Shown piece by piece: positions 1 to 64,000 of a DNA stretch of 64,000 nt. Position 1 is the first letter of the stretch; every line of letters starts with the position of its first letter. The notes beneath the pieces were generated by a model, which ran no database searches, was not told the origin of the DNA, and worked only from the letters and a program-made list of their open reading frames with translations. The stretch is from Methylophilaceae bacterium (GTDB lineage Bacteria; Pseudomonadota; Gammaproteobacteria; Burkholderiales; Methylophilaceae): positions 1 through 64,000 of the forward strand of contig JAFMCB010000002.1 of assembly GCA_017858095.1 (NCBI GenBank), given 5' to 3'. The position numbers and the translations under genes were made by a program.

Positions 1-8
1 AATGTGTT

Positions 9-31
9 ATTGCGAATCATTATCATTTTCA
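9..31. promoter_or_regulatory. Fur-box-like inverted repeat
   Basis: attgcgaatcattatcattttca; reverse complement GAAAATGATAATGATTCGC matches 15/19 of the classical Fur consensus GATAATGATAATCATTATC. Confidence 0.55.
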
Positions 32-37
32 TTAGAA

Positions 38-66
38 ATAAAAAAAGCCCAAATATCGCTTGGGCA
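38..66 (-). terminator. Rho-independent terminator (minus strand)
   Basis: Minus strand GCCCAA-GCGATAT-TTGGGC followed by TTTTTTT; no minus-strand CDS feeds into it. Confidence 0.8.
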
Positions 67-104
67 AAGCGGCAATAGTTGAACAGGAGGAAATAACTAT
101 TACA
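40..104 (-). ncRNA. Candidate ~62-65 nt sRNA with CCUCCU-exposing 5' hairpin, ECF-type promoter and intrinsic terminator
   Basis: Hairpin AATAGTT-ATTTCCTCCTGTTC-AACTATT (arms 95-101 and 74-80), then terminator 47-65; promoter-like GGCCTGAC-N16-CGTCTACTT immediately upstream on the minus strand. Confidence 0.6.
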
Positions 105-107
105 ACC

Positions 108-140
108 AAGTAGACGGGCCCATTTAATTTTAGTCAGGCC
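108..140 (-). promoter_or_regulatory. ECF-type promoter P2 (divergent, towards candidate sRNA)
   Basis: Minus strand GGCCTGAC-N16-CGTCTACTT; same motif and spacing as P1. Confidence 0.65.
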
Positions 141-169
141 TGACAAATTTTGTATTATTGCGTCTACTT
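137..169 (+). promoter_or_regulatory. ECF-type promoter P1 (autoregulatory, upstream of sigma gene)
   Basis: GGCCTGAC-AAATTTTGTATTATTG-CGTCTACTT; -35 is half of the perfect palindrome GTCAGGCCTGAC (133-144); SD AAGGAGGAA and ATG follow. Confidence 0.65.
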
Positions 170-186
170 TTGTAAGGAGGAAGATC

Positions 187-762
187 ATGTGGCAGCAGGA
201 ATGTTTTGTGCTTTTGAAAAGTCCGTCCAAAAATGATCAGACAAAAGGTATCAATATTTTATATAAAAATATGAGCCAGTCTTTTAAAGGCTTTTTGTTT
301 AATCAAAAATTTACAAAAGAACAAACAGAGGAAGTGCTTCAAGAGGCGTTTATTAAAATTATTAAAAATTTTAAAGCAGTAAAAAATGAGACCTCCTTTG
401 AGGCATGGTGTTGGCAAATTTTACGAAACAGTAAAAATGATTATTTGCGTGAAATTAAGAAAAATAGAAGCGCAATGACTGTTAATGAAATAGAAAATGT
501 TGAAGATAGTGAAATGACAAAAAACATACAACAAACTGTATTTGACCAATCTATAGATGATTGTGTTGCATTAGGCATTCAAAAGTTTAATGCAGCAGAC
601 CCTGATCGTGGCTATGCCATCCTGCTGCAAATGGATGGCTACGCAATAAAAGATATTGCAATGAGAATAGATAGAACACCTGCAGCAACTAAAGAATTTC
701 TGCGTCAAGTAAGAATTAAATTAGCACCCTTTATTAAACATTGTTTAGATATTATTGAATGA
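187..762 (+). CDS. ECF-like RNA polymerase sigma factor (sigma-70 region 2/4 type)
   Basis: 191 aa; region-2-like 'EVLQEAFIKIIKNF...FEAWCWQILRNSKNDYLRE', C-terminal HTH-like 'MDGYAIKDIAMRIDRTPAATKEFLRQVRIKL'; overlaps next ORF by 4 nt. Confidence 0.75.
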   Translation: MWQQECFVLLKSPSKNDQTKGINILYKNMSQSFKGFLFNQKFTKEQTEEVLQEAFIKIIKNFKAVKNETSFEAWCWQILRNSKNDYLREIKKNRSAMTVNEIENVEDSEMTKNIQQTVFDQSIDDCVALGIQKFNAADPDRGYAILLQMDGYAIKDIAMRIDRTPAATKEFLRQVRIKLAPFIKHCLDIIE

Positions 763-1451
763 AAAAAATTAATATAGACGACGCATGGCTTCAAATTATT
801 CGTGGAGATGTAATTACTGCCATGGATAATAAATGGCGCCTGCAGGCAAGATTAGTTAGAGCGGCCCTTAGCAAAGAAAAAAGCCGAATGGAGCAATTTA
901 AGATAGATGATAGTAAGGTGCTTTTTAATATTCATCAGGCATGTGGCACAAAAAATAAGAATTCCGCAATAGTCACCCATTTTTCAAAATGGATTGGCAT
1001 ACTAGTTTTAGGAAGCGGCATTGTGTATGCAACAAAAACCTTGCTTCATTTTACAGAGTTTCAAGAAACTACCATTATAAGCGAATCAGCTGATGCAACT
1101 ATTAATGTTATTACCAATGATAAAAAAGGCTTCTGGAGTGAATGGTTTGATTCTTCCGGTGGCTTTATAGGTTTTTGGTCTAAGTTACAATTGCAGCACT
1201 ATGACCAAGTCATAGATACTCAAAACAGTAATTGTTCACCAAGTAATTTAATTTTTAGTGATTGTTTACAATTAGCTAAGCAAAATAATGCCAATGCACA
1301 ATTCAATGTTGCACTAATGTATGAACAAGGTATTCAAATTGATCAAAATTATGAGAAAGCCTTTGAGTGGTATAAAAAGTCTGCTGCATTAGGTAATTCT
1401 CAAGCACAATTTAATATGGATTATTTAATAGAAAAAAAATTAATTCATTAA
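759..1451 (+). CDS. Single-TM protein with periplasmic Sel1-repeat tail; putative anti-sigma factor
   Basis: Coupled to sigma ORF; ~75-aa N-terminal cytoplasmic part, TM 'WIGILVLGSGIVYATKTLLHF', C-terminal Sel1 repeats 'ANAQFNVALMYEQGIQIDQNYEKAFEWYKKSAALGNSQAQFN'. Confidence 0.65.
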   Translation: MKKINIDDAWLQIIRGDVITAMDNKWRLQARLVRAALSKEKSRMEQFKIDDSKVLFNIHQACGTKNKNSAIVTHFSKWIGILVLGSGIVYATKTLLHFTEFQETTIISESADATINVITNDKKGFWSEWFDSSGGFIGFWSKLQLQHYDQVIDTQNSNCSPSNLIFSDCLQLAKQNNANAQFNVALMYEQGIQIDQNYEKAFEWYKKSAALGNSQAQFNMDYLIEKKLIH

Positions 1452-1453
1452 AG

Positions 1454-1486
1454 CGCCTTACTTTTTTTATATAAAATCGTCTGCTT
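1454..1486 (+). promoter_or_regulatory. ECF-type promoter P3 upstream of secreted Sel1 protein
   Basis: CGCCTTAC-N16-CGTCTGCTT; same blocks and 16-bp spacing as P1/P2. Confidence 0.6.
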
Positions 1487-1514
1487 GGTTGAAGAAATCA
1501 TTTATGAGGCGATT

Positions 1515-2759
1515 ATGAAAATAAAAAAAATATCATGTATTTTGAGCTCCTTATTTTTTATTACAACCAGTAACGCAGGTGATACATGCTTACAGCAGAA
1601 TTTTTGGGATATCTGGTTTAATCAAGGAAGCTTTAAGGGGTTTGGCCTACCTCCATCAGAGACACAAATCCAGAAAGCTCAAGTTGAACTAGCTGAAAAT
1701 TACTATCTTGGTGACAGAATAGCTAAGAATTATAAAAGTGCATACGATTTATTTTTAAGAGCCTCCAAAGGAGATTTAACCCAAGCAAATTTTAGACTCG
1801 GTCTCATGAATCATTATGGTCAGGGAAAAGAAAAAGATTTAATTAAGGCATTTGATCATTATCAGTTAGCGGCAAATCAAAATGATAATGAAGCTCAATT
1901 TAATTTAGCATTAATGTATCGCTATGGATTAGGGATAGAGAAAAATTTAACAGAAGCTTACCATTGGTTTTACCGCTCAGCTGCTTCAGAAGAGATGAAG
2001 GCTGTTGACGCCTGTTTTGAAGCAAAATCAACAGTACCAGAGGCACAATTTAATTTAGCCCAAATGTATCACTATGGCTTTGGCACAAAAAAAGATGTTA
2101 AAAAAGCATTTAACTGGTATGAAAAAGCCGCGCAGAATAATTTAAAAGAAGCTCAATTTAATTTTGCAAAATTAATTCTCACTGGAGAAGCAGCAGATTA
2201 TCATTTTGATATCGCTATTGAAAATTATCGGTTAGCGGCCAAGCAAGGCTTGCTTGAGGCGCAATTAAATTTAGCACAACTTTACCACTACGGGCCAAGC
2301 TATTTTCAAAATTTCAAAAAAGCATTTAAATGGTACCAGGCAGCGGCAAATCAAGGATCAAACGAGGCAATTTTTAATTTAGCTTTAATGCAGCAATATG
2401 GTAGAGGAACAATACAAAATCATATTTCTGCGAAAAATTATTATCACCAAATTGAGGAAAAAAATATTCCAGAAGTATATGTTAATTTAGGATTTATCTA
2501 TCATTACGGTTTGGGTACACCTGTTAATGATCAGAAAGCTAAAAGTTATTTTGAAAAAGCCTCCAAGCATAAATTTGGCGAAGCCGATTTTCATCTCGGA
2601 ATAATTTATCGGGATGGCCGCGGCGTGGCAAAGAATTTAGTTCTTGCGGACTCTTTTTTTCAAATGGCAAATGAAAAAGGGATTTATGAGGCAAAAGAAA
2701 TTATAAAGACACTTGCTTTGCGTGAGTCTGATGATATCAATTTGTTTGAGGCGCCATAA
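1515..2759 (+). CDS. Secreted Sel1-repeat protein
   Basis: Signal peptide MKIKKISCILSSLFFITTSNAG and multiple Sel1 repeats (A-FNLA-MY-YG-G); start moved from 1485 to ATG 1515 because 1485 lies inside P3. Confidence 0.8.
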   Translation: MKIKKISCILSSLFFITTSNAGDTCLQQNFWDIWFNQGSFKGFGLPPSETQIQKAQVELAENYYLGDRIAKNYKSAYDLFLRASKGDLTQANFRLGLMNHYGQGKEKDLIKAFDHYQLAANQNDNEAQFNLALMYRYGLGIEKNLTEAYHWFYRSAASEEMKAVDACFEAKSTVPEAQFNLAQMYHYGFGTKKDVKKAFNWYEKAAQNNLKEAQFNFAKLILTGEAADYHFDIAIENYRLAAKQGLLEAQLNLAQLYHYGPSYFQNFKKAFKWYQAAANQGSNEAIFNLALMQQYGRGTIQNHISAKNYYHQIEEKNIPEVYVNLGFIYHYGLGTPVNDQKAKSYFEKASKHKFGEADFHLGIIYRDGRGVAKNLVLADSFFQMANEKGIYEAKEIIKTLALRESDDINLFEAP

Positions 2760-2761
2760 TC

Positions 2762-2905
2762 ATGTGGCGCGCCTCACATTTTATTAAAATAATTTTATTA
2801 ATAGTTTCTTTACTGCTTCTTGTTGAAATATTAGATTCAACTATTAATAACAGGATAGATATTATTTTAAAAGTTTATGATCAAGTAGTGATACCACCAA
2901 AATGA
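2762..2905 (+). CDS. Small 47-aa single-TM protein
   Basis: MWRASHFIKIILLIVSLLLLVEILDSTINNRIDIILKVYDQVVIPPK*; ATG 2 nt after the Sel1 stop codon; too short for the ORF track. Confidence 0.5.
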   Translation: MWRASHFIKIILLIVSLLLLVEILDSTINNRIDIILKVYDQVVIPPK

Positions 2906-2943
2906 TAATTTTTCTTTATTAGGTTTTCATTCTAGAATAAGCC

Positions 2944-3624
2944 ATGAAGAAAAATAGCCATAACGTGAACAGCGAAACAACTATTGTGCAAAGCAAAATT
3001 GAAAACGAATTTCGTGATGCATCTAATAGTTTAGAAAAAGTTGTTCCGGCAGTGACGATGTTTGGCAGTGCGAGAATAAATAAAAATGATAAATATTATC
3101 AATTAGCAGAAAATATTGCTTTTGGTTTGTCAAATAACGGTTTTAATATATTCTCAGGTGGTGGCTCAGGAATTATGGAGGCATCAAACAAAGGGGCATT
3201 TCATGGCAAAGCAAAAAGTATAGGGTTAAATATTTCTTTACCGCATGAACAGACACCAAATCACTATCAAGATTTAAGTATTGAATTCAATTATTTTTTT
3301 ACCCGTAAAATTATGTTTATTAAATATGCTTCTGCATTTGTTGTGTTGCCTGGGGGATTTGGTACTTTAGATGAATTATTGCAAGTCCTTACATTGATTC
3401 AAACCAACAAGATTAAGCAAGTTCCAATAATTTTAATTGGTTCAGATTTTTGGTCAGGATTATTGCAATGGATAGAGACAGCGTTGCTGAAGCAACAAAT
3501 GATTCAAAAAGATGATTTACATTTAATATCAATAATGAATGATGCAGATCAGGTTATTAATTACGTTACAGCTTTTTACCAGAAAGATGGCAATGAATAT
3601 TGTATTCAACAAAAGTTGCCATAA
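2944..3624 (+). CDS. LOG family protein (TIGR00730-type, putative lysine decarboxylase fold)
   Basis: GGGSGIMEA and PGGFGTLDE motifs. Confidence 0.85.
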   Translation: MKKNSHNVNSETTIVQSKIENEFRDASNSLEKVVPAVTMFGSARINKNDKYYQLAENIAFGLSNNGFNIFSGGGSGIMEASNKGAFHGKAKSIGLNISLPHEQTPNHYQDLSIEFNYFFTRKIMFIKYASAFVVLPGGFGTLDELLQVLTLIQTNKIKQVPIILIGSDFWSGLLQWIETALLKQQMIQKDDLHLISIMNDADQVINYVTAFYQKDGNEYCIQQKLP

Positions 3625-3627
3625 TTT

Positions 3628-4488
3628 ATGAGTTATCAAATTCAAACAATTGATGCCCTCGCATATAAAAAATTATTCATCAGATTACCTGAATCGCATA
3701 AAGGTAAAAATGGATCTTTGCTTTGCATTGGCGGAAGTCCAGGTATGGCGGGAGCAATTTTATTGGCAGCAAAAGCTGCGCTTTTTTCTGGAGCCGGGCT
3801 GATTAATGTTTTAATGTTAGATTCTAATTCTGCCCATGTTGATGTTTCGCTTCCTGAAATTATGATTAGAGCGCCCCATCATTTAGTGGCAGAACAAATT
3901 CAACAAATATCACCCAATACTATTATTTTAGGACCAGGGTTGGAGCCAAATGAGTTAAATTATAAAATGATGTTGCAGACTTTATTAATAGATTTGCCCA
4001 TTGTTATTGATGCAGGCGCATTATCTCTGCTAGCTCAATATGACGATTTAATGGAAGTGTTAAAAAAAAGAAAAAGCAGAACAGTTTTAACGCCACATCC
4101 TGGAGAAGCTGCAAAATTATTAAAAAAACTAACACAGGATGTTCAAAAAAATCGTGAATTAAGTTGCTTAGAGTTAGTTGAAAGAACTAGGGCAATTATC
4201 GTATTAAAAGGCCAAGAAACTTTGGTTGCCGAGGATGATAAAACGATATTTCGCTGTCGGGAGGGCAATAGCGGAATGTCTTCCGCAGGTATGGGTGATA
4301 TTTTGACTGGCACAATCGGCGCTTTAATTGCTCAAGCAAAAAACTACAAAATTAATTTATTTAATGCTTGCCTGTTAGGGGTTCAAATTCATTCACTATC
4401 AGCTGACCGATTAGTTGAAAAAGGGATAGGCCCAATTGGATTGACTGCGACTGAAGTTGTTAATGAAATTCGAAAGTTATTAAATTAA
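3628..4488 (+). CDS. nnrD: ADP-dependent NAD(P)H-hydrate dehydratase, standalone
   Basis: TPHPGEAA, GNSGMSSAGMGDILTGTIGAL motifs. Confidence 0.85.
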   Translation: MSYQIQTIDALAYKKLFIRLPESHKGKNGSLLCIGGSPGMAGAILLAAKAALFSGAGLINVLMLDSNSAHVDVSLPEIMIRAPHHLVAEQIQQISPNTIILGPGLEPNELNYKMMLQTLLIDLPIVIDAGALSLLAQYDDLMEVLKKRKSRTVLTPHPGEAAKLLKKLTQDVQKNRELSCLELVERTRAIIVLKGQETLVAEDDKTIFRCREGNSGMSSAGMGDILTGTIGALIAQAKNYKINLFNACLLGVQIHSLSADRLVEKGIGPIGLTATEVVNEIRKLLN

Positions 4489-4489
4489 A

Positions 4490-5311
4490 TTATTTAAATT
4501 CACCGCGACTTCTTTTTTTACCCTTTTCAGATCCGCTAAAAAAACCTGGTTGCTTGATAAATTTTAAATAATTCTCAAAAGTGTCGACATCGTCAGTTTG
4601 ATACTTATCTTTAATATCTTCATTTTGAATTTCATTTGATATTATAACCTTGTCACCGGGTAGCCAATCAGCAGGGGTTGAAACATCATATTTAGAAGAT
4701 ACTTGTAATGCGTCCACGATTCTTAATATTTCTTTAAAATTTCTTCCAATATTTTTAGGATAAATAAGAATAGTTTGAATTTTATTATTAGGGTCAATAA
4801 TAAATACTGACCTCACGGTTTCTTTTAATGGACTACCTAGTGAACCTGAGTTTGGAAACGCATTAGGATGATACATTTCATACAGATTAGCTATTTGTAG
4901 TTTTTCGTCGGCAATAATTGGGAATTTGACATCAGTATCGTCAGTAAAAATATCTATCGCATCTAGGATTGTGGTCTCTTTATTAAGCATATCTTTGTAG
5001 CGGTTGATGTCTGGTATCCATTCAAGATGATCTTCGACTGAGTCAGCGCTAAGAGCAATTACTTTGACATTTCTTTTTTTAAATTCAGGCTGAAATAATG
5101 CAGCGCTTGCAAGTTCAGTAGTGCAAACAGGTGTGAAATCACCAGGATGAGAAAATAAAATTACCCAATGATTTTTTGACCATTCATAAAAATTTAAATT
5201 ACCTAAAGTCGTTTTAGCATCGAAATTTGGAGCTTGATCACCAATTTGTAAGGCAAAGCCAGTATTTGTGAAAAGACAAAAAATTAGTGTTATGCATTTT
5301 TTATAGCTCAT
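4490..5311 (-). CDS. 1-Cys peroxiredoxin (Prx6-like) with predicted signal peptide
   Basis: HPGDFTPVCTTEL active site; N-terminal MSYKKCITLIFCLFTNTGFA. Confidence 0.85.
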   Translation of the reverse strand: MSYKKCITLIFCLFTNTGFALQIGDQAPNFDAKTTLGNLNFYEWSKNHWVILFSHPGDFTPVCTTELASAALFQPEFKKRNVKVIALSADSVEDHLEWIPDINRYKDMLNKETTILDAIDIFTDDTDVKFPIIADEKLQIANLYEMYHPNAFPNSGSLGSPLKETVRSVFIIDPNNKIQTILIYPKNIGRNFKEILRIVDALQVSSKYDVSTPADWLPGDKVIISNEIQNEDIKDKYQTDDVDTFENYLKFIKQPGFFSGSEKGKKRSRGEFK

Positions 5312-5383
5312 GAATTACCTTATTTAAATTATATCTACGCGCAGTATATCAATATAATTATTTTCATTCATAAGTAAAAGAAT

Positions 5384-5965
5384 TTATGCCAAGTCTTTAA
5401 TTAAGGATTGTTGAATTTCTGGAGCAACAGTAACTTCCGTCTTAAAAAGAGGATGGTCTATGCCAAATAAAATAGGTAAACCAACTTTTGCATCCGCACG
5501 CATATTTTTTGTAAGTTCGAACCTTAAAAAATGTACAGACGCTGTTTTGTCATCGTTTTCACGACTCAGATCTTCATTTGCTATGGCATATATCTTTTCA
5601 CTGTCTTCAATTTTGACCCAAATAGATTTTTCTATTCCAATAAGCTTTGCTAGTGCTTTTTTTCTCTCTTCAACTTTTTCATATTCAATCATGAATGTTG
5701 CTTTCCAATTTGACCCATCAGGGATAAGAGGATTATAGACATCAAGCTCTTCTTGAATTCCATCCGCTTCAAAAATTTTTTCAATACGTAGCATTTCTTG
5801 AACCTGATATTGCATTGTTAATTTATCTTCAAAATAAATAGCCGCATGCGGGTTGAGCACCAAGCGCCTATTTTTTTTATGTGCCATTACTTTTTTTCTA
5901 AATTCTTCACGTATTGCAGCATATTTTTCTAAGCTGAATAAATCTTTTTTCTCTAAATGTGCCAT
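5384..5965 (-). CDS. DUF3501 family protein
   Basis: Sequence and placement beside CCG Fe-S protein and rubrerythrin. Confidence 0.7.
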   Translation of the reverse strand: MAHLEKKDLFSLEKYAAIREEFRKKVMAHKKNRRLVLNPHAAIYFEDKLTMQYQVQEMLRIEKIFEADGIQEELDVYNPLIPDGSNWKATFMIEYEKVEERKKALAKLIGIEKSIWVKIEDSEKIYAIANEDLSRENDDKTASVHFLRFELTKNMRADAKVGLPILFGIDHPLFKTEVTVAPEIQQSLIKDLA

Positions 5966-7297
5966 TTATAATCCATAAGCCTTTCTTAATAATGATATGG
6001 GATGCTCTGGTTGTGACCCATCGTTTTTTATATGACCAATATGATGGCCCGCCATTGCACAATCACTGCCATAATGATCTGATTCATTTTGGTTAATTTT
6101 ATTTACAACAGGCTTCACTATTTTGACGGAAAAATCATGACATTCTTTTTTAACTGCATAGGTTCCATCATGTCCCGAACAACGTTCAATAATTTGCACT
6201 TCAGTATTGGGAATTAAGGCCAAGGTATCTCTAGTTTTTGGCCCAATATTTTGCACCCTTTGATGGCATGCAGCATGATAAGAAACTTTACCAAGCCCCT
6301 GCTTAAAATCTTTCATAAATTTGTCTTCTTTGTTTCTAAGCATTAAGTACTCAAACGGATCAAAGAAAGCATTTTTAACCTTGATCACTTCGGAGTCTTC
6401 GGGAAACATTAATGGCAATTCTTGCTTAAACATTAAAACACATGATGGAATTAGTGAAGTTAAATCCCAGCCTTCATCAACTAATTTAGCTAAAACAGGA
6501 ATATTAATATTTTTAGCTTTTTCTACCGCTTCTAGATTTCCTAATTCAAGCTTTGGAATAGCACAACATGTTTCTTTTTCAGTAAGCTTGACCAAAATAT
6601 TATTATGCTCGAAAACTTTAAAGAAATCTTCACCTGGACCAGGCTCATTCCGATTCATAAAACATGTGGCAAATAATGCTACTTTTCCCTTTGTCACGCC
6701 GACGGTTTCTGGAATGATAGTTGTTTGATGATTTCTTAATCTTTTTCTAAGGGTATTGCTTTCAAATTTTGGTAACCAAGCTTTAGCATGAATACCTGCA
6801 ACTGCCTCTAAAGCTTTTCTTGCAAAACCAACCTTGTTTACAGCATTTACGGTTTGCGCAATAACCGGTATTCCCGCAATTTTTCCGACGGTGTCTGTGC
6901 TTGTCAATACTTTGTCTCGTAATTTTGCATCACCTTTTTTGTAATAAATAGCTTTGGCACGCAACATTAAATGCGGAAAATCAACATTCCATTCGTGTGG
7001 AGGAACATACGGACATTTCGTCATGTAGCAAAGATCACATAGATAACATTGATCCACAACTTTCTTAAAATCTGTTTTGGCAACCCCATCCACTTCCATG
7101 GTTTCAGATTCATCAACTAAGTCAAAAAGCGTTGGAAATGATTGACACAAACTTACGCATCGACGACAACCATGGCAGATATCATAAACACGTTCTAATT
7201 CTTCATTTAAAGAACTTTCGTTATAAAAATCTGGATTTCGCCAGTCAATTGGATGACGCGTGGGCGCCTGTAAACTTCCTTCTTTGGGTGCGGACAT
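5966..7297 (-). CDS. Heterodisulfide reductase/GlpC-like Fe-S oxidoreductase (CCG domains)
   Basis: CHGCRRCVSLCQSFP and CYLCDLCYMTKCPYVPP ferredoxin motifs; CCG-type C-terminal domains. Confidence 0.85.
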   Translation of the reverse strand: MSAPKEGSLQAPTRHPIDWRNPDFYNESSLNEELERVYDICHGCRRCVSLCQSFPTLFDLVDESETMEVDGVAKTDFKKVVDQCYLCDLCYMTKCPYVPPHEWNVDFPHLMLRAKAIYYKKGDAKLRDKVLTSTDTVGKIAGIPVIAQTVNAVNKVGFARKALEAVAGIHAKAWLPKFESNTLRKRLRNHQTTIIPETVGVTKGKVALFATCFMNRNEPGPGEDFFKVFEHNNILVKLTEKETCCAIPKLELGNLEAVEKAKNINIPVLAKLVDEGWDLTSLIPSCVLMFKQELPLMFPEDSEVIKVKNAFFDPFEYLMLRNKEDKFMKDFKQGLGKVSYHAACHQRVQNIGPKTRDTLALIPNTEVQIIERCSGHDGTYAVKKECHDFSVKIVKPVVNKINQNESDHYGSDCAMAGHHIGHIKNDGSQPEHPISLLRKAYGL

Positions 7298-7304
7298 AAA
7301 AATA

Positions 7305-7330
7305 AAACCGGGGAAATCCCCGGTCTTAAA
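7305..7330 (-). terminator. Intrinsic hairpin between rubrerythrin and CCG Fe-S gene
   Basis: ACCGGGG-ATTT-CCCCGGT followed by T-rich run on minus strand. Confidence 0.7.
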
Positions 7331-7332
7331 AA

Positions 7333-7749
7333 TTATACTAACTCGTTTAGTGCTTTTTCATAGCGATTAGCATGAGAGCGTTCAGCTTTAGCTAACGTTT
7401 CAAACCAATCGGCAATTTCATCAAACCCCTCATCGCGAGCAGTTTTTGCCATGCCAGGGTACATGTCAGTATATTCATGTGTTTCGCCAGCGACTGCAGC
7501 CTTAAGGTTGTCAGCTGTTGGGCCGATAGGCAGCCCTGTAGCTGGATCACCACATTCTTCAAGGAATTCTAAGTGCCCATGGGCGTGTCCGGTTTCACCT
7601 TCAGCAGTGGATCTAAATAATGCGGCAACATCGTTGTAGCCCTCCACATCAGCTTTAGCTGCAAAATAGAGATATCGACGATTAGCTTGTGATTCACCAG
7701 CAAATGCATCTTTTAGGTTTTGTTCAGTTTTACTACCTTTTAAAGACAT
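7333..7749 (-). CDS. Rubrerythrin family protein
   Basis: [34 protein letters not shown]-type motifs; start moved to ATG 7749. Confidence 0.9.
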
Positions 7750-7855
7750 AATTGGATCCTTCATAAAATTAATAAATTTACCCTTTAATTCTATTCTTGA
7801 AGGTGAAGAGGGGCAATTGAATTAGGGGGAAATTAGTTAATTTTAATGATATTTA

Positions 7856-8623
7856 TTAGTTTTCTATTTTTCGTGGTTTTCTTGGACTGCGTTTTGCTAG
7901 CCAATCCCAAATAGAAACAGGCAGCATATGCATAATTTTTCCAATAACAGCCATTTGCCAAGGAATGATGATAAATTTTTTCTTCAGATATATGGCATGG
8001 ATTATTTTTTTCGCTGCTTTATCAACTTTCATGATAAAGGGCATGGAATAGGGGTTTGCTGCTGTCATAGCTGACTCGATGTAACCAGGTGCAATATTGA
8101 TTACGGAAATATTAAATTCACTTAATTCAATACGTAAAGCTTCAAGGTAATTACTTAATGCTGATTTTGAAGCACTGTATGCACTAGCACCTGGCAAGCC
8201 ACGAATGCCGGCAACACTAGAAATACCTACGAAAGAACCTTTTTTTCTAGATTTGAATAAACCAACAAAAGGCTGGAATAAATTTACTGTTCCAAACAAA
8301 TTTGTTTTTATAATTTGTTGAAAAGTTGTTAAGTCATCATAATATTCTGTCAAAGTACCATGACTTATACCAGCATTTGCGATAACAATATCTGGCAACC
8401 CAACATGCATGATGAAATCATTTGCCATGCTCTGGCAGGCCTTAATATCATTGACATCAAGCGCATAAATAAAACAAGAATTAGGCAATTCTTTTTTTAG
8501 CTCTTGCAACACATTTTTTCGCCGACTAATTAGTCCTAAAATGGCACCGTTTTTGGAGTACTCTTTTGCAAGCGCTTTGCCTATACCGGAACTCGCACCA
8601 CTAATAATGACCTTCAAGCTCAA
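7856..8623 (-). CDS. SDR family oxidoreductase
   Basis: GASSGIGKALA, NAG, YSASKSAL. Confidence 0.85.
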   Translation of the reverse strand: MSLKVIISGASSGIGKALAKEYSKNGAILGLISRRKNVLQELKKELPNSCFIYALDVNDIKACQSMANDFIMHVGLPDIVIANAGISHGTLTEYYDDLTTFQQIIKTNLFGTVNLFQPFVGLFKSRKKGSFVGISSVAGIRGLPGASAYSASKSALSNYLEALRIELSEFNISVINIAPGYIESAMTAANPYSMPFIMKVDKAAKKIIHAIYLKKKFIIIPWQMAVIGKIMHMLPVSIWDWLAKRSPRKPRKIEN

Positions 8624-8624
8624 A

Positions 8625-9257
8625 TTATTTTTTTGCTTTGTCAGCTCGAACGTTTTTAATAATATAGTCCATTAATTGCAGTGTATTTTTTTCTCCACCG
8701 GCCATGGTTGTTGATGTTAGATACCTACCATCAATAATGATAGCTGGGACACCTGTTGCGCCTGCAGCTTTAAACATTTTAAAAGAGTTTGATAGCTTTG
8801 ACTTCATGGAAAAACTATTAAAAGCATCTTTTACTTCATTAAGATCTTTTTTCCCATTCACAGCAATCCAACTGATGGCGCTCATTTCGCTGGCGGGGTC
8901 GACAACCTTATCTTTATGGATAGCATCAAATAATTTTTCATGTAATTTGTGCTCTAGCTCAAGTGTTTCTAAAGCATAAAAAGCTTTTGCCATTGGCACC
9001 CAATCTTTCCGTGGAATCGCAGGCACACGTTTAAATACTATATCTTTTGGTAGATTATCAGCCCACTTATCTAAATATGGATCAAAGTTAAAACAATGAA
9101 TACATCCATACCAAAACATTTCAATAACTTCAATTTTGCCGGGGGAATCAGTTGCAATAATTTCTTTTGTTTGTTTAAAATTGACACCGGGTTTTGGCTC
9201 AACAGTGAATGCCGTTGAAGTAAAAAAGATTAGAATGGCAAGTAAGAAATTTTTCAT
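8625..9257 (-). CDS. dsbA: Thiol:disulfide interchange protein DsbA
   Basis: Signal peptide; WYGCIHCFNFDP (CIHC) active site; GVPA cis-Pro. Confidence 0.85.
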   Translation of the reverse strand: MKNFLLAILIFFTSTAFTVEPKPGVNFKQTKEIIATDSPGKIEVIEMFWYGCIHCFNFDPYLDKWADNLPKDIVFKRVPAIPRKDWVPMAKAFYALETLELEHKLHEKLFDAIHKDKVVDPASEMSAISWIAVNGKKDLNEVKDAFNSFSMKSKLSNSFKMFKAAGATGVPAIIIDGRYLTSTTMAGGEKNTLQLMDYIIKNVRADKAKK

Positions 9258-9277
9258 TATTTATCCTTGTTTGTAAT

Positions 9278-9832
9278 TTAATTTTTAGGCCTTGTTAGTT
9301 TAATTAAGTTCGCCTTAAAACCTTCTTTTATAAGTTTTTCTCTCATCTCGCGGGCAGTTTCGTATTCTTCATAAGGCCCAACACTTACTCGATGAAAAGT
9401 ACTATCACTTATTTTTGCCGACATAATGACAGATTCAAAACCCATTAAAGCAAGCTTGGCTTTTAAATTATCAGCTGGCTCTTGTCGCGAAAATGCACCG
9501 ACTTGAATGTAGTAATCTACCAATCGATTTTCCTGTTTTGGTTCTTGAATTGGTTCATTAGCATAATTCGATGAGTCCTCAGGAAGAGTATTATAGAAAT
9601 CAAAAGTTGTATCTTCATCGATATTAATAACATCATCTTCACCAATAGCAGAATTAACCTCTATACATGAGCCAATAGTTTCTTTAGAGACAAATGGGCT
9701 TTTGCCATTTGTTATAAACAATGTGACTGCAATAGAAACTAAGATTCCTAATAAAATTCCAACAAACAAACCATTTGTAAAAGGGGTGCCTTCAGCTTTT
9801 TTTTCTTTTATTGTTCGATAATCTTCACTCAT
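9278..9832 (-). CDS. SPOR-domain membrane protein
   Basis: N-terminal TM; C-terminal SPOR 'YYIQVGAFSRQEPADNLKAKL'. Confidence 0.8.
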   Translation of the reverse strand: MSEDYRTIKEKKAEGTPFTNGLFVGILLGILVSIAVTLFITNGKSPFVSKETIGSCIEVNSAIGEDDVINIDEDTTFDFYNTLPEDSSNYANEPIQEPKQENRLVDYYIQVGAFSRQEPADNLKAKLALMGFESVIMSAKISDSTFHRVSVGPYEEYETAREMREKLIKEGFKANLIKLTRPKN

Positions 9833-9842
9833 TTAATATCCT

Positions 9843-11501
9843 CTACATAGAATCCGGTGCTGATATGCCTAACAGACTTAATCCATTTTTTAAAATTTGT
9901 TGTGTGGCATAAATAAGACTTAATCGTCCTAGCATTATTGATTCGTCCTTAACTAAGAACTTGGAATCATTATAATAGCTGTGAAATTCTGCGGCACATT
10001 CTTTTAAGTAATTAGCAATTTGATGAGGCGCAAGATCTTTAGAAGCAGTTTCGATTAATTCAGGAAATTCGCTTATTTTTTTAATCAGTTTTTTTTCAAG
10101 GAGAGAATCATAACTATAGGGATGGTTATTGCTGAGAGAATTTATATTTCCCCCCCATTGTTTTAATACCCCCTCAATACGGGCATGAGCATATTGAATG
10201 TAATAAACAGGGTTATCATTGCTTTGTGTTTTTGCTAAATCAATATCAAAAATTAGTTGCGAGTCAGGGCGTCGAGAAACAAGAAAGAATCGGGTTGCGT
10301 CACAGCCAACTTCCTCAATTAAATCACTTAAAGTGACATAACTGCCAGCACGTTTAGAGATCTTAACTTCAGCACCGCCTTTGGTGACCGTTATCATCTG
10401 ATGGAGAACATATTCAGGCCAATGGAGCGGTATATTTTTCTTCAAGCCTTGCAGTCCTGCTCTAACTCGATTAACAGTACTGTGATGATCGGCCCCTTGT
10501 TCATTAATAACGCGATGGAAACCACGCTCCCATTTATCTAAATGATAGGCAACATCAGGAACAAAATAAGTATAAGAACCATCACTTTTTTTCATGACCC
10601 TATCTTTATCATCACCAAATTGTGTTGATTTAAGCCAAAGCGCATCATCTTTTTCATAAGTAAAGCCATTACTTTTTAGTAACGACACAACTTCATCAAC
10701 TTTTTTGTTTTTATAAAATGATGATTCCAGGCTGTAGACATCAAATTTGATTTTGAAATTGGCTAGATCTTGATCTTGTTCATTGCGTAAATAGGCAACA
10801 CTAAATTTTTTAATACAATCATCATCTGCAATATCACCATGAGACTCTATTATCTCTTCACCACAATTGATTGAAAGGCCCATCATATAGGAATCAGCAA
10901 TTTCTTTTATATAGTCACCGCGATATCCGTCAGCAGGAAAATCATCATTATCAACATCAATATTGAGACATCGTGCTTTTACGGATTTTGTTAAATTATC
11001 AATTTGGGCACCTGCGTCATTGTAATAAAATTCACGCGTCACTTGCCAACCACTAAATTCCAGTAAGCGAGCTAGACTATCGCCGATTGCTGCACCACGA
11101 CCATGACCGACATGCAGCGGACCGGTAGGGTTAGCAGAAACAAATTCAATTTGTATTTTTTTATTGCCCCCTTTTGTATTTCTGCCGTAAGCTTTTTTTT
11201 GTTGAAGAATTTCTTGAATGACTGAAATCAACGCTTCATTTTTTAGAAAAAAATTAATGAAACCAGCACCAGCAATTTCAATTTTTTTAAATAAATTATT
11301 TTTTTCAATATTATCAATAATGCTTTGTGCAATTTCCCGAGGGTTTTTTTTGACTTGTTTTGCGAGCACCATAGCAATATTAGTTGAGAAGTCGCCATGC
11401 TCAATTAGCTTGGGCCGTTCAAGAGTGATTTGCTCTTCAGAAATTACCACATTTAGAGATTGAATCGCGTGGTAAAGTAAAGTAGTTAGGTTAGCTTTCA
11501 C
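9843..11501 (-). CDS. argS: Arginyl-tRNA synthetase
   Basis: EFVSANPTGPLHVGHGRGAAIGD; KISKRAG. Confidence 0.95.
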   Translation of the reverse strand: MKANLTTLLYHAIQSLNVVISEEQITLERPKLIEHGDFSTNIAMVLAKQVKKNPREIAQSIIDNIEKNNLFKKIEIAGAGFINFFLKNEALISVIQEILQQKKAYGRNTKGGNKKIQIEFVSANPTGPLHVGHGRGAAIGDSLARLLEFSGWQVTREFYYNDAGAQIDNLTKSVKARCLNIDVDNDDFPADGYRGDYIKEIADSYMMGLSINCGEEIIESHGDIADDDCIKKFSVAYLRNEQDQDLANFKIKFDVYSLESSFYKNKKVDEVVSLLKSNGFTYEKDDALWLKSTQFGDDKDRVMKKSDGSYTYFVPDVAYHLDKWERGFHRVINEQGADHHSTVNRVRAGLQGLKKNIPLHWPEYVLHQMITVTKGGAEVKISKRAGSYVTLSDLIEEVGCDATRFFLVSRRPDSQLIFDIDLAKTQSNDNPVYYIQYAHARIEGVLKQWGGNINSLSNNHPYSYDSLLEKKLIKKISEFPELIETASKDLAPHQIANYLKECAAEFHSYYNDSKFLVKDESIMLGRLSLIYATQQILKNGLSLLGISAPDSM

Positions 11502-11573
11502 AAGGTTAAAATAATAAAAAATAATATTTTAACCTATCCTACGCAATTCTTAATTGAGGAATCCATTTATTAG

Positions 11574-13763
11574 ATGAAACCCAGTGAAAAAATAATTAAA
11601 GTGGCATTAAATGTTCCTGTTAATGATTTGTTTGATTATGTTGCAGAAAATGAAGCTATTCAAATTGGCCAATACGTTAAAGTCCCTTTTGGTAAAAGAA
11701 ATTTGATTGGCGTCGTGTATGGCTTTTCAAATTCTTCTAAGATTGAAAAAAATAAATTAAAAAAAATTATTCATGTCGATCAAGAGATATTATTTGATAA
11801 GAATTTATTAAAATTACTTTCTTTTGTTTCTGATTACTATCAGTTTCCAATTGGCCAAACAATAATGTCGGTTGTGCCTGCAAGAATAAAACAAGACAAA
11901 AGTCATATTAATAGGGTTGAACGCTTAATAGAGCCAACAAAAATATTAACCCAAGTCTCGATAGAGGATTTACCAGGACGACAAATAAGATTAAGAAAGT
12001 TGGCACAGATTTTATTAAAGGGCCCCATTCGCCAAACAGCATTAGCCAAATTAATGACTAATGCCCTGCCCTTAATTAAAACACTTGAAGTTGCGGGATT
12101 ATGTTCAACAAAGGAGTGGCAGCTTGAGCAAGAGGTATTTAAAAAAGATTTACCACCGCAGCTGACGTCTGAACAAAAAATTATTACTGAGAAAATTTTA
12201 AATGCAGGGGGTTTTAACGCATGGTTAGTTCATGGGGTGACGGGTAGTGGTAAAACTGAAATTTATCTAAAACTAATAGAAAAATTAATTCAAAACGAGC
12301 AACAAGCTTTAGTATTGGTTCCGGAAATTAATTTAACACCTCAATTAGAGAGTCGTTTCCGACGAAGGTTTAATGACCAAAAAATTGTTGTGCTCCATAG
12401 TTTTATGTCAGACCGGGAACGGTTGAAGCATTGGCAATGGGCAAAGTCAGGTGAAGCAAATATAGTGATTGGAACTCGTTTAGCAATTTTTACGCCAATG
12501 CGTAATCTGGGGTTAATTATCATAGATGAAGAACATGACATGTCATTTAAACAACAAGAGGGTTTAAAATATCACGCTCGGGATGTCGCGCTTGTGAGAG
12601 CAAAAGAGTTAAATATCCCAGTAGTTATGGGCACAGCAACACCATCGCTTGAATCATGGTTAAATGCAAAGCCTGCCATAAAAAAATATAATTACTTAAG
12701 TTTAAGTACCCGTGCGATAGCAGGGGCTCATTTACCTAGCATTAAACTCATTCCCTATGAAAAAGATTTCTCTAATAATTTGTCAAAAGAGATATTAGAG
12801 GCTATCGATGAGCGAATTAAAAATAACCAACAAGTTTTAATCTTTATAAATCGTCGTGGATATTCACCAGTATTGGTCTGTTCCAGTTGTGGATGGACAC
12901 CAAATTGTCAAAGATGCTCCAGCAAACTAGTCTATCATCGGCAACAGAATAAAGTTAAGTGCCATCATTGTGATTACCAAAAATCTACTCCTGCGCAATG
13001 TCCTGATTGTGGTAATTTAGATTTGTTTCCAGTTGGCAAAGGCACACAACGTATTGAAGATATTATCGAAAAGCAATTCCCAAAGGCAAAAATTTTAAGA
13101 GTAGACAGAGATACTATGCGTTCAAAGCAGGCCCTTAATGATTTGTACCATCAAGTCAATGAAGGTGAGGTGGATATCTTGGTAGGAACACAGATGCTAT
13201 CTAAGGGCCATGACTTTAAAAAGTTATCCTTAGTTGTCGTATTGGAAATAGATCAAGCACTTTACAGTACAAATTTTCGTGCAACGGAGAGAATATTTTC
13301 ACAATTGACCCAGGTGGCCGGAAGATCAGGCCGAGCATTAATTCAGGGCGAGGTATTGATCCAAACAAATTTTCCAAAACACCCCCTATTTTATTACCTT
13401 AAAAAACATGATTTCTCTGGATTTGCCGATTTATTGCTACAGGAAAGAAAACAAATGAATTTTATTCCGTTCAGCCATATGGCTATTTTTACTGTTCAAG
13501 CAAAAAAGCTAACTTATATAGATGCAGTTATTGAACAAGGAATCAAAGAAATAAACAACATTAGAACTTCAGTACAATTTTTTGGGCCCGTTCGACCGGT
13601 CATGGAACGCTTGAAAGGCTTTGAGAGGGTGCAAATTTTTTTCCAGGCAAATGATCGAAAAGATCTGCATCAATTTTTAAAAAAATGGATACGTAATATG
13701 CAGGGGTTACCTGAAACTAAACGTGTTAAATATGCACTTGATGTTGATCCAATTGATTTTTAA
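11574..13763 (+). CDS. priA: Primosomal protein N' (replication restart helicase)
   Basis: GVTGSGKTEIY, DEEHD, zinc-binding Cys clusters. Confidence 0.95.
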   Translation: MKPSEKIIKVALNVPVNDLFDYVAENEAIQIGQYVKVPFGKRNLIGVVYGFSNSSKIEKNKLKKIIHVDQEILFDKNLLKLLSFVSDYYQFPIGQTIMSVVPARIKQDKSHINRVERLIEPTKILTQVSIEDLPGRQIRLRKLAQILLKGPIRQTALAKLMTNALPLIKTLEVAGLCSTKEWQLEQEVFKKDLPPQLTSEQKIITEKILNAGGFNAWLVHGVTGSGKTEIYLKLIEKLIQNEQQALVLVPEINLTPQLESRFRRRFNDQKIVVLHSFMSDRERLKHWQWAKSGEANIVIGTRLAIFTPMRNLGLIIIDEEHDMSFKQQEGLKYHARDVALVRAKELNIPVVMGTATPSLESWLNAKPAIKKYNYLSLSTRAIAGAHLPSIKLIPYEKDFSNNLSKEILEAIDERIKNNQQVLIFINRRGYSPVLVCSSCGWTPNCQRCSSKLVYHRQQNKVKCHHCDYQKSTPAQCPDCGNLDLFPVGKGTQRIEDIIEKQFPKAKILRVDRDTMRSKQALNDLYHQVNEGEVDILVGTQMLSKGHDFKKLSLVVVLEIDQALYSTNFRATERIFSQLTQVAGRSGRALIQGEVLIQTNFPKHPLFYYLKKHDFSGFADLLLQERKQMNFIPFSHMAIFTVQAKKLTYIDAVIEQGIKEINNIRTSVQFFGPVRPVMERLKGFERVQIFFQANDRKDLHQFLKKWIRNMQGLPETKRVKYALDVDPIDF

Positions 13764-13809
13764 AGTTGTAATATACATTTGTATACAATGATTGATTTAA
13801 CAATAGACA

Positions 13810-13883
13810 GCGGATGTAGTTCAATGGCAGAACGTGAGCTTCCCAAGCTCAATATGCGGGTTCGATTCCCGTCATCCGCTCCA
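13810..13883 (+). tRNA. tRNA-Gly(CCC)
   Basis: GCGGATG...CATCCGC acceptor, TGAGC-TTCCCAA-GCTCA anticodon arm, GGTTCGATTCC T-arm, encoded CCA. Confidence 0.93.
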
Positions 13884-13890
13884 AAAATGA

Positions 13891-14727
13891 ATGAATAATT
13901 TAATACCAAATGTTATGACATTTTCCGCAACTGACCCAAGTGGTGGAGCGGGAATGCAAGCAGATATTTTAACGTTAGCTAGTTTAGGTTGTCATCCGCT
14001 ATCAGTGGCAAGTGGGATTTCTGTTCAAGATACTATCGGGGTGGATAGTTTAATGCCTCTTGGTTCGGATTGGATTAATGATCAAGCACGTTCTATTTTA
14101 GAGGATATTGAAGTGGCAGCATTCAAATGCGGCCTTTTAGGGAGTGCAGAGAATATTGCCATTGTGGCAGAAATTGTTGCCGATTATCCAGATATTCCAT
14201 TGATATTAGACCCTATTCTGGCTTCAGGAAGAGGTGACGATTTGGTTGATGCAACCATGATGCGAGCTATGGCGGAATTATTATTTCCACATGCTTTAGT
14301 AATAACACCAAACAGTTATGAAGCTCGAAGACTGGTTATTCGAGATGAAGAAGAATTTATGGATCTTACCCTGGATGAATGTGCTAGCCGTTTAAAAAAA
14401 TTAGGCTGTAAAAATATTTTGATTACAGGCACTCATGAGCAATCCGATTCCGTTATTAATACTCTTTACGCATCGACGGGTCAAAAAATTCCATATTATT
14501 GGGAGCGCTTGCCGGGCTCCTATCACGGTTCAGGCTGTACCCTTGCTTCTGCTATTGCTGGCTGTATAGCACGAGGATTAGATTTTGAAGAGGCAATTGA
14601 CGAAGCACAAAACTTTACATGGCAAACATTAAAAAATGCGTTCAAACCAGGAATGGGACAATTTATTCCTGATCGATTTTTTTGGATCAATGAAGACGAA
14701 GACGATGGAAAGTTCACACATCATTAA
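13891..14727 (+). CDS. thiD: Hydroxymethylpyrimidine/phosphomethylpyrimidine kinase
   Basis: SATDPSGGAGMQADI; GSGCTLASAIA. Confidence 0.93.
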   Translation: MNNLIPNVMTFSATDPSGGAGMQADILTLASLGCHPLSVASGISVQDTIGVDSLMPLGSDWINDQARSILEDIEVAAFKCGLLGSAENIAIVAEIVADYPDIPLILDPILASGRGDDLVDATMMRAMAELLFPHALVITPNSYEARRLVIRDEEEFMDLTLDECASRLKKLGCKNILITGTHEQSDSVINTLYASTGQKIPYYWERLPGSYHGSGCTLASAIAGCIARGLDFEEAIDEAQNFTWQTLKNAFKPGMGQFIPDRFFWINEDEDDGKFTHH

Positions 14728-15331
14728 GGGTTTATATGCAATTACGCCCGATGAAACTGATACAGAAAAATTACTTCATCAAATTGAATTAATTCATAGC
14801 GGAGGCTGTCGATTATTACAGTATCGAAATAAAAAATTAGCCTTATCGGCTTTAATTGATCAAGCAGAACAAGTAAAAGAATTATGCAATCGTTTAAATA
14901 TGACGTTAATTATTAATGACAATGTCGACATTTGTTGTAATTTAGATGCAGATGGTGTGCATTTAGGAGAAAATGACGACACGATCGAAACAGCACGTGA
15001 AAAATTAGGTGCTGATAAAATTGTTGGACTTTCTTGTTACAATTCTATCGAGCGCGTTAAACTGGCCATAGAAAAAAAAATAGACTATGTTGCGTTAGGA
15101 GCATTTTTTCCAACACAGACGAAACCGAATGCATCTCAAGTTTCACTCGAATTTTTGAGCCAGGTTAAAACCATGTGCCCCCTGCCAGTGGTGGCAATTG
15201 GTGGCATTACTATTAATAACGCTTCAATATTAATTCGACATAAAGTCGATGCAATAGCTGTCATCAATGGGCTCTTTGGGACACAAAATATGACTGATAT
15301 GACAACAAACTTTACAAAATTATTTGTGTAA
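14705..15331 (+). CDS. thiE: Thiamine-phosphate synthase
   Basis: [29 protein letters not shown]; start at ATG 14705 ([16 protein letters not shown]). Confidence 0.9.
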
Positions 15332-15335
15332 ATTT

Positions 15336-16613
15336 ATGGATAAAAATAAACAATTATTTCAGCAATCTCAATTGATAATTCCTGGTGGAGTCAACTCCCC
15401 GGTGCGAGCATTTGGCTCGGTAGGGGGTACGCCTATATTTTTTAAACGGGCAAAAGGCAGTCGTCTATGGGATGAGAATGATAAAGAATACATTGATTAT
15501 ATTAATTCTTGGGGGCCAATGATTCTTGGCCATGCTCATCCTGAGGTAATTAAGGTAGTTCAAGAGGTTGCCGAGAGCAGCTTATCTTTTGGCGCGCCAA
15601 CCGAACGTGAACTCATTATGGCTGAGACAATTGTGCGTTTGGTGCCAAGCATTGAACAAGTACGATTGGTTAGTAGTGGCACTGAAGCAACCATGAGTGC
15701 AATTCGGGTAGCACGGGGATACACATCGCGTGACAAAATTGTTAAGTTTGAGGGCTGTTATCATGGCCACGCTGACGCACTGCTTGTCAAAGCCGGTTCT
15801 GGTGCGCTTACTTTTGGCCAGCCAAGTTCAGCGGGCGTACCTCATGATGTGGCCAAAGATACGCTAACCTTACCCTACAATAACACTCAGGCGCTGAAAG
15901 ATTTGTTTGATCGACTAGGTGATGAAATTGCCTGCGTTATTATTGAGCCCGTTGTTGGTAATATGAATCTTATTGTGCCCGAGCAAGAATTTTTAGAGAC
16001 TCTTAGACAGCTTTGCACGCATCATGGTGCCGTGTTGATTTTTGATGAAGTCATGACAGGTTTTCGGGTTGCACTCGGTGGCGCACAAGAGCTTTTTAAC
16101 GTTTTGCCAGATATGACTACCCTTGGTAAAGTTATTGGAGGCGGTTTGCCCGTTGGTGCATTTGGCGGAAAAAAAGAAATAATGAGTCAGCTAGCGCCAT
16201 TAGGTCCTGTTTACCAGGCGGGAACATTATCCGGCAACCCTGTCGCTGTTGCTGCAGGCTTAAAAACACTAGAATTAATTCAACAAGAGAATTTTCATGT
16301 GCAATTGGCTGACATGACTAATAAATTAGTTACAGGGCTTACGCAGATAGCAAGGGAGCAAGGCAAAGAATTTACGGCGAGAAATGTAGGTGGCATGTTT
16401 GGCCTCTATTTTTCCGCAACAGCGCCTAATAGCTTTGATGAAGTAATGGCATCTGATAGAGAAAGTTTTAACAAATTCTTTCATTTAATGCTTGAACAAG
16501 GAATCTATTTTGGGCCATCTGCATTTGAAGCTGGATTTGTATCCGCAGCACACACAGAACATGATATTCAACAAACATTAAATGCAGCTCAAGTTGCCTT
16601 TGAGGCATTATAA
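15336..16613 (+). CDS. hemL: Glutamate-1-semialdehyde 2,1-aminomutase
   Basis: [38 protein letters not shown]. Confidence 0.95.
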
Positions 16614-16701
16614 AATGTTACGACTTTATCTTTGCAATCATTGAATAAATAAGTAAAAAGCCTTATTATTCAAGGTTCCGTTAAATTTTAAACGTTTACA
16701 A

Positions 16702-19700
16702 ATGACATTTATAAAAAAACCTATTAAACAGGGTTTGTACAATCCAAAAAATGAGCATGATTCATGTGGTGTTGGCTTTGTTGCAAATATCCATGGTAAG
16801 AAGAGCCATCAAATCGTGCAACAAGGGCTTGAGATCCTAACTAACCTAACGCATCGTGGTGCCACAGGTTATGATCCGAAATTAGGCGATGGCGCAGGCA
16901 TTCTTTTGCAATTACCAGACAGTTTTTTTCGTGCAGAGGCGAAAAAATTAAATATTAATTTACCTGATGAGGGATATTTTGGCATCGGTATGTTATTTCT
17001 TCCTCAAAGTGAAAAAAATAGAAAGCAATGCGAAACAATCGTTTCACAAATTATTAAAGAAGAGGGTCAAGAAGAACTGGGTTGGCGTGATGTTCCAGTA
17101 AATAATAAAGATATCGCAGATGCTGCCAAACATGTTGAGCCAATTACTCGTCAAGTCTTTATTGGTCGAGCAGCTGAAGTGTATTCACAAGATGCGTTTG
17201 AAAGAAAGCTTTTTGTGATTAGAAAGCGGGCAGAAAATGCAGTCGCTGCATTGGATTTCAAAGATCCGGTAAAATTTTATATTAACTCCATGTCATCTCG
17301 TACCATTGTTTACAAAGGTATGCTGCTGGCTTGTGAAGTTGGAAACTACTATCAAGATCTGCTGCAAGAATCAATGATATCTGCGCTGGCCTTGGTTCAC
17401 CAACGCTTTTCTACCAATACTTTTCCTGCCTGGGATTTGGCTCACCCCTATCGAATGATTGCTCATAATGGCGAAATTAATACCGTCAGGGGAAATATTA
17501 ATTGGATTAATGCCCGCCATGAAAAAATGCAATCTGATTTACTGGGTGATGATTTAGAAAAACTATGGCCATTAATTGATGAGACGCAATCAGATTCTGC
17601 TAGCTTTGATAATTGTTTGGAATTACTGGTTGCCGGTGGGTATAGCTTGCCACACGCAATGATGATGTTAATTCCTGAGGCCTGGTCAAGAAACCCATTA
17701 ATGAATGAGGAAAGAAAGTCTTTTTACGAATACCATGCTGCCTTAATGGAGCCATGGGATGGTCCAGCAGCCGTTGCTTTTACCGATGGCCAGATGATCG
17801 GCGCAACTCTTGATCGAAACGGATTAAGGCCAGCGCGTTATTTAATGACCGATGATGGTGTTGTCATGATGGCTTCCGAAATGGGTGTTTTAAAATTTCC
17901 TGAAGAAAAAATTATTAAAAAGTGGCGTTTGGAGCCAGGAAAAATGCTCCTTATTGATTTGCAGGCAGGTCGAGTTATTGACGATGAAGAAATTAAAAAA
18001 TTGTTATCCAACGAAAAACCTTACGCCAAATGGATAAAACAATCTCGATATTTTTTAGGTGATTTAAAAGCTGTCGATACGGAATTAGTAATGCATGAAT
18101 CCTTACTTGATACCCAACAAAATTTTGGATTTACGCAAGAGGATATTAATTTTATTTTAAAACCGATGATTGAAACGGGGCAAGAAGCATCAGGCTCAAT
18201 GGGTAATGATGCTGCATTACCTGTTCTCTCAAATCGCCCTAAACTCATCTATAACTATTTTAAACAGTTATTTGCACAAGTAACAAATCCACCAATAGAT
18301 CCCATACGTGAAGAAATTGTTATGTCGTTGGTTACCTACATTGGGCCCCGTCCAAATTTATTAGGTATTAATGAAAAAACCGCACCAATGCGTTTAGAAG
18401 CAAGTCAGCCGGTATTAAGTTTAGAAGAATTAGAACAATTAAAAAAAATAGACGCACTCACGCAGAATCAATTTAAGTCTATTGTTATTGATATCACTTT
18501 TGAAGTTGAAGGCCAATCAGCATCGCCTGCTGCAATGAAAAACAAATTAGATGCCCTTTGTGATGATGCTAATACAGCAGTGAAAGCTGGCTATAACATT
18601 ATCATCCTCTCTGATCGGAACGTATCACGAAATAGACAGGCAATCCCAGCATTGTTAGCTTGCTCAGCAACCCATCAACATTTGGTTAAGGCGGGCAATC
18701 GAACCAATACAGGTTTAGTCGTAGACACTGGCTCAGCAAGAGAGGTACACCATTTTGCACTTTTAGCTGGATATGGTGCAGAAGCAGTTTGCCCTTGGCT
18801 AACTATTGAAACTATCAATTCTTTAACGGATAACTTTATCGAAGCTCAAGAGAAATTTATAAAGGCAATTGGCAAAGGTCTGTATAAAGTTATGTCAAAA
18901 ATGGGTATCTCAACATACCAGTCCTACTGTGGTGCCCAAATTTTTGAAGCAGTGGGATTAAATCAAAAATTTATTGATCAATATTTCACTGGTACGGCAA
19001 CAAATATTGAAGGAATTGGTATTGATGCAATTGCGCAAGAGGTTGATCGTATGCACGCCGCAGCATTTGGCGACGATCCAGTGCTTTCCAACGCATTAGA
19101 TGCTGGGGGTGAATATGCATTTCGCATTCGTGGAGAGGAACACATGTGGAACCCAGAGTCAATTGCGAAACTCCAACACTCTACAAGAACAAATCAATAC
19201 GATACTTATAAAGAATATGCCCAATTAATTAATGACCAATCACACCGCCATAAAACGTTAAGGGGTTTATTTGTATTTAAATCATCCACCTCCATTTCAA
19301 TTGACGAAGTCGAGCCAGCGACAGAAATTGTGAAACGTTTTGCTACGGGAGCTATGTCACTAGGATCGATTTCAACAGAAGCACATTCGACGTTGGCTGT
19401 TGCCATGAATCGTATTGGAGGTAAATCGAATACAGGTGAAGGCGGCGAGGATGCAAAACGTTTTATTCCAATTTTGAAAAATACATCGATAGCAGAGCAT
19501 CTGGGTAAAGATATTATCGAGTCCAATTATGAATTAAAAGCTGGTGATTCAATGCGTTCTAGAATTAAGCAGGTTGCCTCTGGGCGTTTTGGTGTAACTG
19601 CGGCTTATTTATGCGCTGCGGATCAGATTCAAATAAAAATGGCACAAGGAGCAAAACCTGGAGAGGGCGGTCAATTACCCGGACACAAAGTCAGCGCTTA

Positions 19701-21324
19701 CATTGCTAAATTAAGATTTTCAGTGCCCGGAGTTGGCCTTATCTCACCACCACCACATCATGATATTTATTCAATTGAAGATTTAGCTCAGTTAATTCAT
19801 GATTTAAAAAATGCTAACCCAAATGCTGATATTTCCGTGAAGCTAGTGTCAGAAACTGGTGTGGGCACGGTTGCTGCGGGTGTCGCAAAAGCAAAATCTG
19901 ACCACATAGTTATCGCTGGGCATGATGGTGGAACGGGAGCTTCACCTATATCATCGATTAAACATGCTGGTACACCCTGGGAAATTGGTCTGGCAGAAAC
20001 ACAACAAACATTAGTGCTTAATCAACTTCGGGGCAGAGTAATTCTGCAAGTTGATGGACAAATGAAAACAGGTCGCGATGTTGCAATTGGCGCTATGTTA
20101 GGTGCTGATGAGTTTGGTTTTGCAACGGCACCCTTGGTTGTTGAGGGCTGCATTATGATGAGAAAATGCCATCTCAATACATGTCCTGTAGGTATTGCAA
20201 CGCAAGATCCCGAACTAAGAAAACGTTTTAAAGGCCAACCTGATCATGTGGTTAATTTCTTTTTCTTTATTGCAGAGGAAGTGCGAGAAATCATGGCCTC
20301 ACTTGGTATTAAAAAATTTAATGATTTGATAGGCCGCAGTGATTTACTTGATATGCAAAAGGGTATTGAGCATTGGAAAATCCAAGGCCTAGATTTTAGT
20401 CGTATTTTCTATCAACCAATACTTGAGCATGAGGTTGCTCGTTATCATGTTGAGAATCAAGATCATGGCTTAGATAAAGCATTAGATCATGAGATTATTA
20501 GACAAGCCTTGTCAGCGGTAGAGACAAAAAAACCAATTGAGTTTGCTATTCCCATTACTAACACTAATCGAACGGTGGGGACATTACTTTCTCATGAGGT
20601 GGCGAAACGCTATGGAAATGAAGGTTTAAATCCAGGTACTATTAAAGTCAATTTAAATGGAACAGCCGGACAAAGTTTTGGTGCTTTCTTAGCAAAAGGA
20701 ATTACGTTTAATTTGCATGGCGAAGGTAACGACTATGTTGGTAAAGGGTTATGTGGAGGAACAATTATTATTCAGCCACCAGCAAACTTTAAAGGCATTG
20801 AGGGCAATAATATAATTGTTGGGAATACCGTTATGTATGGCGCTACTAGCGGTGAAACCTACTTTAGAGGGATTGCAGGTGAACGTTTTTGTGTAAGAAA
20901 TTCCGGTGCAAGTGCGGTCGTTGAAGGTTTAGGTAACCATGGGTGTGAATATATGACGGGTGGTACGGTCGTTGTCCTCGGATCAACAGGACAAAATTTT
21001 GCTGCTGGCATGTCTGGCGGCGTTGCTTATATTTATGATCCAACTAATAGTTTTGAAAAATTTTGTAACCCTACAATGGTGAGTTTGGAAAAAATTGAAA
21101 AAGATTCTATGCAGCCAAAAATCGCTAGACATTTAAATTTGGCAGATGAAGTTATTTTAAAAGGCTTAATTGAAAATCACGCCAATTATACAAATAGTCC
21201 GATAGCAAATTCAATTCTTGAAAATTGGGAAAATGAATTGAACAATTTTGTTAAAGTTATGCCTCATGAATATCGACGCGCTTTAAATGAGTTACATCAG
21301 GCAACATCTAAGGAGGCAGCTTAA
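16702..21324 (+). CDS. gltB: Glutamate synthase large subunit
   Basis: [13 protein letters not shown] amidotransferase N-terminus; full-length GltB domains. Confidence 0.95.
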
Positions 21325-22752
21325 GTGGGAAAAGTAACAGGTTTTATGGAATATCCTCGACTTGATGAAGGATATATTCCGCCTTCCGAAAGGATTAAAA
21401 ATTACAAAGAATTCGTGCTTCATTTATCTGATGAAGAAGCCAAAATTCAAGGTGCGCGTTGCATGGATTGTGGCATCCCATTTTGTAACAATGGCTGCCC
21501 AGTAAATAATATTATTCCAGACTGGAATGATTTGGTATACCAGCAAAATTGGCGTGCAGCTATTGATGTCTTACACTCGACGAATAATTTCCCAGAATTT
21601 ACTGGTCGAATTTGTCCAGCACCATGTGAGGCAGCATGTACATTAAATATTAATTCTGATGCGGTGGGCATAAAATCCATTGAGCATGCAATTATTGATA
21701 AAGCCTGGGAAAATAATTGGGTTGTGCCACAACCGCCAAAACATAAAACGGGAAAAAAAATTGCAATTGTTGGTTCTGGCCCTGCAGGCTTAGCTGCAGC
21801 TCAACAATTAGCAAGAGCAGGTCATGCGGTTGATGTGCTAGAGAAAAATGATCGAATTGGCGGCTTGCTTCGTTATGGTATTCCTGACTTTAAGATGGAA
21901 AAAACACACATTGACCGTCGTATGGAACAAATGGAAGCTGAAGGGGTTTGCTTTAAGCCCAACCAGAATGTGGGTGGAAATATTTCTCCTGATCAATTGG
22001 TAGATGAGTATGATGCAGTAATTTTAGCTGGTGGAGCTGAATGGCCACGAGACCTCCCTGTGCCTGGACGTGAGTTGGATGGTGTGCATTTTGCGATGGA
22101 CTTTTTGCCCTCACAAAACAAAGTGGTAGCAGGCGATAAAGTTAAAGAACAAATTACAGCAACTGGAAAACATGTCGTTGTAATTGGCGGCGGCGATACA
22201 GGGTCTGATTGTGTTGGCACTTCTAATCGTCATGGTGCCGCTTCCGTAACGCAATTTGAATTGATGCCCCAACCCCCGGAGCAGGAAAATAAAGAACTTG
22301 TTTGGCCTTATTGGCCATTAAAATTAAGAACATCCAGTTCACACGAGGAAGGTTGTGAACGTGACTGGTCAGTGGCAACAAAATCATTTGTTGGTGAGAA
22401 CGGTAAAGTTAGAGAATTAATTGCATCTAAGGTTGAATGGAAAGATGGAAAGATGCAGGAAATGCCAAATTCCGAATTTAAAATGAAGGCAGACCTTGTT
22501 CTCTTAGCTATGGGCTTTCTCGGACCACAACAAAATTTATTAGACCAATTTAAAGTAGATAAAGATCAACGAGGTAATGCAAAAGCTGCAACCGAAGGTG
22601 AAAATTGCTACGCTACTTCTCGTAAAAAAGTATTTGCTGCCGGAGATATGCGCCGCGGTCAATCATTAGTTGTATGGGCAATCAGAGAAGGTCGTCAATG
22701 TGCACGTTCCGTTGATGAATTCTTGATGGGCAAAAGCTCATTACCACGCTAA
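21325..22752 (+). CDS. gltD: Glutamate synthase small subunit
   Basis: [44 protein letters not shown] start. Confidence 0.95.
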
Positions 22753-22802
22753 GCCATCTAGTCTTCAAGGCTTTTCTGTAAACAAAATAAGAAGCATTTT
22801 CT

Positions 22803-23867
22803 ATGACGGATCTAAAAAACGATGCTATTTTAAAAACGTTAAGAGGTGAAAAAACTTCTTATACCCCTTCTTGGATTATGCGACAAGCAGGAAGATATTT
22901 ACCTGAATATCGTGCTACCAGAAAAAATGCAGGGAGTTTTTTAGAGCTTTGCAAAAATACTGATTTTGCTACTGAAGTTACATTGCAACCGCTTGACCGA
23001 TACCCTCTTCTTGATGCTTCAATTTTATTTTCAGATATATTAACTGTGCCTGACGCGATGGGATTAGGACTTTATTTTGTTGAGGGAGAAGGACCTAAAT
23101 TCAAGCACCCATTAACGGACGAATCATCGATACAAAAATTAGATATCCCAGATATTGAAGATGCACTATCTTATGTTTTTAATGCGGTAAGAAGTATTAA
23201 AGTGGCTTTAAATAGCCGCGTCCCATTGATTGGTTTTTCAGGAAGTCCATGGACACTTGCTACCTATATGGTTGAAGGCCAAGGCGGCACAGATTTTTTG
23301 ACTATCAAAAAAATGGCTTATTCAAGGCCCGACCTAATTCATCATATTTTAAAAATTACCACAGAATCGGTAAGTAAGTATTTAGCACTTCAAATTGATG
23401 CTGGCGCTGATATTGTGATGATTTTTGATTCATGGGGAGGCGCATTGGCAGATAATGAATACGAACCTTTATCTTTAAATTACATGAAAGTTATTATTCA
23501 TAACCTTAATTTAATGGGTTATCAAGATACACCCAAAATAATTTTTACTAAAGGTGGCGGACAGTGGCTAGAAAAACAAGCTAACAGCGGCGCTGATGCT
23601 TTGGGCATAGATTGGCAAACGAATATAGGTGTTGCTAGAAAAATGGTTAACAACCAATTAACTTTACAGGGCAATATGGATCCCTCAATATTATTATCAA
23701 CACCCAAAGCGATTGAAGCTGCCGCCAAACAAATTATTGATGACTATGGCTACGGTGAGAGACATATTTTTAACTTGGGTCATGGTATAACGCAATTTAC
23801 TCCACCCGAAAATGTTCAGTGCTTACTTGAAACTGTTCGATCCTACAGCACCCAGTTCCATAACTAA
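22803..23867 (+). CDS. hemE: Uroporphyrinogen decarboxylase
   Basis: PSWIMRQAGRYLPEYR; GFSGSPWTLATYMVEG. Confidence 0.95.
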   Translation: MTDLKNDAILKTLRGEKTSYTPSWIMRQAGRYLPEYRATRKNAGSFLELCKNTDFATEVTLQPLDRYPLLDASILFSDILTVPDAMGLGLYFVEGEGPKFKHPLTDESSIQKLDIPDIEDALSYVFNAVRSIKVALNSRVPLIGFSGSPWTLATYMVEGQGGTDFLTIKKMAYSRPDLIHHILKITTESVSKYLALQIDAGADIVMIFDSWGGALADNEYEPLSLNYMKVIIHNLNLMGYQDTPKIIFTKGGGQWLEKQANSGADALGIDWQTNIGVARKMVNNQLTLQGNMDPSILLSTPKAIEAAAKQIIDDYGYGERHIFNLGHGITQFTPPENVQCLLETVRSYSTQFHN

Positions 23868-23880
23868 ATTTTTTAGAAGA

Positions 23881-24261
23881 ATGGCTAAAATAAATCAAAA
23901 TTCGTTTAAAGGGAAAAAAGGATTAACAAGAATTATTAATGCTTTTGCTTTTTCAATGGCAGGATTTTATGCCGCTTTTAAAAATGAACATGCATTTAGA
24001 CAAGAAATTTTTTTAGCACTAATTCTAATTCCATTAGGTGCTTTGATTGGTGAGAGTCCTATGCAAAAATCATTGTTGGTTTCTAGTATATTTTTAGTAC
24101 TTATTGTTGAACTAATTAATTCAGGAATTGAAGCTACCATTGATCGCATTTCACTTAAAAAAAATGAATTAGCTAAACGTGCAAAAGATATAGCAAGTGC
24201 CGCTGTTTTTCTCACAATCATGAATGCTATTATTACTTGGATTATTATCTTATTTTTTTAA
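23881..24261 (+). CDS. dgkA: Diacylglycerol kinase
   Basis: GLTRIINAFAFSMAGFYAAFKNEHAFRQE; ELINSGIEATIDR. Confidence 0.9.
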   Translation: MAKINQNSFKGKKGLTRIINAFAFSMAGFYAAFKNEHAFRQEIFLALILIPLGALIGESPMQKSLLVSSIFLVLIVELINSGIEATIDRISLKKNELAKRAKDIASAAVFLTIMNAIITWIIILFF

Positions 24262-24515
24262 TGATTTAGATATTTGCCCATAGTAATAATTGTTCTTCCA
24301 TCGTGAGATTGTATTAGGTATGAGTTGCTGTGATCAATCAAATATAGCAACTCTTCTTGTTTAAGATGATCTTTGAGCGCTTGTATTGTTTTAAGCTTGA
24401 AATAGCGCAAATAACCACGATGGTTTATTTTTTTTCTGGCACCGTATCTAAGCAAAGCATGTTGAATAATCTCTGGAATATCTTGCACCTGACAGGCTAG
24501 TTCTTTTTTCATCAT
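24258..24515 (-). CDS. Uncharacterised ~85-aa protein (candidate ECF regulon member)
   Basis: MMKKELACQVQDIPEIIQHALLRYGARKKINHRGYLRYFKLKTIQALKDHLKQ...; SD AGGAG just upstream of 24515/24512; P4 motif upstream. Confidence 0.6.
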   Translation of the reverse strand: MMKKELACQVQDIPEIIQHALLRYGARKKINHRGYLRYFKLKTIQALKDHLKQEELLYLIDHSNSYLIQSHDGRTIITMGKYLNH

Positions 24516-24596
24516 TTCTCCTAAAAAGGTGGCTAGTTTTCGCACTAGCCCTGCGAAGAAAGGAATTCTTAGGGGAATAATTACCTTGTCTTAATA

Positions 24597-24629
24597 ATTC
24601 AGACGTTAAATTATTATTTTTGTCAGGAT
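24597..24629 (-). promoter_or_regulatory. ECF-type promoter P4 upstream of 85-aa protein
   Basis: Minus strand ATCCTGAC-AAAAATAATAATTTAA-CGTCTGAAT; 16-bp spacing as in P1-P3. Confidence 0.55.
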
Positions 24630-24701
24630 TTTTAATTTAAAAGCTTTTTAATTTTTTATATTTGCTAAACTTAACTTTCCATTAATTATTTTTTTAAAAA
24701 T

Positions 24702-25421
24702 ATGTATAAGAATGTTGCAATTCTTGGTGCCTCCAGTTCGATTGCACAAGCGATTATTAATCAGATTCATGCAGATTATCCAGATGCAAACATTTTTGCA
24801 TTATCAAGAAAAGTATTAGCAGTTAGTAATGAAAAAATAAAATATTTTTCTATTAATTATGACGATGAATTTTCCATTGAGAAGGCAGCAAATCTTTCAT
24901 CACAACATGGGCCCCTTGACTTAATATTTGTCGCTAATGGAATCTTGCACGACGAATCGACTAAGCCAGAGAAATCCATTCGAGATTTTTCAATTGCAAA
25001 TTTTGAAAAGGTATTTAAGGTAAATACAATTTTGCCCGCCATGATGGCAAAATATTTTGTTCCAAAATTAAACAAAGATGAGCGATCAGTCTTTGCTGTT
25101 TTATCAGCTCGAGTTGGCAGCATCTCGGACAATAAATTAGGTGGCTGGTATGCTTATCGCGCATCTAAGTCTGCCTTAAATATGATTATAAAAAATCTAG
25201 CTATTGAAACAAATCGTTTAAATAAGCAAGCAATTATTTTAAGTTTACACCCTGGAACAGTTGATTCGCCTCTATCAAAGCCGTTTCAGAAAGGTATTGC
25301 TCAAGAAAAAATATTTAGCCCAGAAGTTGCTGCAATAAAATTACTTAGTGCCATTAAAAAAAGCTCTGTAAATGATACTGGCAGTTTTATCGCGTGGGAC
25401 GAAAAAAAGATTACACCCTAA
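24702..25421 (+). CDS. SDR family NAD(P)-dependent oxidoreductase (C-factor-like)
   Basis: LGASSSIAQAI; YAYRASKSALNM. Confidence 0.8.
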   Translation: MYKNVAILGASSSIAQAIINQIHADYPDANIFALSRKVLAVSNEKIKYFSINYDDEFSIEKAANLSSQHGPLDLIFVANGILHDESTKPEKSIRDFSIANFEKVFKVNTILPAMMAKYFVPKLNKDERSVFAVLSARVGSISDNKLGGWYAYRASKSALNMIIKNLAIETNRLNKQAIILSLHPGTVDSPLSKPFQKGIAQEKIFSPEVAAIKLLSAIKKSSVNDTGSFIAWDEKKITP

Positions 25422-25429
25422 GGTTATCT

Positions 25430-26560
25430 ATGATTGAGTTTGACCAGCCCATAGACAGACAAAATACAGATTCAATTCGATGGGATCGTTATGACAAGGA
25501 CGTTATTCCCCTCTGGGTTGCTGACATGGATTTTAGGTCACCTGCCTGTGTCATAGAAGCCTTAAGAAAAAGAGTCGAGCATGGAATTTTTGGCTACACG
25601 CATGAGCCAAAAGAATTAAAAGAAAAAATAGTGGACTATGTTTACCTTCAATTTAATTGGAAGATCAGCGAAGATTGGATTGTATTTATTCCTAGTGTGG
25701 TATCAGGCTTATATTCTGCTGCTAGTCAATATGCAAAAAAAGACGACCATATTTTAGTGCCTCGCCCGGTATACCATCATTTGAGATGGGCACCGCAAAA
25801 AGCAGAACGTGATTTTTCTGAGGTAGAGTTAATTTGTGAAAATAATCGAATATATATAAATGAATCTACTTTACAAGATCGCAAAGAAAAAAACACTAGA
25901 CTTTTCATGTTCTGTAATCCACATAATCCGGGAGGTACGGTCTACAGTAAAAAAGAACTTGAGGCGATAGCTAACTTTTGTATAAAAAATAATATTCTAA
26001 TTTGTTCCGATGAGATTCATGCTGGTATGGTGCTAGATGATAAGAAACATATACCAATTGCTAGCATCTCAAGTGAGATATCTAAAAAAACAATTACATT
26101 AATGTCGTTGAATAAAACATTTAATTTTCCCGGTGTTGGAACTGCATGGGCAATTTCAGAAAATAAAGAATTAAGAGACAGTATTAGGCAGGGTGTAGGG
26201 ACAATAATTCCTGAAACGCAGATTTTTGGCTACACATCGACTTTAGCGGCACTTGATGAAGGTGAGGCATGGAGAAAAAATTTATTACAATATTTGAAGA
26301 AGAATCGTAAATTAGTTCAAGAAAAAATGACAACAATTAAAGGATTAAATCTTTATACCATTGAGGCAAGCTATCTTGCATGGATATCTTACGAAAAATC
26401 GCAATACAAAGACCTTTCAAAATTATTCGTTGACCATGGAGTAGCAGTTCAACCAGGATCAATGTTTAATGAAGATAAGCATTTTCGCCTGAATTTTGCG
26501 ACACAAAGCAATATTTTGGAGGAAGCATTAGTTCGAATTCAAAGAGCGTTAAAAAATTGA
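25430..26560 (+). CDS. PatB/MalY-type PLP-dependent C-S lyase/aminotransferase
   Basis: WVADMDF; NPHNPGG; SLNKTFNFPG; start at ATG 25430. Confidence 0.85.
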   Translation: MIEFDQPIDRQNTDSIRWDRYDKDVIPLWVADMDFRSPACVIEALRKRVEHGIFGYTHEPKELKEKIVDYVYLQFNWKISEDWIVFIPSVVSGLYSAASQYAKKDDHILVPRPVYHHLRWAPQKAERDFSEVELICENNRIYINESTLQDRKEKNTRLFMFCNPHNPGGTVYSKKELEAIANFCIKNNILICSDEIHAGMVLDDKKHIPIASISSEISKKTITLMSLNKTFNFPGVGTAWAISENKELRDSIRQGVGTIIPETQIFGYTSTLAALDEGEAWRKNLLQYLKKNRKLVQEKMTTIKGLNLYTIEASYLAWISYEKSQYKDLSKLFVDHGVAVQPGSMFNEDKHFRLNFATQSNILEEALVRIQRALKN

Positions 26561-26571
26561 ATTTGCGAATA

Positions 26572-26602
26572 AAAAAAGCTCCCCAGGATACTGAGAAGCT
26601 TT
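26572..26602 (-). terminator. Rho-independent terminator
   Basis: Minus strand AGCTTCTCAG-TATC-CTGGGGAGCTTTTTTT. Confidence 0.75.
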
Positions 26603-26610
26603 AATAAATA

Positions 26611-26841
26611 CTACTTAATTTCTGGGCTGAGTTCTAAATCTGCACCACCGTCTTCAGCTGATGGATTAAACCCACCGTTTCCACCAATCAATAAAGCATC
26701 TGTTGAGTGAAATGGTTTTGAATCTGATGCTTCAGCAGCACTCGATGATTCATCAGCAGCAGCTGTATCCGCTGAAGTAGCAGAATTATCGCAAGCAAAA
26801 AGAAAAGTTGTTGCGAGAAAAATAAAAAACAATCTAAACAT
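26611..26841 (-). CDS. Small lipoprotein
   Basis: Lipobox LATTFLFAC; Ser/Ala-rich mature region. Confidence 0.55.
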   Translation of the reverse strand: MFRLFFIFLATTFLFACDNSATSADTAAADESSSAAEASDSKPFHSTDALLIGGNGGFNPSAEDGGADLELSPEIK

Positions 26842-26950
26842 ACGGATTCCTTTAATTTTTAAAATTTCAAATTGAATTATTCAATTTGTAAAAAAATATT
26901 AACACTCCTGTAAATTTTTACAACAGAAAGTACGATTTACCGATAAATAA

Positions 26951-27562
26951 TTATTTAATTTTTATAAGCAATTCGTTTCTGCGCAAGAAGGGTAAAGTCC
27001 ATGGAGGGTCATAGCGAGCAATTTGAACGTTGCCATCTAACTCATAATTATTCTTAATAATGTATTTATTTAACAAATCAATTTTTTCATTAAAGCTTGA
27101 TTCTCTTACCAAGCCAGAGAATATAATGACTGCATAGGTTTCAGAATCCTTTGCAATGATTTTAATTGATGTATTGTTTGGCCGAGGTAAATTATCTAAT
27201 GAATACTCTGATGGCATTACAAAAGAGATTAACCATGCATGCTCATTTTTCTCAGAAATAACGGGAGCTGTCATTGCAATTTTTTTATTCTCAATTGAAC
27301 TGATGACGGGAGCTGTCATTTCAATTTTGCTCGATTCATTGTTAGTTGAAGTATTATTGCCAAAAATAAAATCAGCTAATAATTTAAAACCAGCACTTGT
27401 TGCATCATCATAGGAACCCTTGACTTTTACCTCTGCAATAATTTTTGGTGCATAGCTTCTAATTTCAAAATCACCCTCTTTTTTAATTAAAGAAAATTCT
27501 GGCTCTTCTGTTGCCATAACGAGATAGGGTAAAAGTAATAGAAGTAAAAAGTTTAATCGCAT
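26951..27562 (-). CDS. SOUL family heme-binding protein, secreted
   Basis: EEPEFSLIKKEGDFEIRSYAPKIIAEVKVKGSY; IEMTAPV repeats. Confidence 0.85.
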   Translation of the reverse strand: MRLNFLLLLLLPYLVMATEEPEFSLIKKEGDFEIRSYAPKIIAEVKVKGSYDDATSAGFKLLADFIFGNNTSTNNESSKIEMTAPVISSIENKKIAMTAPVISEKNEHAWLISFVMPSEYSLDNLPRPNNTSIKIIAKDSETYAVIIFSGLVRESSFNEKIDLLNKYIIKNNYELDGNVQIARYDPPWTLPFLRRNELLIKIK

Positions 27563-28252
27563 TTATGTATTTGTCATATGTTTAATTCTTAAATAAGCAT
27601 CGCGAGCGATACTTTTTCGATCCTTTAAGTTATTAATAGGAACATGAATAGTAACCTGAGCAGATAAATTATTGTTTTTTATAATTGTAAAAAATGATTT
27701 AAACAAATTTATATTGCCATAATAACTGCATACTAGTGTGGGAGTTTTATCTTGAAAATATTGAATACTGATGGGGAGAACTTCATACGTGCTGTATGCG
27801 ACTGATTCAAATAAATTTGTTTTGAATGGTAAGACAGAAAAACCATCACCAGCTTTTCCTTCAGGAAAAAAACAAACACTTGTCTTTTCTAATGCTTGTT
27901 TAATTTTATAATTAATTTTTTTTAAATGATTAAATGACCCTCGGTCAATAAATATTGTATTAGCAGCAAAGGTAAGAAAATTTATAAAAGGCCAGCGTTT
28001 AATTTCTTTAGTAGCAATAAAACTAACTGGAGACAGTGAATTTATAATAACGATATCCAGCCAAGAGACATGATTAGAAACAATTAAATAATTTTTCTCT
28101 TTTGTAAATTTTTCTAAATTTAAATTGGTAATGATTGTGATTCGTAATGCTTTTAAAACTAGTTGCGACCAACTTCTGATAATCTTTTTTTTACTCATTT
28201 GGCTGAACAAAAAAAGACTTGGACTGATAACTAGCCCTGCGATAAATAACAA
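27563..28252 (-). CDS. 1-acyl-sn-glycerol-3-phosphate acyltransferase family
   Basis: SNHVSWLDIV; FFPEGKAGDG. Confidence 0.85.
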   Translation of the reverse strand: MLFIAGLVISPSLFLFSQMSKKKIIRSWSQLVLKALRITIITNLNLEKFTKEKNYLIVSNHVSWLDIVIINSLSPVSFIATKEIKRWPFINFLTFAANTIFIDRGSFNHLKKINYKIKQALEKTSVCFFPEGKAGDGFSVLPFKTNLFESVAYSTYEVLPISIQYFQDKTPTLVCSYYGNINLFKSFFTIIKNNNLSAQVTIHVPINNLKDRKSIARDAYLRIKHMTNT

Positions 28253-28272
28253 TAAAACTAAAATACTCTTAA

Positions 28273-29853
28273 TCAGTGAGGCGATCCTTTTTCAATACCT
28301 ATGCCAGTTTGCGATCTAAAGAACTGATCATCAAATGAAATTCTTTCAGCGGTTGCTTGTTTTGATTTATCAGTAATTGAGAATAGCCAAATTCCAACAA
28401 AAGTAACAAGCATGGAAAATAATGCAGGATATTTATATGGAAAAATTGCTGTGCTATTTTTTAAAATATCTACCCAAACCACAGGACCTAATATAACTAA
28501 GATAATAGCCGTAATTAATCCTGCAGAACCACCAACAACCGCACCTCTGGTTGATAATTTTTTCCAGTAAATTGAAAGTAACAGGATTGGAAAGTTAGTA
28601 CTCGCGGCAATGGCAAAAGCTAAACCCACCATAAAGGCAACATTTTGTTTTTCAAAAATAATACCGAGAAAAATTGCCAACGCACCTAAAGCAACCGTTG
28701 CATACTTTGATATTCGCATTTCTTTCTCTTCGGTGACGGCTTTTCCCAAAGCATTAGAATACAAATCATGTGAAATGGCTGATGCTCCAGCTAAAGTTAA
28801 GCCTGAAACAACCGCTAAAATCGTGGCAAATGCAACAGCAGAAATAAAACCTAATAAAAGATCACCACCAACTGCATGAGATAAATGGATGGCTGCCATA
28901 TTATTATTTCCTATTAAAGTTTTACCATCTAATTGCAGGTATTGTGGCTCATTAAGCACAAGAACAATGGCACCAAAACCAATAATGAACGTTAAAATAT
29001 AAAAATAACCAATAAATCCGGTTGCATAAACAACAGATTTTCTTGCCTCGACAGCATTTTTAACAGTAAAAAATCGCATTAATATATGGGGCAATCCAGC
29101 GGTACCAAACATCAGGGCAAGGCCTAAGGATATTGCGGAGATTGGGTCAGAAATTAATCCACCTGGCGCAAGAATAGCATCTAATTTTGGATGAGAGGCA
29201 ACTGCCTGGGCAAAGAAATCATTAAAGCTAAAATGAAATTGTGCCAACACTAAGAAAGCAATGACAGTTGCTCCTGAGAGCAATAAGATCGCTTTAATAA
29301 TTTGTACCCAGGTGGTTGCTAGCATTCCTCCAAAGGTGACATATAAAATCATTAATCCACCTACAATCGTAACTGCTGTCGCATAGGGCAAACCAAAAAG
29401 TAGCTCTATTAATTTTCCAGCACCTACCATTTGCGCGATAAGATAAAGAATTACAGTAAACAGCGAACCAAAAGCTGCGAGGGTGCGAATAGGCTTTTGC
29501 TGTAATCGAAAAGAGGCAACATCTGCGAAAGTATACTTCCCTAAATTTCTCAGGGGCTCTGCAATTAATAGAAGAATAATAGGCCATCCTACTAAAAAGC
29601 CAATGGAATAAATTAGCCCATCAAATCCAGTTAAAAAGACCAGGCCTGATATGCCTAAAAAAGATGCGGCTGACATAAAATCACCAGAAATTGCTAATCC
29701 ATTTTGTAAGCCAGTAATATTTCCACCCGCGGTATAAAAACCACTGGCTGTTTTTGATTTATTTGATGCCCAATAAGTAATCATCAGCGTGACAGCCACA
29801 AAAGCGGTAAACATGATGATGGCAGTTACATTTGTGTTGGAATCAATTTGCAT
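28273..29853 (-). CDS. Sodium:solute symporter (ActP-like)
   Basis: SSS family topology; [33 protein letters not shown]. Confidence 0.88.
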
Positions 29854-29854
29854 A

Positions 29855-30136
29855 TTATTTTAATTGAAGCTGAATTTTTTTTATCAGAGGCTCTAATTTT
29901 TTATTGGCTTGATAAACGTAAATTAAAGTAACAGCAAAAATAAGCAAAATTAGGATAAAACCCAATACTATGCCCATTGAAAAAAAACTATTGCCTATTA
30001 ATTGCCCAAAAAAACTTGGGTAAAAAGCAATAACAGATATAAAGGAGAAATAGGCAATTATGGTTATAGACAATAAGAAGAAGATGATTTTTTTTCTAGC
30101 AATGAGTAATTGTTGATAGGCTTTACTATCTCTCAT
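29855..30136 (-). CDS. DUF485-like small membrane protein, partner of symporter
   Basis: Two TMs; directly upstream of the SSS transporter. Confidence 0.75.
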
Positions 30137-31875
30137 TTTTCATCCAAGGCATAAACATTAATAAAATCACCTTGCTTGTAGCCTAGGATTTTATTTCCCC
30201 CAGCAACAACTGCAATATATTGTTTACCATCAATCATGTATGAAATGGCAGGGGCATTTACTCCAGCATTAGTTTTATGTGTCCATAATAATTCACCGGT
30301 TAGTGCATTTAGAGCATTAAAGCTTCCATTTCCTTCACCGACAAAAACTAAATTACCTTGCGTGGCAAGCGTTCCTCCAACCAAAGGATCTTCTGTGTCA
30401 TGCTGCCATAAAATTTTTCCAGTAGATAAATCTATAGCTGACAAGATTCCCCATTGATCCTCGTCGGCTGGTTCCGAGGATACGTATCTTTGCGTATTTT
30501 CGCCGATATATTTCTCATGCAGGGTATATTTAATCGGCGCATGAATTGCAGAAACAAACGCGATATGCCGATCAACATTGATACTAACGGGCGACCAATT
30601 CGATCCACCTAAAATACCAGGGTAGATGATAGTTCCTGCCTCTGTTGCCTCGGCAAACATATTTTTTTGAGGAACAAATGCGTCAGATTTTAATATTAAT
30701 TCACCGGTATTACGATGGTGTATATAAAGCCAACCTGTTTTACCAGCTTGACCTACAGCTGGCACAATCTTATTATCTACTATGGTGTGAAATAAAACAG
30801 GCGGACTAGCAACATCATAACCCCACAAGTCATGAGGGACTTGCTGGTAATGCCATTTTAATTTTCCAGTATTGGCATCCAAAGCAAGCAAGGAAACAGT
30901 ATAAAGGTTGTCACCGGGTCTTGTTTCTCCGCTCATTTGTGGCGAGGGATTACCCGTTCCAAAGAATAAAGTATGTGTATCTTTATCTATGGCGGGGGTT
31001 GTCCAAGCAGAACCACCCCCAAATTTTGCAGCATCTGGATAAGTCGCTAAACTTTCTTTCTCATACATTAGATCTCGATTCAGCACCTCACCATCCTTGG
31101 TATAGTTACTCATCTCACCTTCCCAGCCAATTTCAGCAATAGTATTAAATTGCCATATTTGCTGACCTGAATAAATATCATAGGCAGCTAGGAATCCGGA
31201 TCTGCCAAATCCATTATTTATTCCAACAACTGCATTCAATGATTGGTCTTCTGTATTATCAATATGTAATCCATAACCTACGCCAGTGATACCAATAATC
31301 ACTTTATTTTCATAAACAATAGGCGCCATATTGATACCAACTCCAGTGCCGCCGCTCATTTTTTTTTGCCGATTTGGATCGTCGATAGCTAGTTGATCAA
31401 TAGACTCGGTTACCCCAAGATTATCTGCAATATTGATATCCCAAAGTTTTTGTCCTGTTTTAATATTTAATGATATTAGTCTTGCATCAACGGTGCCCAT
31501 AAAGAGTTGTTGATCATGAATTGCCACACCTCTATTTGCAGGTCCGCAACACATGCCCCATTCTTTATTGCGATCATGTTCATAACGCCACAATTCTTTT
31601 CCAGTTTTTGCGTTGATTGCAATAACATGATTAAAAGGTAAGGATACAAACATGACGCCATCTTTCATGATCGGTGTTGCTTGAAAGGTACCTCTTATTC
31701 CAGTTCGATATTGCCAAGCTAATTTTAGTTGGCCAATGTTATTAACATTGATTTGATCTAATCTCGCATAACGCTGATTATTTAGGTCATTGCCATAGGT
31801 TGCCCACTCGACATCCTGTTTTTGACAGCCGCCAATTAGGAAAGTGATGGTAATAAGTAAAATAATAATTTTCAT
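30133..31875 (-). CDS. PQQ-dependent alcohol-dehydrogenase-family quinoprotein, lipoprotein-type
   Basis: Beta-propeller W motifs, vicinal Cys 'GMCCGPANRG', lipobox LIGGC. Confidence 0.85.
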   Translation of the reverse strand: MKIIILLITITFLIGGCQKQDVEWATYGNDLNNQRYARLDQINVNNIGQLKLAWQYRTGIRGTFQATPIMKDGVMFVSLPFNHVIAINAKTGKELWRYEHDRNKEWGMCCGPANRGVAIHDQQLFMGTVDARLISLNIKTGQKLWDINIADNLGVTESIDQLAIDDPNRQKKMSGGTGVGINMAPIVYENKVIIGITGVGYGLHIDNTEDQSLNAVVGINNGFGRSGFLAAYDIYSGQQIWQFNTIAEIGWEGEMSNYTKDGEVLNRDLMYEKESLATYPDAAKFGGGSAWTTPAIDKDTHTLFFGTGNPSPQMSGETRPGDNLYTVSLLALDANTGKLKWHYQQVPHDLWGYDVASPPVLFHTIVDNKIVPAVGQAGKTGWLYIHHRNTGELILKSDAFVPQKNMFAEATEAGTIIYPGILGGSNWSPVSINVDRHIAFVSAIHAPIKYTLHEKYIGENTQRYVSSEPADEDQWGILSAIDLSTGKILWQHDTEDPLVGGTLATQGNLVFVGEGNGSFNALNALTGELLWTHKTNAGVNAPAISYMIDGKQYIAVVAGGNKILGYKQGDFINVYALDEK

Positions 31876-32706
31876 TTAGCTAAATGTGAAAATAGGTATG
31901 GAAAGAGTATCCATTTTATCAGCAATCTGAGTCATTTCTTGATTCGTGAGTCTTTCTAGAGTGAAAGCTGTTTTTTGCTCTGTGGGCCGAGCAAGGCTAT
32001 ATAAATGAATACTGTTTATTTGATTTTCATAGGGCTTAAGAAAATTAACATAGTCCTGGATTTCATTTGCACTTGGGAGCTGATTGTTAATTTTAGTTAG
32101 ACAGGTTTGAATAATTGTTGGTGATACAGCAAGGGCTGATTCAAGATTTTTTTTTATCTGCTTCGTCGTTAAGTTAACCTGATTAATGATTTTAATTTTA
32201 TCACTCTGGGTGGAATCGATTTTAAACCAGATTTCTTTTTCAAGAGATAGGCCTCGCCATGCAGCGGCTATTTCTTTTTTGTATAAATAGCTACCATTGG
32301 TAATGAGCCTGATTTTTATATCACTGGCAAGCTTATAAAAATCAAATTCTTCTTTAATTATTGTAATAACATTACTAAATTCTTTGCAAGCTGTCGGCTC
32401 TCCGTTACCTGAAAGCGCAATATCTTTAAATACCGTATTTGCATCTGTATGCTTATCTATAAAATCACCTTCAATTATTTTTTTTAGCCACTGTTTTAAT
32501 TCAGATTTAAGTTGATCTAAATTGATGGGTTCAGGCTTACCTCTTTTTAAATCAGGTACTTCACAATATATGCACTGCCAATTACATGCATTATTGGTGT
32601 TTAAATTTATACCTAATGATAACCCGCCCGCTCTTCTTGATACGACGGGGTATACATAGCGACTGTTAAAAATATCGCGACTGTGATTTGTGACAATGAG
32701 TTTCAT
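31876..32706 (-). CDS. Radical SAM protein
   Basis: CNWQCIYCEVP (CX3CX2C). Confidence 0.8.
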   Translation of the reverse strand: MKLIVTNHSRDIFNSRYVYPVVSRRAGGLSLGINLNTNNACNWQCIYCEVPDLKRGKPEPINLDQLKSELKQWLKKIIEGDFIDKHTDANTVFKDIALSGNGEPTACKEFSNVITIIKEEFDFYKLASDIKIRLITNGSYLYKKEIAAAWRGLSLEKEIWFKIDSTQSDKIKIINQVNLTTKQIKKNLESALAVSPTIIQTCLTKINNQLPSANEIQDYVNFLKPYENQINSIHLYSLARPTEQKTAFTLERLTNQEMTQIADKMDTLSIPIFTFS

Positions 32707-32806
32707 AATAAAAAAAATTTATAAATTATGATACGTTATTTAAACGAATAGTTCGCATGATCCAGAAAAGTGGTATCCAGATCATTAAAGATGAGCAGCA
32801 TAGCGG

Positions 32807-33439
32807 TTAATTTTTATGGAACCACATTCTTCTTAGCGTCCCATCTTTATCGACTATAGAATGTTTTAATGCACCAAGGATATGAAAAATTAAAATTAGC
32901 AATAACAGTTGCCCAAAGATTTCATGAAATTCATAGAAGAGTTCTCGCATGGGCGTTGAATCTATACCAGGTAGAATTTTAATTCCAAACCATTTAACTC
33001 CATATTTACTACCAATGGACATCAAAATACCTGTCAATGGAATTAGAATCATTAGTAAATACAATCCATGATGTGCGGCGGTAGCAAAACGTTTTTCCCA
33101 TGGCTTCATACTTGATAATAACGCAGGCGGTTTATGGGTAAAACGCCAGAAAATTCGAAAAAGCACAAATACAAAAAGTGTAACCCCAATGGATTTGTGA
33201 AAATTAAAATAAAAAGAGCGAGGTGACTCTGCTTCAGTGACCTCCCAGCTGTAAATACCAAGATTAAAAATATCAAAACTGATTTGTTTTGGAGCCTCTT
33301 TTGGTATATCTGTCATAAATATGCCAAGGATTAACATAAATATAATTGCAAGACCAATGAGCCAGTGAAGGAGGATAGCAACGTTATTGTATTGTTGCGA
33401 TTTGTCTGAGAATGAGTAATTCTTTTTTACTTTTGCCAT
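32807..33439 (-). CDS. Cytochrome b561 family protein
   Basis: Four TMs with conserved His (LLHWLIG, HKSIG, HHGLY, HILGALKH). Confidence 0.85.
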   Translation of the reverse strand: MAKVKKNYSFSDKSQQYNNVAILLHWLIGLAIIFMLILGIFMTDIPKEAPKQISFDIFNLGIYSWEVTEAESPRSFYFNFHKSIGVTLFVFVLFRIFWRFTHKPPALLSSMKPWEKRFATAAHHGLYLLMILIPLTGILMSIGSKYGVKWFGIKILPGIDSTPMRELFYEFHEIFGQLLLLILIFHILGALKHSIVDKDGTLRRMWFHKN

Positions 33440-33496
33440 CAGTATTCCTAATTAAAATACTTTTCAAGTTTAATGTGTTCATGTTTAAATGGAAAG

Positions 33497-34414
33497 ATGA
33501 AAACCAAGATTCTTTTTATTTTCTTGCAATTTTTTTTATGCTTTGAGTTGTTGGCTCAGCTCAATATGGTTGAGGTGCAACCGGGTTTATTTGTTCATCA
33601 GGGTAAACATTTAGATATTGAGGAAGGGTATGACGGCGATATATGCAATATTGGATTTATTATTGGCAAGCAATCAATAGCCGTTATAGATACAGGTGGT
33701 AATTTAAAGATTGGGCAAGATCTTCTATCTGAAATTCGTCGTCGTTCCGATTTACCGATTCATTACGTGATTAATACTCATGTTCATCTCGATCATATTT
33801 ATGGCAATGCAGCCTTTTTAGAGGAGGGAGCAACTTACCTTGGCCATGAAAACCTTCCCAAGGCAATGCAATTAAGAAAAGCATTTTATGAAAAATTAAA
33901 TTTAGATTTTATGGGTATTAAGTCAAATGAGTCCATCCAAATTCCGCCTTCGCAAACCATTAAAACCAACGAGGAAATAATAATAGATCTGGGAGACCGC
34001 CCACTTAAAATAAAAGCTTTTCCAGAGGCTCATACGAATACGGATATTACTATTTTGGATATCAATAGCAAGACATTATGGACGGGTGATTTATTATTTG
34101 TGGAGCGAACCCCCGTGATTGATGGGGACATTCATGGCTTTATTGATGTTTTGAGTGCACTTGAAAAAGAAAATTATAATATGGTTGTCCCCGGCCATGG
34201 AACACCCTCAAAGAATCCTGAGCAGGCCTTTGCAAAAATAAAAGCATACCTAAAAAAATTACGCGATGAAATTAGGCTTGCGATTGATAGTGGAATGGGA
34301 CTCGATGAAGCGACGCAGACGTTAGTTCAGGATGAATCAACTAATTGGGTGTTGTTCAATATTCAAAATGCAAGAAATATAAATCGTGTTTTCCCTATGA
34401 TGGAGTGGGAATAG
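33497..34414 (+). CDS. MBL-fold hydrolase, quinoprotein relay system zinc metallohydrolase type
   Basis: Signal peptide; NTHVHLDHIYGN; PGHG; start at ATG 33497. Confidence 0.8.
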   Translation: MKTKILFIFLQFFLCFELLAQLNMVEVQPGLFVHQGKHLDIEEGYDGDICNIGFIIGKQSIAVIDTGGNLKIGQDLLSEIRRRSDLPIHYVINTHVHLDHIYGNAAFLEEGATYLGHENLPKAMQLRKAFYEKLNLDFMGIKSNESIQIPPSQTIKTNEEIIIDLGDRPLKIKAFPEAHTNTDITILDINSKTLWTGDLLFVERTPVIDGDIHGFIDVLSALEKENYNMVVPGHGTPSKNPEQAFAKIKAYLKKLRDEIRLAIDSGMGLDEATQTLVQDESTNWVLFNIQNARNINRVFPMMEWE

Positions 34415-34420
34415 GATAAT

Positions 34421-34864
34421 TTATTTTTTCTTTTTACGGTTCGCACAAACATTATCAAGACTTAAAGCCATCTGAGGATGGGCTGCCATATATAAGAACC
34501 CACCAAATAAAGACAAATATTGTAACCCCTTTAATAAAAGGTCCTGATATACCGAGGGAGAAACCTCAGTAGGTATATTTCCCATAAACATAAAATAAGT
34601 CAGCGCCCAGATTAAAGAATAAATGGCAAACACGTAGGAGGTTAACTTTATTTTAAAGCCAAGGATAAGAAAAATACCAAACACGAGTTGAACAAGAATA
34701 CTGATAGGTGCAAATATACCTGGCAATCCTTTAGACATAAGGTTGACTTGATATGCTTCGTAACCTTGAGGAGCATTTAAGATAAATTGAAGAATGAAGA
34801 GAATGCTTACAAAATATAAGCTACCTAGAAAAACTCTTGCAATCAGACCAATATATTTTTCCAC
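34421..34864 (-). CDS. DoxX family membrane protein
   Basis: Four TMs; FKIKLTSYVFAIYSLI. Confidence 0.75.
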   Translation of the reverse strand: MEKYIGLIARVFLGSLYFVSILFILQFILNAPQGYEAYQVNLMSKGLPGIFAPISILVQLVFGIFLILGFKIKLTSYVFAIYSLIWALTYFMFMGNIPTEVSPSVYQDLLLKGLQYLSLFGGFLYMAAHPQMALSLDNVCANRKKKK

Positions 34865-34951
34865 AACAAATCCTTATTTTTAAATTTATAAATTATTCGA
34901 ATAATGCCTTTTTATTGATTTCTTCGCAACTATTGATTCGTAAAATTTTTT

Positions 34952-35986
34952 TTATAAACAAATTTCTTTAACAAGTTTTTTTATTGGACTCGGTAAGGCT
35001 GCATTTTCAATTTCATTTTGTTCAAGCCATAATCCATTCTCAATATCATTTAAAATATTCGGATTATCTATGTTTGCTAAATGATAGATCATCTCTAATT
35101 TGTAATGAGAAAATGTTGCTAGTTTTTTACCGCCTGTTACGACCTTATATTGCCCATCAAGATTCTTTATCATCCATATTTGCAATTCTTTTTTAGAGAT
35201 AAATTCGGGTAATGACCATAATCCTCTCCATACCGCCTGCTTTCTTCGCTTGATAAAAAAAATATTTTTTGCATTTTTTAGTATTAGGATATTTGTTTTT
35301 TTAAAGGGTAATTTTTTTACAGGTTTCTTGGCTGGAATTATTTGCGTTAAATTTTTTTGAAAGCTTTGACAGTTTTTTATTAACGGGCATTCTGTGCAGC
35401 GGGGTTTAGATCTAATACAAATTGTTGCGCCAAGGTCCATAATTGCTTGAGTGTAAATTTGAATATCATGTTTGGGTAAATTCTCTTGCGCGATTTGCCA
35501 TAATTTTTTTTCGACATTTGTTTTTCCTGACCATTCCTCTATCGCATAAAAACGACAGAAAACTCTTTTGACATTGCCATCCAGAATTGGGTAGTTTTGC
35601 TTGAATGAAAAAGCACAAATGGCACCTGCGGTTGAGCGACCAATGCCAGGTAATTGAATAATTTCTTCAAAATTACAGGGAAAGATTCCTTCATGCTTTG
35701 TTAGAATTATATTAGCTGCATCATAGAGATTTCTCGCCCGACTGTAGTAGCCTAAGCCGCTCCATAATTGCATGACGTGAGCTTCTTCAGCACGAGCCAG
35801 CGATGCAATATCAGGAAAGGTTTTGATAAATTTTTCAAAATATGGAATAACTGTTGCAACCTGCGTTTGTTGCAACATAATTTCTGATAACCAAATAAAA
35901 TACGGGTTTGTGGTATGTTGCCAAGGCAAGTTTTTTCGCCCATGGTTTGTGTGCCATTTGACAAGTGTTTTAGCAAAGGAGCTCAC
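34952..35986 (-). CDS. mutY: A/G-specific adenine glycosylase
   Basis: LPGIGRSTAGAICAF; C-X6-C-X2-C-X5-C cluster. Confidence 0.95.
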   Translation of the reverse strand: MSSFAKTLVKWHTNHGRKNLPWQHTTNPYFIWLSEIMLQQTQVATVIPYFEKFIKTFPDIASLARAEEAHVMQLWSGLGYYSRARNLYDAANIILTKHEGIFPCNFEEIIQLPGIGRSTAGAICAFSFKQNYPILDGNVKRVFCRFYAIEEWSGKTNVEKKLWQIAQENLPKHDIQIYTQAIMDLGATICIRSKPRCTECPLIKNCQSFQKNLTQIIPAKKPVKKLPFKKTNILILKNAKNIFFIKRRKQAVWRGLWSLPEFISKKELQIWMIKNLDGQYKVVTGGKKLATFSHYKLEMIYHLANIDNPNILNDIENGLWLEQNEIENAALPSPIKKLVKEICL

Positions 35987-36627
35987 ACTAGGTTAGCCAT
36001 CCAATTAGGGAGATAATGTATGAGCTCAAGACCTAAAAGATAGATGCCAAAGAAAAAAATAGAAAAATAAAATACTGAGAAAATTAACCAAAAAATCGCA
36101 ATTAAAATAAATAACCCATCTTCTTCAAATTGGGCCAGTGTTACAAAAAGAATAGCTAAGCCTGGAAAAAAATTATTTAATGGCAGCACTCCGAAAGGAA
36201 TTGCCATTAAAATTCCACCTGCAACCATGATCCCTCCCTCAAATTTCAAGCCCGACGAACCATTTACCAAATGCCTTAATCTTGGTTTGGTAATTTTTTG
36301 ACTTAAGGTAATAATAAAAATACTTAATCGCGTGATACGACTCCAATTTTTTTCACTCAAGCGTAGGGTTAAAATTTTTTTCGGTAACAAAGGAGTTGGC
36401 TTCTTTTGTAAGATTTGCCATCCAAGGGCAGCAAAAGTCATCCCCCCTAAAACGCTGAGGGGCCCAACCGGAAAAGGTTGCATGAAAGGTAATACCAACA
36501 ACAGTGCGATAAGTGAGAATCCATAATGATCCAATTTTTGTAAAACTTCACGAATGGTGATGTCTTTTTTTTTTGCGAGTATCACAATTTCTTTGAGAAC
36601 CGGGATGAGTTCTGCGTAATTTTTCAT
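35983..36627 (-). CDS. ExoD family exopolysaccharide synthesis protein
   Basis: LLLVLPFMQPFPVGPLSVLGG; start at ATG 36627. Confidence 0.8.
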   Translation of the reverse strand: MKNYAELIPVLKEIVILAKKKDITIREVLQKLDHYGFSLIALLLVLPFMQPFPVGPLSVLGGMTFAALGWQILQKKPTPLLPKKILTLRLSEKNWSRITRLSIFIITLSQKITKPRLRHLVNGSSGLKFEGGIMVAGGILMAIPFGVLPLNNFFPGLAILFVTLAQFEEDGLFILIAIFWLIFSVFYFSIFFFGIYLLGLELIHYLPNWMANLV

Positions 36628-36628
36628 C

Positions 36629-37426
36629 TTAATAAAAGTACCATAGGGTGAGAAAACCGATGAGGATACGGTACCACCCAAAAATAACAAAATCATGATG
36701 TGCAACAAAATGAATAAAGAGTTTGATGACTAAAAGTGCGCTAATAAAAGCCGTAACAAATCCAGTGAAAAAAATAATTAAGTCGGCTCTGCTTAGCAAA
36801 TGATAATTTTGACTGAGATCAAATAATGAGGCTGCAACAATAATGGGAATAGCTAAAAAAAATGAAAATTCAGTTGCAGTTTTACGATCCAGTCCCGCCA
36901 CTAATCCCCCCATAATTGTTGCTCCTGCCCGCGACACTCCCGGAATTAACGATAAGCATTGAGCGAGCCCAATATACAATGCTTGTTTTTTATTTATCTC
37001 ATCAACCGTAATGCTTTGTCGGGCAGGTATGAATTTTTCAATCAATATAATGATGATCCCACCTATAATCAACGCAATTGCGACAGCAATTGGGTTGAAT
37101 AAATAGAATTTAATTGCTTCATGAAAGAAAAATCCAAGCAGGGCTGCTGGAATAAATGCAATGATGAGTAATAAAGTAAAATTTTGCGCTATGGTCGAGT
37201 GATGCAGGCCACTAAAAGTGTGGGCAATTTTTTTTCGATACTCAATCATGACGGCCAAAATGGCACCTAATTGAATAAATATTTCAAAAACTTGACTGGC
37301 GTCGCCAGAAAAGTTTAATAGGTCTGCAGCGATAATAAGATGGCCGGTTGAGCTGACAGGTAAAAATTCTGTTGCCCCCTCAACGATGCCAAGAATAAAG
37401 GCCACCCATATAAGATAAAGATCCAT
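36629..37426 (-). CDS. uppP: Undecaprenyl-diphosphatase
   Basis: GIVEGATEFLPVSSTGHLI; PGVSRAGATI. Confidence 0.95.
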   Translation of the reverse strand: MDLYLIWVAFILGIVEGATEFLPVSSTGHLIIAADLLNFSGDASQVFEIFIQLGAILAVMIEYRKKIAHTFSGLHHSTIAQNFTLLLIIAFIPAALLGFFFHEAIKFYLFNPIAVAIALIIGGIIIILIEKFIPARQSITVDEINKKQALYIGLAQCLSLIPGVSRAGATIMGGLVAGLDRKTATEFSFFLAIPIIVAASLFDLSQNYHLLSRADLIIFFTGFVTAFISALLVIKLFIHFVAHHDFVIFGWYRILIGFLTLWYFY

Positions 37427-37438
37427 GACGATTATTAC

Positions 37439-39346
<1,908 letters not shown>

Positions 39347-39373
39347 TTAATTTTCGTAGGAGCAAAAAATTTT

Positions 39374-39448
39374 TGCTTTCCTACGGTGGGATGACCCACA
39401 TCAGGTTCGAAGGGTATCTCTCACTATTTTTTTAAATAGACCCCTAGC
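39374..39448 (-). promoter_or_regulatory. TPP riboswitch (THI element) in thiC leader
   Basis: Minus strand AGGGGTCT...GTGAGAGATACCCTTCGAACCTGATGTGGGTCATCCCACCGTAGGAAAGC. Confidence 0.9.
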
Positions 39449-39585
39449 ATTATGAGTTTTAAATTACTTTATTCTCTTTCATTAGGCAAGTAATATCGCG
39501 GGTTTTTTGAATTTTTTCTAGCGCAAATAATCAATAAGACAGGATATCTTCGATATAATAGGCAATTCAAGTAAAGTAACTCAAT

Positions 39586-40239
39586 ATGGCAGAACAAAGT
39601 CGATTTAATATGGTGGAACAACAAATTCGAACATGGGATGTGTTGGATGTTACAGTGCTGGATTTATTTAATATCATTAAGCGTGAGAATTATGTTCCTT
39701 CAAATTATCGCGGACTTGCATTTGCTGATATAGAAGTCCCCCTTGAGCATGGTGAATTTATGTTGTCACCGAAATTAGAAGGAAGAATTTTACAAGAACT
39801 TAAAGTTAAAAAAACGGAAACGGCTTATCACATTGGTACAGGGTCAGGATTTTTTGCCGCTTTGCTAGCCAAATTATCAAAGCATGTGACGACCGTTGAT
39901 ATTCATCTTAATTTTATTCAGCGTGCCAAATTACTGCATCGCGACAATGGTTTGTCTAATTTGCACCATCATCAAGGCAATGGATTTAGTTTACTGCAAG
40001 TGGAACCAGTTTCTTTTGATGTGATTGTTTTAACAGGATCTACAAGTACGGAACCGATTGGTTTGAGAGAAAAATTAAACGTTGGTGGTCGATTATTTTT
40101 CATAGTGGGCGAAGAGCCAATGATGCAAGCTAAAATTATTGAACGTTATTCTGACAATCAATATGGTGAACATCTTTTGTTTGATTGTGTGGTGCCAAAA
40201 TTAAGCTACGCTCTCCAATCGCAAGTATTTCAATTTTAA
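39586..40239 (+). CDS. Protein-L-isoaspartate O-methyltransferase family
   Basis: RFNMVEQQIRTWDVLD; HIGTGSGFFAALLAKL. Confidence 0.85.
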   Translation: MAEQSRFNMVEQQIRTWDVLDVTVLDLFNIIKRENYVPSNYRGLAFADIEVPLEHGEFMLSPKLEGRILQELKVKKTETAYHIGTGSGFFAALLAKLSKHVTTVDIHLNFIQRAKLLHRDNGLSNLHHHQGNGFSLLQVEPVSFDVIVLTGSTSTEPIGLREKLNVGGRLFFIVGEEPMMQAKIIERYSDNQYGEHLLFDCVVPKLSYALQSQVFQF

Positions 40240-41627
40240 TGGTGAATATTTTTAAGCATTTTTTCAATTTTTTTTTGGCGTTGACTTTGCAGGCAATTTT
40301 CATTGCCAATGTTTTTGCAGCCAATTCTGATTTGATTGAAATTTATGAAAAAGCTGTTAATTACGATGCTTTGCTTTCCGCATCACGATATCAAAATGAA
40401 GCAACAAAAGAGCTTATCAATCAAGGCCGTTCTTTATTTTTGCCATCAATCACCGCCTCAGGTGGTTACGATGAAAAAGACAATGAAAGAAAAATTCTAA
40501 CCCCAGGTGTATCAAGCAATGAATTGCTGTCAGGAAATAAAGCAGATTTTCATAGCTATGATTACAACATTACCATTACTCAGCCTTTATTTGATTATGG
40601 CGCATTCCAACAATACAAGCAGATTATTTCGCAAACCAACTTATCGGACAAGCAGTTACTGCAATCCCAACAGGATCTGATTTACCGCGTGTCATTGGTG
40701 TATTTTGAAACATTGATGGCACGAGATGAGATTGAGCTATTAGAGGCACAAAAAAAAGCCGTTAATGAACAATTATTGGAATCAGAAGCGCGATTTGAGG
40801 CTGGGCTTTTATCGATTACAGATGTTAATGAGGCTAAGACCAAAATGGCCTTAATTGAAGCCCAATTAATTGCCGCGATGCAGAAACTTAAAATTAAGCG
40901 TCAACAAATCAAAACCATAACAGGTGAAGAGCCGGGTATATTGAAAGGCTTAAATGTGGGGATGAACTTTGTCCAAATCAGTTCCGACATTGATGAGTGG
41001 GTAAATCTTGGCCTACAAAATAATTTAGAGCTGGGCATTGCGCAAGACCAAGTGACTATTGCCGATTATGAAATCGGTGTTCGTCAAGCAGATCATTTGC
41101 CTACGGTTGATGCCATTGCAAGTCGAAGTCGTAATTGGGATAAAGGCGGGTTCCCTTATGGGGCAACGGAAAATAAAGGCATTCGATCCTATTCGGATGT
41201 ATTAGGAGTAGAAATTAATATTCCAATTTTTTCTGGTGGATACACGAGCTCACGCGTACGCGAAGCAAAGTTGTTGAAATTTAAAACGGAAGAGGATGCA
41301 GAATATCTTAAGCGTGAGGTTGAATTAAAAATTCGTGAGAATTTTTTAAATCTGCAAGCAAATTTTGCAGAAATTGAAGCCTACTTTCAGGCACTCAAAT
41401 CTGCTGAATTGAGTTTAGAGTCAACACAACTGGCCTTTCAGGAAGGCTTAAGAAATGGTGTCGAGGTTTTAGTGGCACAACAAGTTTTATTTAATGCGAA
41501 AAGAGATTTATTGAAATCACGTTATAATTACCTTATCTACTTGATTAGTTTAAAGCTATCAGCAGGGATGTTGACCAGAAATGACATTCAAGAGATAAAT
41601 CAATATTTGACGGTGAATGAAATATGA
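40239..41627 (+). CDS. tolC: TolC family outer membrane efflux protein
   Basis: Signal peptide; TITQPLFDYGAF; overlaps upstream stop (TAATG). Confidence 0.9.
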   Translation: MVNIFKHFFNFFLALTLQAIFIANVFAANSDLIEIYEKAVNYDALLSASRYQNEATKELINQGRSLFLPSITASGGYDEKDNERKILTPGVSSNELLSGNKADFHSYDYNITITQPLFDYGAFQQYKQIISQTNLSDKQLLQSQQDLIYRVSLVYFETLMARDEIELLEAQKKAVNEQLLESEARFEAGLLSITDVNEAKTKMALIEAQLIAAMQKLKIKRQQIKTITGEEPGILKGLNVGMNFVQISSDIDEWVNLGLQNNLELGIAQDQVTIADYEIGVRQADHLPTVDAIASRSRNWDKGGFPYGATENKGIRSYSDVLGVEINIPIFSGGYTSSRVREAKLLKFKTEEDAEYLKREVELKIRENFLNLQANFAEIEAYFQALKSAELSLESTQLAFQEGLRNGVEVLVAQQVLFNAKRDLLKSRYNYLIYLISLKLSAGMLTRNDIQEINQYLTVNEI

Positions 41628-42178
41628 TTGCAGATTATGAAAAAAGCCAATTGGTGATTGTGGATGTTCAAGAAAAGTTGGCTTCAGCAATGCCAAAAGA
41701 AGTGGTTAATAAGTTGGTTAAACGTTGCGAATTGATTGTCACTGCAGCATCAGAACTTGGGATTCCTTATATATGTACGGAGCAATACCCCAAAGGTTTA
41801 GGTAAAACCTTACCTGTCATGCTGCCCTTTTTATCCGACGCTAAGTTTGTTGAAAAAATGGTTTTTGATTGTACGGTCGAACCTGTTTTTAGTCGCTGTC
41901 TTGTCAAAACACGCCCACAAATTTATTTGATGGGCATGGAAGCACATATATGTATTTTACAAACGGCACTGTCCTTGATCGACAAAGGTAAGGATGTGTT
42001 TGTTATTGAGGATGCCATCATATCGCGCAATATTTTGAACAAACAAAATGCAATTAGTCGCCTTCGTCAAGCTGGCTGCATTATTACCAATACGGAATCT
42101 GTCGTGTTTGAATGGGTAGGGTCAGCGGACCATGAGGCTTTTAAAAAAGTAGCACCTTTGATTAAAGATATCGATTAG
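41624..42178 (+). CDS. Isochorismatase-like hydrolase
   Basis: LVIVDVQEKL; GMEAHICI. Confidence 0.85.
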   Translation: MIADYEKSQLVIVDVQEKLASAMPKEVVNKLVKRCELIVTAASELGIPYICTEQYPKGLGKTLPVMLPFLSDAKFVEKMVFDCTVEPVFSRCLVKTRPQIYLMGMEAHICILQTALSLIDKGKDVFVIEDAIISRNILNKQNAISRLRQAGCIITNTESVVFEWVGSADHEAFKKVAPLIKDID

Positions 42179-43427
42179 CTAGTTGAATTAGTATTTTTGT
42201 TGCTCCCCTATGTTTTTCAAGAAATCTTTTTCTTAATTGTTTAACCTTTTTATCGTCGTTTGGCTTTGCATGAAATTTTTTAATAATGGCTGTTAAGTCA
42301 TCCAATTTACTAAAGCGATAAAAAATTCCAGCTTTTGTACCTTCCTCAATGATGGATTTAAAGTTAAAAATTGACTGCCCTATGGCAAGTGGTTTATTTA
42401 AAGATAATCCCTCAATTGGATTTTGTGAGCCATAATTATTAATACTCCCCCCGAGGATAACAAAATGAGCTAGGTTGTAGTAAGTATGCATTTCGCCCAT
42501 TGTGTCACCCAAAATCACGGCAGGATTCTTTACCTTATCTTTATTTAGACTTTTTCGTGCGTAACTAAAATTAAATTTTTTGATTAGCGAGGCAACCTGA
42601 TTAAAGCGTTGTGGATGCCTTGGCACAAGAATAAGTACGGTATTGGCTAGCTTGAGGTTTTTATAAAACTGAAGAATTTTTTCCTCTTCGCCATCACGAG
42701 TACTGGCCGCCAGCACAATAAATTTATTTGTCAAACCATAGGTTGTTTTTAAAGACAACGTACTTTGAGGAAGGTCTGCTGGAATGGGAAAATCAAACTT
42801 GGTGTTACCAATGACTTGAATTGGTTGGTTTGTCAGTTGTAAAAAATTATTTTTATTTTCTTCTGTTTGTACATAAAGCCCTTCTAAGCAATCAAGCACT
42901 TGTTGGGTAAAGCTCTTTACCAGCAAATATTTTTTTAATGACTTATTGGATAACCGGCCATTGATTAAGAATAGTGGCAGTTTCCTTTTTTTTGATTCAA
43001 TAAATAAGGAGGGCCATATTTCTGTTTCTACTACCATGCCTACCTTAGGTGAAAAAGTGTTTAGGAAATTTTTCATTGCCCATGGAGCGTCATAAGGCAA
43101 AAATTTTCGAATTACTCTCTTTGAATCATTGAGAAAGGTATGCCTGCCAGTCAATGTTCCGTGTGTGACTAAAACATACACATCATCATTTTCTTTAATA
43201 ATGGTGTCAACCAAGGGTTTAACGGCGTTTGTTTCTCCCACGGAGACAGCATGAATCCAGACAACTTTTTTATTCTGCCAACCACGTGCAGCTTTGTTGT
43301 TATAGCAAGCAAAACGTTCTTGCCAATGACAAAGTAAGGCTTTGTTAAACAAGCTTCGATAAATTAATCTTAACAATGCAAGGGGCAGAAAAATTACAAC
43401 AAAGATTCGATATAAAAATAAGCTCAT
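42162..43427 (-). CDS. waaA: 3-deoxy-D-manno-octulosonic acid transferase
   Basis: WIHAVSVGETNA; ETEIWPSL; LGGSINNYGSQNPIEG. Confidence 0.92.
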   Translation of the reverse strand: MSLFLYRIFVVIFLPLALLRLIYRSLFNKALLCHWQERFACYNNKAARGWQNKKVVWIHAVSVGETNAVKPLVDTIIKENDDVYVLVTHGTLTGRHTFLNDSKRVIRKFLPYDAPWAMKNFLNTFSPKVGMVVETEIWPSLFIESKKRKLPLFLINGRLSNKSLKKYLLVKSFTQQVLDCLEGLYVQTEENKNNFLQLTNQPIQVIGNTKFDFPIPADLPQSTLSLKTTYGLTNKFIVLAASTRDGEEEKILQFYKNLKLANTVLILVPRHPQRFNQVASLIKKFNFSYARKSLNKDKVKNPAVILGDTMGEMHTYYNLAHFVILGGSINNYGSQNPIEGLSLNKPLAIGQSIFNFKSIIEEGTKAGIFYRFSKLDDLTAIIKKFHAKPNDDKKVKQLRKRFLEKHRGATKILIQLANRYL

Positions 43428-43555
43428 ACAGAGATTTTCTCATACTCAGAATTTAATTTATATTTTTTTATTTTTGGAACATATTGTTTTTATTGCATTA
43501 ATTTTTTATTTTTAAATTTTAGTTAAAAAAAGTTTATTTTTTATTGAAATAATAC

Positions 43556-43609
43556 TTGACCAACCACAATCAGATGTTAGAATTTTTTGAAAGAACACAA
43601 CATGTTGTG
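43556..43609 (+). promoter_or_regulatory. Promoter with tandem NrdR-like boxes
   Basis: TTGACC-N16-TAGAAT; boxes CACAATCAGATGTT (43565) and perfect palindrome CACAACATGTTGTG (43596), 31 bp start to start. Confidence 0.6.
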
Positions 43610-43673
43610 GTTTACTTAAAAACGCCTGTTGATGCCTTTTTTCTTTGTAATATCAATATATTAGGGGACTTGA

Positions 43674-45836
43674 ATGCTTAAAGCTGTTTCATCAGAATCA
43701 AATTTACCTGCTTCGGATGAAGTGAGTGTACCGGTGCAATCGGTGTCGATTGATATCTGGGATAAAAAATATCGCCTCAAAGCTAAAAATGGTAAATTTA
43801 TTGATGCTGACATTCCAGGCACCTATCGTCGTGTCGCACGCGCCTTGGCTGAAGTTGAAGATGTTTCCATTCGTGACGCGTGGCATGAAAAGTTTTTATG
43901 GGCGTTAGAGCATGGCGCCATTCCTGCCGGACGAATTACTTCAAATGCTGGGGCGTTAGAACATAAACCAGCAACCAGCACGATTAATTGCACAGTTTCA
44001 GGCATCATAGAAGATAGCATGTCAGGAATTCTGGACAAAGTGCATGAGGCAGGACTGACACTCAAAGCCGGATGTGGCATTGGGTATGAGTATTCAACCT
44101 TACGTCCCAAGGGTGCGTTTGTTGCTGGCGCCGGTGCATATACGAGTGGTCCTTTATCATTTATGGATATCTATGATCGTATGTGTTTTACCGTATCGAG
44201 TGCCGGCGGTCGCCGAGGTGCGCAGATGGCAACGTTTGACATTTCGCATCCCGATGTAACAGATTTTATTAAAGCAAAAAGAGAAGACGGACGCTTGCGT
44301 CAGTTTAACCTTTCCTGTTTGATCACAAAAGAATTTATGGAAGCTGTTATTGCAGACGCAGATTGGAAACTTGCTTTTCCTGTAACAGAGAAAGAGGCTA
44401 ATGAAGAAAAATTAGATTTAGATGATGATGCGCAAGTAGTTTGGCGAGAATGGCCGAGCCCAGATAAATATCTATTTGAACACAAAGGTCCACGTGCAGG
44501 AAAAGTGGCATGCAAGGTTTACAAAACCATGAAAGCGCAACGTTTGTGGGATGTCATCATGGCATCAACTTACGACTACGCGGAACCAGGATTTATTCTT
44601 GTTGATCGGGTTAATGAGATGAATAATAATTGGTTTTGTGAAAATATTCGCGCAACCAATCCTTGTGGGGAGCAACCTCTACCTCCATACGGTGCCTGCC
44701 TCTTGGGTTCAATCAATTTAACTCGATTTGTAAAAGCCCCATTTACCAATGAAGCCTATTTTGATTGGGACGAGTATAGAAAAGTTGTCAGTATTTTTAC
44801 CCGTATGCTTGATAACGTTGTTGAAATAAATGGTTTGCCTTTAGAAAAACAAAGAGATGAAATTGCTCGAAAAAGACGCCATGGTATGGGTTATTTAGGA
44901 CTTGGCTCGACATTGGCTATGATGAAAATGGTTTATGGAGATGAGAAGTCGATCGAGTTTACAGAGGAGGTCACTAAGATTCTTGCGGAAGAAGGGTGGA
45001 AAACAGGCATCGATTTAGCAAAAGAAAAAGGTGTTGCGCCTATCATGGAAGAGCTTTTTGAGGTGACACCCGAGATGATGATTATGCGCCCAGAAATGGC
45101 TAAAGATGGTATTAAGGTAGGGGACAAAGTTGCGGGTAAAGTTTTGCTGGGACGTTACAGTCGTTATATGCAACAATTTCCTAAAGAGCTAAGGGAGGAA
45201 ATTGCGAAAAATGGTGTACGTTTTAGTCACCATAGTTCGATTGCGCCAACCGGAACTATTTCTTTGTCATTGGCAAATAATGCAAGTAATGGTATCGAGC
45301 CATCCTTTGCACATCACTATAATCGTAATGTGATTCGTGAGGGAAAGAAAAGTAAAGAAAAAGTTGATGTTTTTTCATATGAACTTTTAGCCTATCGGCA
45401 TTTAATAAACAGCAAGGCTATGCCATTTTCTGACAAAGAAGATGAAAAATTGCCTGAATATTTTATTGATTCCTCCACTATTAAAGCGAAAGCTCATGTC
45501 GATATTCAAGCTGCTGCACAAAAATGGATTGATAGCTCAATATCAAAAACCATCAATGTACCAACCGATTATGATTTTGAAGATTTTAAAAATATTTATT
45601 TGTATGCATATGAAAAAGGGCTGAAGGGTTGTACAACATTTAGGTTTAATCCCGAAGCATTCCAAGGCGTTCTTGTGACTGAAAAAGATTTGGAAAATAC
45701 TACCTATAAGTTTACTTTGGATGATGGTGCAATCATTGAAGTTAAAGGCAATGAACAAATTGAGTATGATGGTGAAACTCATACCGCAGCAAATCTTTAC
45801 GATGCCTTAAAAGAAGGTTATTACGGCAAATTCTAA
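43674..45836 (+). CDS. nrdJ: Adenosylcobalamin-dependent ribonucleotide reductase, catalytic part (NrdJa)
   Basis: NPCGEQPLPPYGACLLGSINL; no C-terminal Cys tail. Confidence 0.93.
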   Translation: MLKAVSSESNLPASDEVSVPVQSVSIDIWDKKYRLKAKNGKFIDADIPGTYRRVARALAEVEDVSIRDAWHEKFLWALEHGAIPAGRITSNAGALEHKPATSTINCTVSGIIEDSMSGILDKVHEAGLTLKAGCGIGYEYSTLRPKGAFVAGAGAYTSGPLSFMDIYDRMCFTVSSAGGRRGAQMATFDISHPDVTDFIKAKREDGRLRQFNLSCLITKEFMEAVIADADWKLAFPVTEKEANEEKLDLDDDAQVVWREWPSPDKYLFEHKGPRAGKVACKVYKTMKAQRLWDVIMASTYDYAEPGFILVDRVNEMNNNWFCENIRATNPCGEQPLPPYGACLLGSINLTRFVKAPFTNEAYFDWDEYRKVVSIFTRMLDNVVEINGLPLEKQRDEIARKRRHGMGYLGLGSTLAMMKMVYGDEKSIEFTEEVTKILAEEGWKTGIDLAKEKGVAPIMEELFEVTPEMMIMRPEMAKDGIKVGDKVAGKVLLGRYSRYMQQFPKELREEIAKNGVRFSHHSSIAPTGTISLSLANNASNGIEPSFAHHYNRNVIREGKKSKEKVDVFSYELLAYRHLINSKAMPFSDKEDEKLPEYFIDSSTIKAKAHVDIQAAAQKWIDSSISKTINVPTDYDFEDFKNIYLYAYEKGLKGCTTFRFNPEAFQGVLVTEKDLENTTYKFTLDDGAIIEVKGNEQIEYDGETHTAANLYDALKEGYYGKF

Positions 45837-45845
45837 GGGAAAATA

Positions 45846-46520
45846 ATGGCAATAAAAATTAATAAGAAAATTGTTGGCTATGGTATTGCGGAGCCAGACA
45901 AAAATGAACCAGTCGAAGAAGCGGCTAATAATGTGTTTCAGCTAGGCGAACCATTAGATCGCCCTGAAAAAATTACTGGAACGACTTATAAAGTAAAAAC
46001 ACCAGTGACGGACCATGCTTTTTATATCACGATTAATGATGTCATCATGAATGAGGGCACCCCACAAGAACATCGCCGGCCCTTTGAAATTTTTGTTAAT
46101 TCAAAAAATATGGAGCATTTCCAGTGGATTGTTGCCTTGACGCGGGTAATGTCAGCTGTCTTTCGGAAGGGTGGTGACATTACGTTTTTAGTTGAAGAGC
46201 TCGAGTCAGTATTTGACCCTAATGGTGGATATTACAAAAAAGGGGGTAAATATATTCCTAGTTTAGTTGCGGAATTGGGCCATGTGGTTGAGACACATCT
46301 GCAAAATATTGGTATGTTAAAAAATAGTGAGCCTGATTTGCATCAAAAAAAATTGATTGATGAAAAAAAGAATGAGTATTTAAAAAAAAATCAAAACTCA
46401 CTTGATGAAAATGGCTTCCCAAAAGATTCTCAGTTATGTGCTAAGTGCCACACAAAAGCTGCAATTATGATGGACGGCTGTCTTACTTGTCTTAACTGTG
46501 GGGAAAGTAAATGTGGTTAG
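45846..46520 (+). CDS. NrdJb-type TSCPD-domain subunit
   Basis: TSCPD-like region; Cys-rich tail CAKCHTKAAIMMDGCLTCLNCGESKC. Confidence 0.85.
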   Translation: MAIKINKKIVGYGIAEPDKNEPVEEAANNVFQLGEPLDRPEKITGTTYKVKTPVTDHAFYITINDVIMNEGTPQEHRRPFEIFVNSKNMEHFQWIVALTRVMSAVFRKGGDITFLVEELESVFDPNGGYYKKGGKYIPSLVAELGHVVETHLQNIGMLKNSEPDLHQKKLIDEKKNEYLKKNQNSLDENGFPKDSQLCAKCHTKAAIMMDGCLTCLNCGESKCG

Positions 46521-46581
46521 TTTAAGTGAACTATCGTGATAGTTTTCTATCTATCACTGATTAATATTTCAACTTAAATTT

Positions 46582-47562
46582 ATGTCAAGATTTCTCTTCT
46601 CTCTCTTACTCATTAGCTTTAATTTATTAGCACAACCTTCGAGCGAATTACTCTTTTCAATTAATCCCTCCATTTTGAAAGTTCATGTGGCAACAAAGGA
46701 GGGAAATCATGGCGTTGGTTCAGGTGTGGTGGTGGCGAAAGATTATGTGGTAACGAATTGCCACGTCATTGCAAATGCACAAGGGGTTCATGTTACTAAA
46801 TATGGATACAGTTATTCCCCCGTTGCCTTGATCGCTAATTGGAAAAAAGATATTTGTATACTTAAATTCAAATTTCTTGAATTGCGAGCTGTACAGTTAG
46901 GGAGCTCGGAAAACTTAGCTTATGAAATGGAAGTTTTTGGAAAAAGTTATGGGGGGAACACTATTAAACCACATACCTCCTACGGTCGTATTAAAGGATT
47001 GCATGTTTTTGATAACTATCAAGTGATCCAGTCCTCTGCTTGGTTTTCATTGGGTGCTAGTGGCGGTGGACTTTTTAATAATGAAGGTGAGTTAATTGGT
47101 GTGACTACATTTAAAACGGCAGGAAGATTTGCTTTTTATTACAGCATGCCTGTTGAAATTGTTAAAGATATGCTAGCTAATGGCGAGGAAATATCAGTGA
47201 CGACGCAAGCTGATTTACCTTTTTGGGATGCTCCTGAGAATCAGCTTCCTTTTTTTATGCAAGTTGCAGGGCCTTTGAAGAACGAGGAATGGCAAAAGCT
47301 TAATACTGCCTCACAGGCATGGATGGCGGCTGAGCCGGAATCATTGGAGGCAAAGGTACATTTAGCTATCAGCCTGTATCACATGAATGATTTAAATAAA
47401 GCAGAACAATTTTTTTTAGATGTGACAAAATCGAATAACAAGCATGCACAATGTTTTTATTATTTGTATAAGATTGCAGAGAAAAATAATCAAATAACAA
47501 AACAAAAAGAATATAAAAAAATTGTCATGCAGCTCGATGAAAATCTCTTTGAGGGACAATGA
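46582..47562 (+). CDS. Secreted trypsin-like serine protease with TPR tail
   Basis: Signal peptide; NCHVIAN, KKDICILKF, SLGASGGGLF catalytic motifs; no PDZ. Confidence 0.8.
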   Translation: MSRFLFSLLLISFNLLAQPSSELLFSINPSILKVHVATKEGNHGVGSGVVVAKDYVVTNCHVIANAQGVHVTKYGYSYSPVALIANWKKDICILKFKFLELRAVQLGSSENLAYEMEVFGKSYGGNTIKPHTSYGRIKGLHVFDNYQVIQSSAWFSLGASGGGLFNNEGELIGVTTFKTAGRFAFYYSMPVEIVKDMLANGEEISVTTQADLPFWDAPENQLPFFMQVAGPLKNEEWQKLNTASQAWMAAEPESLEAKVHLAISLYHMNDLNKAEQFFLDVTKSNNKHAQCFYYLYKIAEKNNQITKQKEYKKIVMQLDENLFEGQ

Positions 47563-47927
47563 TAAAAGCCAGGTACTTTTTATTAGTTATTACTTTATTT
47601 TTGCTTTCGTGTGCAGGTGTCGTGTTCGACCCAGAAAAGGTTGCAGATACCTTTTCATGGAATATTTCTGAGGGCAGTGATTTGCCAGATGATGCAATCC
47701 TATTTGAATGCAAGGCTAAGGAGACGTTTTACATAAAATATCTTGAAGCAGGTAAGTCGTTATGGATTGCTTTTCCTAAAAGAGAGCTACGGTTATATCA
47801 AGACGAAAAAGACACAACACAATTTGCCAATGGTGAGACTCTTCTTATGCTCGATCCTGAAAATACAATAGTCAAAAATGGCGAAGAAATTCTCTACGAA
47901 AATTGTAAACAAAAAATATTAGATTAG
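47559..47927 (+). CDS. Small lipoprotein, hypothetical
   Basis: Lipobox FLLSC; overlaps protease stop (ATGA). Confidence 0.6.
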   Translation: MIKARYFLLVITLFLLSCAGVVFDPEKVADTFSWNISEGSDLPDDAILFECKAKETFYIKYLEAGKSLWIAFPKRELRLYQDEKDTTQFANGETLLMLDPENTIVKNGEEILYENCKQKILD

Positions 47928-47981
47928 GGTTGTTTTCATTATTATCTTCATGTAATTTAATCATATGACTTAATCATTGAG

Positions 47982-48188
47982 GTGATTATGGATAACAAAT
48001 ATGGTTTAGGCAGTTCAAAAGTTGCAACTGAGTTACATAAAAAAAACCAAGATTTAAAATGTGGTTTCTGTCAAAGTGAGCATTTGCACTATTGTCCAAC
48101 GATGCAAGATCATCAGTGTGAAGACTGCGGTGAGTGGCAGAATGATATTCCCTCCAATTATTCAACTGGCCGAAGCGCAGATTATTGA
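47982..48188 (+). CDS. Small zinc-ribbon-like protein
   Basis: CGFCQSEHLHYCPTMQDHQCEDCGEW. Confidence 0.55.
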   Translation: MIMDNKYGLGSSKVATELHKKNQDLKCGFCQSEHLHYCPTMQDHQCEDCGEWQNDIPSNYSTGRSADY

Positions 48189-48256
48189 TCATTAAATCTA
48201 TCTTTATCATCGTTTTTTAGTAGAATTGTCACTATTTCTTTTTGAGGTTTTTTTAC

Positions 48257-48997
48257 ATGTTAATTCAGTCTGATTTTATTGATCTTGATACACCGACGGG
48301 TGTCATGCGCACCTATATTCATCGGCCAAACAGTAACGGTCAATTTCCAGTTATATTATTTTATTCAGAAATATTTCAACAAACAGGGCCCATTGAAAGA
48401 GCAGCCAAAATTATTGCCAGCCATGGTTATGCTGTGTTGGTGCCTGAAGTGTTTCATGAATTAAATCCTATTGGCACCATCTTGGAATACGATGATGCTG
48501 GTCGTGAAAAAGGCAATGCGGACAAGGCTGCAAAAGATGTTCATGGCTATGATTCGGATAATCAAGCGATGGTGGATTGGGTGAAAACTCAACCTTGGTT
48601 TAACGGGCATATTGGTGCCATGGGCTTTTGTATTGGTGGCCATTTGGCATTCCGTGCAGCATTAAATTCTGCAGTTGAAGCCACGGCATGTTTTTATGCA
48701 ACAGATTTACACACGGATACCATTCCTAATAAACCAGGGCAACACAGCATGGAAAGGCTGGCGGATATTAAAGGTGAATTATTAATGATTTGGGGTAAGC
48801 AAGACTCACATATTCCGACCGATAAACGAGTGGAGATTCATAATAAATTACTGGCAACAAATATCACGTTTAGCTGGCACGAATTTAATGCTCAACACGC
48901 TTTTATGCGTGACGAAGGAGAGCGATATGATGCAGAAACCGCAATACTATGCTATCAATTATCGTTAAGAATGTTTGCTCGAAAGCTTTTTAATTAG
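48257..48997 (+). CDS. Dienelactone hydrolase family protein
   Basis: GAMGFCIGGHLAFRAA nucleophile; start at ATG 48257. Confidence 0.85.
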   Translation: MLIQSDFIDLDTPTGVMRTYIHRPNSNGQFPVILFYSEIFQQTGPIERAAKIIASHGYAVLVPEVFHELNPIGTILEYDDAGREKGNADKAAKDVHGYDSDNQAMVDWVKTQPWFNGHIGAMGFCIGGHLAFRAALNSAVEATACFYATDLHTDTIPNKPGQHSMERLADIKGELLMIWGKQDSHIPTDKRVEIHNKLLATNITFSWHEFNAQHAFMRDEGERYDAETAILCYQLSLRMFARKLFN

Positions 48998-49146
48998 ACA
49001 CAGTCAGAAAAGGCCTCCAAAGATCTAAAAAAATCTTTGTTTTTCTCTAGGCTATTTTTGGAAGTCTCATTTTTTTGATGATCTAATTTTTCTTGTTTTT
49101 TGTTTTCGCTTTTCAGGCGAACATCTTTAGCTGCAGTATTTTTCAT
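48994..49146 (-). CDS. Small charged hypothetical protein (~50 aa)
   Basis: MKNTAAKDVRLKSENKKQEKLDHQKNETSKNSLEKNKDFFRSLEAFSDCV; weak. Confidence 0.35.
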   Translation of the reverse strand: MKNTAAKDVRLKSENKKQEKLDHQKNETSKNSLEKNKDFFRSLEAFSDCV

Positions 49147-49282
49147 GTTTTTCCTTTTGGGAATATAAAAATGGGATTGTGTCCCGTAAAATTGAATAGA
49201 TTTTATTATGGAAAAAAAATTCAATTTTTTAAAAATAAATAAATTGAGTTATATTTATTTATTAATTAATTACTATTCTAAT

Positions 49283-49486
49283 ATGAAAATTATCATCAAT
49301 GGAACTATTAAAGAATTTAATGTACAGTCAATGACGGCTGCAGAACTTGTAATACAGCTTAAATTAGAGGGAAAGCGGTTTGCAATTGAGTGTAATGGTG
49401 AAATCATGCCGCGTAGTTTATTTAAAGAACTCATGATTAATGACGGCGATCAACTTGAGATAGTAGGAGCAGTAGGCGGTGGATAA
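49283..49486 (+). CDS. thiS: Sulfur carrier protein ThiS
   Basis: C-terminal VGAVGGG; start at ATG 49283. Confidence 0.92.
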
Positions 49487-50282
49487 AAAGGATTTTAAAA
49501 TTGATGACTGGGTAATAGCTGGAAGGTCTTTTCAGTCTCGTCTCTTGGTAGGAACAGGTAAGTACAAAGATTTTAATGAGACAAAAATGGCTATTGATCA
49601 AAGTGGTGCACAAATTGTCACGGTAGCTATTCGAAGGACGAATATTGGACAAGACAAAAATGAACCATCCTTATTGGATGTCTTAGCACCCGATAAATAC
49701 ACTTATTTACCCAATACGGCAGGCTGTTATAGCGCCGATGACGCAATAAGAACACTGCGATTAGCGCGAGAATTATTAGATGGGCATAATTTAGTCAAAT
49801 TGGAAGTTTTGGGTGATCCCAAAACCCTCTACCCGAATGTGATTGAAACTGTGAAGGCAGCAGAGATACTTATCCAAGAAGGTTTTGACGTCATGGTATA
49901 TACCTCAGATGACCCCATTATTGCAAAACAGCTTGAAGAGGTTGGATGTTGCGCCATTATGCCTTTAGCATCATTGATTGGCTCAGGTATGGGCATTTTA
50001 AATCCCTGGAATCTAGAAATTATTATTGACACAATAAAAGTGCCGGTCATTGTTGATGCTGGGGTAGGGACAGCATCCGATGCAGCCGTAGCGATGGAAT
50101 TAGGGTGTGATGGTGTATTAATGAATACTGCGATTGCAACAGCACAAGACCCAATTTTAATGGCGTCCGCCATGAAAAAATCGATCGAAGCCGGACGTGA
50201 AGCTTTTTTAGCTGGCAGGATGGCAAAAAAATTATATTCAGCTTCACCAAGCTCACCAACAACAGGGCTAATAAATAAGTGA
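49479..50282 (+). CDS. thiG: Thiazole synthase
   Basis: [45 protein letters not shown] start. Confidence 0.95.
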
Positions 50283-50662
50283 AAGACATAGTTTCAAGTA
50301 ATATTGAAATTATGGTGGAAACACAATTTATTCCTGAAAGATCTGTTATCGAACATAATCGTTTCTTTTTTACTTATACCGTATCGATAAAAAATGCTAG
50401 TTTACAAACCGTGCAATTGTTGAGTCGCCATTGGATTTTTGAAAACGCATTAGGTGAAATCTTTGAAGTTAAGGGCTCAGGGGTCGTGGGTGAAAAGCCA
50501 AAAATTAAACCAGGTGATATTTACACCTATACAAGTGCAACGGAAATAAATACCCCGACAGGCCTCATGTATGGCTCTTATCAAATGCTTGATGAAAACT
50601 CCAAAGGCTTTAATGCGGTAATAAATAAATTTAAATTGATTATGCCCAGGGTGCTGCATTGA
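50279..50662 (+). CDS. apaG: ApaG family protein
   Basis: [30 protein letters not shown]. Confidence 0.9.
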
Positions 50663-51897
50663 TGATGAATCGGGTCTTAATCTTTATATTTGCATTTGTT
50701 TTGAATAGTTGCGGGCAGCTTAATATACAAGAGGCAGATTGTGATTGTGTTACAGAACCTCTTCAAGTGACAGAAAAGGAAGCAGAAAAATGTGAGGCAT
50801 ATCCAGAGCAGAAGGTGGCTGAAAAGGATATCGTTCCTTATAGTCTTTTGCAAAAAGTTGAGTGGACAGAAATTAATCCTATGCTGGATCAAGATTATCT
50901 TAGCTTATCTTGGACTGCATGGTTACGTGGCTGCCAGGCATTGATGAACAAAGAAAGTTGGCAGGATGTATGCTCAAAAGCTACCGTGATGGTATCTCCT
51001 TCTGATGATGAGATAAAAGAGTATTTTTATAACTACTTTGATCTGTATCAGGCACTACAAAAGGACGGCTCTTCCGAGGGACTCGTCACCGGTTATTACC
51101 AACCAGTCTTGAGGGGTAGCCGTGCCAAAACAAAAAAATTTAAAGTGCCACTATATACAACGCCAAATGATTTAATTACTGTTGATTTAAGCGAAGTTTA
51201 CCCTGATCTTAAATACATGCGCTTGCGCGGTAAGGTTGAAGGAGATAAATTAATTCCTTATCTAACTCGTGAAGAAATTGCTAAACAAGGTTATCCATTG
51301 CAAGGGAATGAATTGCTTTGGGTGCAAGATCCTGTGGAGGCTTTTTTTCTTGAAATACAGGGCTCAGGTGTCATTGAATTTGAAGACGGCGAGAGAATAC
51401 AGGTAGGTTATGCCAATCAAAATGGCCATCCTTATCGCTCCATGGGCAGGGCACTAATTCAAGAAGGTGAGCTTTCGAGGCATAAGGTTTCCATGCAAAG
51501 CATTAAAAGATGGGCAAAAAAGAACCCAAAAAAATTGCAAAAATTTTTAAATGCAAACCCGAGCGTGGTTTTTTTTCGTGAGCTAGAACCGGGTTTACCT
51601 GGGCCTATAGGCGCATTGGGTATTCCAATTACCGCAGAAAGATCGGTCGCGGTAGATCGAAAGTATGTTCCATTGGGTGCACCAGTGTTTTTATCCACCA
51701 CATGGCCGAATTCAAATAAAGCCTTAAATCAGTTGATGATGGCACAAGATACAGGGGGCGCTATAGGTGGTGGCGTCCGAATTGATTTTTATTGGGGGCA
51801 AGGCGAAAAGGCAGGTCGCTTTGCTGGCTCGATGAAACAACAGGGTAAAGTCTGGGTATTATTGCCAAAAACATTTAAATTAAAAAAGGGAGACTAG
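50659..51897 (+). CDS. mltA: Membrane-bound lytic murein transglycosylase A
   Basis: GLVTGYYQPVLRGS; FFLEIQGSGVIEF; AQDTGGAI. Confidence 0.93.
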   Translation: MMMNRVLIFIFAFVLNSCGQLNIQEADCDCVTEPLQVTEKEAEKCEAYPEQKVAEKDIVPYSLLQKVEWTEINPMLDQDYLSLSWTAWLRGCQALMNKESWQDVCSKATVMVSPSDDEIKEYFYNYFDLYQALQKDGSSEGLVTGYYQPVLRGSRAKTKKFKVPLYTTPNDLITVDLSEVYPDLKYMRLRGKVEGDKLIPYLTREEIAKQGYPLQGNELLWVQDPVEAFFLEIQGSGVIEFEDGERIQVGYANQNGHPYRSMGRALIQEGELSRHKVSMQSIKRWAKKNPKKLQKFLNANPSVVFFRELEPGLPGPIGALGIPITAERSVAVDRKYVPLGAPVFLSTTWPNSNKALNQLMMAQDTGGAIGGGVRIDFYWGQGEKAGRFAGSMKQQGKVWVLLPKTFKLKKGD

Positions 51898-51905
51898 CTC
51901 CCTTT
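51885..51905. terminator. Bidirectional terminator between mltA and pqqA
   Basis: AAAGGGAG-ACTAG-CTCCCTTT. Confidence 0.7.
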
Positions 51906-51927
51906 AAATAATGTTTGAAACAAACAA

Positions 51928-51999
51928 TTACTTGTTCATTACGTACATTGTTACTTCAAAACCGAAACGCATTTCAGTAGCAGCAGGTGTTGTCCACAT
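51928..51999 (-). CDS. pqqA: PQQ precursor peptide PqqA
   Basis: MWTTPAATEMRFGFEVTMYVMNK* with conserved E-x3-Y; SD AAGGAG upstream; below the ORF-track length cutoff. Confidence 0.93.
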   Translation of the reverse strand: MWTTPAATEMRFGFEVTMYVMNK

Positions 52000-52126
52000 A
52001 ATGTAATCTCCTTTCTTATTTTTTAGATTCTGTTAAAAAAAATTTAAACAGTGATGAGTAATATACCTTGTTAATCCTAATTTACGTTTTACAGCGTCAT
52101 GAATTATTACTAAGGAAAATCATGAT

Positions 52127-52157
52127 AAAAAAAGGGCGCAATTTCTTGCGCCCTTTT
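52127..52157 (-). terminator. Rho-independent terminator of amtB
   Basis: AAAAGGGCGCAA-GAAA-TTGCGCCCTTTTTTT on minus strand. Confidence 0.9.
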
Positions 52158-52187
52158 AACCACTCTATTACAACAGGAGGAAGTAAT
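52129..52187 (-). ncRNA. Candidate 3'UTR-derived RNA: CCUCCU-loop hairpin plus terminator
   Basis: Minus ATTAC-TTCCTCCTGTT-GTAAT at the amtB stop codon, then terminator; loop shares 11 nt with the 40-104 candidate sRNA. Confidence 0.4.
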
Positions 52188-53593
52188 TATGAGTGATAAG
52201 CAGTCTCACCGTGTGAGGTAGTATCAAGACCCGTTCTTTCATCTTCTTCACTAACACGGAGGCCCATAATGGCATCAATGATTTTAAAGAGAATGAAGCT
52301 GATCACACCACACCAAACAATGGTGAAGATAACAGATTTAGCTTGAACCCATAATTGAGACATCATGGTAATACCTTCATCATAGCCAACGCCACCAAAA
52401 TCTGCTGACATCAGAACGGCTAAACCAAGCGCACCCACAATACCTGCTACTCCATGGATTCCAAACACATCGAGTGAATCGTCATAACCCAGGGCTTTTT
52501 TCAAACTGGTACATGCCCAGTAGGCAATGATTGCTGCAATAAAACCAAGCACAATTGCGCCAAGAGGACCCACTACTGCACAGGCAGGAGTAATTGCCAC
52601 CAAACCTGAAATTGCACCAGAAGCACCACCAAGCATGGATGGTTTACCTTTGCTCATCCATTCCATAACTACCCATCCTAAGACAGCAGCAGCAGTTGCA
52701 ACTTGTGTATTGATCATAACTAAACCCGCGGTACCGTCGGCGGCTAATTCACTACCTACATTAAAACCGAACCAACCAGCCCACAGTAATGAAGCACCGA
52801 TCATTGTCATTGGTAAGTTATGAGGCGCCATTGCTTCTTTTCCATAACCAATACGTTTACCGATTACGATTGCGCCGACCAATGCTGCAATACCTGCATT
52901 AATATGAACCACGGTGCCACCAGCAAAGTCGATTGCGCCCCAGCTTGAGATAAGCCCGCCACCCCAAACCATATGACAGATCGGAGCATAGACAAGTAAC
53001 GCCCAGCCTGTTAAAAAGACAAGCAGCGATGAAAACTTAATGCGCTCAGCAAATGCGCCGACAATCAATGCCGGTGTTAGCGCAAAGAAGGTTAATTGGA
53101 ATGTAACAAAAACATATTCCGGAATAGTTCCGCTGATGCCTTCACTGGTGATGCCTTTTAAGAATGCCAAGCTTAAGTCCCCAACGTAGGCATTGCCCTC
53201 TGAGAATGCCAAGCTGTAACCTAACACAACCCAGAGTACAGACATGAGTGAGAAGGTAACAAAAACCTGCATGAGCACGGAGAGCATATTTTTAGAGCGA
53301 ACTAAGCCACCATAAAAGAGAGCTAATCCAGGAATTGCCATAACAAGAACTAAAATAGTCGCTACAATCATCCAGGCAGTATCGCCTGCTGAAAGGGTTG
53401 GCTCCTCCTCAGCCACTGCAGCTTCTGCAACAGGCATTTCTGCATGATCGCCATGCATGTCAGCAACAATTGTTGCCTGCCAAAGCGCATCATTGGCGGC
53501 AACTGCCTCAGTCGCCATCCCTGTTGTTGAAAAACCAAATAAAAGTAGACTCATCATGCCTACTAAACCAAATTTCGAAATCCATTTTTTCAT
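52187..53593 (-). CDS. amtB: Ammonium transporter
   Basis: GDTAWMIVATILVLVMAIPGLALFYGG; start moved to ATG 53593 (signal peptide MKKWISKFGLVGMM). Confidence 0.95.
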   Translation of the reverse strand: MKKWISKFGLVGMMSLLLFGFSTTGMATEAVAANDALWQATIVADMHGDHAEMPVAEAAVAEEEPTLSAGDTAWMIVATILVLVMAIPGLALFYGGLVRSKNMLSVLMQVFVTFSLMSVLWVVLGYSLAFSEGNAYVGDLSLAFLKGITSEGISGTIPEYVFVTFQLTFFALTPALIVGAFAERIKFSSLLVFLTGWALLVYAPICHMVWGGGLISSWGAIDFAGGTVVHINAGIAALVGAIVIGKRIGYGKEAMAPHNLPMTMIGASLLWAGWFGFNVGSELAADGTAGLVMINTQVATAAAVLGWVVMEWMSKGKPSMLGGASGAISGLVAITPACAVVGPLGAIVLGFIAAIIAYWACTSLKKALGYDDSLDVFGIHGVAGIVGALGLAVLMSADFGGVGYDEGITMMSQLWVQAKSVIFTIVWCGVISFILFKIIDAIMGLRVSEEDERTGLDTTSHGETAYHS

Positions 53594-53603
53594 GATTGTC
53601 TCC

Positions 53604-53960
<357 letters not shown>

Positions 53961-54737
53961 TTAAAAGGATGCGCTTAAGTAAGCTCCCCATGTTTCGTCG
54001 TATGCTTTCTCATTACCAATAGTCCAATCATCTTCAGATGTATCGGTATAAAAAGCCCCAACGGAATAGTTATCATTGATTGCATAATCAACATTAACTT
54101 TCCAATCTTCGTATTCAACAGCTTCTGCAGCGGCACCGTCACCATCCCAGACTCCAAAATGAGCACTTACAGTTACAGGCGTATCACCAATAGGAGCTTC
54201 GATAGAAAAATCATGGTACATAGTGCCATCAGCATCTGGACCTACATTCCATCCTTCATCAGAAATAAGATAAAAGGCAGTGTAGCCAACGCTTAGTATT
54301 CCAAAGTCATAGCCAATCCCGGCATAAACCTCTGTAGCATCAGATGCTGCAGCTCCAGCTGCTTCATCACCTGGATACCAGTACTGAAGAATACCTACAT
54401 CAAGACCAATACCATTAATATCAAATGCATAACCTGCATAGCCATCAATTTCAAGACTGTTGTCTGTCATAGCTCCACTATCTGTAGTCCACTCAACGTT
54501 AGATGCCCAAACACCTGCATAGAAACCTGATGAGTGCTCTACATCAAAACCACCTTGCAATGCAGGCTGTCGTTGTGTTTGAGATGCTCCGCGCCAAATG
54601 TAGTCAGAATAAAGACCCACGTTTGCACTAATACTCCAATCTGAAGTCTCTGCAGGAGCAGCTTCTTCAGCATGGATCGCCGTCAAAGGGACCATTAAGG
54701 CACCTAAAACCGCTAATTTAATTTTATTAAGTTTCAT
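53961..54737 (-). CDS. TorF family putative porin
   Basis: Signal peptide; NVGLYSDYIWRGASQTQRQPALQGGFDVEHSSGFYAGVW; start moved to ATG 54737. Confidence 0.88.
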   Translation of the reverse strand: MKLNKIKLAVLGALMVPLTAIHAEEAAPAETSDWSISANVGLYSDYIWRGASQTQRQPALQGGFDVEHSSGFYAGVWASNVEWTTDSGAMTDNSLEIDGYAGYAFDINGIGLDVGILQYWYPGDEAAGAAASDATEVYAGIGYDFGILSVGYTAFYLISDEGWNVGPDADGTMYHDFSIEAPIGDTPVTVSAHFGVWDGDGAAAEAVEYEDWKVNVDYAINDNYSVGAFYTDTSEDDWTIGNEKAYDETWGAYLSASF

Positions 54738-54784
54738 TATTACTTCCTCTTTAAAGTTAAAAAATGATTCAACAATTTTATTAC

Positions 54785-54802
54785 AAGCAAAAAGCATGCC
54801 AA
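54785..54802 (-). promoter_or_regulatory. Sigma-54 (RpoN) promoter upstream of torF-glnK-amtB
   Basis: Minus TTGGCATGCTTTTTGCTT: GG-N10-GC core. Confidence 0.8.
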
Positions 54803-54891
54803 AAATCACAATGGGGAATAACTATGATTTAATATACTTGCTGTTAAATAATAAAAAACTGTTAAAATCAATGCTTTACGCACAATAAAAT

Positions 54892-55128
54892 ATGATTAAT
54901 AGAGAAAAAATACAAGAAATATCCGATAAAATTCGTGAAATTATTAAAAATTCACCAATTGAGGACATGGAAAATAATATTAATGCACTACTTCGGAGCA
55001 TGTTCACCAAATTGGACCTAATTAATCGTGAAGAATTCGATATTCAGACTGAGGTTCTAAAAAAAACACGACTCAAGCTAGAGGCCCTGGAAGCTAAACT
55101 CAAAGCACTCGAAACTAAGCACAAATAA
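54892..55128 (+). CDS. ubiK: UbiK/BMFP-domain accessory factor
   Basis: Short amphipathic N-terminus and coiled-coil C-terminus. Confidence 0.8.
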   Translation: MINREKIQEISDKIREIIKNSPIEDMENNINALLRSMFTKLDLINREEFDIQTEVLKKTRLKLEALEAKLKALETKHK

Positions 55129-55170
55129 ATTACTCTACATATCTTCTTGAATTCGTTAAAATCAAGCTAA

Positions 55171-58100
55171 ATGAACATGCCGCAAATTATTCATACTGAA
55201 AAATTATTAAAAAAAATCCTTTCCCAACGGATAATGGTGATGGATGGTGCCATGGGCACCATGATCCAACAACATCAACTGACAGAGGAAGATTACCGAG
55301 GCGGGCCGAAAGGTGAGTTTCAATCTTTTCAAGCGCCTGCTGGAGAAAGAGAATTATTCTTAAAAGGCAATAATGAGCTTTTAAGCATTACGCAGCCGAA
55401 AATAATCCAACAAATTCATGAGGATTATCTCGCGGCCGGGGCAGATATTATTGAAACCAATACCTTTGGTGCCAATACCGTGGCGCAGGAGGACTACTGT
55501 ATGCCGCATCTGGCCAGACAGATGAATCTGGCATCAGTCAAACTCGCAAAAGCGGCCGCAAAAAAATTTCATTCGGACGAAAAACCTCGTTTTGTTGCTG
55601 GAGCTGTTGGACCTACGCCAAAAACAGCATCCATTTCACCAGATGTGAACGATCCAGGCGCAAGAAATGTAACTTTTGATCAATTAGTGAACAGTTATAC
55701 CGAGCAGGTAGATGCATTAATTGAAGGAGGAGCGGACCTTATTTTAGTGGAAACGGTTTTTGATACCTTAAATTGTAAGGCAGCCCTTTTTGCTATCGAG
55801 GAAAGTTTTAAAAAACTCGATTACCGACTTCCAATGATGATCTCCGGCACGGTGACCGACGCGTCGGGAAGAATTTTATCGGGCCAGACTGTGTCGGCAT
55901 TTTGGAATTCCATTCGTCATGCAAAACCGTTAACTGTGGGGCTAAATTGTGCATTGGGCGCAGCACTGATGCGACCTTACGCGGAAGAGTTATCAAAAAT
56001 TGCTGATACGCACATCTGTATTTATCCTAATGCGGGGTTACCAAATCCCATGTCAGATACTGGTTTTGATGAAAAGCCGAAGGATACATCGTCATTACTT
56101 AAAGAATTTGCTGAGAGTGGTTTTGTCAATATCGCGGGCGGTTGTTGCGGCACCACGCCAGCGCACATTCAAGCAATTGCAGAAGAAATCAAGGGTATTT
56201 CTCCGCGCGTTTTACCCACCAATGATCGCTTCATGCAATTATCAGGATTAGAGCCATTGGTGATCAAGGATGATAGCCTGTTCGTCAATGTCGGCGAAAG
56301 GACCAATGTTACTGGTTCAAAAGCATTTGCTAATCTAATTTTAAATGACAAGTATGACGAGGCTGTCGCAGTGGCAAGACAGCAAGTGGAAAATGGTGCA
56401 CAGATAATTGATGTCAATATGGATGAAGGCATGCTAGACGCTGAAAAAGCCATGACCCATTTTTTAAATTTAATTGCCTCCGAACCGGATATTGCCCGAA
56501 TACCGATCATGATCGACTCATCAAAATGGTCCGTTATCGAAGCTGGTTTGAAGTGTGTTCAAGGCAAAGCCATAGTCAACTCACTATCATTGAAAGAAGG
56601 CGAAAAGGAGTTTTTGTATCAAGCCAGACGATGCAAACAATATGGTGCCGCTATTATTGTCATGGCTTTTGATGAAAATGGTCAGGCAGATACGTTTGAA
56701 AGAAAAACGTCAATTTGCAAACGCGCTTACGATTTGCTTGTACAACAAGTTCATTTCCCACCCGAGGATATTATTTTTGATCCAAATATTTTTGCTATCG
56801 CAACGGGTATCGAAGAACACAATAATTACGCGGTTGATTTTATTAATGCTACAAAATGGATTAAAGACAATCTGCCCTTTGCTAAAATTTCTGGTGGCGT
56901 TTCGAATGTTAGTTTTAGTTTCCGCGGTAACGAGGCTGCTAGAGAAGCGATTCATACAGTTTTTTTGTACCATGCGATTAAAGCCGGGATGACGATGGGT
57001 ATCGTCAATGCAGGCATGATGGGGGTTTACGATGACCTAGATGAAAAATTGCGTGACGTTGTCGAAGATGTTGTCCTCAACCGCAAACCTGACGCAACGG
57101 AGCGCATGATTGAAATAGCCGGTACGCTAACGGGGTCAAAAAGAGAAGAGGAAAAGATTAATTGGCGTGGCGATGATGAAAATAAAGTGACTGTTGAGAA
57201 AAGAATTGAATATTCGTTGGTGCATGGAATCACGAATTTTATTGTGGAGGACACCGAAGAAGCTCGGCAAAAAATTATGGCAAATGATGAGGGCCGCCCC
57301 ATTCAAGTTATTGAAGGCCCATTGATGGATGGCATGAATGTGGTGGGTGACTTGTTTGCGCAGGGCAAAATGTTTTTGCCACAAGTGGTTAAATCAGCCC
57401 GTGTGATGAAGCAAGCGGTCGCGCATCTTGTTCCTTTTATTGAAAAAGAAAAAGAAAATGAAGAAAAGCGAACCGGAATCAAAGCAAAACCTAAAGGCAA
57501 AATGTTGATTGCTACCGTAAAGGGGGATGTGCATGATATTGGTAAGAATATTGTTTCGGTGGTATTGCAATGCAATAATTTTGAAGTTGTTAACATGGGG
57601 GTCATGGTTCCCTGTGCGGAGATTTTAGCCAAAGCCAAAGAAGAGAATGTTGATATCATTGGCCTCTCTGGTTTAATTACACCCTCGTTGGAAGAGATGG
57701 CATACGTTGCCTCGGAAATGCAACGTGACCCATTTTTTCAAGCAGTTAAAATGCCCTTACTCATCGGCGGTGCAACCACATCAAGAGCACATACTGCGGT
57801 AAAAATTGCTCCAAAGTACGAAGGCCCTGTGATTCATGTGGCTGATGCATCACGATCGGTATCCGTCATGCAATCCCTAATGACACCGGAGCAAAGAACA
57901 AAATACCTCAATGATCTTAATAAGGATTATGACAAAGTTCGTCAGCAGCATGAGAATAAAAAAGGTGCTACTTACCTTACTATTGCAGAGGCGCGAAAAA
58001 ATAAACTTAATTTAAAATTTAACCCAGTAAAACCTAAATTTATTGGTCGTCGTGTATTTAAAAATATTGATCTGGGTTTATTGGTTCCATATATCGACTG

Positions 58101-58944
58101 GACCCCATTTTTTCAAACATGGGATTTAGCAGGTAGCTACCCAAAAATATTAGATGATGAAGTGGTCGGGCAGAGTGCAAAGCAAGTATTTGCTGAGGCA
58201 AAAAAAATGCTTGATAAATTGGTAAACGAAAAGAAATTAAAGGCAAACGGTGTGGTGGCTTTTTATCCTGCTAACAGTGTCAATGATGATATTGAAGTTT
58301 ATGCCAATGACAAACGTGAAGAAAAACTCTTTACCTATTATGGGTTAAGGCAACAAACATTAAAACCAAAAATTGATGGTCAGCAAAGACCTAACATGTG
58401 TTTGTCTGACTTTATTGCGCCCAAGGAAACAGGCATCGATGATTATATTGGCTTATTTGCTGTTACAGCTGGTGAGGGCGGTGAATTTTATGAGCAGCAA
58501 TTTTTAAAAGAGCATGATGATTATGCAAGTATTATGTTTAAGGCATTAACAGATCGCTTGGCTGAAGCGTTTGCGGAGTATATGCATGAGCGAGTTAGGG
58601 TGGATTTGTGGGGTTACAATACGAAAGAAAAATTGAGCCAAGCAGAGCTCATAAAAGAATCTTATTTGGGAATTCGACCAGCACCGGGGTATCCTGCGTG
58701 TCCTGAGCACACCGTTAAAAAAGAAATGTTCCAAGTATTAAATGCGCATGATATTGGCATGGAATTAACAGAAAGTTTAGCCATGAAACCTGCATCCTCT
58801 GTGAGCGGCTTTTATTTTTCTCACCCCGAAGCAAAATATTTTAGTGTAGATAAAATTGACCAAGACCAGTTAAAAGATATGGCAGTAAGACGTTCGGTGG
58901 ACATTGATCAATTACGCATTTGGCTTGCCACTAATTTGAGATAA
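55171..58944 (+). CDS. metH: Cobalamin-dependent methionine synthase
   Basis: [28 protein letters not shown]; full domain set. Confidence 0.97.
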
Positions 58945-58947
58945 ATT

Positions 58948-60294
58948 ATGCATATCCATATTTTAGGTATTTGTGGAACATTTATGGCGGGTGTTGCAGC
59001 AATTGCTAAAGTGAATGGTCACCATGTTACTGGCTGTGACAAAAATGTTTATCCCCCCATGTCCACGCAATTACAGCGAATGGAAATTGAATTAATTGAG
59101 GGATACCATGCTGAACAAATCTCATTAAAGCCTGATATTTATGTGATAGGCAATGTGATTTCGCGAGGTAACCCATTGATGGAGACGATTTTAAACAAAA
59201 ATCTTCCATTTCAGTCAGGCCCTGAATGGATGTATGAAAATATTTTGAAGAATAAATGGGTCATGGCCGTTGCCGGGACACATGGCAAAACGACAACCAC
59301 CGCCATGTTGTCATGGATTTTAGAATGGTCTGGATACAATCCTGGCTATTTGATTGGGGGCCTTCCAAATAATTTTGACACTTCAGCAAAAGATAGTAAA
59401 AATTCTAATTTTTTTGTGATTGAAGCAGATGAGTACGATAGTGCTTTTTTTGATAAGCGCTCAAAATTTATTCATTACCACCCCAGAACACTAATTTTAA
59501 ATAATCTCGAGTTTGATCACGCGGATATTTTTGATTCTTTGAAAGATATTGAAAGACAATTTCATCATTTAATCAGAACTGTTCCATCAGAAGGAAAGGT
59601 TTTGGTGAATCAGGAATGTACGAATTTAAAAAAATTGATTGATCGAGGTTGTTGGTCTGAAATTGAATATTTTGGTTCCAGTAAAGGCTGGAGTTATAAA
59701 TCATCGGGTTTAGAGAGTATTGAAATTTTCTTTCAAGCAGAACTGCAAGGTACACTGCAATGGAATTTGCTCGGCCACCACAATGTCATGAATGCGCTTG
59801 CGTCAATTGCTGCAGCCAAACATGTGGGTATTTTGCCAAACCAAGCTATTGAAGCTTTAAAAAAGTTTAGGGGAGTAAAGCGCCGTATGGAAAAGATAGC
59901 CGAAATTAATGAGGTTACCTTCTATGATGACTTTGCCCATCACCCGACAGCAATCAAAAGTACGATTGATGGTTTAAAAAAAATTGTAGGGCCAGGCAGG
60001 AGTATTGTTGCATTAGATCCTCGATCCAACACAATGAAGTTAGGTACGTTAAAATCAGAATTAAAAGAAAGTTTGATGGATGCGGATCAGGTCTATATTT
60101 TAGCCAGTAATGATTTAAAATGGGATCCAAAACATTATTTTTATGACTGTGATAAAACCTTTATATTTGATGATGTGGATAACATGCTAGATAGCCTATT
60201 AAAAGGCAGTAACAAAGGTGACCATGTTGTTTTTATGAGTAATGGAAGTTTTTCAGGCATACAAAAAAAAATAAGTGAGTTATCCCAGCTATAA
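58948..60294 (+). CDS. mpl: UDP-N-acetylmuramate:L-Ala-gamma-D-Glu-meso-DAP ligase
   Basis: HILGICGTFMAGVA; AGTHGKTTTTAML. Confidence 0.93.
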   Translation: MHIHILGICGTFMAGVAAIAKVNGHHVTGCDKNVYPPMSTQLQRMEIELIEGYHAEQISLKPDIYVIGNVISRGNPLMETILNKNLPFQSGPEWMYENILKNKWVMAVAGTHGKTTTTAMLSWILEWSGYNPGYLIGGLPNNFDTSAKDSKNSNFFVIEADEYDSAFFDKRSKFIHYHPRTLILNNLEFDHADIFDSLKDIERQFHHLIRTVPSEGKVLVNQECTNLKKLIDRGCWSEIEYFGSSKGWSYKSSGLESIEIFFQAELQGTLQWNLLGHHNVMNALASIAAAKHVGILPNQAIEALKKFRGVKRRMEKIAEINEVTFYDDFAHHPTAIKSTIDGLKKIVGPGRSIVALDPRSNTMKLGTLKSELKESLMDADQVYILASNDLKWDPKHYFYDCDKTFIFDDVDNMLDSLLKGSNKGDHVVFMSNGSFSGIQKKISELSQL

Positions 60295-60301
60295 TTTTGC
60301 T

Positions 60302-61177
60302 ATGAATTCCCAATTCGATCAGAAATATTTTTTGATTGCCTTAATTTTATCAATCGTATTGCATGCCTTGTTTTTAATAAACACAAAATTTGATTTGTTT
60401 AAAAATAACTTTTTAGATACTGAGCTGGTTATTGAGATGTTCATATTGCCACCCAATGAAAAAGACGAGGTATTAAAATACCCTGCATTAGATTTGGTTG
60501 AAGAAATTAAAAAAGAAGAAGATATTGCATCACCATTACCTTTGAGGGACTTTGTATCAGAAAAAGTGGATGAAATTATTACGTCAAAATCTGAAATACA
60601 AGAACCACTAAAACAAGAAAATATCAAGGAAGCCCCAATAGTTCCTAAAGAAAGAATTGTTGATCGATTAACTCAGCCAAATGACAAACAAATATTCGAT
60701 GAAGAATCTTTTGATGAGGATATTAATCCAGTTGCCAAAAAAGAAAGAATTGAAATTGATACGTCAAAGCTATTAGCACAAATAAGTACCCTTGATTTAA
60801 GTACAAAAAAATCATCATCAGGCATACGAGTTAAAAGAATTTCTGCGCGCTCAAAAGATTATGAATACCGCGCCTATTTTGAATCCTGGCGACAAAAAGT
60901 TGAGAGAATTGGTGCGCTCAACTATCCAAAAGAAGCGATGTTAGGTAATTTTGGCTCATTGAGATTAACGGTTTCAATTAACTCAGATGGCAGTGTAGAA
61001 CAAATTGTTGTTGATAAAAGCTCAGGCTCAAAAGAGCTTGATGAGGCAGCAAAAAATATTGTTATGTTATCTGCACCCTTTGCAGAATTCTCTTCCAAAA
61101 TGCGAAATGAAGTCGATGTTGTGAATATTTCCCGAACATGGAAGTTCACAAAAACCAATCAACTACTTACCAATTAA
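60302..61177 (+). CDS. TonB family energy transducer-like protein
   Basis: N-terminal TM, linker, C-terminal TonB domain 'YPKEAMLGNFGSLRLTVSINSDGSV'. Confidence 0.8.
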   Translation: MNSQFDQKYFLIALILSIVLHALFLINTKFDLFKNNFLDTELVIEMFILPPNEKDEVLKYPALDLVEEIKKEEDIASPLPLRDFVSEKVDEIITSKSEIQEPLKQENIKEAPIVPKERIVDRLTQPNDKQIFDEESFDEDINPVAKKERIEIDTSKLLAQISTLDLSTKKSSSGIRVKRISARSKDYEYRAYFESWRQKVERIGALNYPKEAMLGNFGSLRLTVSINSDGSVEQIVVDKSSGSKELDEAAKNIVMLSAPFAEFSSKMRNEVDVVNISRTWKFTKTNQLLTN

Positions 61178-61178
61178 A

Positions 61179-61487
61179 ATGACTTATTACACACATCATA
61201 TTTTTTTCTGTCTTAATGAAAGAGATGATGGCGCTCAATGCTGCAGTGACTTTGGTGCAGCATCGATATTTGTTTATATGAAGAAAAAAATAAAAACCAT
61301 GAATCTTCGAGGGCAAGGCAAAGTAAGAGTCAATCGTGGCGGTTGTTTTGATCGATGTCACGAGGGACCATTAATGGTTATTTACCCAGAAGCTGTGTGG
61401 TATCGCTACATCGACGAAAATGATATTGACGAAATTATTAGTGAACATATTTTAAATAATCGTGTAGTAAAGCGACTATTGGCTTAA
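61179..61487 (+). CDS. Thioredoxin-like [2Fe-2S] ferredoxin
   Basis: HIFFCLNERDDGAQCC; GGCFDRCHEGP. Confidence 0.85.
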   Translation: MTYYTHHIFFCLNERDDGAQCCSDFGAASIFVYMKKKIKTMNLRGQGKVRVNRGGCFDRCHEGPLMVIYPEAVWYRYIDENDIDEIISEHILNNRVVKRLLA

Positions 61488-61943
61488 AAAAACCTTCATC
61501 TTGCTAATAAAATCTCTTTCTTCTTTTTGATTAAATTCAGTGCTGTTATTTTTTTTTGGAGCTGACCAAATAGCCCCTGGGAAGTGATTATCATCTTTAT
61601 ATCTGGGAATAATATGCCAATGCAGATGGGGTGTTTTATTGCCCAACGATGCAAGATTAATTTTATCTGGAGCTAGTAATTTTCTGAGCCCCTTTTCAAT
61701 ATTTAATAAAAGTTGTAGACATTCCTTCTGAAGCGCATCAGTTAGATCAGTCATTTCCTTAATGTGTGCAATGCTCTCAATTCGACAGTAGCCAGGATAG
61801 GCATGATCATTGATAAGGACAACTCGAAAATTAATAGTTTGCCAAATAATTGGGTAACTGCAACCTGAGCACAATGAACAGCCAGACAATTTAGGATATC
61901 TCGAGCATGCGATCAAGTGTAAGTTTAGCAAGCTTTGCTTCAC
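61476..61943 (-). CDS. HIT family protein
   Basis: HLHWHIIPR. Confidence 0.85.
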   Translation of the reverse strand: MKQSLLNLHLIACSRYPKLSGCSLCSGCSYPIIWQTINFRVVLINDHAYPGYCRIESIAHIKEMTDLTDALQKECLQLLLNIEKGLRKLLAPDKINLASLGNKTPHLHWHIIPRYKDDNHFPGAIWSAPKKNNSTEFNQKEERDFISKMKVFLSQ

Positions 61944-62988
61944 GGTCCGGAACTTTAATTATATTTACTGGTTTGCCATGAATAATATTTTCTAATGTCC
62001 AAGCTAAATGTTGCGGATCTATTCTTGCCATAGTGGAGCATTCACAGACCACATGCGACATGAACTGCACCAGCTTACCCTCACTTTTCATTTCATTGGC
62101 TAAACGATTGACCAGGTTTAATTCGGTCCCAACCAACCATTTGGTGTTTGGTTTAGCTGCTTTAATTGTGTTTAAAATAAACTCTGTTGAGCCTACGTAG
62201 TCAGAATTTTGACAAACCTCAAATGGCGCTTCAGGGTGAGAAATAATTAAACCGTCCGGATATTTTTCTTTGAATAAATTAATATGTTGAAGCCTAAACA
62301 TTTGATGGACAGCGCAATGGCCCTTCCAAAGCAGGACTTTAGCTTTCTTAATTGTCGACTCATCAAGTCCACCTAAAGGTAGATCAGGGTCCCAGACAGG
62401 CATTTCTTCTAAAGGAATACCCATTTTATAACCGGTCCAACGACCTAAGTTTTGGTCTGGAAAAAATAGCACTTTACTTCTCTGTTTAAATGCCCAATCT
62501 AAAATATTGGGAGCATTGGTTGATGTACAGACTACCCCTCCATGTTCACCACAAAATGCTTTTAAGTCTGCAGCAGAATTTATATAAGTAATTGGGGTAA
62601 TTGTTTCATCAAAATTAATTACCTTAGAGAGTTCACGGTAGGTACGTTCAACTTTGGCAAGATTTGCCATATCAGCCATGGAACATCCAGCGGCTAAATC
62701 GGGTAAAACGGTTATTTGATCGGGCCGAGATAAAATATTTGCCACTTCCGCCATAAAATGAACACCTAAGAAAACAATATATTGCGCCTCCAATTCGCTT
62801 ACATATTTTGCTAATTTTAATGAGTCACCAGTAAGATCGGCATGCCTGTAGACGGTTTCATTTTGATAATGGTGACCAAGTATGACTATTTTTTTACCAA
62901 GTAATTTTTTTGCTTTGATAATTCTTTCTTGGCAGTCATCATTTTGAAGACTTTCAAAAGCTTCAAACTTAATAGTGGCTGTATTCAT
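61891..62988 (-). CDS. nadA: Quinolinate synthase
   Basis: ILGHHYQNETVYRHADLTGDSL; Fe-S Cys. Confidence 0.95.
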   Translation of the reverse strand: MNTATIKFEAFESLQNDDCQERIIKAKKLLGKKIVILGHHYQNETVYRHADLTGDSLKLAKYVSELEAQYIVFLGVHFMAEVANILSRPDQITVLPDLAAGCSMADMANLAKVERTYRELSKVINFDETITPITYINSAADLKAFCGEHGGVVCTSTNAPNILDWAFKQRSKVLFFPDQNLGRWTGYKMGIPLEEMPVWDPDLPLGGLDESTIKKAKVLLWKGHCAVHQMFRLQHINLFKEKYPDGLIISHPEAPFEVCQNSDYVGSTEFILNTIKAAKPNTKWLVGTELNLVNRLANEMKSEGKLVQFMSHVVCECSTMARIDPQHLAWTLENIIHGKPVNIIKVPDREAKLAKLTLDRMLEIS

Positions 62989-62997
62989 AATTTAATT

Positions 62998-63453
62998 TTA
63001 ACTTTGATATTGTTTAATTTCATCTAATTTTTCAATGGCAAAACGATTTGTCCAGGAAAAAACTTTTTCTTTTGCTGCATTAATATTAAACCATTGGTAA
63101 TCAATGTGCTCGGTGGGAGCCAATTTAATAGTAATGTGTTTTGGGACCTCCAATCCAAAAATATGTTCGATATTATGTGTCACCCCGGGAGCATAGCGAT
63201 AACGCCAATGAGAATAAATCTCATATTCATTAGATAATTTCCAATCTTGCAAAGGATAGATTGCCGGATCTATGGAAGTTTCCTCTTTTACCTCTCTCAT
63301 GGCTGCCTCATAAGGGGATTCATTTAGCTCAATACTCCCCGTAACTGATTGCCAAAAATCTTTTCTATCTTTTCGGTGCAATAGCAAAACCTGCATGTCA
63401 GCAGTATAGATTACGATAAGAACTGATATTGGTATTTTGTAGTTTTTTTTCAA
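62998..63453 (-). CDS. nudB: Dihydroneopterin triphosphate pyrophosphatase (Nudix)
   Basis: Nudix box GSIELNESPYEAAMREVKEETSI. Confidence 0.85.
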   Translation of the reverse strand: MKKNYKIPISVLIVIYTADMQVLLLHRKDRKDFWQSVTGSIELNESPYEAAMREVKEETSIDPAIYPLQDWKLSNEYEIYSHWRYRYAPGVTHNIEHIFGLEVPKHITIKLAPTEHIDYQWFNINAAKEKVFSWTNRFAIEKLDEIKQYQS

Positions 63454-64000
63454 AACGCGGGTAATTTAAAGGTAACTTTTTCCTCCACCCCGTCTAATTC
63501 AACAAGATTGACTTCTGTGTATTGTTTTATTTTTTTGATCAGTTGTTGTACTAAAACCTCAGGTGCAGAGGCGCCGGCAGAAATACCAACCTTTTTTTTA
63601 TTTTGAAGACATGCCGGGTCAAACATATCCATATTATCGATTAGAAAAGACTTCACATTATTTTCTTTTGCAATATCAACCAAGCGATTTGAATTAGAAC
63701 TATTTGCTGATCCAACAATAATAATTAAGTCATGATCAGCCAACATCTTCTTAATCACATCTTGCCTGTTTTGTGTGGCATAACAAATATCAGATGTTTT
63801 TGGGCCAATGATACGTGGGTATTTTTTTTTAAGTGCCTTGATTATTTTATCTGTGTCATCTAATGACAATGTTGTTTGACTGACGTAACTTATGTTTTTA
63901 TCTGCATGGATATTAAGTTGCTCTACATCATTAAGATCTTGTACGAGCGAAATGGATGCATTGGGTGAATTTTGATCAATTTGACCCATGGTCCCCTCAA
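63450..64000 (-). CDS. ispH: 4-hydroxy-3-methylbut-2-enyl diphosphate reductase, truncated by window edge
   Basis: EGTMGQ; DICYATQNRQ; GSANSSNSNRL; GISAGASAPEVLV; frame open to position 64000. Confidence 0.93.
   Translation of the reverse strand, partial: EGTMGQIDQNSPNASISLVQDLNDVEQLNIHADKNISYVSQTTLSLDDTDKIIKALKKKYPRIIGPKTSDICYATQNRQDVIKKMLADHDLIIIVGSANSSNSNRLVDIAKENNVKSFLIDNMDMFDPACLQNKKKVGISAGASAPEVLVQQLIKKIKQYTEVNLVELDGVEEKVTFKLPAF

Follow-up and report, generated by a model that had tools for sequence, protein, structure and literature searches.

The sigma factor locus and its predicted divergent promoters

The stretch of DNA analysed here, called the window throughout, comprises 64,000 nucleotides (C30:1-64000, beginning at the contig end) of a genome, G000, of which 1.15 Mb are available (89% complete). 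Named records within the same Methylophilaceae genus include strain KB13, LSUCC0665, LSUCC0717 and other Methylophilaceae, and we take the genus to be the OM43-type group of marine methylotrophs. These streamlined bacteria have genomes of about 1.3 Mb. No description of small RNAs from OM43 was found in the literature searched, and a comparative survey of 104 motifs does not mention the group. Elsewhere in the window, a TPP riboswitch is present at 39361-39455 on the minus strand (71 bits).

The left end of the window contains a sigma factor operon on the plus strand and a promoter motif facing away from it:

111-138, minus strand: ECF-type promoter predicted for the RNA described below (-35 CCTGAC at 138-133, 16-nt spacer, -10 CGTCTA at 116-111; motif search)
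139-166, plus strand: divergent ECF-type promoter predicted for the sigma operon (motif; mirror-image copy facing the sigma gene)
187-762, plus strand: ECF sigma factor gene, whose product is the proposed activator of the RNA (Sigma70_r2; NCBIfam sigma models below cut-off)
759-1451, plus strand: probable membrane anti-sigma factor with Sel1 repeat (overlaps the sigma stop; hydrophobic segment; Sel1; order kept in relatives)
1515-2759, plus strand: secreted Sel1-repeat protein of the same cluster (Sel1, 7 stretches; conserved neighbour)

A divergent promoter had been proposed from the sequence alone, and a promoter-like CCTGAC-N16-CGTC indeed lies 13 nt ahead of the RNA, diverging from the ECF sigma operon. 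The palindrome GTCAGGCCTGAC is common to the -35 boxes of both promoters. In the window the motif has three matches where 0.09 are expected, and the exact motif occurs six times in the window genome: three copies belong to the sigma operon, the window RNA and a second element, and the other three lead to no element. Judged by the motif directly upstream of it, the window RNA would be ECF-sigma-dependent.

The association between motif and element is constant in the genus. The sigma motif is found ahead of all 21 well-scored elements, with 9-10 of the 10 motif positions kept in 20 of them; random 60-nt windows score 9 positions in about 1% of cases. The exception is the nearest relative, G020, whose promoter is degenerate (7/10 positions). 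Thirteen elements lie directly behind the motif, and in 12 of these the distance from the start of the -10 box to the first base of the hairpin H1 is 12-15 nt, which suggests that the RNA starts at or next to this hairpin. The remaining eight elements are located about 300 nt behind the motif with a small gene, gene X, in between.

Homologues of the sigma factor across the genus share the same intergenic RNA; they were retrieved with an alignment as query, the sigma protein alone giving none. G029 (L060) has its sigma gene broken into two frames and carries degenerate element copies. A sequence resembling a Fur box (minus-strand reading GAAAATGATAATGATTCGC) is located at 4-33, immediately beyond the 3´ end of the RNA, and is conserved as TGTGTTAYTGCGAATCATTATCATT in G000, G020, G025, G015 and G030. 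It is possibly an iron-responsive promoter that reads antisense through the RNA into the sigma gene.

Structure of the window RNA

The RNA itself occupies the minus strand:

42-103, minus strand: structured RNA element (matched by the covariance model; its 5´ end is probably at or adjoining 103)
72-103, minus strand: hairpin H1 (103-95 pairs with 80-72, loop 94-81 = AUUUCCUCCUGUUC; fold and family covariation)
47-71, minus strand: probable H-type pseudoknot (S1 and S2 pairing in the family)
40-46, minus strand: U7 run making S2 an intrinsic-terminator-like end (clear in the window genome)

Read from 103 in 5´ to 3´ direction, the layout is GUAAUAGUU-AUUUCCUCCUGUUC-AACUAUUGC-CGCUUU-GCCCA-AGCG-AUAUU-UGGGC-UUUUUUU. 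The sequence-only reading had described a CCUCCU-loop hairpin followed by a terminator with seven U at 104-40, and these coordinates are correct, as are the 14-nt loop, the 8 nt that follow the 7-bp stem and the seven U (46-40). The H1 stem can be extended from 7 to 9 bp by G103-C72 and U102-G73, and the anti-Shine-Dalgarno (anti-SD) sequence CCUCCU (90-85) is located in its loop. Folding this region with RNAfold, the check proposed in that reading, gave -15.4 kcal/mol compared with a shuffled mean of -8.5 (z = -3.1), and only one of 200 shuffled sequences folded equally well.

The second part of the element has a pairing that had previously gone unnoticed. Positions 71-68 (CGCU) can pair with 60-57 (AGCG), which lie within the loop of the presumed terminator, forming a helix S1 with the core CGC/GCG. 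Its 5´ strand (C71 G70 C69 U68, opposite A60 G59 C58 G57) adjoins H1 directly. Together with S2, formed by 65-61 and 51-47 (GCCCA/UGGGC), and loops at 67-66 (2 nt) and 56-52, the 3´ part of the element is probably an H-type pseudoknot.

The strong terminator with seven U, another claim of the sequence-only reading, is real in the window copy but is not a feature of the RNA family. In the first 400 nucleotides of the window it is the one terminator-like site (0.2 expected), and, as had been claimed, no credible minus-strand open reading frame accounts for it; the single frame crossing it is an open-ended TTG frame of 76 amino acids. U residues directly follow the S2 stem in G000 and, weakly or half-present, in G020, whereas other copies continue with GCCACCU and are then loosely U-rich. 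In the proposed check on homologues, hairpin, CCUCCU loop and second stem are kept at the homologous loci, the canonical terminator is not, and the second stem is better described as part of a pseudoknot.

Conservation and covariation

Two covariance models were used. The seed model R1 was built from an alignment of 12 trimmed elements (98.4% of cells paired, 9 of 16 pairs changed on both sides) and scores the window element with 68.9 bits (E 3e-12 per genome). Model R2 was built from 10 related elements, omitting the window genome and its nearest relative. Its two best matches in the 64-kb window are the element at 103-42 on the minus strand (44.6 bits, E 2.5e-8) and a second copy (E 1.4e-8), while the next best match has an E value of 0.36.

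With R1 at E <= 0.01, 18 of the 31 genomes in the genus gave a match to the element, against none of the 156 Methylophilaceae genomes outside it. Nine R1 matches come from outside the seed, with E values from 4e-14 to 1e-4. A screen of 300 genomes of the order gave, outside the window genome, just two weak matches out of context; their surroundings are unrelated and contain no ECF locus, and we regard them as chance matches. The same applies to a third match in the window genome (G000:C12, E 4.4), which is located inside a coding region, and to a match in G017 (E 0.06). None of the 4227 Rfam families matches the element at gathering thresholds, and a relaxed search of four family loci (E <= 1) gave no match either.

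In the 22-member alignment 97.1% of the cells are paired and 12 of the 16 pairs have changed on both sides, compared with at most 47% paired cells when the partners are slid by 1-3 columns. The changes concern six of the seven family pairs in H1 and all six in S2. S1 is paired in 97% of the cells but hardly varies, and covariation within the family therefore does not prove it. The CCUCCU loop is among the most conserved parts of the element. Non-Watson-Crick cells in the minus reading comprise 22 G-U and 4 A-C, counts that swap on the opposite strand, and this G-U excess identifies the minus strand of the window as the RNA. Loops of 2 and about 5 nt likewise fit an H-type pseudoknot when read on the minus strand but not on the plus strand.

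In relatives of the KB13 type (L048, L049, L051, L052 and L054), a divergent RNA of another kind, about 125 nt long, lies upstream of the sigma gene. It consists of a GGAGG/CCUCC hairpin, in which the CCUCC sits in the stem and not in the loop, followed by two H-type pseudoknots. The S1 helices of this RNA change on both sides (C-G to U-A, A-U to G-C and C-G to A-U), with 99.3% of the cells pairing in five sequences from two clusters. Although this sample is small, the compensatory changes provide independent support for the pseudoknot, making it likely.

Hfq is encoded in the window genome. It is short and low-scoring (57-60 bits) in the KB13-type genomes with a detected Hfq and in G008 and G011, while most others reach 85-94 bits. 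The genomes with the short Hfq also lack the window-type RNA, which may reflect phylogeny only.

A second copy and the contexts of the element

The second copy, also absent from the sequence-only reading, is part of a further promoter-linked unit:

24602-24627, minus strand: third ECF-type promoter motif CCTGAC-N16-CGTC (motif search; precedes the second copy)
24527-24590, minus strand: second RNA element, leader of gene X (R1 38.9 bits, E 1.2e-5, outside the seed; R2 45.6 bits, E 1.4e-8)
24258-24512, minus strand: gene X, encoding an 84-aa protein of unknown family; follows the second element

It has the loop AUUCCCCUAAG, S1 UUCGC/GCGAA and S2 GCUAGU/ACUAGC. Gene X has no significant Pfam match. 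It was found in 10 of the 31 genomes of the genus, always adjoining an element and behind a sigma promoter; a fragment of it is located on G000:C33.

Four contexts of the element can be distinguished. In the first, the element is free, divergent from sigma and without a gene downstream in sense (G000, G020, G025, G015, G004, G018, G030, G010 and G028). The second is the order promoter, element, gene X (24590-24527 in G000, and G020). In the third, promoter, gene X and element are followed by a VIT/vWA protein and a sortase (G015); a VIT/vWA-like gene is present in G026, and in a variant a 201-aa protein follows the element (G019, G022, G023 and G024). In the fourth, promoter, gene X and element precede a further promoter and sigma (G005 and G027). 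In addition, G029 has an element ahead of a VIT/vWA-like gene without gene X, and in G009 a promoter with its element is located at the end of a contig.

Among the free copies, all nine that score well with the model carry CCUCCU in the loop. In the leader copies the loop varies (CCCCUA, CCCUAU, CUCCUCCUG) but is C-rich throughout. The sequence-only view of a structured RNA behind an ECF-type promoter is supported, but the element is also found in leaders and intercistronic gaps of sigma-regulon mRNAs. A purely trans-acting role does not explain these leader and intercistronic copies. In G015 (L165) the sigma promoter motif precedes gene X, element, VIT/vWA protein and sortase as one predicted unit, and similar genes are present in G026 (L166) and G029 (L167). 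From its gene content, the sigma regulon may handle cell-surface proteins.

Predicted pairing and targets

Pairing of the loop was predicted with RNAduplex against the start regions of 453 genes in G000 (covering about 40% of the genome) and 1184 genes in G015 (about 92%). The start region of the sigma mRNA, where the predicted pairing site is the Shine-Dalgarno (SD) sequence UAAGGAGGAAGAUC, ranks 9th of 453 in G000 (-13.7 kcal/mol), 12th of 1184 in G015 and second among 142 ortholog pairs. Of the further candidates common to both genomes, a small secreted FHPTDALLIGGNGGFNPS-repeat protein ranks 1st and a PII-type protein, named from its sequence, 4th. The secreted FHPTDALLIGGNGGFNPS-repeat protein is encoded around 8222 on the minus strand in G000 (L200) and has no Pfam match.

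The predicted pairing with sigma is partly what any anti-SD would give: a generic 16S anti-SD also ranks sigma first in the ortholog-pair list, although in G015 sigma is 12th for the sRNA loop and 257th for the generic sequence. Across nine genomes the sigma site falls at the 0.7-24% level, and it is weak (10-24%) in G018, G028 and G010. The loops showed no pairing specificity for the sigma SD of their own genome when compared with the sigma SDs of relatives (p = 0.85).

Proposed mechanism and alternative explanations

With modest confidence we favour the interpretation that the element is a sigma-dependent anti-SD RNA that represses translation, with the sigma mRNA plausibly included. The window locus would encode a small non-coding RNA (about 62 nt) as one member of a structured RNA family specific to the genus, and the active ECF sigma factor would transcribe this RNA from the promoter divergent from its own operon. 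The RNA would open with a hairpin exposing UUCCUCCUGU in its loop and close with an H-type pseudoknot, which would cap the transcript and probably also terminate it in the window strain. The loop would pair with strong SD sequences and thereby lower the translation of a set of mRNAs. The mRNA of the sigma factor is plausibly among these, which would result in negative feedback. The sequence-only reading had called the RNA the repressor arm of the ECF response, which is reasonable but unproven; the most repeatable predicted target is the sigma mRNA, and its repression would be feedback rather than a separate arm.

The element might instead be mainly a cis control element of the sigma regulon, with the C-rich loop masking a downstream SD across the pseudoknot until a ligand, a protein or temperature releases it, and with the free copies as derived copies or decoys, as RsmY/Z are for RsmA. 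We consider this main alternative rather unlikely, even though several observations fit it. In the second copy, which forms the leader of gene X, the C-rich stretch is paired with both SD and start codon in the minimum-energy fold. In G000 and G020 UUCCCCUA stands against UAGGAGAA; in G015, G026, G029, G019, G022, G023 and G024 the element ends 15-40 nt ahead of a start codon. However, loop-SD pairing in cis is no better than with shuffled partners (p = 0.23) and the same mismatch occurs in both gene X leaders. Furthermore, nine copies have no downstream gene, and a further promoter stands behind the element in G027 and G005.

Both roles could be combined in one module with two uses in the same sigma regulon, with the free RNA serving as decoy for whatever protein or ligand recognises the pseudoknot in mRNAs. 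Such a sensor-plus-sponge circuit seems to us quite improbable.

Lower still we rate the idea that the element is merely a transcript-end or RNA-stabilising structure (a terminator, RNase barrier or processing site) whose CCUCCU loop has no pairing role. The U7 after S2 in the window copy and the location directly after gene X in eight copies agree with such a role, but it is the loop and not the U run that is conserved, and the free copies begin at their promoter and so have nothing upstream to end. Finally, it is very improbable that the functional unit is the plus strand, as an antisense RNA or long 5´ leader running from the Fur-box-like site into sigma, or a DNA-binding palindrome: the conserved site ahead of the element in five genomes and the CAGGAGGAA displayed on the plus strand, which resembles an SD or CsrA site, would suit it, but G-U pairs and pseudoknot loop lengths fit the minus reading only, and the sigma promoters always point into the CCUCC strand.

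Comparison with known systems

Cuckoo/CcsR RNAs carry C-rich loops. The cuckoo RNAs CcsR1-4 of Rhodobacter sphaeroides have an RpoHI/RpoHII promoter, four tandem copies, a small co-transcribed DUF1127 protein of the CcaF1 type and RNase E processing (CIN1 locus; PMC10253847). The window family resembles them in its alternative-sigma promoter and in having a hairpin RNA adjoining a small protein gene, as in the order promoter, gene X, element. It differs from these alphaproteobacterial RNAs in its single copies, its added pseudoknot and its betaproteobacterial lineage. Tandem copies are absent, with one element per promoter in all genomes; gene X has no significant Pfam match that would make it a DUF1127 partner, and the free window copy has no protein gene in its predicted transcript. 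An intrinsic terminator of the type found at the 3´ end of the cuckoo operon is present in the window genome and non-canonical in most relatives. The comparison with cuckoo RNAs made in the sequence-only reading is an analogy only.

The alpha-r14 sRNA NfeR1 of Sinorhizobium is 123 nt long, with three hairpins that each contain an unpaired CCUCCUCCC, and silences the mRNA of a regulator that controls NfeR1 (PMC10746234). An anti-SD motif in a hairpin loop is common to both RNAs, and feedback on a regulator mRNA is what we propose for the window RNA. Instead of three hairpins, each window-type element has one CCUCCUG hairpin plus the pseudoknot. The window element is thus a member of neither the cuckoo/CcsR nor the alpha-r14 group.

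Similar to the sigma-E sRNAs, an ECF sigma factor of envelope type would drive a short repressing sRNA in an autoregulatory loop. Sigma-E sRNAs pair with omp mRNAs in an Hfq-dependent manner, and the window RNA is unrelated to them in sequence and structure (no Rfam match). H-type pseudoknots are also known from riboswitches such as preQ1 and SAM-II. The leader copies share with these a compact pseudoknot near the SD, but the family has no Rfam match, includes the nine copies without a downstream gene and shows no association with metabolic genes.

Taken together, the element represents a strongly supported, genus-restricted and uncatalogued RNA family of the stress-sigma sRNA type. With very few sigma promoter sites per genome the system is compact, and the entire output of the sigma factor can be listed and tested; in the window genome, the RNA element lies behind two of the three credible sigma sites. 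The family is unusual among the stress-sigma sRNAs in its pseudoknot and in its second place inside regulon mRNAs, and this occurrence both as a free RNA and within mRNAs offers an example of how sRNAs and cis elements might interconvert.
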